Positions 1 through 34,604 of a DNA stretch of 34,604 nucleotides are shown here, piece after piece (the first letter of the stretch is position 1; every line of letters begins with the position of its first letter). A program made the position numbers and the translations under genes. Under the pieces are notes generated by a model. The model was not told the DNA's origin. It searched no databases and was given only the letters and a program-made list of their open reading frames with translations. Origin of the DNA: a virus; IMG/VR virus record IMGVR_UViG_3300044731_000977, positions 1 to 34,604 of that record; one strand, given 5' to 3'.

Positions 1-47
1 GCCGCGCCCCCCCACGTGGCGTACCAAATCCCCCGCGATTTCTGCGG

Positions 48-272
48 CTACTGAGCCGGCTCAAGCTCTTCGAGGTACATGAGCAACCGACCCTCAGCGG
101 TATCCACGAGGTAAGCCCCGTCCTGCGGAGCGGCGACCACGCCCGGCTGGTAGCCCCCGCCGAAGGCTTTCGGGCACCGCACGCGGTCGCCGGGCTTCGG
201 GCGGTAGGCGGTGCCGTAGAAATCAGCGACAGCGGCTTCGGCGGCAGCGGCTTCGCGGTAGTGAGCGTCCAT
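48..272 (-). CDS. Hypothetical small early protein (74 aa)
   Basis: I do not recognise this protein. An Ala-rich N-terminal helix is followed by a segment (KPGDRVRCPKAFGGGYQPGVV) rich in Gly, Pro and beta-prone residues that resembles a small SH3-like barrel, then an acidic end. The ATG has a purine-rich GAAGGGA about 9 bases upstream. It is the last gene of the left-end minus-strand run and lies below two operator-like repeats. If the genome is circular, the transcript would continue into the genes at the right end. Function unknown; the ORF is credible from its ribosome-binding site and its place in the run. Confidence 0.6.
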   Translation of the reverse strand: MDAHYREAAAAEAAVADFYGTAYRPKPGDRVRCPKAFGGGYQPGVVAAPQDGAYLVDTAEGRLLMYLEELEPAQ

Positions 273-412
273 GTCGTGAGTCCCTTCAAGGTGCGTTACT
301 GGTCATCCGTCCATCAGTGAGGGGGCGTATCCTACCCCCCTCGGTTGCATCGTCAAGCGAGTTTTCGTTCGCGTGGTTTCATCGAGCAAATGAGGGGTTT
401 TCGTTCGTGCCG

Positions 413-459
413 TATGGTCTATCGGTAGGTAGGCTATGGTCTAGCGGTAGTTTCGTCAA
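413..459 (-). promoter_or_regulatory. Tandem operator-like repeats with a TTGACG -35 box
   Basis: Two 16-base repeats, TATGGTCTATCGGTAG (413-428) and TATGGTCTAGCGGTAG (435-450), differ at one base and lie 22 bp apart, about two helical turns. On the minus strand a TTGACG box (454-459) overlaps the stop codon of the micro-ORF and precedes them. The matching -10 is weak (TAGCCT at 17-base spacing). The core CTANCGGTAG is close to a palindrome and recurs inside a good promoter at 1203-1231. I infer a regulated promoter for the gene at 48-272. Confidence 0.45.
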
Positions 460-527
460 CCGGAAAGACCAGCGGCGAGGATTCGCAGCAAAACGATCGC
501 GAGCTCGATCCAGATTTCAGCGTTCAT
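456..527 (-). CDS. 23-residue membrane micro-protein, copy 1
   Basis: This 23-codon ORF has an AAGGAGG ribosome-binding site 5-6 bases before its ATG. The peptide begins MNAEIWIEL and ends AAGLSG. A hydrophobic segment flanks a single arginine, suggesting one short membrane or membrane-surface helix. It is identical at 15 of 23 residues, with no gaps, to an equally short ORF at 33796-33867. A shared length, a shared strong ribosome-binding site and conserved residues (WIEL, LRI, AGL.G) argue that both are translated. The role is unknown; a toxin-like, holin-like or regulatory peptide is possible. Confidence 0.65.
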   Translation of the reverse strand: MNAEIWIELAIVLLRILAAGLSG

Positions 528-612
528 GGTGCCCTCCTTGGCGTGTGAAAAATCCAAAAGTGCCACCCGTTTCGCGGCTGTCGGCTGGCCGGGTGGCCCC
601 ACCCTTGTGCGG

Positions 613-876
613 TTAGTTGTCGATGCCGTGGCGGCAGAGGTGCTGCTCGGGGCAGTCGGCGGTCTCGCCACGCTCGCAGGCAAGTCGGGCGGCATCGTCG
701 GCAGGGTTACTCGCGGTCACATGACGGATCAGCGAGTCGAGCGACTTGAAGTAGTTGCCGTCATCCAAGACCCACCACACCTGAGACTTTGCATGCGGCT
801 TTGTGACTCGCACATGCCGATAGCAGCGTCCACGAAAGGAGCCGTTGTTGAGCGTTGATGTTGTGCTTGCGGTCAT
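613..876 (-). CDS. Hypothetical protein (87 aa)
   Basis: I do not recognise this protein. It is a basic, Cys-containing polypeptide. The middle (VWWVLDDGNYFKSLDSLIRHVTA) looks like a small alpha/beta fold, and the C-terminal part carries CERGETADCPEQHLC, with spaced Cys residues that could bind zinc. The ATG follows an AGAGGGA ribosome-binding site. It sits between the 67-residue ORF and the micro-protein gene in the left-end minus-strand run, so it is probably an early or lysogeny-region accessory gene. Confidence 0.55.
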   Translation of the reverse strand: MTASTTSTLNNGSFRGRCYRHVRVTKPHAKSQVWWVLDDGNYFKSLDSLIRHVTASNPADDAARLACERGETADCPEQHLCRHGIDN

Positions 877-942
877 CGTTCGTTCCCTCTCGTCTCGTGG
901 TGTCGTGCCCGCCGGCCCAGTGCCGGCGGGCGGGGTGGTTGG

Positions 943-1146
943 TCAGTTAGCCGTGCATCGAAACTGACGCATATCGCCAGCCAACCCCATGACACAGGTC
1001 CAATCCCGAGTCATGCGATAGCCCTCCCATCGGTGGCACTTGTTCAGGGTTCGCATGGCCTGCGCGATTTCGGCCTCCGTGGCCGGACGCCAGACATCCG
1101 AGCCGTAGTTGCGAACTTCGTAGGTGTTGGTGTTCGTGGCGTTCAT
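943..1146 (-). CDS. Hypothetical protein (67 aa)
   Basis: I do not recognise this protein. It has an Asn/Thr-rich start, then a segment (WRPATEAEIAQAMRTLNKCHRW) that would form an amphipathic helix, and three Cys residues. The ATG has AAGGGAG upstream at a normal distance. It is the first gene after the TTGCAA/TATAGT promoter at 1203-1231, with about 55 bases of leader, so it probably heads the left-end run. Confidence 0.6.
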   Translation of the reverse strand: MNATNTNTYEVRNYGSDVWRPATEAEIAQAMRTLNKCHRWEGYRMTRDWTCVMGLAGDMRQFRCTAN

Positions 1147-1202
1147 CGTTTTGTCTCCCTTGCGTTCGTCTCCGCGAGTCTCATTCGCTCGCGTCTGGAG
1201 GT

Positions 1203-1231
1203 ACTATAGGCTATCGGTAGATGGGTTGCAA
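1203..1231 (-). promoter_or_regulatory. Sigma70-type promoter with operator-like spacer
   Basis: On the minus strand TTGCAA (1226-1231) is separated by exactly 17 bases from TATAGT (1203-1208), four and five matches to the -35 and -10 consensus. The spacer contains CTACCGATAG (1211-1220), the same motif that is repeated at 419-428 and, with one change, at 441-450. A repressor bound there would cover the promoter. It drives the run starting at 1146. Confidence 0.65.
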
Positions 1232-1277
1232 GGGGGTGAGAAAAGATTTTTTTAGGGGCGTTTTCGCGGGGGAAACG

Positions 1278-1547
1278 CTACTTCCGCCGCTTGGCGGCTT
1301 TTTTCCGCTTTGCGGCGGGCCGCTTGGCGAGGTGCTTTTTGCCCGTCGCCCTGGTCGTGAGGGTGTCGCGGACGTGGGCAGCGGATCGCTTCGCCACCAG
1401 CCGCAGCCGTTTGCCCATCATCCGGCTTTCGAGCTTGCCCTCGCGGCAGAGCACCCGCACCCAGCCATCGGTGCAGCCGATGAACTCGACCGCCTCCGAG
1501 ACCGTGAGGTAATCCACGCCGTCGATGTTGTACGCCATGCTGACCAT
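1278..1547 (-). CDS. Excisionase-like HTH DNA-binding protein
   Basis: Residues 8-60 (start of segment: DGVDYLTVSEAVEFIGCTDG) fit a MerR/excisionase-type helix-turn-helix: the LTVSEAVEFIGC helix pair, then WVRVLCREGKL and a GKRLRLV wing. The tail of about 30 residues is almost all Lys, Arg and Ala, a DNA-binding extension. It is divergent from the integrase, the usual place for a directionality factor or integrase-linked regulator. I chose the ATG at 1547: it lies 7 bases beyond a -10 box, implying a leaderless message, and no ribosome-binding site precedes it. A TTG at 1553 and an ATG at 1538 are alternatives. Confidence 0.7.
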   Translation of the reverse strand: MVSMAYNIDGVDYLTVSEAVEFIGCTDGWVRVLCREGKLESRMMGKRLRLVAKRSAAHVRDTLTTRATGKKHLAKRPAAKRKKAAKRRK

Positions 1548-1553
1548 GCCCAA

Positions 1554-1581
1554 ATGGTACGTAGAAATAGTTGGGAGTCAA
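1554..1581 (-). promoter_or_regulatory. Promoter of the excisionase-like gene
   Basis: On the minus strand TTGACT (1576-1581) and TACCAT (1554-1559) are separated by 16 bases. The predicted start of transcription is at or beside the ATG at 1547, so the message would be leaderless, as for lambda cI from PRM. Confidence 0.5.
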
Positions 1582-1617
1582 ACTGTCCTCATCGCCCCGC
1601 CCGCAGAATCCGCACGA

Positions 1618-1647
1618 CCGGCGCGGGGATCGAGTCTCCCCGGCCGG
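1618..1647. repeat. Strong hairpin between the divergent genes; possible attP arm
   Basis: GGGGA (1625-1629) pairs with TCCCC (1637-1641) around the 7-base loop TCGAGTC, extended by C1624-G1642. CCGG (1618-1621) pairs with CCGG (1644-1647) beyond a small internal loop. The 7-base loop and 5-bp stem recall a tRNA T-arm, which many phage attachment sites contain, and the site lies just upstream of the integrase. It does not fit a T-arm exactly (A in place of the first T), so attP is only a guess. Confidence 0.3.
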
Positions 1648-1659
1648 CTGGCGGATACT

Positions 1660-1726
1660 GTGGACTAGGCAATGTTCGACTGGAGGCGGCTCCTATCGAA
1701 TCGTTGTATAGTGGACTCCTGTCCAC
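1660..1726 (+). promoter_or_regulatory. Integrase promoter region with GTGGAC repeats
   Basis: A plus-strand TATAGT (1707-1712) is a good -10 box, without a convincing -35. It overlaps a perfect inverted repeat, GTGGAC (1711-1716) and GTCCAC (1721-1726), and a further GTGGAC lies at 1660-1665. A protein binding these would block transcription of the integrase, so autoregulation or control by the divergent HTH protein is plausible. Confidence 0.4.
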
Positions 1727-1749
1727 GCATCCAATGAGAGAGGGAGTCG

Positions 1750-2328
1750 ATGGAACCGATCACGCTGGCGGAGCTCTTCGAGCGGTATGGAGACCTGCGG
1801 AATCTCGACAAAAAAACGATGGTGCTCTACTCGATGCTGCTCACCCGCCTGCGGGCGTTCCTGGGGCACGAGCCCAGCACTGCCGACCTCGACGATCTGA
1901 CGATCTCGCGGTATCTCAGGCATCGTGCCACCAACGTCTACCGAGGGCAGCCGATCCGCCCGGCGAGCGTCCAGAAGGACAAAGTGATGATCGCCGCCGT
2001 CTGGAACCTCGCCGCCCGAAAGCGATGGGTGAGCGAGTTCCCCGAGCTCCCCCGCATCAAAGTCGCCAAGAGCATCCCGACCGGGCGGGCCTACACCGCC
2101 GAAGACGTGGCCGCACTCATCCGCCGGGCTCGCCGGCACGACCGGGGGACAGCCCTCGGCGTGGTGGTGGAGCACGCTCATCTACATGGCGTACTGCACG
2201 GGCGAGCGGGCGACCGCCCTAATGTCGCTCCGCTGGGCCGAACTCGACACTGCCCGCCGCCGGGTCATTTTCCTAGGTGCGACCCGCAAGGGATCGACCC
2301 GCGACATCGAGCGGGACTTCACCGCTGA
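1750..2328 (+). pseudogene. Tyrosine integrase, N-terminal part, frameshifted
   Basis: Residues 1-130 read as the SAM-like core-binding domain of a phage tyrosine recombinase (KTMVLYSMLLTRLRAF, a helical DISRYL-type segment, then IKVAKSIPTGRAYTAEDVAA, the usual linker into the catalytic domain). An AGGGAG site precedes the ATG. After about codon 133 the frame gives nonsense. Dropping one G from the GGGGG run at 2144-2148 restores the expected text (WWWSTLIYMAYCTGERATAL) in the next frame, so the gene is one integrase of about 310 residues split by a single-base change. A sequencing error, a real mutation or recoding are all possible. Confidence 0.75.
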
Positions 2329-2680
2329 CCTCGCCAAGTTCCTCGAAGCCCGCCGCCGCCGGCCCGAGGATCTGGTGTGGCCGTGGGATCGCCACCGTGG
2401 GAGCCTCTGGACGAGCCTCAAACTGCTCTGCCGGCTGGCAGGGGTGCGGTATCGGGGCTTCCACGGTCTGAGGCGTACACGGGCTTCCTACGCCGCCCTG
2501 GCGGGCGGTACGGCTGCCGCCACCCAGGTGCTCGATCACAGCGATCCCAGGCTCCAAGAGCGGTACGTAGACCCTCAGATATGCCCCAGCGAGCAGAGCG
2601 GGGTCGAAGTCATGCCGTCGCTGCGGCTGGACGATCCGCCCGCCGGGCAGGAGGAGCCGCCAGCCGAGCCGGCGGCGTAG
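2186..2680 (+). pseudogene. int: Tyrosine integrase, catalytic part
   Basis: This frame holds the catalytic domain: the first catalytic Arg in TGERATALMSLRW, the HxxR box in FHGLRRTRASYA, the second His in VLDHSDPRL and the nucleophilic Tyr in QERYVDP. All motifs are intact. The ORF continues upstream of its ATG without a stop far enough to join the N-terminal half at 2144-2148. The C-terminal tail is Pro/Glu/Ala rich. The enzyme would integrate and, with the excisionase-like protein, excise the phage. It lacks the look of an integron IntI. It may not be made as it stands because the ATG at 2186 has no clear ribosome-binding site. Confidence 0.8.
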
Positions 2681-2695
2681 CAGATGTTCACGTAT

Positions 2696-2715
2696 CCCCC
2701 GGTATCCGCCGGGGG
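2696..2715 (+). terminator. Hairpin after the integrase
   Basis: CCCCCGG (2696-2702) and CCGGGGG (2709-2715) form a perfect 7-bp stem with loop TATCCG, 16 bases after the integrase stop. The following bases (TAGGCTTTGATTCCTT) are only moderately T-rich, so termination may be partial. Confidence 0.45.
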
Positions 2716-2745
2716 TAGGCTTTGATTCCTTGAAAGGAGGGTTCG

Positions 2746-3051
2746 ATGAAACTGAAGGTGTGGCAGATCGTGCTCGCGGTGTTCCTCGGTGTCGCCGGGA
2801 TCGGCTTCGTCCTCCAGGCGACCGGGCTCGCGCCGAAGCCAAACGGCAAGCCGAGCGGGGCGATGTACATGGGCGGCGTCGCCGCCATCGACATGGCAAA
2901 CTCGGGGGCAGAGAAGCCCACCGCCGAGCGAGTTGATGCGTTGGCTCGTGCGGCTGCGACGAAGAGCAACGTCGATGCAGACGATCGCAGCCGGTTCGTC
3001 CGCGACTTCGAGTTCGGATTCTGGAAAGGCTGGAAGACGGCAACGCGGTAG
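2746..3051 (+). CDS. Membrane-anchored or secreted hypothetical protein (101 aa)
   Basis: I do not recognise this protein. Residues 1-27 (KLKVWQIVLAVFLGVAGIGF) form a basic start and one hydrophobic helix, a signal anchor or signal peptide. The rest is polar, with a C-terminal aromatic stretch (FVRDFEFGFWKGWK). An AAAGGAGGG ribosome-binding site precedes the ATG. It shares the plus strand only with the integrase, downstream of it, so it may be expressed in the lysogen; a role in exclusion or conversion is speculation. Confidence 0.65.
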   Translation: MKLKVWQIVLAVFLGVAGIGFVLQATGLAPKPNGKPSGAMYMGGVAAIDMANSGAEKPTAERVDALARAAATKSNVDADDRSRFVRDFEFGFWKGWKTATR

Positions 3052-3062
3052 GTGCCGGCACA

Positions 3063-3109
3063 GCGAGGAGGCGGCGGGGAAAGGGAGAAAACCCGCCGCC
3101 TCAACTCGC
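3063..3109. terminator. Large bidirectional terminator-like hairpin
   Basis: An 11-bp perfect stem (3068-3078 with 3092-3102, GAGGCGGCGGG) has a 13-base A/G loop and is extended by GCGAG (3063-3067) pairing with CTCGC (3105-3109) across an AA bulge, 16 bp in all. It lies between convergent genes ending at 3051 and 3119, where a terminator for both strands is expected. There is no U tract. Confidence 0.6.
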
Positions 3110-3118
3110 TGGCCCGGA

Positions 3119-3307
3119 TCATTCGGTCGCGGGCTGCCGCAGTTCCTCGCGGTACGCCGCCTCGACCTTGAGCCGTCGCACCTCGAAGATCAGCCGCATC
3201 ACATCCGCCGCGAGCGTGCCGCTCGTGCCCGTGTACGCTCCCGAGAACTGCCGAGCTCGTTGCTCGCACTCCGCGAGGTACGCGTCGGTGAGGGGCTCAC
3301 GAGTCAT
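3119..3307 (-). CDS. Hypothetical protein (62 aa)
   Basis: I do not recognise this protein. It is helical and charged, with MTREPLTDAYLAECEQRARQ at the N-terminus and a MRLIFEVRRLKVEAAYREEL helix near the end. I chose the ATG at 3307 because it overlaps the stop of the upstream gene as ATGA, the standard coupling in this genome. A longer reading upstream would run through the neighbouring gene in another frame. It is the last gene of the minus-strand late run. Confidence 0.6.
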   Translation of the reverse strand: MTREPLTDAYLAECEQRARQFSGAYTGTSGTLAADVMRLIFEVRRLKVEAAYREELRQPATE

Positions 3308-3789
3308 CGGTGTTCCTCGCGATGAAGCAGGAGAGCCAAGAGCGAGTAGCTCGCGAGATCGAAGAGGTTGTCTTCGAGCGACTCGTTTTCCAGCCGCCCG
3401 GTCGCGTTGTACGCGGCGAGCCTCGTCACCTTGTCGGAGAGCCTGACCATCGCGCCCTTCCACGCCGGGATCCCGACGAACTTCGCTCCGTTGCGAATGT
3501 TGGCGAGCGGGTCTTCGCCGCTCGGGCAGCCGTAGTCTCGGCTCTTGCGACGGTGCATCTCTTTCAAGGCATCGCACAGATCGAAGAACTCCTGCGACGT
3601 GGGGTGAACGTCAGACCGCAGGAGCGAGTCGCCGCGCATCCGCAATCCTTCGCAGCACGAAGGAACCGTGTCGCCCTGGTCGAGTTGGTAGCCGATCATC
3701 TTTTCGTCGCTCGGGTCGGTCGCTTCGAGCCGAGCCTTGACCGCTGCCCGCATCGCCTCGTTCGCTTTCTCCAGAATCGCCGCTGTCAT
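3304..3789 (-). CDS. MazG/DUF1599-like nucleotide-associated protein
   Basis: The second half resembles the DUF1599 (Nmad1) family, all-alpha proteins related to NTP pyrophosphohydrolases and found in phages: MHRRKSRDYGCPSGEDPLAN, then a KGAMVRLSDKVTRLAAY helix with the Arg/Asp/Lys pattern, then ENESLEDNLFDLASYSLLAL with acidic metal-site candidates. 161 residues suits the family. Its start overlaps the phosphoesterase stop. In other phages the family is associated with modified-base metabolism; here a role in nucleotide housekeeping is inferred from family resemblance only. Confidence 0.6.
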   Translation of the reverse strand: MTAAILEKANEAMRAAVKARLEATDPSDEKMIGYQLDQGDTVPSCCEGLRMRGDSLLRSDVHPTSQEFFDLCDALKEMHRRKSRDYGCPSGEDPLANIRNGAKFVGIPAWKGAMVRLSDKVTRLAAYNATGRLENESLEDNLFDLASYSLLALLLHREEHR

Positions 3790-4973
3790 GTGAGTTCCTT
3801 TCTCGGCCCTGCTACGTGCGTCGCGGTCAACCCACCGTCGAACGCGTAGAGGTGAGTCTCCATCGCTTGTCTAGCGTTCAGAAATCCCAGGCTCGCGTGC
3901 CAATCATCGGCGACGCAGAGCGAGGGTGCGGTTCGCACGAGCACGCCGTCGATCGTCTCGATCGGTCGCGACCACTCGGCAGCGGTCGAGTGGTAATGCC
4001 CGGTGTGGTACTCGCGGTACGGGCACACCGCCCACTGCGACGCCGCCTCGATCGCCATGAGTTGCGGGAGCTTCTTCTTCGCCCGATGCCCGTGGGCGAA
4101 GCCCAGCAGGTTCCGCCCGTGCGAGAGGTACTTCCGCCCCGTGTAGCGTTCGTCGATCGTGATCCGCTTGTCGTTTCGGTATCGCTCCAGCAAGAGCCGA
4201 TGGAAGACCCACGAGAGCGTCTCGTCGTGGTTGCCATGCACGAGCACCACATCGGTCGGAACCGTCTCGGCGGATCGCTCCACGATCCCGAGAAATGTCG
4301 TGACGCCAACATCCAGCATCTTCTGGAGTCGCCCGTCGCGTTCGAGCAGCGTGCCGCTGGAAGTCTCGGCACGCTCGGCTCGATCGTAATGGAACAGATC
4401 ACCTAGGAAGGCGATCGTGCGGCGAGTGGGCTTGTGGGAATCTCCCACCGCCAGGAGCTCATGCCCAGCCTCGCGCACGACTCGCTCGGCAATCGAGAGA
4501 TCCCAATCCGCCCCCGTGGTCGCCTTCCACGAGTAGTTTCCCAGATGCGTGTCGCTGACCACGAGCACTTGCCAGAGCCCCGGCTTGGGCTTACCATGCC
4601 CCTTCGCTGCCGGGCGGCGAATCTCGCGGGTCGCCGCCCCGATCATCGCCTCGACCGCCTCGCGGACGTTCGGCCCCGACTTGGGTCTCAGCCTGACGAA
4701 CACGCGATGCAGTTCGGTGACGGTTGTGCCGCCCTCGCCGTCGCCCGAGGCACACTCCCACTTCGTCGCCTCGGATGCCGCCACCTCATAGCGAGTCATA
4801 TCCGCTTCGATATGGGCGAGCAGATCCTCGACCGTCTTGATCCGCCGGCTCGTGGAGCGGGCTTCGAGCGTGTCGCCTTCCTGCCGCTGCGTAACCTGTT
4901 CCGCCGTGGCCGGCGGGCTAGGTGCGGGCAGACTCGACACGACAGCCGCTTTCAGTCCTTGCTTGCCAGCCAT
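3786..4973 (-). CDS. Calcineurin-like metallophosphoesterase
   Basis: All metal-binding motifs of the calcineurin-like phosphoesterase superfamily are visible in order: VVSDTHLG (Asp141, His143), FLGDLFH (Asp192), VHGNHD (Asn248, His249), GFAHGH near residue 295 and TGHYHS near 325. An N-terminal extension of about 130 residues is predicted helical and basic at its end (RRPAAKGHGKPKPG). Phage members of this family are often related to nucleases of the SbcD/Mre11 type or are of unknown substrate. The gene is coupled to its neighbours by short overlaps on both sides. Substrate unknown. Confidence 0.8.
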   Translation of the reverse strand: MAGKQGLKAAVVSSLPAPSPPATAEQVTQRQEGDTLEARSTSRRIKTVEDLLAHIEADMTRYEVAASEATKWECASGDGEGGTTVTELHRVFVRLRPKSGPNVREAVEAMIGAATREIRRPAAKGHGKPKPGLWQVLVVSDTHLGNYSWKATTGADWDLSIAERVVREAGHELLAVGDSHKPTRRTIAFLGDLFHYDRAERAETSSGTLLERDGRLQKMLDVGVTTFLGIVERSAETVPTDVVLVHGNHDETLSWVFHRLLLERYRNDKRITIDERYTGRKYLSHGRNLLGFAHGHRAKKKLPQLMAIEAASQWAVCPYREYHTGHYHSTAAEWSRPIETIDGVLVRTAPSLCVADDWHASLGFLNARQAMETHLYAFDGGLTATHVAGPRKELT

Positions 4974-5203
4974 TCACGCACTCCCGGTACGCCGCAGATC
5001 GTGATGCCGCGTTGCTGACAGTTCGCCACGATTGCTGCGGCAAGGCTGCGGCCCGAGGCTTGAATGGTGCCCGCCCGCCATTCGCGTTTGATCGCAATCA
5101 GTTCGTCGCGCACGTCATTGGGCAATCGGTCGATCCAGCGAAGCGGCAGCCTTGGGGCTTGCGGGGCAGCAGCCGCCACGATCGCAGAGCGGAGATCATT
5201 CAC
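4952..5203 (-). CDS. Hypothetical protein (83 aa)
   Basis: I do not recognise this protein. The middle (RWIDRLPNDVRDELIAIKRE) and the C-terminus (AAAIVANCQQRGITICGVPG) recall a short HTH-like protein that recognises few determinants: a helix, a turn and VREWLASKD. It overlaps the phosphoesterase gene by 22 bases downstream and the metallopeptidase-like gene by 8 bases upstream, so it is translated in the same operon. DNA binding is possible but not shown. Confidence 0.55.
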   Translation of the reverse strand: MNDLRSAIVAAAAPQAPRLPLRWIDRLPNDVRDELIAIKREWRAGTIQASGRSLAAAIVANCQQRGITICGVPGVREWLASKD

Positions 5204-5480
5204 GCGGCACCTCCTTGTACCCGAGCATGGTCAGCACACGCCGCTGCACGCGTGCAAGTTCGGTCACCGCTTCCTCGCTGATGCTCGGCCCGAGCACTGC
5301 GTGGGCGATCTCGTGAAGCACCGTCTCCAACTTCTGCGACCCCGTGCAGCGATCGTCAATCAGGATTCGCGGGCTGGTCGCGTTATCAAAGAACGTCCAG
5401 CCCATCGCGTCCCCCTTGAGCCGGGTGAACCGCAAGAGCCAACGCTTGCCGTCGATCGTGATGTGGTGATCTTCCGCCAC
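5196..5480 (-). CDS. Small HExxH zinc-metallopeptidase-like protein
   Basis: Residues 50-75 contain VLHEIAHAVLGPSISEEAVT: an HEIAH zinc-binding motif with a Glu about 12 residues later, the pattern of ImmA/IrrE-type and SprT-like gluzincins. The first 45 residues would form a beta sheet (KRWLLRFTRLKGDAMGWTFF). At 94 residues it is a minimal domain. Phage homologues of this size are common in late operons with unknown substrate. The start is a GTG preceded by AAAGGG; the ATG at codon 26 is less likely. Confidence 0.65.
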   Translation of the reverse strand: MAEDHHITIDGKRWLLRFTRLKGDAMGWTFFDNATSPRILIDDRCTGSQKLETVLHEIAHAVLGPSISEEAVTELARVQRRVLTMLGYKEVPRE

Positions 5481-5515
5481 GACGAGCCCTTTCGCCCGTC
5501 AGTGTCGCGAGGATG

Positions 5516-5836
5516 TCAACCGAACACAGCCTTCGCGTATCGCTGGGCGAGCCGCCTCGCGACGCGTTGCACACGAACGCCGGCATCATTCAGCCACTTC
5601 TGGCGAGCCTCACACCCGCACTCGCCCGGCTTGCCGGCAGTTCGCGTCCACCGCTCGACTCGCTCCTTCGTGACGCCGAGCCGAGAGAGCGAACGCTCCA
5701 CGAAGTCGCCGAGCAAAAACGGCCGCCACGGCTGCGGCGGGGGCGGGCGGCACTGCCGAAACGTCGGCCGCGACTTCGCCCGGTAGCCGCACGTCGGGCA
5801 AGTCAGCGATTTGCTGAAGTCGCAGAGCTGCGTCAT
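5516..5836 (-). CDS. Zinc-ribbon-start hypothetical tail-region protein (106 aa)
   Basis: The N-terminus has CPTCGYRA and, later, GECGCEARQKWLNDAG, so two or three Cys pairs may bind zinc. The rest is helical and basic. I chose the ATG at 5836, which overlaps the stop of the large tail protein as ATGA, giving 106 residues; the longer reading to 5893 lies inside that gene. Function unknown; position suggests a tail-tip or late accessory protein. Confidence 0.6.
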   Translation of the reverse strand: MTQLCDFSKSLTCPTCGYRAKSRPTFRQCRPPPPQPWRPFLLGDFVERSLSRLGVTKERVERWTRTAGKPGECGCEARQKWLNDAGVRVQRVARRLAQRYAKAVFG

Positions 5837-8082
5837 AGGATGGTCATGCTGTCGCCGAAAGCATTGGCCCAGACGCCCGCAGGCGGGCTGCATAGCGGCC
5901 CCGTCACACAGTCTGAGCAGTCTTGTATCTCAAGGTCTTCTACCCACGCCGTGCACTTCGGAGGGCAATCGATGTCGCAGCCATCCGGCTCTGCCGAGCT
6001 ATGTGGCGGAAACGGCACGAACACGCGGCCCAGACTGTCATGGGCAGAGCACGGAGCGATATAGACGCTCGGCAAGCCAAAGAAAGACCATCGCAGCACT
6101 CCAAGCCTCGCCAGTATTCCGCCTGGAGAATACAACGGCGAGGACGCCAACAGCATCACATAAGTGCCAGACGGCTGCCAAATGCCGCCCTGGGTGTTCA
6201 CCCACTCAACAGTGATTTCCTCTGGCACCGGATCGGTGCCGCGACAGCACTGGTTGCACGATCGCTCGCCCGCGTAGCCATCCTCCGAATCGTATTCGCC
6301 TCCAGGCGTCACGACGGCTGTCACTCCATCGGCGTCGGTTGCAGTGAACGACAGATCGTCACAGTCTGTGACATTCGTTGTGGATGTCAGCGTCGTGGCG
6401 CACGTCTCGGAAGGCATCGGAAAGTCGCTGCTAGTCGAAAGCAACTCATTCTCGAACAGAACCAGCGGCGGCAGCGACGGCCCTCGATACTCGACCCGGA
6501 CGGAGCCTCGCAGCCCGTATAGGTTGCCGACGCCACAAAAGCGATGCTCGTAGATACATCGGCTGGCGTCTGGAGCCGTCTCCACCCCGTGCACGGCAGT
6601 AGCGACGGTCGCGCGTTTCAGAACAAAGGAGCGACCGTTGTACGTTGTGCCGCAGCACACCGGGAACTCCGGGTACTGCTGATACCCGCTGCCGCCGTTC
6701 GTGATCGAGATGGCTGCTATCTGGCCGAATGTCGGGCTGGTCGGATCGTCATCAACCGTCACGTCGAACGTGGCACCCGACCCCTCGCTGGGCCTCCACT
6801 GGCTGCCGACCGGAAACTCTGACGGCGATTCAAACACGGTGATCGCGACCGTAGACACATATGGCGGCTCGCTCGCGTCAACGTGGTAGTAACTGCCAGG
6901 AGTCTCAACGGCGACTATCAACGCGCCGGCAGAGGTTTCGTAATATGACCCGCGATTCAGCGCGTTGATCGCTACCGAATGCAGTTCGTCGGTTCGCGAG
7001 CCGATGTATTCGCCAGCCGGGCCGGCGACGAGGGGCGAAACATCCGGCGCGACAAATACCGCTGTAATCGCGCCGTTGCCATCGACCGATTCGATGTCCA
7101 GAAACGCATTCACATTTGCGATCCCGTCATCAGCAGACGCGAATGTGAGGTCTATGCCCTCGAACTGCTGATACCCGCTGCCGCCATTGAGCACCGTTAC
7201 GCTGGCAAGTTCGTACAGTTTCTTGTTCGGAGCGGGCCACTGATTGGACGGGAGCAGCGTCCACACGGCCTCAAGAGACGCACCCGAGCCGCCGGTAGTG
7301 TTGATCGAAAACACCGGGATCGGCTCATCGTGAACTACTCTGGCGGTTGCGACCGCAGCGGCAACCTCGACTCCGTTCGCGCCATCGTCAAACGTGATCG
7401 CCGCCCCTTCTGTGTAGCCGCTGCCGCCGTTGGTGACGCTGACGGAATCCACCCCCCAGGTAGCGTTGCCGTTGTAGAGCAGCGACACCGTGGCGGTAGC
7501 GTTGCCGCTGATCGTCAGCGTAGGCTCGGCTCGACCCACATAGAGCCTCGCCGTCGCCGCTTGCTCGACCGTGTCATCCACAGCGGCGGTAATCACGAGA
7601 TACTCGCCATCGACGTAGCCGCTCCCGCCTGTGGCCGTCACGGACGCTAGTTGCCAGAAATCCACACCGCAGGCGTTGGGCACGACGTTGAAAGTGGGCG
7701 TGAAGGTCGCTCCGCTGCCCTGGCCGGAAAACGAAAGCGTCGGTGCAGTCCTGCCAAGGATCGCGTATCCCGTGCCCGCGTTGGTGATCGTGACGGCTGA
7801 TATCGCGCCGCCCGACTCGGTGAGGGTCGCGGCGGCATTGTTGCCGAAGCACGCGGTGAAAATGGGCGACAGCCGATTCGGCCCCTCCCTGGAATCAGGG
7901 AATCCGCTGAGCGTGACCGTTACCGTGTCGGGCAGCGACCCTTGCGTGCACAGGCTGCACCCGCAGCACGGGCTACACGGTGAGCCGAGCATAAGCCCCA
8001 TCGGGTACATCGAAACCGCGAACGCCAGCACCGCCAGAAGCGGCAGCGACGCGGGCTCAACAGCGGCGAGAAACTCGATCAT
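5833..8082 (-). CDS. Repeat-rich tail adhesin-like protein (749 aa)
   Basis: The first 40 residues are hydrophobic (LPLLAVLAFAVSMYPMG), followed by a Cys cluster (CSPCCGCSLC). The body carries at least five copies of a beta-turn repeat of the form (T/S)xTNGGSGY, near 6690, 7180, 7420, 7630 and 7780; such GGSGY repeats occur in phage tail fibres and other surface-binding proteins. The C-terminal third has more Cys pairs (CNQCCRG, CDIDCPPKC, CSDCVTGPLC), probably disulphides. The start at 8082 overlaps the upstream stop as ATGA. Placement at the end of the tail module makes a receptor-binding or tail-tip role likely, by inference. Confidence 0.6.
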   Translation of the reverse strand: MIEFLAAVEPASLPLLAVLAFAVSMYPMGLMLGSPCSPCCGCSLCTQGSLPDTVTVTLSGFPDSREGPNRLSPIFTACFGNNAAATLTESGGAISAVTITNAGTGYAILGRTAPTLSFSGQGSGATFTPTFNVVPNACGVDFWQLASVTATGGSGYVDGEYLVITAAVDDTVEQAATARLYVGRAEPTLTISGNATATVSLLYNGNATWGVDSVSVTNGGSGYTEGAAITFDDGANGVEVAAAVATARVVHDEPIPVFSINTTGGSGASLEAVWTLLPSNQWPAPNKKLYELASVTVLNGGSGYQQFEGIDLTFASADDGIANVNAFLDIESVDGNGAITAVFVAPDVSPLVAGPAGEYIGSRTDELHSVAINALNRGSYYETSAGALIVAVETPGSYYHVDASEPPYVSTVAITVFESPSEFPVGSQWRPSEGSGATFDVTVDDDPTSPTFGQIAAISITNGGSGYQQYPEFPVCCGTTYNGRSFVLKRATVATAVHGVETAPDASRCIYEHRFCGVGNLYGLRGSVRVEYRGPSLPPLVLFENELLSTSSDFPMPSETCATTLTSTTNVTDCDDLSFTATDADGVTAVVTPGGEYDSEDGYAGERSCNQCCRGTDPVPEEITVEWVNTQGGIWQPSGTYVMLLASSPLYSPGGILARLGVLRWSFFGLPSVYIAPCSAHDSLGRVFVPFPPHSSAEPDGCDIDCPPKCTAWVEDLEIQDCSDCVTGPLCSPPAGVWANAFGDSMTIL

Positions 8083-8417
8083 GAGCAGCGGGCAGCGATG
8101 AGATACCACGCTGAGCCGTCCTTCGCGATCGCACACGGCGTTGAGGACGCAGTGCCCGACGTAGTGATCGCAGCAAACAGGTTGTATGCAATCACGGTGT
8201 TTGGCGTGGTGGTCACGTTTCTGAACGTCACTGTCTTCGGCGTGTCAATCGCCCATGCCCCAGTGAACGCACACATGCGAAACACTTTGCCGGCAGGCGG
8301 ATCGACCTTGCCGAACGTCAGCGGAGCCCCGTCCCGGTCGCCTTGTTCGACGCGGCGCACGACGGCGGCGATCCGCTCGGCGGCACCGCGAGTGAAATCG
8401 ACGCGGGCGGTACTCAC
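8079..8417 (-). CDS. Hypothetical tail-region protein (112 aa)
   Basis: I do not recognise this protein. It starts with a short helix (TRGAAERIAAVVRRVEQGDR) and continues as a beta-rich domain (FRMCAFTGAWAIDTPKTVTF). The start is GTG, preceded by GGAGGAG at 3-4 bases, and overlaps the stop of the upstream gene (TAGTG). Its stop overlaps the adhesin-like gene. A small structural component of the tail tip or baseplate is likely from position. Confidence 0.6.
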   Translation of the reverse strand: MSTARVDFTRGAAERIAAVVRRVEQGDRDGAPLTFGKVDPPAGKVFRMCAFTGAWAIDTPKTVTFRNVTTTPNTVIAYNLFAAITTSGTASSTPCAIAKDGSAWYLIAARCS

Positions 8418-8785
8418 TACTCCTCCAGGATCTGGAGGAGCAGCCGCGAGTTCGGAGAGTCAGCCTTCGCCGCGTAGTTGCCCGCCGCCAGCCGCAGCAC
8501 GGCAGCATCGCCCGGCTTCAGCCGCACCGTCTCGAAGAGCGTCGTGCCGCTGAGCCGGCCGAAGGACACGGTATGCGTGCCGCTGGTCGCGAGTGACCGG
8601 GCGAAGCACAGCCCCAGGTTCGACGCCGATGCCGTGGTGATCGCCTGTGTGCTCGTGCCGACGTTGAGCGTGAGAGCAAGCAAGCCCGTCGTGGCAAAGT
8701 CACTCGTGATGTTGGACGCGTTGAGGTTCTGATTCAACGCCCCGGCGTTGACGTTCACATTCACGCTGTAGGAAATGTCGGGCAT
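8417..8785 (-). CDS. Beta-rich hypothetical tail protein (122 aa)
   Basis: The sequence begins PDISYSVNVNVNAGALNQNL and stays rich in Val, Thr, Ser and Asn in alternating pattern, typical of a virion beta-sandwich. The ending RLLLQILEE is helical. I chose the ATG at 8785 because TAGGAG lies 7 bases upstream; a longer reading exists but enters the neighbouring gene. No family recognised. Confidence 0.65.
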   Translation of the reverse strand: MPDISYSVNVNVNAGALNQNLNASNITSDFATTGLLALTLNVGTSTQAITTASASNLGLCFARSLATSGTHTVSFGRLSGTTLFETVRLKPGDAAVLRLAAGNYAAKADSPNSRLLLQILEE

Positions 8786-8793
8786 GGTTGCTC

Positions 8794-9663
8794 CTAAGAC
8801 GGCGGCGCGCCGAAGTATTGGGACATTGAGATTCTTTTGTAGACGCGGCGAGTGAGGATCGCAGGCAGATTGCCGCCGGTTTGCTTGCCGCCGCTGCCGT
8901 TGAGGGCGATCGGATTCGCGGATGCGACTTGCTCGCCGTCCGGGCCTTGAACGTCGGCTCGCCTCTTTACGCTGCCGTCGATGTAGTTGAAGCCGACATC
9001 GGGCAGGAGCAGGCTCCACCCGCTCTGACGGCAGAGCAGTTCGCTCGTGATCTTCCAGTAGCGAACCTCTTGCCCGTTCAACTGCTCAACGGCTTGCTCG
9101 CCGCTGATGCCCTGCACCTTCACGCCGTCCGTTGGGAACCCGAGATAGCTGCCGTCGTTCACGCAGTTCGTAACCGCCGCCGCGAGAGCCGAGGGGAAGT
9201 TTTGCCGGTTGCTCTGGATCGTGACCTTCTGCTGGGCTTCATCGACGGTCAGACCCTCGAAGTAATCGCCGGCTGAGTTTGTGAGCGGCTTCTGCGTTGA
9301 GCCGTCGTAGTAGTAGAGGGCGGGCACCGCGACGCCTTGTGTCTGGAACTTCCACACGTCGGGCCGCAGCCACGGCAAGAGATTCGCACTTTGCTCGTCA
9401 GCCTCGGGGATCTTGTAGCGGGCGATCAGTTCGGAGTGATACCGATTGCCCTCGTATGCTTCGTTGTATTCGAGTTCGTAGCACCGGGCGAAAGACTCTT
9501 CGGGGTGCGGCGTAAAATGCTCCACGCCGATGGTGCTGACCACCAGGGCAGCCGGCGTGTCGGGGGTGTTGAGCGTCGCGATGAAACGCCGCTCATACTC
9601 GGGCGACGCCCCGATCAGATGCGTCGCGGTACGCGGCAGTTCGTTCCAAGAGTGAACGCTCAT
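8794..9663 (-). CDS. Hypothetical minor tail protein (289 aa)
   Basis: I do not recognise a named family. The chain is mixed alpha/beta with Trp and Tyr scattered (PWLRPDVWKFQTQGVAVPAL), which fits a distal tail or hub-associated protein. It follows the tape measure gene directly, sharing one base with it, the position normally taken by the distal tail protein. Its C-terminus is basic and Ser/Gly rich. Confidence 0.6.
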   Translation of the reverse strand: MSVHSWNELPRTATHLIGASPEYERRFIATLNTPDTPAALVVSTIGVEHFTPHPEESFARCYELEYNEAYEGNRYHSELIARYKIPEADEQSANLLPWLRPDVWKFQTQGVAVPALYYYDGSTQKPLTNSAGDYFEGLTVDEAQQKVTIQSNRQNFPSALAAAVTNCVNDGSYLGFPTDGVKVQGISGEQAVEQLNGQEVRYWKITSELLCRQSGWSLLLPDVGFNYIDGSVKRRADVQGPDGEQVASANPIALNGSGGKQTGGNLPAILTRRVYKRISMSQYFGAPPS

Positions 9664-12389
9664 CAGCCCGTCCCCGCGAGGATGTCAACCTTCTCGGCGT
9701 TCAGCTTGGCGAGCTCTCGCCGCATCTTCTCCAGCTCGGCGGTCTGCTTCTTCGCCTCCGCAATCGCCGGGTCTTCCTTGAGCGTGTCGAAAAACGCTGA
9801 GATGCCGCCCGAGCGGATGTCGTTAATCTCGACGGAGCCGGTGCGAACGGTGGCAAGTTCTTCGGCGCGGGCGAGTTCGATCTCGAACTGGCGATCCAGA
9901 AGCTGTGATCGAGCGGCCTCGACTTTCTGAGTGATTTGCTCCTCTGCTCGCCGCCGCTGCTCCGCTGCCTTCTCCGCTTCACGGGCTACTCTTTCTGCTT
10001 CGCGTTCAGCCTCTCGGCGAGCTTGCTCAGCGGCTCGCTCGGCTTGTGCCGCTGCTTGCTCGGCTTGTCGTTGGGCTTGCTGGGATGCCCTTTCTGCTTC
10101 ACGTTCCGCCTGCTCTGCGGCCTGCTGTGCGGCCCTCTCTGCCTCTTCTCGTTGCCTCTTCGCACCGCTTGCGATGTCATCTTCCCGAGCAGCGACTTGA
10201 TCGAGGATTGCCAGCCGCGACGCGAGTGCATCGATCGCGGCTTGGTCTCCCGTCTCGCGAGCCGCCCGTAGCTGCTCTTCGACGCGAGCGATTTCCCCCT
10301 GCACCGCCAGCAAGTTTTCCGCCGCCCTGAAACGAGCCGAGTCGCCGCCGAACTCATTGTCGATGCGGGCCTGCTCCAAGCTGGCATCAACGATTTTCTG
10401 GACTTCAGCGGACTGCTTCTCTGCCGCTTGGGCTGCTCGCTCTTGTTGGGCGACCAGATCGGCAGTGCTGGCTGAAGCCTTGTCGATGCCGTCAGACACC
10501 TTGCTGGCTGATTCGCCCGCACTTTCGGCTGACCGCTCGATGCCTAGAAAGTTCTCGGCAATCGTAAGGAGGCGACCGACAACGCCGCCGATAGCGTTCG
10601 CGATAGTCGAGAAGACCGACGCTACTGCGCCAAATGTCGAACTGATGATGTCGCCCAGCGTCTGAAGAAACGGCGACTGTGCGACAAGTTCAGAGAATCG
10701 CGAGACAAGCCCGCCGACGAACTCGCCGGCTCTCTGGAATGCTGTCGTGATGATCGTCACAACGCGGGAGATCGTTTCGCCTAGGGCTCCGACGTTTGCA
10801 GCGATAGCCCCGATGGGAGTGAAGGACACGACCCATTCAGTCACCGATACGGCTGCATTGCTAATGCCTTGCAGGAAGTTGAATATGCCCTCGTATAAGG
10901 GCTCCAGTGCTTGCGAAACTTCTTGCACGATCACGGCGAACGGCTCGAACACGGCACCAATCGTGCGGCCAAGGTTGCCGATCCCGACGCCGATCAGTTC
11001 AACGACGCGACCGATCTGCGTTAGCAGCGGCTCAAGGATGCGACCGATCGGATCAACGATCGCCGTGATGCCCGCCGTGACTTCGGCCAGCCCGCGAGCG
11101 ATGCCGTCACCTAGCCCAACGAACGGGAGCAGCAACGAGGTGCCGAGCCCTTCGGTCGAAAGTTTTAGAGCGTCAATGCTGCCGCCAAACTCGGAGAGCC
11201 GTTCGCGATCCAGATCGGACACGGCACGGCCGAACCGCTCCATGTCTGCCGCAGCAAGCCCGAGTTCATTGAAGAACGGCAACAACTGAACGCCGCTGCG
11301 TCCGAACAAGGCGATCGCCGCAGCCGACCGCTGAGCAGGGTCTTCGATTGCAGCCAGCCGCTCGCCGATCAAGTCAATCCGCTGCTGCTCCGAGAGTGCC
11401 CCGAAGTCCTGCACCGAGACGCCGAGCCGCTGCAACGCCGAACTCGCCTTCTTGCTCTCTTCGTCTGCCCCTGCAAGCGTGTTCTGAAGCCGAGCGAACG
11501 AGCCGCTCAACTGCTCAATCGAAACGTCTGCCCTGCGGCCCGCTTCCTCCAGCACTTGCACGAACTCAAACGACACGCCCAACTGCGTCGCCAAGCGACT
11601 GAGACGCTCTACGCGATCCTCCAGGGCCACGAGTCCACGCACCACCGCTGTCGCACCGGCCGCGAATGCCGTGATGCCCGCGAGGGCGAGTGTGAACGGG
11701 TTGATGAGGGCCGTGACTGAAGACACAAGCCCCTGGAAGCCCGCCGTCAATCCGCCTGCGAAGATCCGCGACAGCCCTTCGCTCGCACTCGCGATGCCCG
11801 AGATCCGCCCCGCGATGTTGCCCAGCGGGCCGGGCAGCACTGAGAACACCCCAGAGAGCTCGTTGAACTGGAGCGTCGTGCCAGAAGCCGCCGCGTCGAT
11901 CGCATCGGTCTGCACAGCCAGCCCGCGAGCCGCACGCTCGGCATCAGTGAGCCCCTTGGCGGCGGATTCGGTCGCCCGGTTGTAGGTCTCCAGCGAGATC
12001 CGCCCGGCGTTCAGTTGCTCAGTCAGTTCCGCCTGAGCACGGTCGAACCGCTCCAGCGTTGTGAGATTGGCTTCGGTGATTTGCTGCGCTCGCTGGAACG
12101 CGGCAGCCTCTTTGTTCGCGGCTTCGGTTAGCCGCTCGAAGGCAGCGGCGAACTGCGTCGCAGCCCCAGGCCCGCCGTCGCGAAGGGTGTTGATAAGATC
12201 CTGCGACTGCTGCTCAAAGCGGGCCTGAGCCGCCGCCGCCGCTTCGCTCCCGCCGGAAAACTTGGCGAACTGACTCGTCAACTTCTCGGCTTGATCGCCC
12301 AGCCCCACAAGCGCACGCTGCACTGGATCGAGCCGCAGCCCGCTGGCGTCAGCCGTGACCCGCAACGCTAATGAGAGGACGTTAGCCAT
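9663..12389 (-). CDS. Tail tape measure protein
   Basis: At 908 residues this is the longest protein in the window. It begins NVLSLALRVTADASGL, a typical tape measure start. Long helical stretches and hydrophobic segments fill the middle (residues 190-260 and 400-620, for example ALAGITAFAAGATAVVRGLV). Residues about 745-830 are an Ala/Glu/Arg/Gln coiled coil. It follows the two tail assembly chaperone genes, as in lambda and HK97. It sets tail length and is probably ejected into the periplasm during infection. Confidence 0.9.
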   Translation of the reverse strand: MANVLSLALRVTADASGLRLDPVQRALVGLGDQAEKLTSQFAKFSGGSEAAAAAQARFEQQSQDLINTLRDGGPGAATQFAAAFERLTEAANKEAAAFQRAQQITEANLTTLERFDRAQAELTEQLNAGRISLETYNRATESAAKGLTDAERAARGLAVQTDAIDAAASGTTLQFNELSGVFSVLPGPLGNIAGRISGIASASEGLSRIFAGGLTAGFQGLVSSVTALINPFTLALAGITAFAAGATAVVRGLVALEDRVERLSRLATQLGVSFEFVQVLEEAGRRADVSIEQLSGSFARLQNTLAGADEESKKASSALQRLGVSVQDFGALSEQQRIDLIGERLAAIEDPAQRSAAAIALFGRSGVQLLPFFNELGLAAADMERFGRAVSDLDRERLSEFGGSIDALKLSTEGLGTSLLLPFVGLGDGIARGLAEVTAGITAIVDPIGRILEPLLTQIGRVVELIGVGIGNLGRTIGAVFEPFAVIVQEVSQALEPLYEGIFNFLQGISNAAVSVTEWVVSFTPIGAIAANVGALGETISRVVTIITTAFQRAGEFVGGLVSRFSELVAQSPFLQTLGDIISSTFGAVASVFSTIANAIGGVVGRLLTIAENFLGIERSAESAGESASKVSDGIDKASASTADLVAQQERAAQAAEKQSAEVQKIVDASLEQARIDNEFGGDSARFRAAENLLAVQGEIARVEEQLRAARETGDQAAIDALASRLAILDQVAAREDDIASGAKRQREEAERAAQQAAEQAEREAERASQQAQRQAEQAAAQAERAAEQARREAEREAERVAREAEKAAEQRRRAEEQITQKVEAARSQLLDRQFEIELARAEELATVRTGSVEINDIRSGGISAFFDTLKEDPAIAEAKKQTAELEKMRRELAKLNAEKVDILAGTG

Positions 12390-12684
12390 CTTCGAGATCG
12401 CCTAGACCAAACTGCCGCCGCAACTCCAACAACGCCGCCATGTCCTGCGACTCGTGCTGCGGCGGCTTCTCTATCGGAATGAAATCCTCGGGCTTCGGTC
12501 GTTTCTGATTCTTTCCGATGTGCGGAGCCAGGAGAGCCGTGACGATCAGTGCCGTCTCCCGCCACGAATCCGGCAACGCCGAGAAGTAGCGGTTGTAGGC
12601 GATCCATTCAGAGAGCTCGGCCGAATCCATTCGCGTGCTCAACTCGCTGACCGTCATGCCGAGATCGCGAGCGACCGCGAACAT
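12382..12684 (-). CDS. Tail assembly chaperone T-type (frameshift extension)
   Basis: The segment LGMTVSELSTRMDSAELSEW resembles the DUF4035 / lambda gpT type of minor tail protein, made in lambda only as an extension of gpG by -1 frameshifting. The frame is open upstream of its own ATG as far as the GGGAAAA site at 12714-12720. It could also start at 12684, but no ribosome-binding site is visible there. A G-T fusion product would be about 223 residues. It overlaps the tape measure start. Confidence 0.8.
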   Translation of the reverse strand: MFAVARDLGMTVSELSTRMDSAELSEWIAYNRYFSALPDSWRETALIVTALLAPHIGKNQKRPKPEDFIPIEKPPQHESQDMAALLELRRQFGLGDLEDG

Positions 12685-12707
12685 ATAACGGCGAGTCGGG
12701 CTCGCGT

Positions 12708-13052
12708 TCAGCCTTTTCCCAGTTCTTGCACATCCTCCTCTGTCATGCGGTTGTGCTTCATCGCCTCATCGAACAGCCGGCCCATCACCGCACCGCTCTT
12801 GCTCGCGAGCTTGTCGATCTGGTCGCGGGTGAACAAGAGCTTTCCGGTCTCGTCGCACAACACGCCCGCGAGGTACTGCGTGCGGAAGTTCTCGATGCCG
12901 GTTTCCTTCTTGCCGATCCACCGCCGCTCATACGAGTCACGCTCGCCCACGCTCATCACGCGGATGAACACGTCGCCGCCCCACTCGGGCACAGGAACCC
13001 GCTTCAGCCCCATGTCATCCGCCGCGAGAATCTGCTCTGCCGTCAGTGCCAT
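12708..13052 (-). CDS. Tail assembly chaperone G-type
   Basis: This 114-residue acidic helical protein lies between the tail tube and tape measure genes, where gpG-type chaperones are found. Its text (GDVFIRVMSVGERDSYERRW and GVLCDETGKLLFTRDQIDKL) is typical of the phage tail assembly chaperone family. It ends six codons or fewer after a slippery site that can fuse it to the T-type ORF. It would coat the tape measure protein during tail assembly and not stay in the virion. Confidence 0.8.
   Translation of the reverse strand: MALTAEQILAADDMGLKRVPVPEWGGDVFIRVMSVGERDSYERRWIGKKETGIENFRTQYLAGVLCDETGKLLFTRDQIDKLASKSGAVMGRLFDEAMKHNRMTEEDVQELGKG
12714..12720 (-). other. Programmed -1 frameshift slippery site
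   Basis: On the minus strand the heptamer GGGAAAA is read G GGA AAA in the upstream frame and is followed by GGC and the TGA stop at 12708-12710. Slipping back one base continues as AGG CTG AAC and joins the frame of the 12382-12684 ORF without a stop. Lambda uses GGGAAAG at the same place between G and T. The encoded fusion would span 13052 to 12382. Confidence 0.8.
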
Positions 13053-13065
13053 CTGTCACGATCTC

Positions 13066-13428
13066 CTATGGATTAGTCGGAGCTCCGACCGTATCCATTA
13101 CCCTAAACGTGTACGCAAACCTCACGACCTCATTCGCGACTGCTTCGATGCGTGCGTCTTCGTAGATGCAGTCGCGATCAAAGAACGTCACGAGCGTTCC
13201 AGCCGACGCGGTGCGACCCGCGAACGTCAGCCGCTTTCGCCGGCCGTACTCGCTCTCGGGCAGGTGAGCCGTGGAGAACGCGGCGATCCGCAGCGTGCCC
13301 AGGCTCGGCGTCCATGTGGTCGTGCGACCGAGCGGCAGCCCGCGAGCGGCATCCAAGTCAAACGCCTGCACCTCTTGGAGCGACTGACCGCCCCAAGTAA
13401 TCGTGAACCCTTGGCAGGGAATCGCCAT
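13066..13428 (-). CDS. Hypothetical tail protein (120 aa)
   Basis: I do not recognise a family. The chain is beta-rich (CQGFTITWGGQSLQEVQAFD) with a C-terminal strand pattern (NEVVRFAYTFRVMDTVG), similar in style to tail tube or tail terminator folds. A GGAGGG site precedes the ATG. It lies between the probable tail tube gene and the chaperones, so it may be a second tube-like or tail-assembly protein. Confidence 0.6.
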   Translation of the reverse strand: MAIPCQGFTITWGGQSLQEVQAFDLDAARGLPLGRTTTWTPSLGTLRIAAFSTAHLPESEYGRRKRLTFAGRTASAGTLVTFFDRDCIYEDARIEAVANEVVRFAYTFRVMDTVGAPTNP

Positions 13429-13446
13429 GACGGCCCTCCGTCATGG

Positions 13447-13881
13447 TCAGGTCAGCGAGCTAGTGCGAACCAGCGTCAGTACCGCCTGCCCTCGCACCGC
13501 GTCATTGGTCGCGAGCGTCAGCGTCGAACTAGCCACCGTCGCATAGAACGCCGTGCCAGCGGCAGCAGTCGATCCGATCAGAGCGGTGCCGCCGATCGCG
13601 ATGTAGACCGTCGCGGTCGAGCCGTCGAGGAAGATCGTCTTGCCCAGGTAGTCGAACGTGATCTGCCGGCCCGACCCGCCGTCCTCGGCAGGGATCACGA
13701 GCGGACGATCAAGCGTCGCAGCGAGTTCGCCCGCAGACTGTGCCAAGTGCGCCACATCAATCCGTGCATCTGCACCGGCGGCAGGATTGGTGTTGCTGAT
13801 GACGATGTTCGTCGCCGTGTAGTTGTTGGCACCGAAGCGAAGGATTGTGCCGGAACCATCGTGCGGGGTCGAGAATGACAC
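13447..13881 (-). CDS. Probable major tail tube protein
   Basis: The chain is 144 residues, beta-rich and low in charge (TPHDGSGTILRFGANNYTAT, then IDVAHLAQSAGELAATLDRP), the character of siphovirus tube subunits. The order tail completion, tube, chaperone pair, tape measure supports this. The start is GTG with a distant GGAG. The alternative is that the neighbour at 13066-13428 is the tube protein. Confidence 0.6.
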   Translation of the reverse strand: MSFSTPHDGSGTILRFGANNYTATNIVISNTNPAAGADARIDVAHLAQSAGELAATLDRPLVIPAEDGGSGRQITFDYLGKTIFLDGSTATVYIAIGGTALIGSTAAAGTAFYATVASSTLTLATNDAVRGQAVLTLVRTSSLT

Positions 13882-13885
13882 GGTT

Positions 13886-14305
13886 CTAGATCTCCTGCCA
13901 GAGAATGGTGTAGGTCTGCGTCACGCTGTAGACGGCGGGCAACTCGCCGCCGGCCAACTGCACGAACCCGTCGCTCTCACTGAGCAGCGACACGTTCCTG
14001 ACTGAAATCCAGTTTCCCAACGCCCCGTTGAAACCATCCAGTGTTTGGCGGCAGCGGTCAGCGAGTTCCCTTACTCCCTCATACGTGGTCGCGTACATAT
14101 CCACGGCCAGCGTCACGGTCGCGATCCCAGACGGGCCGGCGAGGGTGGCTTCCCGCTGCACCGCCTGCCGCCGCCAAGTGACGAACGGGATCGCCGCCGA
14201 GGCGGGGGCGATGACGGGGTACACCCGGTCGCCCACGATCTCCGCGACGGCGGGGGCGGCGACCAGGGCATCGCCGATGAGGCGTTCGGGGGATTTGACG
14301 CTCAT
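13886..14305 (-). CDS. Tail completion protein (DUF3168/gp17-like)
   Basis: The order of motifs fits the DUF3168 family: a start LIGDALVAAPAVAEIVGDRV, then YPVIAPASAAIPFVTW, a beta strand that would end in VDMYATTYEGVRELADRCRQ and a C-terminal strand (YSVTQTYTILW). 139 residues is the family's usual size. I chose the ATG at 14305, which overlaps the upstream stop. It would cap the tail tube at the head end. The gene order gp6, adaptor, gp10, this protein, then tube is that of HK97-like phages. Confidence 0.8.
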   Translation of the reverse strand: MSVKSPERLIGDALVAAPAVAEIVGDRVYPVIAPASAAIPFVTWRRQAVQREATLAGPSGIATVTLAVDMYATTYEGVRELADRCRQTLDGFNGALGNWISVRNVSLLSESDGFVQLAGGELPAVYSVTQTYTILWQEI

Positions 14306-15102
14306 GAAAGATTGCCGCCTGTCGTGGTGATCGCACTCAGGGCTTGCTCTAGTGAGATCCGCAGTTCGCGAGTGAGGATTTCCGCCACCGTTTGGCGGGT
14401 CTGGTTCCACGCCGTTGTTAGCGGCGGGCGGCCGGTTGAGCCGCCGACCGGCATCGCAGGGATCGTGATCGGATTTTTGCTCTTCCGAAAGAACGCATTG
14501 GGGTAGCCCGGCTTTGTCTGAACGCGATGCGGCGTCCCTGACCCTCTCGCGGGTCTCGGAGTGGGGATGAACCCGTCGAAGCCCCCGAGACTGTTGAAGC
14601 TCGACGCGATGTATCCGCCCTGCCGGGCGACTGCGTGCGATTGCACTTGCGTCACCTTGCCAGACTTCATGGTTCGCTTGTGCGACTTTCGCGTGTACGG
14701 CTTATCGGCTGGCGTTGTGACCGTCCGCTCTTTCGTCCCTTCCTCAAGCCAATACTGATGAAACGCTCGGTCGGGGCCAGCACGAACCTTTCCGCCAGCA
14801 GCACTCGCCGAACGCTCGCGACCAGCACGCACGTACCCAAGAATGCCGACCGCGTTCCCATCCTGAGCGTATTCGACAACCTTCGACGTAACGGCTCGCT
14901 TCAGGTTGCCCGTCGGCCCGAGCGGCGTCACCTCGCGAAGCCGCAACTCGGCAGGCAGCAATGCCTTCTCCAAAGCGTTCGCAAGAACCCTAGCCCTCGC
15001 CGCACGACCGACCGGCGTTTGAGGGAAGATGCGGCCGATTCCGTCTCGCAGTTCAGCAAGACCTTCGAGTTGTGCGGTGAGTTCAATGCGTCCTAGTGCC
15101 AT
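14302..15102 (-). CDS. HK97 gp10-like head-tail / neck protein
   Basis: The start (ELTAQLEGLAELRDGIGRIF) and the helix VLANALEKALLPAELRLREV followed by PLGPTGNLKRAV are typical of the HK97 gp10 family. At 266 residues it is longer than most members (about 130-150), with an extra basic middle (KPYTRKSHKRTMKSGKVTQV) and a Gly/Pro-rich segment. The start at 15102 shares bases with the upstream TAA stop. It acts at the head-tail joint. The insert is worth noting. Confidence 0.75.
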   Translation of the reverse strand: MALGRIELTAQLEGLAELRDGIGRIFPQTPVGRAARARVLANALEKALLPAELRLREVTPLGPTGNLKRAVTSKVVEYAQDGNAVGILGYVRAGRERSASAAGGKVRAGPDRAFHQYWLEEGTKERTVTTPADKPYTRKSHKRTMKSGKVTQVQSHAVARQGGYIASSFNSLGGFDGFIPTPRPARGSGTPHRVQTKPGYPNAFFRKSKNPITIPAMPVGGSTGRPPLTTAWNQTRQTVAEILTRELRISLEQALSAITTTGGNLS

Positions 15103-15425
15103 TACTCCACCCTCTCCGTGCAGAGCAACTCGTGCTCGCTGCGGTTCGCGTGTTCGAGCAGCGTCGTGATCTCCAGCACCCGACCACGCCACAGGAGCCG
15201 CATCGTCTGCACAAGCCCCGTCACGTACCGCAGCCGCACGCGGTGCGTGCCTTCGGTCTGCTGCTGCCCCAAGAGCAGCACCTCGCGAGACGAGAGCCCT
15301 TCGACGCTCGCCCACCGCTCGGCGAACGTCGCCCACTCCAGCGTGGTCTCACCGAGCGAGTTGCGTCGCTCGGTCGCCTGCTGGATCGTCACCCGCTCGC
15401 GGAGCCGCCCCGGATCAAGAGCCAT
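15102..15425 (-). CDS. Phage head-tail adaptor (SPP1 gp16-like)
   Basis: The family pattern is clear: LRERVTIQQATERRNSLGET, then WATFAERWASVEGLSSREVL and a strand THRVRLRYVTGLVQTMRLLW. 107 residues is normal. It closes the portal channel and forms the ring that receives the tail. It lies directly upstream of the gp10-like gene. Confidence 0.85.
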   Translation of the reverse strand: MALDPGRLRERVTIQQATERRNSLGETTLEWATFAERWASVEGLSSREVLLLGQQQTEGTHRVRLRYVTGLVQTMRLLWRGRVLEITTLLEHANRSEHELLCTERVE

Positions 15426-15843
15426 ACATCACCAGCGTGTAGGACGCGGTGCCCGCCGTGCCAAAGACGTTGACCGAAAACGAGACAGTCTCCAACGCTT
15501 CCGACACCGCGACCTGACCGGCACGCGAATAGATCGTCCAATCGTTCACGCCGCAGCCGCCGATGCCGTCGCACGCCACGAGCGTCGGGCCTGACGCCTG
15601 AAACGCCACTCGCGAGACGCTGGAGAACGACACGATGTCGCCCGCTGCATTGCGGTAGGTTGTCGGGGCGATCGACACCGTAGACACGGCTGTGCCCACG
15701 GTGCCCGTCACGACCGCGATCTTGCCGAAGTCATACTCGGTCGCGTGCGTCAGGTTGATAGTCTTCATGCTGCTCGCGCCGCCCGCCACGGTCGAGTCAT
15801 TGAACGATACGTCGATTCCGAATCGGCCCTTGACGTTGCTCAT
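15415..15843 (-). CDS. Hypothetical beta-rich virion protein (142 aa)
   Basis: I do not recognise a family. The chain is rich in Thr, Ser, Val and Ala (TEYDFGKIAVVTGTVGTAVS), with a CDGIGGCG segment in the middle. It looks like a beta-sandwich such as a decoration or spike protein. I chose the ATG at 15843, overlapping the connector stop and preceded by GGGGGAG. Its place between two head-tail joint genes is unusual, since decoration proteins normally sit near the capsid gene. Confidence 0.55.
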   Translation of the reverse strand: MSNVKGRFGIDVSFNDSTVAGGASSMKTINLTHATEYDFGKIAVVTGTVGTAVSTVSIAPTTYRNAAGDIVSFSSVSRVAFQASGPTLVACDGIGGCGVNDWTIYSRAGQVAVSEALETVSFSVNVFGTAGTASYTLVMYGS

Positions 15844-16436
15844 CGGTAGCTCCCCCACTTTGCCGAATCGAGCAACGCCTTCACGCCGAATGGAATCTCC
15901 GACAGGCTCACCGCGTCAGCCGCCATGCGCCGCTCGTACCAGAGCCCCACGAGCCAGAGGATCGCATTCTTGATCCGCTGATCCACGCTCGCCCCGTCGC
16001 CGCCACGCCCGCCCCACCATGTGACCGTCACCGCGTTGTAGTCCAGCAGATGCGAGGGCCAGGAGCCGTTGTAGTTCGTGCGGAGCACACCCGGCACGCT
16101 GTCACGATCGACCCGGTACTGATTCGTCGCAAGCGTCGCGGTGCTCTGGTTCTCCAACGTGTAGGTAACGCTGACCGCCGTCGATGTGCCGACGCTCGCC
16201 ATCGGCGGACGAGGGAGTTCGATCTCCACCGGGAAAGAGTCGAGCGTCATCCGGTACTGCGTATGCACGAACGTCTCGTCGCAGTACGCCTCGCAATACT
16301 CGCGAGCCGCCTGGAGGTACGCAGCGATCAGAGCATCGTCGGTGCTGGTATCAACCCGGCAGTGCGACTTCGCTTCCGCGAGCGTGACCGGCTCAACCGC
16401 CGGCTGCGTCAGAGTCTTGAGACTGCGGTATCGCAT
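15840..16436 (-). CDS. gp6-like head-tail connector
   Basis: The start is characteristic of HK97 gp6: PAVEPVTLAEAKSHCRVDTS, then DDALIAAYLQAAREYCEAYC. The middle is beta-rich and the end helical (QRIKNAILWLVGLWYERR). 198 residues fits the family. The ring it forms attaches to the portal and joins it to the adaptor. Confidence 0.85.
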   Translation of the reverse strand: MRYRSLKTLTQPAVEPVTLAEAKSHCRVDTSTDDALIAAYLQAAREYCEAYCDETFVHTQYRMTLDSFPVEIELPRPPMASVGTSTAVSVTYTLENQSTATLATNQYRVDRDSVPGVLRTNYNGSWPSHLLDYNAVTVTWWGGRGGDGASVDQRIKNAILWLVGLWYERRMAADAVSLSEIPFGVKALLDSAKWGSYR

Positions 16437-16632
16437 TCGGTTTCCTGCCGCGTCGCGGTCGTGCGTCAGCCCGCTCGACCTCGGGCTCGGCCGTCGCCGT
16501 CTCGATCAAATCCATCTGCGGCTCTCGCACGGCAATGCCGTCACGAATGAGCCGCTCCGCTGTGTCGCCCTCGCAATCGACCACCCGGCCGACGGTGTAG
16601 GTCGAGTAGTTCTGCGTAAGTCTTATTTTCAT
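16393..16632 (-). CDS. Hypothetical protein (79 aa)
   Basis: This is a small protein beginning KIRLTQNYSTYTVGRVVDCE, then a short helix (DTAERLIRDGIAVRE) and an acidic-then-basic tail (RADARPRRGRKPNA). Similar short proteins occur beside capsid and connector genes in many phages; the function is unknown. I chose the ATG at 16632 because of the ATGA overlap with the glycosyltransferase gene. It overlaps the connector by 44 bases. Confidence 0.6.
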   Translation of the reverse strand: MKIRLTQNYSTYTVGRVVDCEGDTAERLIRDGIAVREPQMDLIETATAEPEVERADARPRRGRKPNAIPQSQDSDAAGG

Positions 16633-17363
16633 GATCCGGGGGCACTCCATGCAGTTTTGGGCTTACCGTTCGCGGTGTAGTCGCCGACGTATTGAAACAC
16701 GGGCTTCTGGAGATCCTTGCCCGGCCAGACCGAGACCCACTCGCCGTGACCGATCGCGATCCGGGGGGAGATGTAGACGCGGTTCCCGCCGGCTCGGAAC
16801 TGTTTCCAAAAGTGGATGTCGGCGTCAGTTCTTCCCGATTCGTAGTCCCCGTCAGCATTCGGGATGTCTTGGAACCAAGGCTTCGGCGTTCGCTTCAACG
16901 CCTTGGTCGAAATCAGCGTGCAGCCGAAGTGAGCCGAATCGACTTCCTGCACAGGCTCGGCGAACCAGCTCATCGGCAGTTCCGTAGACCCGTCCTCGGG
17001 CGGCTTGTCGAGCGTGCCGGGCAGCGTGAACATCGGGCGACCGTCCTCCCGTTTCACTTGCAGCGGGGCGAGGGCGTCGCACTGAAAAGCCATCGCGATC
17101 GCGACCAGTTCCTCGACCGTCTTCTTGTCCCAAAACGAATCCATGTCGGTGCAAAGGATGTACTCGGTTTGGTCAACGAACTGGGAGAGGCACCGGGACA
17201 ACACCTGACCCCACAGAGCACCCTGCCCGAGCGTCGGGCGGATGCCGAGTGGCATGAGGGCTTGAGCCCAGCCGAAGACATTCGAGAGCGGGCCGAATCG
17301 CGGGCCACTCATCACGCACTCGATCCGAACATCGACATCCGTACCGCCGACCTTGACGATCAT
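16629..17363 (-). CDS. GT-A fold glycosyltransferase-like protein
   Basis: The chain resembles a family 2-like GT-A glycosyltransferase: a first helix after a beta start (DVRIECVMSGPRFGPLSNVF), then YILCTDMDSFWDKKTVEELV with the DxD metal motif at Asp73-Asp75, a strand CDALAPLQVK, and a late DADIHFWKQFRAGGNRVYIS followed by IAIGHGEW, the usual acceptor-side and metal His region. 244 residues. I prefer the ATG at 17363; a longer reading exists. Its place inside the head operon suggests glycosylation of a virion protein or a defence function; the substrate is unknown. Confidence 0.7.
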   Translation of the reverse strand: MIVKVGGTDVDVRIECVMSGPRFGPLSNVFGWAQALMPLGIRPTLGQGALWGQVLSRCLSQFVDQTEYILCTDMDSFWDKKTVEELVAIAMAFQCDALAPLQVKREDGRPMFTLPGTLDKPPEDGSTELPMSWFAEPVQEVDSAHFGCTLISTKALKRTPKPWFQDIPNADGDYESGRTDADIHFWKQFRAGGNRVYISPRIAIGHGEWVSVWPGKDLQKPVFQYVGDYTANGKPKTAWSAPGS

Positions 17364-17437
17364 GAAGCCCTCAAATAGAGATGGCGGGCACGGCTCATGC
17401 CGCACCCGCCATCCACTGTGTCGAGGCTGTCAAGCGA

Positions 17438-17866
17438 TCAGCCGCTGTACTTCGCGAGCACGCCCTTCGCGGAAGCCGTCTCGGGGCCAGCCTCACCCTT
17501 GCCCAGCCGAGCCACGATGGTCGTGGCCAGCGAGGTAGCGGGAGTGGCATCGACCTTGACGTATCGGCCCTTGCCGCGAAGGTCAACATCGAGCCGCACC
17601 ACGCTGGGCTGAGCCGTCACGGCCACGCTCGCGGCGGGAACCGCCACGGTGTAGACCGAGGAGCCCGCCGTGTTGGTGTCGCCCTGCGAGAGCGTCAGCA
17701 CGTTGAGGATCGACGCCGAGGTGTTGGCCGGGGTCGCCGAGACCGCCACCACCACATCGACTGACGCGTAGTCATAGCCGAGGGTGTCGATAGTCAGGGT
17801 CGCTGTGCCGGCAGCACTCGTGACCGTCGTGCCAACGACCGTCTTCGTAGCTTCGAGGTGATTCAC
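17438..17866 (-). CDS. Beta-rich capsid-proximal protein (142 aa), possible decoration
   Basis: I do not recognise a named family. The text (TKTVVGTTVTSAAGTATLTI, then VDVVVAVSATPANTSASIL) is strongly beta-sandwich-like. The start is GTG with AGGAG about 10 bases upstream. It directly follows the capsid gene, the common position of a head decoration or stabilisation protein. The role is inferred from position and fold character. Confidence 0.6.
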   Translation of the reverse strand: MNHLEATKTVVGTTVTSAAGTATLTIDTLGYDYASVDVVVAVSATPANTSASILNVLTLSQGDTNTAGSSVYTVAVPAASVAVTAQPSVVRLDVDLRGKGRYVKVDATPATSLATTIVARLGKGEAGPETASAKGVLAKYSG

Positions 17867-17897
17867 TGGTCAGATTCTCCTAGGAAGGGGTCAGAGG

Positions 17898-19268
17898 TCA
17901 CGAGGCGAACTTGAGGGCGACGATGGGGCCAGCCTTGGTGGCATCGCCGAGGTCGTGAGCAACCATCGCGACGCGAGCCGTGGCGAACGTCAGCAGCTGG
18001 TCGAACTCGATGAACCGGCTGGCGTCGGTCTTCACGCTGATCTCGCGGCGGGTGCCCATCGTGCAAGCCTGCGAGAGATCGCCGAACAGGCAAGCGATCT
18101 GATTCGCGGTGCCGGTCAGGCGGCTCTCCAGGGGATGCACAAGCACCACCGGGAAGCCCAGGAAGGACAGGTTCGCACCGCCAGCCACGTCGGCCTGATT
18201 GTTGCCGCTCGCAGCCATCATGAGCCGCAGCATCGAGGAACCGTAGCCGGCGGGGCTGATGTACCACTTGGCATTCCGCCGAGCGTACAGGGGCAGCCGG
18301 GCGACCACGTTCGTGTAGTCCGAGAGGTCGAGACCGCTCGTGCCACCGCCGAAGGTGTTGTTGCCGGTGTCAGCCGTCACCACGCTCGCGGCGTGCGTGC
18401 CGTCGTTGATGGCGACCGCCACGCCCACCGTGCCGTGATAGAGCGAGCCGTTTCCGGTTCCGATGAACCCGGCGTTGTCGTAGGCTTCACTGAACGCCTG
18501 GGCTGTCTCGACGGCCATTGCGTCACCAAGTGAAATCACAGAGTCTTCCATGAGGCTCATGGGCACCCTGTTGTCCACGCCCCACAGCTTCGCCACGAGT
18601 TGCACGTTGTCGAAGGTCACGTTCGTGCTCTCGGGAGCAGCGTTCTCACCGATCGGCTTCGCCGACAGACCGCCGGTGCGACGGGCGATCAACAGCGTGT
18701 CGCTGTTCATCGTCACGTTGCGGGCGTTCGCCGGGAAGGCACCGAACTCTTCGACCAGCCGGATGATCTCGCTGGAAAGCTCGTCATTGGTCAGCACACC
18801 GCCGAGCGAGTTGATTCCGCCAGCCTGGGCACGGAAGTTGACGCCGTGATCGTGGCACCACCGCCGGGCTTCGTCATCGTTGAACAGGCTCGCCTTGGCA
18901 GCCATGCCCGCACGATATGCCCGCTCTTCGCAGCGGAAACCGCGAAGGGGGCGATGATTCTTCGGAACGGCGTAAACTTTGGCGCGACTCTCCACGGCAG
19001 TCTCCTCGACGGTGGCTTCGATCTTCTTGGCGGGAGCGGCACGCTCCAGAACGCTGCGGAGCTCAAGCTCCTTGGCCTGCACGCGGGTCAGGAACTCGAT
19101 CCGCTCCTTCAACTTGTCGGCCCGAACTTCGAGCGACCGGAGCGAAGCCTCTTGCTCTTCGGTCATCGGCTCAGCGGGAGCCTCACCCTCGGGAGCGTCC
19201 TCGGTCATCGCCTCCATCTCGGCGACAACGCCAGCCAACTCTTCGAGCAATGCCTTGATCTTGTCCAC
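17898..19268 (-). CDS. Major capsid protein, HK97 fold
   Basis: Residues 1-115 form a Glu/Lys-rich coiled-coil delta domain (KIKALLEELAGVVAEMEAMT, then ERIEFLTRVQAKELELRSVL), which acts as an internal scaffold and is cut off by the prohead protease. The rest has the HK97 pattern: SLGGVLTNDELSSEIIRLVE, the long helix region around AMAVETAQAFSEAYDNAGF, then FLGFPVVLVHPLES and the C-terminal FATARVAMVAHDLGD. 456 residues. I chose the GTG at 19268 because AGGAG lies 8 bases upstream; the longer GTG at 19337 has no ribosome-binding site. Confidence 0.9.
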   Translation of the reverse strand: MDKIKALLEELAGVVAEMEAMTEDAPEGEAPAEPMTEEQEASLRSLEVRADKLKERIEFLTRVQAKELELRSVLERAAPAKKIEATVEETAVESRAKVYAVPKNHRPLRGFRCEERAYRAGMAAKASLFNDDEARRWCHDHGVNFRAQAGGINSLGGVLTNDELSSEIIRLVEEFGAFPANARNVTMNSDTLLIARRTGGLSAKPIGENAAPESTNVTFDNVQLVAKLWGVDNRVPMSLMEDSVISLGDAMAVETAQAFSEAYDNAGFIGTGNGSLYHGTVGVAVAINDGTHAASVVTADTGNNTFGGGTSGLDLSDYTNVVARLPLYARRNAKWYISPAGYGSSMLRLMMAASGNNQADVAGGANLSFLGFPVVLVHPLESRLTGTANQIACLFGDLSQACTMGTRREISVKTDASRFIEFDQLLTFATARVAMVAHDLGDATKAGPIVALKFAS

Positions 19269-19354
19269 GAGGGAGGCTCCTGTAGTCGGGTTCGCGGCAA
19301 CGCGATCGCGTTCGCCTACCCCGAAACTAGGAGCCACGCCCCGGAACCATGCAG

Positions 19355-19537
19355 TTAGGCACGCTCGGCAGTAAACAACTTTCGCCGCACTTCAGTGCCG
19401 TGCACGATCTGCTTGTCGGTGCAGCCGCACCGCTGGCACCGCAGATAGCGAGTCTGATACTCGCCGCTGCGAACGCTCGACGCGACGGCGTACTTGCCAT
19501 CGCGGCACCGGGGGCACGAATCACCACTAGCGGCCAT
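19355..19537 (-). CDS. Small zinc-ribbon protein between protease and capsid
   Basis: This 60-residue protein has two CxxC pairs (CPRCRDG and CQRCGC) about 20 residues apart, a zinc ribbon, then a basic helix (EVRRKLFTAERA). This resembles Ogr/Delta-type late activators or transcription-factor ribbons, but the position between protease and capsid genes is unlike those. It overlaps the protease gene by 11 bases. It could regulate late transcription or be an unrelated insertion. Confidence 0.65.
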   Translation of the reverse strand: MAASGDSCPRCRDGKYAVASSVRSGEYQTRYLRCQRCGCTDKQIVHGTEVRRKLFTAERA

Positions 19538-20540
19538 GCTGCCTCAGATACTCGCGAATCTCTGCGGCACGCGACCGGGCAAGCGAACGCCTCGCCACCT
19601 CGATCTCCTGCTGCTGCCGGTACTGGTCGAATGACCGCTGGGCGACCTTCACATCGGCGTCGGGATACGCAGGAAACGTCACCGGCCCGACATCGAGTAG
19701 CGAGTCAATCCGCTGGATCGTCCGCACGCTGCGACCGTCCTCGACCGCCCACGAGTCGCCGCCGCTTGGCACGGTGAACGAGAACGACGAGCCCTTCACG
19801 ATGCCCGCCCGAATGTTGCTCGCGATGTCGCGACCGTAGGTCGTGTCGGGCACCGGGAACTCATACCGCAGCCCAACCTCATCGACCGTCATCCGCAGCG
19901 TGCCGGGGTAGCGGGCGAGGGGGTAGTTCGGGTCGTGATTCCACAGGGCTCGCGTCTCCAGCGGCTTCCGCCTGCCGCGACGCTCGGCGACCAGCCCGAA
20001 CGCACCGGGGTCGATCCGCTCCACGAAGTCGCCCAGGTCGAGGGAGAGCACGCCGAACTTCGCTGCGTAGCCAACGACGTACTCCCGCTCGCTGCCGTCA
20101 TCCTCGCTGCGGCTCTCGACCGCAAGCAGCGGCACCGCCGACTCGATCTCGTCAATCGCCAAGGAACGCCGTTCGATGTTGCCCATGATGCTCCTGCCTT
20201 CCTCGTCTGCCGCTTCGATCTGCTTGGTCAGTTTGCTCGCCCACGCTTGCCCCGGATCGCCGCCCCACAGAGCCCACGCGATCCGGCCCGCACTTGGGAA
20301 CCCGTCTTGTCCGGGGCTCCAGCCCTCGCCCTGCTTGTCCACTTCGTGCCGGGCGAAGTAGCTCGCCATCCGCTTCGCCGTGTCGGGCGAGATATTCGTT
20401 CCGTTCGACAGGTCTCTCGCTCGGGCAACGCCGACTGCCGTGCCGCCTCGGCCGTACTCGTCTCGCCACGCGAGCCCTTTCGCTGCTTCCTCCTGCACGC
20501 CAGCCGGCGGGCTGAAGTCGATGTGGTCATACTTAGCCAC
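19527..20540 (-). CDS. Prohead protease fused to an N-terminal conserved domain
   Basis: The C-terminal two thirds are an HK97-type (S78) prohead protease: VVGYAAKFGVLSLDLGDFVE, the catalytic His in ALWNHDPNYPLARYPGT, and the Ser in VKGSSFSFTVP, ending with a helical tail. Residues 1-110 (YDHIDFSPPAGVQEEAAKGL ... GRIAWALWGGDPGQAW) match a domain often seen as a separate phage protein or fused to head proteins. I chose the GTG at 20540, which overlaps the portal stop. The tail segment 290-337 is a basic coiled coil that may anchor it to the scaffold. Confidence 0.8.
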   Translation of the reverse strand: MAKYDHIDFSPPAGVQEEAAKGLAWRDEYGRGGTAVGVARARDLSNGTNISPDTAKRMASYFARHEVDKQGEGWSPGQDGFPSAGRIAWALWGGDPGQAWASKLTKQIEAADEEGRSIMGNIERRSLAIDEIESAVPLLAVESRSEDDGSEREYVVGYAAKFGVLSLDLGDFVERIDPGAFGLVAERRGRRKPLETRALWNHDPNYPLARYPGTLRMTVDEVGLRYEFPVPDTTYGRDIASNIRAGIVKGSSFSFTVPSGGDSWAVEDGRSVRTIQRIDSLLDVGPVTFPAYPDADVKVAQRSFDQYRQQQEIEVARRSLARSRAAEIREYLRQHGR

Positions 20541-22413
20541 CCTTCCGCCTCCGAGGCTTCCGCTTCGGCTTGCCGTAGGCGTTCTCCTCAACCGGCGGCG
20601 GCTCGGGCAGCGGGTCGATCTTCGTGAGCGTCGAGACCTTGTGACCGACTTGCGTCTCGGTCGGTCGCCATCCGCCGCTCACTTCTTCGTAGACCGTGAT
20701 GAGGGCGGCCGGGTCTTCCTCGGTCGCGTCGATCTTGAAGTCGGTGCCGGGGATGTCCAGTGTGCCGTAGTCCATCACATGGTCGATCCGCCCGCGAGCA
20801 CGACCGCCTGGCGAATCCCACGACACGAAGTCGCCCTCCGCGACGCTGCCGGGGGCGGCACGCGACTCAGCGGTTTCCTCGGCGGCAGGAGCCTCGGGCT
20901 CGGGGGCAGGCGGCTCCGCAACCGGCTCGGGAGCGAGGGGCTGCGTGCTCGTGCCCGCGAGGATGCGATCAACCGCAGCCGGTGGGATGCTCGGGAACGA
21001 TGCGAGGATCAACGCCCCAGCCGCGTCAGTGGTCAGGAGCCCGGCACTGACTTGCGTCAGGATCTCTAGGATGCCGGTGATCTGGGCACCGTTGAGCGAA
21101 ACGTCGGCGAGTTGCGGTTCATCAGCCTGGGCCGGGGCGGCATCCGCGACCGGCTCGGGAGCCGGGGCGGTCTCGTCCACCACGATCTCTTCGACCACGG
21201 TCGCGGGCATCGGCTCGGGAGCAGCCGCCGCCTTATCGAGCGTGGTCATGTTCAACTGCACGAACCTCACATCGCCGCTTTCGACCGGGTTGAGATTCTC
21301 CAGCGAGCGGATCTCATTCACGCTCAACACGCCAAGGTTCCACATCGTGTTGTAGTAGCTGGCTCGCCCGGCAGCGTCGGCCCGCAGCACGCCGCGAGTG
21401 TCGAACTCCGCGAAGTATTCATCGTCGCCTTCAAGCAAGTCGCGAGCGATCGAAGACTCGATGCGACGCAGATACGGCATCAGCCCGTTCGTCAGGAAGT
21501 CGAGCGATTGCTGTTCGATATTCGAGAACGACGAACGCGTGAGGTCGCCCACCAGATGCGGCGGCACGCCGAAGAGCCGACACACTTCCTCGACTTGAAA
21601 CCGGCGAGCCTCAAGGAACTGGCTCTCTTGGTTGTTCCCGCCGAGCTCCGAAACTTTGAGCCCGCCCTGCAATACTGCCGTTCGGTTGCTTCGGTCTGGG
21701 CCGCGATGAGCCCTCTCCCACTGATTCCGCGTGTTCTCAGCCGCCTCGGGCGAGAGCATCTGATCGGTGGAAAGGATCACGCCCGGCCGGGCACCATTCC
21801 CGAAGAACGTCGCCCCGTGGATCTCGCACGCCCGAGCCAGCCCAATCGCATCGCGGGCGAGCTCAATCGTGCTCATCCCGTTCACGCCGTCATCCGACAT
21901 CCCCCGCACCGACATCACCGCGTCTTGCGTGTAGACCGTCGAAGAGCCCGACGCCTCGCGGTACGTGTACCGCAGCCGGTTGTTTTCAAGTTGCTCAGTC
22001 TTCACCCGGCTCGGATGCAACGGCACGATCTCGCTGATCGCCCCGCCCGTGTAGACCTTCTCGTCAAGGGCGAACCCGTGCGAGAGCAAGTGCAGCATCA
22101 TCTGCTCACGCCACTCGAACGAGGTCTGCCACGAGTTCGGCTGCGTGTGCAAGAGCCGATAGAGCGGATGCTCGCGGGCGACCTCTTTGCCACCACCCGG
22201 AAGCCGGCGGTAGAGGTGCAGCGGCAGACCGGCGACGCTGGTCGAAAGCACGCGGATGCACGCCAGCACCACGGTCGACCGGAGAGCCGTCTCGGCGTCC
22301 ACCTTCACGCCGCTCGGATTGCGGTTGCTCGAAGCCCAACTGCCAGACTCGTAATCCCAGTTGCGGGAGTCGTCGCCGGGGAGCCAGAGGATGCGGTGTG
22401 CGTTGGCGATCAT
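20533..22413 (-). CDS. Portal protein with extended C-terminus (626 aa)
   Basis: Residues 1-400 are a HK97-family portal: TALRSTVVLACIRVLSTSVA, then PLYRLLHTQPNSWQTSFEWR, FFGNGARPGVILS and VEEVCRLFGVPPHLVGDLTR. The C-terminal 220 residues are extra: a Pro/Ala/Glu linker, a segment NGAQITGILEILTQVSAGLL common at the ends of some portals, a second Pro-rich linker, and GDFVSWDSPGGRARGRIDHV, which resembles the DUF2945/Tudor-like domain. The end is very basic (KPKRKPRRRKGG). It is coupled to TerL by ATGA. The added module may recruit the protease or DNA. Confidence 0.85.
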   Translation of the reverse strand: MIANAHRILWLPGDDSRNWDYESGSWASSNRNPSGVKVDAETALRSTVVLACIRVLSTSVAGLPLHLYRRLPGGGKEVAREHPLYRLLHTQPNSWQTSFEWREQMMLHLLSHGFALDEKVYTGGAISEIVPLHPSRVKTEQLENNRLRYTYREASGSSTVYTQDAVMSVRGMSDDGVNGMSTIELARDAIGLARACEIHGATFFGNGARPGVILSTDQMLSPEAAENTRNQWERAHRGPDRSNRTAVLQGGLKVSELGGNNQESQFLEARRFQVEEVCRLFGVPPHLVGDLTRSSFSNIEQQSLDFLTNGLMPYLRRIESSIARDLLEGDDEYFAEFDTRGVLRADAAGRASYYNTMWNLGVLSVNEIRSLENLNPVESGDVRFVQLNMTTLDKAAAAPEPMPATVVEEIVVDETAPAPEPVADAAPAQADEPQLADVSLNGAQITGILEILTQVSAGLLTTDAAGALILASFPSIPPAAVDRILAGTSTQPLAPEPVAEPPAPEPEAPAAEETAESRAAPGSVAEGDFVSWDSPGGRARGRIDHVMDYGTLDIPGTDFKIDATEEDPAALITVYEEVSGGWRPTETQVGHKVSTLTKIDPLPEPPPVEENAYGKPKRKPRRRKGG

Positions 22414-24044
22414 AGGATCAAGATGGAGGGTTCGGCGGCGGGCTTGTTCGTGATCTGCGAAGACTCCCAGCCACCGAGAGCGAAGATCAGAGCCACGATC
22501 CCGTCGATGCGACCCGTGCTCTTCTTCTTCACCGGCCGCACGTCCTCAAACGAGTTCGTCTCCACCGTCACATTCGCCGACATCCACGAGAGCACCGGGT
22601 TGCCACCGTGGCGTATCCGGTTCTGAAGCACGAGCGATTCGAGCCGCTTCGTGCCCGAACTCATGCCCCGGAACCCTTGGCTCCATCCTGACACTTTGAG
22701 CCCCGCCCCTTGCAGTTCCACGGCAAGCTGCACCGCCCCGGTGAGATCCATGTAGACGTGCTCGATCTGGTGCGTCTTGGCGTACTCCAGCACGAACTCC
22801 CGAATCTTCGAGTGGTCGATCACGTTCCCGTCGGTGGCGGTGATGTACCCCGAGTTGACCCAGTGCTGGAACGGCTGGCGGTCGGTTCGCTCTCGCTCCA
22901 TGATGAGATCGCGGGGAGCCCAGAACATCGCATCGACCTCGAACTCGTCGTTCTCGCACGGGTAGAGAGCGACCATCGCGGAAAGGTCGGTGCTCTTCGA
23001 GAGATCCATCCCGAGGATGCACTTCCGCCCGGCGAAGGGCGAGGTCGGGCCACCCGAGCACGCGGCCCACTTCTCGGGATCGAGCCAGCGGTTCGTGCTC
23101 TCAGTCCAGACCCCGAGCGAGTAGCGGAGCCACCCGTTCAGCTTGGTCGCTTTGTTCTTCGCTTCGCGGGCATCCGCCGCGAACGATTCCTCGGTCATGG
23201 TGACGCCCATGCCGGGATTCACCCGCCGCCACACCGCCGGGTCGAAGTAGTCCTCCGAGCCGTCAGTTCTCGCCCCGAAAATCTTCCCGTAGAAGCGGGG
23301 ATCGTAGTTCGGGTCGGCGGCGGTCAACTCCGCGTACTCGTGTTGCTCCCAGCAAATCGTGTCGCGGCGGTCGCCGGCCGTGGTGATCGTGCAGAGCAGC
23401 GGCTCCCGCCTGGAGCGACCCGAGTACCGCAACGCCTCGAACAGCCGGCGATCGGGCCACGCGTGCAACTCGTCGCAGAAGACGAACGAATAGGACGGGC
23501 CTTCCGCCGCCCCGGCATCTCGCGAGATCACCCGCAGGCTCGATCCCGTGCTCATGCACACGATCGTCTTCCGCGAATCGACCACTTCGAGCGACGCCGC
23601 CAGTTCCGGCGACCGCTTCACCATCGCGGCGGTTTCGTCAAAGATGATCGCCGCTTGGTTGCGATCCTTCGCCGCGATGCACCCGAGCTCGCCCTCACCC
23701 TCCATCAAGAGATGCCAGATCGAGAGGCACGAGAGGAGCGTGCTCTTCGCGTTCTTCTTGGGAACCTCCAGATACGCGAGCCGATACCGCCGCAGCCCGT
23801 CCTCGGTTCGCCACCCGTAGAGCGGCTCGATCACGTCCTGCTTGTGCCACTCCAAAAGCCGCATCGGCTCGCCGGCCTTCGCGGTCGGGGAGTCTTTCGT
23901 GTGGCAGCACACCGACTCCAAGAATCCGACCACGAGATCGGCGGCGTCTTGATCGTAGGTGTAGCCCGCGACCCGCTCAGGCTCACGCCTTGCGGGCAGC
24001 CTTGAGGGCTCGGAACTTGTCGATCGCGCTTTCCGCCTTGGCAT
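22410..24044 (-). CDS. Terminase large subunit (TerL)
   Basis: The ATPase domain has the Walker A variant EVPKKNAKST (residues 93-102), typical of HK97/P27-type terminases, and Walker B SYSFVFCDELH (residues 184-194) with the catalytic Glu. The nuclease domain begins near residue 345 (ILGMDLSKSTDLSAMVALYP) and ends with the Asp in KSTGRIDGIVAL. 544 residues is normal. It cuts and pumps DNA into the head through the portal. The start overlaps TerS by 62 bases; no better in-frame ATG follows before the conserved region. Confidence 0.92.
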   Translation of the reverse strand: MPRRKARSTSSEPSRLPARREPERVAGYTYDQDAADLVVGFLESVCCHTKDSPTAKAGEPMRLLEWHKQDVIEPLYGWRTEDGLRRYRLAYLEVPKKNAKSTLLSCLSIWHLLMEGEGELGCIAAKDRNQAAIIFDETAAMVKRSPELAASLEVVDSRKTIVCMSTGSSLRVISRDAGAAEGPSYSFVFCDELHAWPDRRLFEALRYSGRSRREPLLCTITTAGDRRDTICWEQHEYAELTAADPNYDPRFYGKIFGARTDGSEDYFDPAVWRRVNPGMGVTMTEESFAADAREAKNKATKLNGWLRYSLGVWTESTNRWLDPEKWAACSGGPTSPFAGRKCILGMDLSKSTDLSAMVALYPCENDEFEVDAMFWAPRDLIMERERTDRQPFQHWVNSGYITATDGNVIDHSKIREFVLEYAKTHQIEHVYMDLTGAVQLAVELQGAGLKVSGWSQGFRGMSSGTKRLESLVLQNRIRHGGNPVLSWMSANVTVETNSFEDVRPVKKKSTGRIDGIVALIFALGGWESSQITNKPAAEPSILIL

Positions 24045-24480
24045 CCGGTTCCACCTTCAGCGAGGCACGAGCGGCAGGCGAGAGACCGAAGTCGCTCTCC
24101 AGTTGCCGCAGTTGCCCGGCGAGCTTGTGGGCGATCGATACCTCGGGCCGCTGGGCGATGTACTTGATCTCGCCGCCGTCATTGAGGATGGGGTACGTGT
24201 CGCCTTCCGCCTTGAGTTTGACCCGCACCGCAAGCCACCACTCCCAGGTATCGCAGTACCGGGCGAGTGCCTCGACATCGGCCCGCGTCATCACCCGCGT
24301 CGCCTGGAGCATCGGCAGCAACTCGCCCCACCGGGCGGCGGCGACTTCGCCCAGGTGTGGCGGCATCGCGATGCCATCGGCCGGCGGCTGCGGCTCGGCG
24401 TCGTTCAACTTTTGCTTGCCGGGGTTCCCGCGAAGGATCTTTAGTTCGGTCGGGATCGGTTTCGGCCCGCGTCTTCCCAT
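23983..24480 (-). CDS. Terminase small subunit (TerS, P27 family)
   Basis: The start is diagnostic of the P27 family: GRRGPKPIPTELKILRGNPG, then LGEVAAARWGELLPMLQATR, a DVEALARYCDTWEWW helix and a C-terminal KLAGQLRQLESDFGLSPAAR. 165 residues. It recognises the packaging site on phage DNA and feeds TerL. A GAGGTAA site precedes the ATG. A cluster of TACC repeats lies just upstream. Confidence 0.9.
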   Translation of the reverse strand: MGRRGPKPIPTELKILRGNPGKQKLNDAEPQPPADGIAMPPHLGEVAAARWGELLPMLQATRVMTRADVEALARYCDTWEWWLAVRVKLKAEGDTYPILNDGGEIKYIAQRPEVSIAHKLAGQLRQLESDFGLSPAARASLKVEPDAKAESAIDKFRALKAARKA

Positions 24481-24536
24481 GCTTTACCTCACTGCCGCTT
24501 TTTGGGGCAGGAAAAACGGCGGCGGATTGCGGCCCC

Positions 24537-24570
24537 TACCCGGCTACCGTTACCGTCGCTTACCCTTACC
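24537..24570 (-). promoter_or_regulatory. TACC repeat cluster upstream of TerS, possible cosB/pac
   Basis: On the plus strand TACC occurs at 24537, 24545, 24551, 24561 and 24567 (GGTA on the gene strand), with spacings of 8, 6, 10 and 6 bases, two of them as TTACC-type extensions. It lies in the 159-base gap between TerS and an HNH gene. Iterated short sites beside terS are where small terminase subunits bind in cos and pac phages. A hairpin-like CTGCC...GGCAG pair with T runs lies between this and the TerS start. Function is inferred. Confidence 0.4.
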
Positions 24571-24639
24571 CATAGGAACATCGGGTTTTCCTCAGACGTG
24601 CGATTTTAAGAACAGATGTACCCTACCCCGTTGCCACGC

Positions 24640-25677
24640 TCACGATCTCGCAAATGCCAATCGCCTCTGCCCATCCCACTTGTTGCCTCTTTCTGAGTTG
24701 CACTTGCGGTGAGCGCATTTGACATTATGCCAATCATGATCGCCGCCCTTGCTGAGAGGGATGGGGTAATGATCGACTGTTGCTTCCATCGGGTGGTTGT
24801 TTGCCCAATGCCTCAAGCATTTCTTTTTGCACACATGGCATCGCCAGGCATCTCGCTCAAACACCTTGCGTCGCGTAACGCCCGCAACGTAGTTCCCTCC
24901 GTACTTCCTGCACCTCTTGCGGTATGTGCCCTTTTCTCGCTTCTCAATCCTTCGCTCTTCCCTCTTTGCTTCTACTAAGCACTTGTTGCACATCTTGCGA
25001 CGCGACACGCCGCGTGCAACGCATGGGCTTCCGCACTTGAAGCATGCGACCTCGCTCTCTGATTTAGTCAAGCACTCTATTGAGCAGAATCTCGCCTCTG
25101 GGCCATGAGCCGGATCGCCACATATCTCACACAACTTCCTTGCGTATAGCCTGCTCACCTTGCGTAGAAACGCGTGCATATTGCCCCGCATCTCTTGGAT
25201 CGGCTTCCGCGATGGAGCACATGCCCAGCGACCACCTCGATGCCAGATCGACTCTAGCTGCCCAGTGCGATCCCAGGATTGAATGCCCTCTTTCTTGGCA
25301 GCGTTGTAGCACTCACTGCCGCAATACTTGCTCTGGTTCGGATTGAGTTGAGATCCGCACCGCAAACACTTCCTGCCCTTGAGCTTCCTCTGCGGCTTCG
25401 GCTTCCACTCGCCCGACTTGATCTTGTCCTTGCGGGCCTGGATGTAATCCTGCCTCGCCAACTCAGAGCAAGCCGAGCAATGCCGCGACCTCGCCATCGC
25501 ATTGGCACCGCTGGCCGTAAACTCGCAGCCGCACCGTTCGCACCGCTTCGACTCTTCGGCCGGCAGCCTGCCCTGCTTCCTTGCCTTGCACCGCTGCTGC
25601 TTGCAGCACTCGGGGCAGGAAACCATGTCCTTGCCCTTGAGCGTCACCCAATGCGAGCCACACCTCAAACAAGCCAT
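24640..25677 (-). CDS. HNH endonuclease with many zinc-ribbon pairs (345 aa)
   Basis: At least five zinc-ribbon-like Cys pairs are visible (CLRCGSHW, CPECC, CERCGCEF, CLRCGSQL with CGSEC, CEICGD with CSIEC, CFKCGS with CNKC), then a C-terminal HNH fold: RCHVCKKKCL, ATVDHYPIPLSKGGDHDW and HNVKCAHRKCN. It is basic, and its base composition is visibly less GC-rich than its neighbours, as in inserted homing endonucleases. I chose the ATG at 25677, which has a perfect AAGGAGG site 7 bases upstream. It sits beside terS, as phage HNH genes often do. Confidence 0.8.
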   Translation of the reverse strand: MACLRCGSHWVTLKGKDMVSCPECCKQQRCKARKQGRLPAEESKRCERCGCEFTASGANAMARSRHCSACSELARQDYIQARKDKIKSGEWKPKPQRKLKGRKCLRCGSQLNPNQSKYCGSECYNAAKKEGIQSWDRTGQLESIWHRGGRWACAPSRKPIQEMRGNMHAFLRKVSRLYARKLCEICGDPAHGPEARFCSIECLTKSESEVACFKCGSPCVARGVSRRKMCNKCLVEAKREERRIEKREKGTYRKRCRKYGGNYVAGVTRRKVFERDAWRCHVCKKKCLRHWANNHPMEATVDHYPIPLSKGGDHDWHNVKCAHRKCNSERGNKWDGQRRLAFARS

Positions 25678-25679
25678 TT

Positions 25680-25717
25680 GCCACCTCCTTGTGGGTGGCA
25701 CTAGTGTACTAAGTACA
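25680..25717 (-). promoter_or_regulatory. Ribosome-site hairpin and palindromes before the HNH gene
   Basis: On the message GCCACC (25694-25699) pairs with GGTGGC (25680-25685) around the loop CACAAGGA, so the AAGGAGG ribosome-binding site lies in the loop and stem just before the ATG at 25677. Immediately upstream are a perfect 8-bp palindrome CACTAGTG (25699-25706) and a 13-base palindrome TGTACTAAGTACA (25705-25717), operator-like. Translation and transcription of this HNH gene may both be restrained. Confidence 0.45.
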
Positions 25718-25727
25718 GGTGGTTTTC

Positions 25728-26057
25728 CTAGCGACTTTCTTTCGCCGTTTTCCGATTGTGGCATCGCATACACAAGCACTGCCCGCCGGCAACGTCATAC
25801 CGGCTTCGCCCATCGCGGCAGACCTCGCTGCCGTGTACCACAGGCGATACATGGTCGGCGTGAGCCTCACGCCGCACAGCACACACCCGCCCGCAGTCCT
25901 GGCACTGCCAGGCGTCACGCGTCAGCACCGCGAGCCGCCACGCCTTGTGGCTGGCTGAGCAGTACCCACGGGCTGCCGCGTTGGGTCGCTGCTCTGCCGC
26001 AGTGACGCTAGCGGAGCGGAGTCGCGGCGGCCTGTGAGTGGGTATGCGAGTGGGCAC
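25728..26057 (-). CDS. HNH endonuclease, terminase-associated type (109 aa)
   Basis: The HNH motif is intact: LTRDAWQCQDCGRVC, then HADHVSPVVHGSEVC and CLCMRCHNRKTAKE, with two Cys pairs for the structural zinc. It matches the HNH proteins encoded next to terminase genes in HK97-like phages, which assist cos cutting. I chose the GTG at 26057, four bases after the upstream stop; no clear ribosome-binding site is visible, so coupled translation is likely. The reading continues upstream in frame, but that part lies inside another gene. Confidence 0.8.
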   Translation of the reverse strand: MPTRIPTHRPPRLRSASVTAAEQRPNAAARGYCSASHKAWRLAVLTRDAWQCQDCGRVCAVRREAHADHVSPVVHGSEVCRDGRSRYDVAGGQCLCMRCHNRKTAKESR

Positions 26058-26061
26058 GGGC

Positions 26062-26418
26062 TCACGACTTGAACGAGACCACGCCGACAGTGCCGGTCGA
26101 GTTCGTGGTGCCGCTGACGATCCGCACGTAGGGAACTGCGAACACGGCATCGGGAAGCGAGTAGATCCGCCCATCGGTCGTGCTCGGGGCGAGGGTGATG
26201 TCAGCGGCGGAACCGTCCGCTCCGTAGACGCGGCGATACGGGCCAGCCTCGGCGATCGCACCCCAGCACTGGAGGGTAGCGGATGCCGTGACCATCGTGC
26301 CAACCGAGATGCAGCCGCCGGCCATGTCATCGACGCGGATGGTGGTCGCGTCGGCGGTTGCCGTCCCGAGGGTGATTGAGACGTTACGCGTGCGTCGCTT
26401 GATCTTGATCTCGCTCAT
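26062..26418 (-). CDS. Hypothetical beta-rich protein (118 aa)
   Basis: I do not recognise a family. It begins with basic residues (SEIKIKRRTRNVSITLGTAT) and continues as Thr/Ala/Gly-rich beta text (FAVPYVRIVSGTTNSTG), the look of a small virion protein. The ATG has a GGAGG site. It lies outside the structural module, between the cassette-like array and the HNH genes, and could be a decoration protein displaced from the main operon. Confidence 0.6.
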   Translation of the reverse strand: MSEIKIKRRTRNVSITLGTATADATTIRVDDMAGGCISVGTMVTASATLQCWGAIAEAGPYRRVYGADGSAADITLAPSTTDGRIYSLPDAVFAVPYVRIVSGTTNSTGTVGVVSFKS

Positions 26419-26467
26419 GGTTCCTCCAGTGTTGGCGCGGGGCTTGCCCGACGCGGGGCCGATGCCT

Positions 26468-26677
26468 CTAGCCTACGGAACCAGACTCGCGGGCTTGCAG
26501 TTTCGCGAGTTCGGCGGTCAGCCGCTCGATCTCGTCTGCCGCCTTGGCAAGTGCCTCGCGTTGCTGCCGCTGCAATCGCTCGGCGGTCGCCATCCGCTCC
26601 GCGAGGTCTGTGCCCATGTGATAGCCAGAGAGCAGTCGCAGGTGGTTCGCGAGGCTAACTCCCTGCATATCGGTCAT
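26468..26677 (-). CDS. Hypothetical coiled-coil protein (69 aa)
   Basis: Residues 20-62 (ERMATAERLQRQQREALAKA, then EIERLTAELAKLQARE) form a clear coiled coil. It overlaps the stop of the upstream gene as ATGA. I do not recognise it; short coiled-coil proteins are common in phage accessory regions. Confidence 0.6.
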   Translation of the reverse strand: MTDMQGVSLANHLRLLSGYHMGTDLAERMATAERLQRQQREALAKAADEIERLTAELAKLQARESGSVG

Positions 26678-26877
26678 ACCTCAAGCAACTCCGCCGGAAT
26701 CATCGCCCGTATCGCCTCTGCCAGCCGGGCTTCCTCTGGCGTCGGCTCGCCGTGCTGGAGCAGGCTGCGGCAGTGCTGGTCGATCCGCCAGAGGGCGGCG
26801 AGGGCGGCGCGGCCCAGCCGGGCGGCGTCGAAGTCGCCCTGGTCGTCTGGGAGTCGGAATCGGAGTGTGCAGATCAT
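26674..26877 (-). CDS. Hypothetical protein (67 aa)
   Basis: The text ICTLRFRLPDDQGDFDAARL then WRIDQHCRSLLQHGE resembles a family of small phage proteins that start with a strand, an acidic DDxxDF turn and a helix of about 25 residues; the function is unknown. I chose the ATG at 26877, where this resemblance starts. An alternative ATG at 26955 lies inside the integron-core-like repeat at 26934-26950 and adds 26 mostly basic residues. No ribosome-binding site is clear for either. Confidence 0.5.
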   Translation of the reverse strand: MICTLRFRLPDDQGDFDAARLGRAALAALWRIDQHCRSLLQHGEPTPEEARLAEAIRAMIPAELLEV

Positions 26878-26933
26878 GTAACGTTTCGCCAGTTTCTGTG
26901 CATTCGCGAACGGCGTCAGCCGGATAATCCGGC

Positions 26934-26983
26934 GTCTAACGGTGTTAGGCCGCATTGAGTGCGGCTCAATTGCATGGTTCTCA
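26934..26983 (-). repeat. Degenerate integron-type core boxes
   Basis: GTCTAAC (26934-26940), GGT, GTTAGGC (26944-26950) form a 17-base near-perfect inverted repeat in which both halves match the integron core rules RYYYAAC and GTTRRRY, on either strand. It is followed by two alternative hairpins (GCCGCA with TGCGGC, or GCATTGAG with CTCAATTGC) and a GTTC box (26977-26980) over the stop of the gene at 26981. It ends that gene as attC sites end cassettes, but the stem lacks the pattern of the three sites further right, so it is degenerate or a relic. Confidence 0.4.
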
Positions 26984-27286
26984 GCCTAGTCGTTCCAGTA
27001 GGCCGCCCAACGCAGCCTCTAGCCGCGAGTCATGCATCTCGCGCGCCACTGCCGCCGCCCTTCGGATCGCCTTCAACTCCTCGTCTGCCAGCATCGGCTT
27101 GCGATACAACGGAATAATGTCGTCCACGCCGTACCCATTCATCACGCACATTTCCATTGCGAGTTCGTTCCGTTTGAAGATTGCCGCATCGCCAAACGGG
27201 TAGCCAAAGGCAGGCGACCAGACCGCATAAGCCACCGGCTGAGAACCACGCGATGCAGCGGACATCTCATTCACCTCGTTCGTCAT
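26981..27286 (-). CDS. Hypothetical cassette protein (101 aa)
   Basis: I do not recognise a family by name, but the text QPVAYAVWSPAFGYPFG then DDIIPLYRKPMLADEELKAI belongs to a common style of small phage protein (a QPVA(Y/W) start, a PLYR strand and a helical tail), shared with the gene at 28245-28511. The start codon, its AGGAG site and the first 14-16 residues lie inside the attC-like site at 27241-27328. Its stop sits in the degenerate core boxes at its end. Role unknown. Confidence 0.6.
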   Translation of the reverse strand: MTNEVNEMSAASRGSQPVAYAVWSPAFGYPFGDAAIFKRNELAMEMCVMNGYGVDDIIPLYRKPMLADEELKAIRRAAAVAREMHDSRLEAALGGLLERLG

Positions 27287-27328
27287 GGTCGCTCCTGTGT
27301 TCGCTGCCGCTGATCGCTGGCGTTATGC
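27241..27328 (-). repeat. attC-like recombination site A
   Basis: Plus-strand coordinates: AAC (27244-27246) with GTT (27322-27324) as outer boxes; GCGAT (27250-27254) pairs with ATCGC (27313-27317); an extra G (27255); CAGCGG (27256-27261) pairs with CCGCTG (27307-27312); an extra A (27262); loop of about 40 bases. The two unpaired bases six apart on one side of a stem are the hallmark of integron attC sites. The stop codon of the gene at 27323 lies in the outer box, as usual for cassettes. The loop carries AGGAG and the next gene's ATG. Confidence 0.65.
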
Positions 27329-27529
27329 GATTGTCTCGCGGTGACATGGAATGGTCAGATTCCCGGTTCGTTCGTCAAACGGCAGCGACTCATCTGGCTG
27401 CGAATCGTCTGGCGTCAGCCAGTCGCCGCAGTGTTCGCAAGCCTCGCCCGATGGAGAGCCGCAATCCCGCGATGGCTGGCGAAACTTCACGCCGCATGAT
27501 TCGCAACTGAAGTACCGCCACCCGCGCAT
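27323..27529 (-). CDS. Zinc-ribbon cassette protein (68 aa)
   Basis: The text RGWRYFSCESCGVKFRQPSR, then DCGSPSGEACEHCGDW, is a zinc ribbon with CxxC pairs about 22 residues apart and the W-YF start seen in small phage and integron proteins of unknown role. The ATG at 27529 lies directly at the cassette boundary (GTTATG of site B), where the conserved text begins. A longer reading from 27583 starts inside the site; neither has a ribosome-binding site. Its stop codon is inside site A. Confidence 0.6.
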   Translation of the reverse strand: MRGWRYFSCESCGVKFRQPSRDCGSPSGEACEHCGDWLTPDDSQPDESLPFDERTGNLTIPCHRETIA

Positions 27530-27614
27530 AACCAAGCGATGCAGCGGACCCGCGAGAGCGTCGGTTGGTTTATTCATGGTCATAGATCGCGGGCCGCTGA
27601 TCGCTGGCGTTCTG
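27527..27614 (-). repeat. attC-like recombination site B
   Basis: AAC (27530-27532) with GTT (27609-27611); AGCGAT (27535-27540) pairs with ATCGCT (27600-27605); extra G (27541); CAGCGG (27542-27547) pairs with CCGCTG (27594-27599); extra A (27548); CCCGCGA (27549-27555) pairs with TCGCGGG (27587-27593); loop of 31 bases. 19 pairs in all, the longest of the three, with unpaired G and A in the same places as sites A and C. Confidence 0.7.
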
Positions 27615-27618
27615 TGGG

Positions 27619-27873
27619 CTACCTGCCATCGCTCGGCGGGGCCGGAAGCGGCATCCAGTGGGTGATCTTTTTGCCTGGGTTTTCGTCAGCGTCTCGCCAT
27701 TGCCCCCACGGGTCTATGTAGGCGAGGTGTATCCCGTTGCTCTGGCTCCACACCAGCACCACCAAGTCATCGGCTGGGCACTGCTCCGTCACCGGAATCC
27801 AACTATTCGGAAAAGCCGAATAGTTCGCCACAGAACCACGCGATGGAATGGACTGCTCATTCTCGTCTGTCAT
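27619..27873 (-). CDS. DUF551-like cassette protein (84 aa)
   Basis: The part from SWIPVTEQCPADDLVVLVWS to KKITHWMPLPAPP matches the DUF551 family, small phage proteins built on a WIPVTE..P start and a THWMPLP end; the function is unknown. Residues 1-14 (ending IPSRGS) precede the family's normal start and are encoded by the attC-like site C, including the AGGAG site 8 bases before the ATG. The gene ends just before site B. Confidence 0.7.
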   Translation of the reverse strand: MTDENEQSIPSRGSVANYSAFPNSWIPVTEQCPADDLVVLVWSQSNGIHLAYIDPWGQWRDADENPGKKITHWMPLPAPPSDGR

Positions 27874-27918
27874 GTGTCATGCTCCTGTGTTCGCAGCCAT
27901 TCATCGCAAGCGTTCTCA
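27831..27918 (-). repeat. attC-like recombination site C
   Basis: AAC (27834-27836) with GTT (27912-27914); GCGAT (27840-27844) pairs with ATCGC (27903-27907); extra G (27845); GAATGG (27846-27851) pairs with CCATTC (27897-27902); extra A (27852); CTGC (27853-27856) pairs with GCAG (27893-27896); loop of 36 bases. Where sites A and B have CAGCGG/CCGCTG, this has GAATGG/CCATTC, so both arms changed together. The stop of the gene at 27916 overlaps the outer box. Confidence 0.7.
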
Positions 27919-28164
27919 CTTCCCGATCACCTTGCGCAGCGTGTCGGCATCCCGTCGCCTCTCGCCTTCCAGTTGCTCAAGCCTTTCCCGCAGCACCGAG
28001 TTCTGCCCACGCAGCCGCCATATCTCCTCAACCAGCGGGTCAGCTCCTGTTGCCCAGTGCATCAACCAAGCCGACCCAAAGAACGACGCCGGAATGAGTA
28101 CGGCCAGAGAAAACCACGCATACCACGGCATTTCGTTGGGCATTTTTCGTATCACGTAAGACAT
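27916..28164 (-). CDS. Rz-like or membrane coiled-coil protein (82 aa)
   Basis: After MSYVIRKMPNEMPWYA there is one transmembrane helix (FSLAVLIPASFFGSAWLMHW), then a coiled coil (EEIWRLRGQNSVLRERLEQL and on to the end). This topology resembles spanin-like or exclusion proteins, and it is the only lysis-like candidate in the window, but short membrane coiled-coil proteins have many roles. It ends in site C and begins after the hairpin region at 28172-28239, without a clear ribosome-binding site. Confidence 0.55.
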   Translation of the reverse strand: MSYVIRKMPNEMPWYAWFSLAVLIPASFFGSAWLMHWATGADPLVEEIWRLRGQNSVLRERLEQLEGERRRDADTLRKVIGK

Positions 28165-28171
28165 GGTTTAG

Positions 28172-28239
28172 GTCGGCCCCGCCCCGCCTACGTCAGTGAC
28201 CCCAGCGGCGCTAGGGCGTTCGACGGGAGCAGGGCCGAC
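28172..28239. repeat. Inverted repeat region, possible fourth attC-like element
   Basis: GTCGGCCC (28172-28179) and GGGCCGAC (28232-28239) are an 8-base perfect inverted repeat enclosing a GC-rich 52-base loop with further short stems. The loop contains GGCGTTCGAC, which looks like the outer box of sites A-C (GGCGTTATG, GGCGTTCTG), but no partner AAC box and no two-bulge stem could be found. It fills the gap between the genes at 28245 and 28164. Confidence 0.35.
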
Positions 28240-28244
28240 TGATT

Positions 28245-28511
28245 TCACTTCGTCCGCTCCAAAAGCCCGGTTATCGAAGCCGCAATCATGCCGCAAACCT
28301 CGTCGTCGTCCTGCATCGCATAGGTGTCTCGCACCATCCGCAGGAACGTCCGCTCCGCGTCGGTGAGCGTGGGCTGCGGCGCGCGGTAGAGCGACTGCAC
28401 TGCCATGTCGCCCGCAGCAACCATCTCTGCGTCAGGCTTGTGCAGGAAAAAGTCCGCGTGGTCAGTCCACTCCACCATCCACGCCACCGGCTGCGTGTTG
28501 TCAGTGTTCAT
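28245..28511 (-). CDS. Hypothetical protein (88 aa)
   Basis: I do not recognise a named family, but the style is that of the protein at 26981: a QPVAWMVEW start, a VQSLYRAPQPTLTDAERTF middle and a helical end (DEVCGMIAASITGLLERT). A SD-like AGGAG lies 10 bases before the ATG. It is the first gene after the operator region and may head the transcription unit that includes the cassette-like genes. Confidence 0.6.
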   Translation of the reverse strand: MNTDNTQPVAWMVEWTDHADFFLHKPDAEMVAAGDMAVQSLYRAPQPTLTDAERTFLRMVRDTYAMQDDDEVCGMIAASITGLLERTK

Positions 28512-28567
28512 GTCTCGCCGCTCCTGATCCTTGGTGTTCTGTGCAAAGTGATTATCGGCGCCTATTT

Positions 28568-28639
28568 TTATGGTTTTGGGCGACCATCGGTCGAAATTAC
28601 GTTTTCCAGTAATGCCCGGTTTCCGGAACCGGAAAACAT
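28568..28639 (-). CDS. Short ORF of 23 codons with a strong ribosome site
   Basis: An ACAGGAGGC site lies 4 bases before an ATG that opens 23 codons (MFSGSGNRALLENVISTDG, then RPKP) and ends at TAA. It is unrelated in sequence to the 23-residue micro-proteins. It lies just below the operator pair at 28660-28721 and could be a leader peptide or a small regulator. The DNA also holds a GTTTTCC/GGAAAAC inverted repeat, so translation may interplay with RNA structure. Confidence 0.4.
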   Translation of the reverse strand: MFSGSGNRALLENVISTDGRPKP

Positions 28640-28659
28640 GCTGCCTCCTGTGGTCACTG

Positions 28660-28721
28660 TCCCGCTCGGGACAATCCTCGTCGGTTTGCGTCGATTCCTC
28701 GCCGTTCTATCCCGCTCGGGA
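28660..28721. promoter_or_regulatory. Pair of identical palindromic operators
   Basis: TCCCGCTCGGGA occurs exactly at 28660-28671 and 28710-28721, 50 bases centre to centre, about five helical turns. Each is a perfect 5-base inverted repeat with a 2-base centre. They lie in the only gap larger than 200 bases (28512-28724), between the replication and cassette/late regions. A dimeric repressor or activator is the likely ligand; I see no matching consensus promoter. Confidence 0.6.
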
Positions 28722-28724
28722 AAG

Positions 28725-29660
28725 TCACGCGGCCCCCTCTCGCAGCTTGCGGATCATGTCGGCCTTCGTCCGCTCCAGGTCTTCGTCAGCGTCCCCCGGC
28801 TCCGCCGTGCGTCCCTTGGCCGCCTTCGCCTCGAGGTAGGCCTGGCGGCGGGCAGCCTGCTCCGACGCCCCGCGGGCCCACTCCGACGCGGCCTCCGCCG
28901 CCGGCCGGCGGTCGTCCGGGCCGCGAGGGCCGCGCTGCTCCCGGGGGTTGTCGAACTGGCCCCCCAGGACCTTGTCCACGAACCCGGGGGCCACGAGCTG
29001 CGGCAGGGTGACCGGATCCCGGAAGTAGCGGCACCGCGGCAGGGCCTCGATCGCCGCCAGGGCCTTCTGGAACCAGCCCTCCTCCGCGAGCCGGTCCGCC
29101 ACCTTGTCCGGCGGATCCGGGAGCTTCCAGGGCCTCCCCGTCCCGGCCGCCCAGGCCTTCCGCAGGGTGTCCCAGCCAGCCGGGCCCGCCGGCTCCGGCT
29201 CCGCGAGCGCAGCGACACCGGGGGAAGAAGAAGAATTTCTCTCTCCTCTATCTCTTCTCTCTAGTGCGCGTTTGCGCACCCGTGGGTGCGCTGGAGCGCA
29301 CCCGCCGGTGCGCGTCTTCGCGTCCTCGGCCCGAATCGCGTGTAAAGCCCGTGATTTTGCGGCTTTCGAGAACCGACGCTCCCATCCGGGGATCGCCACA
29401 GTTCCGTTGGCCGCGTCGATCACGAGCCAGCCCACGGCCTCGACCTCCCGCCAGAAGTCCTCGTCGCCCCCGCAGATCCTCCCCAGGAGCCGGATCGACA
29501 TCCGGGCCGTCCCGTCGGAGCTGTTCAGGGCCGCCCACCCCCAGAGCATCAGGAGCCGGCCGACGACCTGGTCGGGGCCCAGCCCCGTCCGGTCGACCAG
29601 CTCGAGCACCTCCGGCTTCTGGGGCAGGCAGACGTCGTAGGGGATCCATTCACCGGCCAT
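28725..29660 (-). CDS. Lambda O-like replication initiator
   Basis: The N-terminal 110 residues (GEWIPYDVCLPQKPEVLELV, then MLWGWAALNSSDG and a WLVIDAANGTVAIPGWERRF winged part) resemble the winged-helix DNA-binding start of phage O-like or DnaD-like proteins. A low-complexity basic linker follows, then a C-terminal helical part with Pro/Asp and Arg/Glu-rich segments. The linker region of the gene holds iterated 22-base repeats and a purine tract, as lambda O does with ori. 311 residues. It would recruit the host helicase loader or helicase; no phage helicase is seen. Confidence 0.7.
   Translation of the reverse strand: MAGEWIPYDVCLPQKPEVLELVDRTGLGPDQVVGRLLMLWGWAALNSSDGTARMSIRLLGRICGGDEDFWREVEAVGWLVIDAANGTVAIPGWERRFSKAAKSRALHAIRAEDAKTRTGGCAPAHPRVRKRALERRDRGERNSSSSPGVAALAEPEPAGPAGWDTLRKAWAAGTGRPWKLPDPPDKVADRLAEEGWFQKALAAIEALPRCRYFRDPVTLPQLVAPGFVDKVLGGQFDNPREQRGPRGPDDRRPAAEAASEWARGASEQAARRQAYLEAKAAKGRTAEPGDADEDLERTKADMIRKLREGAA
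29225..29329. other. Putative replication origin: iterons and purine tract
   Basis: GTGCGC at 29264, 29286 and 29308 and GCGCAC at 29274 and 29296 form two full and one partial 22-base repeats, each a near-perfect inverted repeat (GTGCGC-N4-GCGCAC) plus about 6 bases of CCGTGG type. Beside them at 29225-29263 lies an AT-richer stretch almost pure purine on the gene strand. The order iterons then AT-rich purine tract toward the gene's 3' end is that of lambda ori. Confidence 0.65.
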
Positions 29661-29811
29661 CCTGGCCTCCCTTCCACCGTGGCGGCCTCGACAGGATCGC
29701 CAGCCGCAGGGCCTTCGTCATGTATGCCGCCCGCTGCTCCGGGGTCACACGCCGGAACGCGGCCAGGAGGTCCGCGATCCGGCGGCGGGGGTTGGGGGTG
29801 TTACTGGTCAT
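29650..29811 (-). CDS. Small helical protein (53 aa)
   Basis: Text: a basic start, then RRRIADLLAAFRRVTPEQRA and a second helix (YMTKALRLAILSRP). Possibly a small DNA-binding or adaptor protein; no family recognised. I chose the ATG at 29811, with AAAGGA upstream, rather than the long low-complexity extension. It overlaps the O-like gene by 11 bases, so translation is coupled. Confidence 0.55.
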   Translation of the reverse strand: MTSNTPNPRRRIADLLAAFRRVTPEQRAAYMTKALRLAILSRPPRWKGGQDGR

Positions 29812-29899
29812 GGTTGGTTTCCTTTCTATTCCGCCCCGCCGCGTCGAAGCGACCGACCGCCTCCCTGGCGGCGCGTGCCTATCACGAGGGCGGCGTCGA

Positions 29900-30304
29900 T
29901 CAATCGCGGAGAAACACGGCCTCGTTGCCACTGCTGTCGCACAGCGTGGCGGTAAACGATGTCGATTTCTCCTCAAACACTTGATCCAAGACATCGCTAT
30001 CAACGGTAAAGCTGACCCTGCCGTGCTGCGACGACTTTCCGCTCGCGCTCGTGATCTTCAATCCCTGTTGCTTGGGGCCGCCGACTCGCTCGAGCACCCA
30101 CTTCTCGCCGTCATCTCCCGGCTTCAACACGATGTAATCGCCCACGATCCACCTCAGACGCCGCATCACGTCGCCGTGAATCCTGACCGTCATCGACTCG
30201 CGACCCCTGTTCTCCGAGATTCGCGAGACCAGGAGGTCGCTGTTCGCAGTTGAACCACCGTTTCCGCCAGGAACACGCCGTCCGAAAACAATCCCACTAA
30301 GCAT
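29900..30304 (-). CDS. Hypothetical protein (134 aa)
   Basis: I do not recognise a family. A strand-rich middle (SMTVRIHGDVMRRLRWIVGD, YIVLKPGDDGEKWVLERVGG) resembles an AbrB/MazE-like swapped-hairpin segment in outline, followed by SFTVDSDVLDQVFEEKSTSF. AAGGAG lies 6 bases before the ATG at 30304 (a GTG one codon earlier is an alternative). DNA binding is a possibility only. Confidence 0.55.
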   Translation of the reverse strand: MLSGIVFGRRVPGGNGGSTANSDLLVSRISENRGRESMTVRIHGDVMRRLRWIVGDYIVLKPGDDGEKWVLERVGGPKQQGLKITSASGKSSQHGRVSFTVDSDVLDQVFEEKSTSFTATLCDSSGNEAVFLRD

Positions 30305-30352
30305 CACTGTCTCCTTTGCTTTCGCGTCCTTCCACCGATCCGCGTCCGCGCG

Positions 30353-30721
30353 TCACAGTGACGCCGACGTTTTTCTCCACACTCTCGCCCCGGCCGTCCC
30401 GTGGCCCTTCCGCCTGGCCGCAAACCCGACCGCCTCGATCAGCCCCCGGCGGGCCAGCGTCCCGATCACGGCCCCGAAGGCCCGGGCGTCGTGCGGGACC
30501 AGGCCCAGCCGCTGGCAGTGGTCGACGATCTCCTCGCCGGAGCGGGGCCGGCCGTCCGCCAGCAGCTCGAGCACCGCGGCCCGGGCGGCGTCCGCGTCGA
30601 AGCCGCGCCGCTCGGCCTTCTCCAGGCAGGCGGCCCCGGCCGCGAGCCCGGCCTGGCGGGGCGTGGCGGCCTGGCTGAACAGGGGGCCGAAGTCGGCCCG
30701 CTCGGGGTAGTAGTCGCTCAT
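30353..30721 (-). CDS. Probable winged-helix regulatory protein (122 aa)
   Basis: Residues 40-115 (AVLELLADGRPRSGEEIVDH, then VIGTLARRGLIEAVGFAARR) form a winged-helix pattern with a helix, turn, helix and wing, ending in a basic tail. I chose the ATG at 30721, overlapping the upstream stop. A phage regulator of early genes is likely; the target is unknown. GC content is very high here. Confidence 0.6.
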   Translation of the reverse strand: MSDYYPERADFGPLFSQAATPRQAGLAAGAACLEKAERRGFDADAARAAVLELLADGRPRSGEEIVDHCQRLGLVPHDARAFGAVIGTLARRGLIEAVGFAARRKGHGTAGARVWRKTSASL

Positions 30722-30918
30722 GACTCCACCTCCCCGACGAGCCGCCGATCGAGATCCGCGTTGACGTCCCTCAGAGCCCGAACCAGGGCCAGGGCCCGGA
30801 CGTACATCTCGCCCAGGCGAGCGACACGGTCCCTCAGCTGCTCGTTCTCCGCCTCGAGCCTCCGGGCCACCTCCGCCAGGTCGGCCCGCTGCCGCCGCTC
30901 TTTCAGCCATCGAAACAT
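30718..30918 (-). CDS. Coiled-coil protein (66 aa)
   Basis: The whole chain is one charged coiled coil (RWLKERRQRADLAEVARRLE, then EQLRDRVARLGEMYVRALAL). GAGGGA precedes the ATG. It is coupled to the winged-helix gene by ATGA. Function unknown; a dimerisation partner of that protein would fit. Confidence 0.55.
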   Translation of the reverse strand: MFRWLKERRQRADLAEVARRLEAENEQLRDRVARLGEMYVRALALVRALRDVNADLDRRLVGEVES

Positions 30919-31017
30919 CGTCAGTCCCTCCGTGGTGTATGTGCCTCGTGTCGTGAGGCGGACGGTCGGTCCAGGGTTCGGGAAGGCGAGCCGCTCCTGG
31001 TCGCCGACAGGCCGGTG

Positions 31018-31389
31018 TTACGTCGCGACCTCCGGCGGCGCTGTCCCTGCGGCGGTCTCAAGCGCCCGGGCGGGACCACCCGATTCGTCGTCGTTCATGG
31101 CCATGAGCGTGTCGATGGCTTCCTCGATGTCGCGGCGGACCGCGGCAAACACCCCGACGCAGTGCGCCACGGCCTCGACGTGATGCGTGAAGGCCTGCAG
31201 CGACTTCGTCGGCCAGAAGATGTCAGCCCGGCCGTCGTCATACCGGAGCAGCGTGCCGCGGCCCTCGCCGCCCGCCGAGACCACCTGCGCCCTGCGGATC
31301 CTCCAGGCCGGCTGATCCTGACTGTTGATGTAGGCGAAGGCCTCCCACACGAACTGGCCCGCCGTAAACTCAGAACGGGATGTCGTCAT
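31018..31389 (-). CDS. Hypothetical protein (123 aa)
   Basis: I do not recognise a family. The text GQFVWEAFAYINSQDQPAWR has a strand pattern, the middle is beta-rich and the second half is helical (FTHHVEAVAHCVGVFAAVRR, then EEAIDTLMAMNDDE). It overlaps the end of the SSB-like gene by 20 bases and stands in the recombination module. A 99-base gap on its left holds a GCCTC-GAGGC hairpin. Confidence 0.5.
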   Translation of the reverse strand: MTTSRSEFTAGQFVWEAFAYINSQDQPAWRIRRAQVVSAGGEGRGTLLRYDDGRADIFWPTKSLQAFTHHVEAVAHCVGVFAAVRRDIEEAIDTLMAMNDDESGGPARALETAAGTAPPEVAT

Positions 31390-31831
31390 TCGTCCCTCCC
31401 TGGCCGGCGGCCTCGACCTTCTGCTTCGGGGTCCGGGCCGCGGGCTTCGCAGCCTCCGCCGGCTGGCTCGCCGACGCGGCGAACCCGTTGACGTAGACCG
31501 TCGGCTCGCCGGTGGTCTTCTTCGTGCCGCGCTTCGTGGTCACGATCACCAGCCGGCCGACCGCGTTCTCGCCCAGGTCCTGGTCGCGGGGAATCCCCAC
31601 TGCGTCCAGGAGTTGCATGGCGGCCCGGTGGTCCCGCTTCTGTGACGGGTCCAGCCACTTCTCGATCGGCGAGTAGTCGCCCTCGACCGGCTGAAGCGTG
31701 ACGATCAGCGCCGTCCGGCTCTGGTCCTTGGCGAACCACTCCTTCACCTTGACGATCTCACACTCGTGATCCCCGTCCGGCAGCAGCTGCTCCGCCGCCT
31801 CGTAGTCCTGGTCGACCTGTTCAAACCGCAT
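31370..31831 (-). CDS. SSB-like or DUF669-type ssDNA-binding protein
   Basis: The start (RFEQVDQDYEAAEQLLPDGD) and the strands ECEIVKVKEWFAKDQSRTAL, then NAVGRLVIVTTKRGTKKTT, fit the DUF669-type OB-fold phage proteins. The C-terminal end GGTNDDIPF matches the acidic tip with terminal Phe by which SSBs bind partners. I chose the ATG at 31831, which has GGAG upstream and overlaps the neighbour's stop. It lies next to the Sak4-like recombinase gene, a known pairing. 153 residues. Confidence 0.75.
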   Translation of the reverse strand: MRFEQVDQDYEAAEQLLPDGDHECEIVKVKEWFAKDQSRTALIVTLQPVEGDYSPIEKWLDPSQKRDHRAAMQLLDAVGIPRDQDLGENAVGRLVIVTTKRGTKKTTGEPTVYVNGFAASASQPAEAAKPAARTPKQKVEAAGQGGTNDDIPF

Positions 31832-32096
31832 GGGCCGACTCCTCCCTGACTCGCAAGACCAAACCCTCGCGGTCCGCATACGCTCGGACCGCCTCAACGT
31901 GTTCCGGCTGATACGAAAAGTGGCCGTAGGCCTTCGGCGGTGGCCACAGGCCCGCGGCCTCGAGGACCCGCTTCAGCTCCCAGATCCCCATGGCGATCCG
32001 CTCATCGAGGAGCAGCTGCTCGAGCTGCCGGCGAGTGATCCCGGCCGCGGGCCAGTCGCCCCGCATCCGCGTCCAGGTCGCGTGCCACTCAGGCAT
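31821..32096 (-). CDS. Hypothetical HTH-like protein (91 aa)
   Basis: The text RGDWPAAGITRRQLEQLLLD, then IWELKRVLEAAGLWPPPKAY and HFSYQPEHVEAVRAYADREG, suggests two or three helices of HTH type, perhaps MerR-like. It overlaps both neighbours by 8-11 bases, in the operon between the recombinase and the SSB-like gene. Function unknown; could regulate or bind DNA ends. Confidence 0.5.
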   Translation of the reverse strand: MPEWHATWTRMRGDWPAAGITRRQLEQLLLDERIAMGIWELKRVLEAAGLWPPPKAYGHFSYQPEHVEAVRAYADREGLVLRVREESAHAV

Positions 32097-33039
32097 TGGC
32101 CACCTCCGGCTGGATCTCGTCGTGCCGCTGGCCGATCAGGGCCTCGAGCTGCTTGACCTCGTCGGCGGTCAGCTGGCCCTCGCTGCCCATCTGCTCGACG
32201 TAGTCGCCGGCCTTCCCCAGAGCCTCGACGATCTTGCAGGCGGCGATCCGGGCGGCCAGCCGCTCGAACAGGCTGGGCTCCGCGGCTTTTGCCGGGGCCG
32301 GGGCGGCCGAGAAGATCGGGGCCAGGGCCTCGATCGTCATCGGGATCTCCGGGGCCAGGCCGAACCGGTTCTTCGCGTCGGAGGCCGGGGCCCACTGGGT
32401 GCATAAGATGCGGTCCTTGCCGCCCTTGGCCTTCATCCGCCCGTCGTCGCCTTCGACGATGTGGGTGCGGTACTTGGCAAAAAGCAAGACGTCGGACCAT
32501 TCCTTGAACTTTGGGGCCACCGCCTTGTGAAGCCGCAGCTCGTAGCGGTCGAAGCCGTCGGTCTGGTCGGGCGGGCTCACCCGAACGACCTTCGAATGGG
32601 CCACGATGACCACGTTCAGGCCGCGACGGATAAGTTCGTCGCACAAGCCAAGCATCTTTCCCATCTGCTCTGCGAGCATCACGTACCCCTTGCCGAAGCC
32701 GAAGTCCTCCAGGCTTCTTTTGTTTCCAAGGATGTGATTCGCGGCCAGCTGCTCGGCCCAGTCGGCCGAGTCAATCACCACCGTCTGGAATCCATCGCTT
32801 TCGCGAGCGAGTCCAAGCAGAGCCCCTTCGATGTGGGTCCACTTGCGAAGCCGCCCGTCTTCCTCGTCTTCCGGGTTCGGATAACGAGCGACGTCCATCT
32901 GGTTCGTGCTGCCCTCCGTGTCGAGGAAGATCGGGTTCGGAAACAGGCTCGCCAGGGTCGTCTTGCCGATCCCCTCGACGCCGTAGATCACGACGCGGAC
33001 CGGCTTTCGCATCTTGCCTCGGATCACCTTTATGGCCAT
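32089..33039 (-). CDS. Sak4-like RecA-fold recombinase ATPase
   Basis: Walker A is GVEGIGKTT at residues 20-28 and Walker B is TVVIDSADW at 86-94. Together with the phage AAA_24-type text (VRVVIYGVEGIGKTTLASLF, FLDTEGSTNQMDVARYP and NVVIVAHSKVVRVSPP) this fits Sak4-family single-strand annealing proteins of phages, which work with an SSB. The C-terminal 70 residues are a helical extension. A GAAGGAGAG site precedes the ATG. It would promote recombination of phage DNA during replication. Confidence 0.8.
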   Translation of the reverse strand: MAIKVIRGKMRKPVRVVIYGVEGIGKTTLASLFPNPIFLDTEGSTNQMDVARYPNPEDEEDGRLRKWTHIEGALLGLARESDGFQTVVIDSADWAEQLAANHILGNKRSLEDFGFGKGYVMLAEQMGKMLGLCDELIRRGLNVVIVAHSKVVRVSPPDQTDGFDRYELRLHKAVAPKFKEWSDVLLFAKYRTHIVEGDDGRMKAKGGKDRILCTQWAPASDAKNRFGLAPEIPMTIEALAPIFSAAPAPAKAAEPSLFERLAARIAACKIVEALGKAGDYVEQMGSEGQLTADEVKQLEALIGQRHDEIQPEVANA

Positions 33040-33040
33040 C

Positions 33041-33262
33041 TCACTCTCCTTCGGTGAAAGTGCCGCGGGCGGGCTCCGCCACCCGCGGCCGATTGCATCC
33101 CTGTCCCCGCCGGCTCCGCCGGCCTCCTGCGGCCCGGCATCCGCTGCCGCGCCGCTCCTCCTGAATCTGAATCCCGACGAGTGCCAGACCCGCCAGGGCG
33201 ACCGCCACCAGAAACATCCCGGCGGTGATCGCCAGGACGACGAGTCCGTGAACGAGGATCAC
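33041..33262 (-). CDS. Hypothetical single-pass membrane protein (73 aa)
   Basis: One hydrophobic helix near the start (LVVLAITAGMFLVAVALAGL) is followed by an Arg/Gly-rich tail with three Cys residues. The start is GTG with GGAGG 7 bases upstream and overlaps the stop of the neighbour as GTGA. The low-complexity tail makes me less sure. Function unknown. Confidence 0.45.
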   Translation of the reverse strand: MILVHGLVVLAITAGMFLVAVALAGLALVGIQIQEERRGSGCRAAGGRRSRRGQGCNRPRVAEPARGTFTEGE

Positions 33263-33510
33263 TCGAACACCTCCCCTTCCGTGTCGTTCGCGAGCGGCCG
33301 GAACTCGTCGAGCGTGGCCTTCGCACGCAAGAGCAGCGCGGCCCCGGCCGGAATGAAGTAGGTGTTCACCCCGACCGGCCGGATCTCCGCCACCAGCCGC
33401 TCGAGCACCCGGCCGGGGGCGATCAGCTTCTGCACGATCTCGGCCCGCCGCTGCGCCCAGCGGTGCTCCGGACCCTTGCGGTACATGGCGCGGTGGCGTC
33501 CCTGAACCAT
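33259..33510 (-). CDS. Hypothetical protein (83 aa)
   Basis: I do not recognise a family. The chain has a basic start (QGRHRAMYRKGPEHRWAQRR), a helix and a beta hairpin (RPVGVNTYFIPAGAALLLRA), and ends acidic. It is coupled at both ends by short overlaps or gaps of a few bases. An alternative ATG lies at codon 9. Confidence 0.5.
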   Translation of the reverse strand: MVQGRHRAMYRKGPEHRWAQRRAEIVQKLIAPGRVLERLVAEIRPVGVNTYFIPAGAALLLRAKATLDEFRPLANDTEGEVFE

Positions 33511-33513
33511 GGG

Positions 33514-33750
33514 TCAGAACTCCGCGATCATGGTGGGGTGGATGATGTGCTCCGTCCCCGACCGGTCGGCGATCACGATCATTCCGCCGGCGTTGACGTC
33601 GAGCACCCGGCCCGGGATCGGCATCGCGCCGATCGCGGGCTGGAACCAGTGCTCCGCCCCCACCCTGATTCCGTGGCCGTAGGTCTCGGCCATCCCGGCC
33701 ACCGCCGCGGCGGCCTCCGCATCACCCGGACTGCGTTCCATGGCATCCAT
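33514..33750 (-). CDS. Hypothetical protein (78 aa)
   Basis: The text ETYGHGIRVGAEHWFQPAIG, then PGRVLDVNAGGMIVIADRSG, resembles a small beta barrel. AAGGAG lies 7 bases before the ATG, inside a 14-base motif (TTATCGCCTNTTGG) repeated at 33940. Function unknown. Confidence 0.5.
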   Translation of the reverse strand: MDAMERSPGDAEAAAAVAGMAETYGHGIRVGAEHWFQPAIGAMPIPGRVLDVNAGGMIVIADRSGTEHIIHPTMIAEF

Positions 33751-33795
33751 GCCAATACTCCTTATCGCCTGTTGGCGTCGTGCAAAAAACCGGCC

Positions 33796-33867
33796 TCAAC
33801 CAGCCAGCCCCGCGGACACGATCCGCAGGACCACGATCAGCAACTCGATCCACACCGTGGCGTCCAT
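33796..33867 (-). CDS. 23-residue membrane micro-protein, copy 2
   Basis: A 23-codon ORF with AGGGAGG 6 bases before its ATG. The peptide starts MDATVWIEL and ends SAGLAG; it matches copy 1 (456-527) at 15 of 23 residues, conserving WIEL, IV, LRI and AGL.G, with conservative changes elsewhere. One hydrophobic helix holds a central Arg. It follows a probable promoter at 33929-33957. If the genome is circular, the two copies are about 1.2 kb apart in one early run. Role unknown. Confidence 0.65.
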   Translation of the reverse strand: MDATVWIELLIVVLRIVSAGLAG

Positions 33868-33928
33868 CGCGTACCTCCCTGTACCGGACAGCTCGATCAC
33901 CGTCGTGCCATCCATGACGCGACGGAGG

Positions 33929-33957
33929 TTCTAGAGGAGTTATCGCCTTTTGGTCAA
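33929..33957 (-). promoter_or_regulatory. Sigma70-like promoter before micro-protein copy 2
   Basis: On the minus strand TTGACC (33952-33957) and CTAGAA (33929-33934) are 17 bases apart. The -10 is weak (3 of 6). The motif TTATCGCCTTTTGG (33940-33953) overlaps the -35 and spacer and recurs with one change at 33762-33775, so it may be an operator. Confidence 0.45.
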
Positions 33958-33997
33958 GGCCTGTTGAGCAGAAAAAAACAACGCGGTTTCGCCCGGG

Positions 33998-34020
33998 AAA
34001 AACGGCCCTGCCGTCAGGGC
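33998..34020 (-). terminator. Intrinsic terminator, minus strand
   Basis: GCCCTG (34005-34010) pairs with CAGGGC (34015-34020), loop CCGT, and on the minus strand it is followed by CGTTTTT (to 33998). It starts 2 bases after the stop of the gene at 34022 and separates it from the promoter at 33929-33957. Confidence 0.7.
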
Positions 34021-34021
34021 G

Positions 34022-34318
34022 TCACGACTTGAAGGCGGTGATCAGGTCGGACAGTTCGCCCTTCGAGATGCCCTTGGGGATCGAAATCCCCAGGTCGCGA
34101 GCGTAGGCCAGCTGCCGCTCCGTCGGAGGATCGCGCCTCCAGGCGTTCGGCCGCCGCGGCCAGCTCAACAGGCCCGCCAGCCCGAACACCGCCCCGATCC
34201 CGTACATGGCAGCGGTTGCCTTGGCGTCGAGCGACGCGAATAGGCAGAAAACTGCCGCGAGGCCGAGCAGGATTACGGACGCAAACAGCCGGATGAAATA
34301 CTTGAGGGCCTCAAACAT
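34022..34318 (-). CDS. Hypothetical two-helix membrane protein (98 aa)
   Basis: Two hydrophobic helices are visible (FIRLFASVILLGLAAVFCLF and AMYGIGAVFGLAGLLSW). The cytoplasmic tail (PPTERQLAYARDLGISIPKG, then SKGELSDLITAF) resembles a small helical motif found at the ends of some phage and bacterial membrane proteins. Upstream of the terminator. Function unknown; superinfection exclusion is one possibility. Confidence 0.6.
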   Translation of the reverse strand: MFEALKYFIRLFASVILLGLAAVFCLFASLDAKATAAMYGIGAVFGLAGLLSWPRRPNAWRRDPPTERQLAYARDLGISIPKGISKGELSDLITAFKS

Positions 34319-34330
34319 GGCCGACTCCGG

Positions 34331-34573
34331 TCAGGCGGCTTGACTGCCCCTCGGTGGGCGGCCGCCGCGTTTCCGTCTGGTCGCCCGATTCTCCCTGGCG
34401 ACCTTCTTCACCTGGTCGAGATCATAGAACACCACCCGGGGGGATTCCACCTTCGACCAGAGGATTCCCTTCGAGGCGAGCGTCCGGATGTAGGACGGTC
34501 CGCACCCGTACTCTCGGGCGGCTTCGGCAGTCGTGCACAGGTGGCGGCCGGCCTTGTCGGTGATCATCTTCAT
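34331..34573 (-). CDS. HTH (MerR/excisionase-like) DNA-binding protein
   Basis: Residues 10-60 (RHLCTTAEAAREYGCGPSYI, then RTLASKGILWSKVESPRVVF) form a helix-turn-helix with a wing, followed by a basic tail (RENRATRRKRGGRPPRGS). Organisation is similar to the excisionase-like protein at 1278. The ATG at 34573 has only a distant GGGAGGAGG upstream, close to the window edge, so the start is less sure. A regulator of early genes is likely. Confidence 0.65.
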   Translation of the reverse strand: MKMITDKAGRHLCTTAEAAREYGCGPSYIRTLASKGILWSKVESPRVVFYDLDQVKKVARENRATRRKRGGRPPRGSQAA

Positions 34574-34604
34574 GGCCCGGATGGTAGGGCCCCTCCTCCC
34601 TGAA

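Follow-up and report, generated by a model that had tools for sequence, protein, structure and literature searches.

Positions 24533 to 24629 of the DNA analysed here, a stretch of 34,604 nucleotides that we call the window, are very probably the cos site of a phage lineage of the HK97 type. The observation that carries this conclusion is that many independent relatives have virion-like ends at the homologues of positions 24574 and 24585, inside a conserved motif. Gene content also supports a cos site, in that a TerL and a small HNH protein, both of HK97 type, are encoded in the gene order of HK97, i.e., HNH, cos, terS, terL and portal. For a broad group of apparently uncultured phages, this reading settles where base one lies and how the DNA is packaged. 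It also shows that the contig termini in a public collection are enough to read virion ends, with no need for reads. The derivation of termini from virome reads is already established (PhageTermVirome, PMC8443750). HK97-like cos sites are a known kind, to which the present one adds a new example from uncultivated phages.

The features discussed below are as follows, with window coordinates.

24574, minus strand: first base (+1) of the terS-side virion end, placed by the identity of locus L004 and by the contig starts of 24 of 61 relatives
24575 to 24584, minus strand: putative cos overhang CCGATGTTCC, predicted to be a 10-nt 3' overhang, matching the bases that the homologous left and right ends leave uncovered
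24585, minus strand: last duplex base of the predicted HNH-side virion end, with homologous ends in L133, L170, L171 and G018
24585 to 24593, minus strand: core GAGGAAAAC directly before the overhang, kept intact or almost intact by most relatives that span the junction
24533 to 24556, minus strand: right arm, +19 to +42, with GGTAAC (+21) and GGGTAGGGG, a likely TerS binding site by analogy with +15 to +29 of HK97
24620 to 24629, minus strand: left-arm G-rich element GGGGTAGGGT, near -50, from the left-arm comparison
24537 to 24570, plus strand: five TACC units, at +5 to +38 of the right arm; among relatives, GGTA is frequent only at +21 and +35
23983 to 24480, minus strand: terS, small terminase subunit (Terminase_4, E 2e-21; phrog_83, E 1e-36)
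22410 to 24044, minus strand: terL, HK97-like large terminase subunit, overlapping terS by 62 bases; the start of the ORF may lie further in
24640 to 25680, minus strand: large accessory zinc-ribbon HNH gene, its start taken from relatives beginning MACMKCGS (the listed ORF extends to 25779)
25728 to 26330, minus strand: small HNH ORF with the domain in its C-terminal half (phrog_589/144, as for the HNH proteins of HK97 and AH07)

Contig ends stood in for read starts in our analysis, on the reasoning that assembly halts where a linear virion molecule ends. Searching IMG/VR with TerS provided 80 loci among the matches listed (80 of 161 relatives), and in 61 of these the upstream contig end lay within the fetched flank. 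An earlier reading of this DNA, made from the sequence alone (the sequence-only reading), had suggested looking for piled-up read starts near the repeats described below. Run on contig ends instead, this check placed 24 of the 61 upstream ends, among the matches listed and aligned on the arm motif, at exactly one homologous base, which is 24574 in the window. The 24 contigs come from 23 datasets and fall into 21 clusters (less than 90% identity over +1 to +42), with a median pairwise identity of 0.55. The automatic anchor assigned 21 of these starts, and the other three (L020, L029 and L041) were assigned by register or against spanning relatives. Locus L004 is identical to the window from 24574 onward; therefore, +1 is position 24574. 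The start of L071 lies one base earlier than the shared base.

Ten of the 24 contigs (L037, L045, L048, L049, L063, L074, L075, L077, L079 and L081) have terS separated from cos by an extra HNH gene about 1 kb long. Their starts are 916 to 1094 bases from terS, yet still at the motif, and the ends therefore track the motif rather than terS. As a control, 26 downstream contig ends (26 entered of 27 counted) have no common distance from terS. Of the 80 loci, 8 (L023, L024, L038, L054, L059, L060, L076 and L080) lack an assigned +1, and these were excluded from the site set. Among them, L054 begins 4 bases and L059 begins 5 bases within the cos site, and L038 and L023 start some 14 to 20 bases outside it.

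On the HNH side, a search with the small HNH protein gave 80 loci among the matches listed (80 of 105 HNH relatives), 28 of them with a downstream contig end in reach. Three of these 28 ends (L133, L170 and L171), again among the matches listed, lie just after ...AAAAC or ...AATAC, which is the homologue of 24585. An exact-pattern search for right ends within the window's own close group returned none, and the pattern of the L071 lineage gave five matches, one of which (G018) ends at the site. Two contigs have both ends. G018 (48,995 bp, the contig behind L071) starts at the terS-side position and on the HNH side breaks off at GAGAAAAAC, and the other end of G021 (35,176 bp, the contig behind L170) is just upstream of a terS-like start.

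By homology, the stretch missing between the two types of end is 10 bases long (24575 to 24584 in the window). Considered per lineage, the gap is 9 bases in G018 alone, 10 when the left starts of its close relatives L048, L049 and L066 are used, and 11, by homology, in the G021 group, so sequence comparison puts it at 10 bases, plus or minus one. End polishing removes 3' overhangs. The 10 bases fit a 10-nt 3' overhang, a polarity suggested by the fact that the bases are missing rather than shared. A published guide (PMC5000459) describes assemblies that run from cohesive end to cohesive end, often without the overhang.

It is important to emphasize which findings count against a cos site. The ends are taken from assemblies, the share of HNH-side ends at the site is small, and none of those ends belongs to the window's own close group. 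The gap between the two ends also varies among lineages, from 9 to 11 bases. The TerS protein lies outside the TerS family of HK97. Finally, three near-identical contigs (L123, L124 and L125) halt at one base inside a terL-like gene through which L126 continues; near-identical contigs can share an assembly break, and we regard this common stop as such a break, not as a cos end.

To describe the conserved anatomy, we reduced 73 sites (72 loci and the window) to 35 non-redundant ones. The positions that stand out in these are +18 (G), +23 to +25 (TAA) and +33 to +40, where the conservation of +34 to +40 is overstated through its use as the anchor for most sites, and +18 and +23 to +25 were not anchors. 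The conserved signal in the 35 sites consists of GGTAAC at +21 plus GGGGGTAGGTC at +32 to +42, and the latter is the likeliest candidate for the TerS target by analogy with HK97. Judged by sequence conservation only, the conserved positions +18, +21 to +27 and +32 to +42 are compatible with a short TerS site near +15 to +29. In the left arm, a run of at least 8 G in 10 bases occurs near -50 in 20 of 36 non-redundant arms versus 31 of 1631 random stretches, a count in which the hand-placed arms of L149 and L172 are approximate and that of L149 is visibly off. The window's own run reaches 7 G in 10, below this threshold. At this element, 6 of 35 left arms, including that of the window, have GGGTAGG, a direct copy of the right-arm element.

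The sequence-only reading had started from five TACC units in 34 bases between the HNH gene and terS, and their positions and spacings are confirmed: the units start at 24537, 24545, 24551, 24561 and 24567 (spacings 8, 6, 10 and 6), flanked by terS (24480..23983, minus strand) and the zinc-ribbon HNH gene (24640..25779, minus strand). The genes are read from the minus strand, so that TACC is GGTA in the sense of terS. For a preset 4-mer, five TACC or five GGTA per 34 bases occurred in none of 300 first-order Markov copies of the window. If any 4-mer with at least three different letters is allowed, five per 34 bases occurred in 19 of 60 such copies, and the window itself holds a second cluster of equal kind, of TCGT. 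The TACC cluster is thus beyond chance if the 4-mer was fixed beforehand and ordinary if it was picked post hoc. Because some 4-mer clusters in so many of the copies, the TACC cluster alone proves little. Two further TACC units at 24618 to 24626 (plus strand), which the sequence-only reading did not mention, belong, when read on the minus strand, to GGGGTAGGGTA near 24629..24619; this places them on the HNH-side arm of the cos site.

Comparison with relatives separates the five units into two groups. GGTA is found at +21 in 15 and at +35 in 27 of the 35 non-redundant sites, versus 3, 1 and 1 of the 35 for +5, +11 and +27. All five units are present in one site only, the window's own. Sequence comparison thus presents the fivefold TACC as a private elaboration of the right arm in the window's lineage, with two units as the conserved part. 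A TerS array made of TACC alone was considered and ruled out, as hardly any other lineage has three of the five units. The iteration that the sequence-only reading had proposed as a TerS signal is not conserved; the units that recur often are those at +21 and +35. Taken as a whole, the sequence-only interpretation is partly supported: it had the place right and the sign only in part.

On the minus strand, the order of genes is small HNH, large zinc-ribbon HNH, cos site, terS, terL, portal, protease and capsid. TerL matches the HK97 TerL structure (PDB 6z6d) with E 6.5e-44 and HK97 gp2 with 27% identity and E 1e-49. The small HNH protein is likely, by analogy with HK97, to be the packaging partner of TerL; direct BLASTP of this protein against the HK97 HNH protein gave no significant match. 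Help from an HNH protein in cos cutting had been proposed for the adjacent large one, and we consider the small upstream protein (25728 to 26330) the more likely helper. The large protein may act in homing, as an endonuclease, or may assist in cutting as an accessory. TerS did not align with HK97 gp1 (phrog_83 versus phrog_5601), and its search against solved structures returned only chance matches. A different TerS family bars the label 'HK97 TerS'. It does not bar 'cos', because TerS families vary among cos phages.

Several further observations concern the phage and its relatives. The portal protein (20533 to 22413, minus strand) has a C-terminal extension that matches the Hva1_TUDOR domain. 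A tyrosine-integrase domain is encoded at 2186 to 2680 (plus strand), opposite to the late genes, which makes a temperate phage probable. In one Phycisphaerales MAG (UBA4658), two contigs, L209 and L210, have a related terS (TerS 82% and 69%), and L210 starts 117 bases upstream of terS and carries a cos-like right arm. One Clostridiales MAG has a distant TerS relative; the binning of phage contigs is weak evidence for a host.

By analogy with HK97, we envisage that TerS would bind the right arm, at GGTAAC (+21) and the element like GGGGGTAGGTC (+32 to +42), and so mark the site. Bound TerS may then stall the packaging motor. TerL and the small HNH protein would nick the two strands 10 bases apart, which would leave 10-nt 3' overhangs, and these tails would anneal in the next host.

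It might seem that the repeats mark a pac site, at which TerS would bind the TACC units and a first cut would be made nearby, with headful packaging and permuted ends. Some pac systems typically have short iterated sites next to terS, and the contigs of many relatives cross the junction. However, concatemers, circles and prophages would also give contigs of this kind, three of the five TACC units are not conserved, and the ends on both sides keep to a single base or deviate by one, with about 10 bases between them and two contigs showing both. We therefore regard a pac site as extremely improbable. From the earlier proposal of a cos or pac site, the cos half stands and the pac half falls, given ends that are fixed on both sides. 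It had predicted physical virion DNA ends near 24.5 kb, and the homologous contig ends at 24574 and 24585 bear this out. The window's own ends are arbitrary, as it had also predicted: the window runs through the cos junction, and its 34,604 nucleotides have no terminal repeat of at least 10 bases.

A further concern is that the shared ends could be artefacts of assembly or trimming at a mosaic joint, e.g., graph forks or provirus trimming, rather than physical ends. Cos is indeed a mosaic joint, forks do break assemblies, and L123 to L125 share a break that involves no cos. Nevertheless, 24 starts in 21 clusters with the low median identity given above are too dissimilar for one fork, and neither forks nor gene-based trimming would leave a constant 10-base gap or contigs with both ends; we judge this explanation very unlikely. 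There is similarly little chance, and somewhat less of it, that the repeats act in the expression of terS, either as an operator or as codons of a short leader peptide that would begin in the overhang and reach a TGA directly upstream of terS. The minus strand does hold such an ORF, about 30 codons long and preceded by AGGA, from 24582 to just before terS. However, its start codon is missing in most relatives, whose overhang is CAGAAGTTCC or similar, and the leader peptide was ruled out on this ground. Scans of the site for promoters, terminators and Rfam families found nothing that would speak for an expression role.

Returning to the cos site, its surroundings are mosaic. In a count over 63 loci, 53 pairs share at least 150 bases on the terS side, and their similarity breaks off within 60 bases of +1 in 31 pairs, at 60 to 200 bases in none and farther away in 22; for the 40 pairs that share the HNH side, the corresponding numbers are 30 within 60 bases, 6 at 60 to 120 and 4 farther away, where pairs are non-independent, similarity in TerS or HNH decided which loci were included, no gaps were allowed in the extension and cos was the sole anchor. 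Four pairs (L030/L031, L067/L069, L110/L112 and L108/L109) have near-identical DNA on one side of cos and unrelated DNA on the other, and several mosaic pairs have all 10 overhang bases in common. Two zinc-ribbon HNH families, distantly alike (about 25 to 43% over parts), are found at cos. The first lies between the packaging HNH gene and cos, and the window's member ends 65 bases before +1. Members of the second are located on the terS side of cos, ahead of terS, and start at +56 to +76. HNH genes between cos and terS were seen in L013, L030, L043, L047, L053, L074, L079 and L081.

The accessory HNH genes are possibly homing endonucleases drawn to cos. More speculatively, and with a probability that we put well below even, cos may be not only a place of cutting but also a recombination joint, at which phages with the same overhang would swap HNH and terminase arms by ligation of cohesive ends during co-infection, and two zinc-ribbon HNH families would have settled on both sides with the DNA next to cos as their target. 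The analysis also points to cos as a site of packaging-module exchange and of HNH gene accumulation. Our literature search, too narrow for a claim of priority, gave no match for arm exchange at cos or for HNH insertions on both sides.

Among known systems, lambda cos resembles the window's site in having site-specific cohesive ends beside terS and iterated sites for the small subunit. Unlike the window's site, lambda has 5' overhangs and works without an HNH partner, as stated in PMC9410871. The best TerS match among named phages is in Pantoea phage AH07 (MZ501270; Terminase_4/phrog_83, 39% identical), in whose record, with ends as deposited, terS starts at base 51 and an HNH gene lies 112 bases from the other end, an arrangement like that proposed here. 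Its cos letters differ from those of the window, and its G-run is below the threshold used. HK97 (Escherichia phage, NC_002167) differs in its TerS family and has cos letters without detectable likeness, and unlike HK97 the window has its packaging HNH gene separated from cos by an accessory HNH gene. According to PMC11331095, the HK97 overhang is a 10-nt 3' overhang and TerS needs +15 to +29; in PMC9410871, a figure legend gives the overhang as 10 nt and the discussion as 12. HK97 resembles the window's lineage in having an HNH gene at one end and terS within 100 bases of the other (at 50 in HK97), a G-run about 40 to 50 bases before the HNH-side end, and a homologous TerL.
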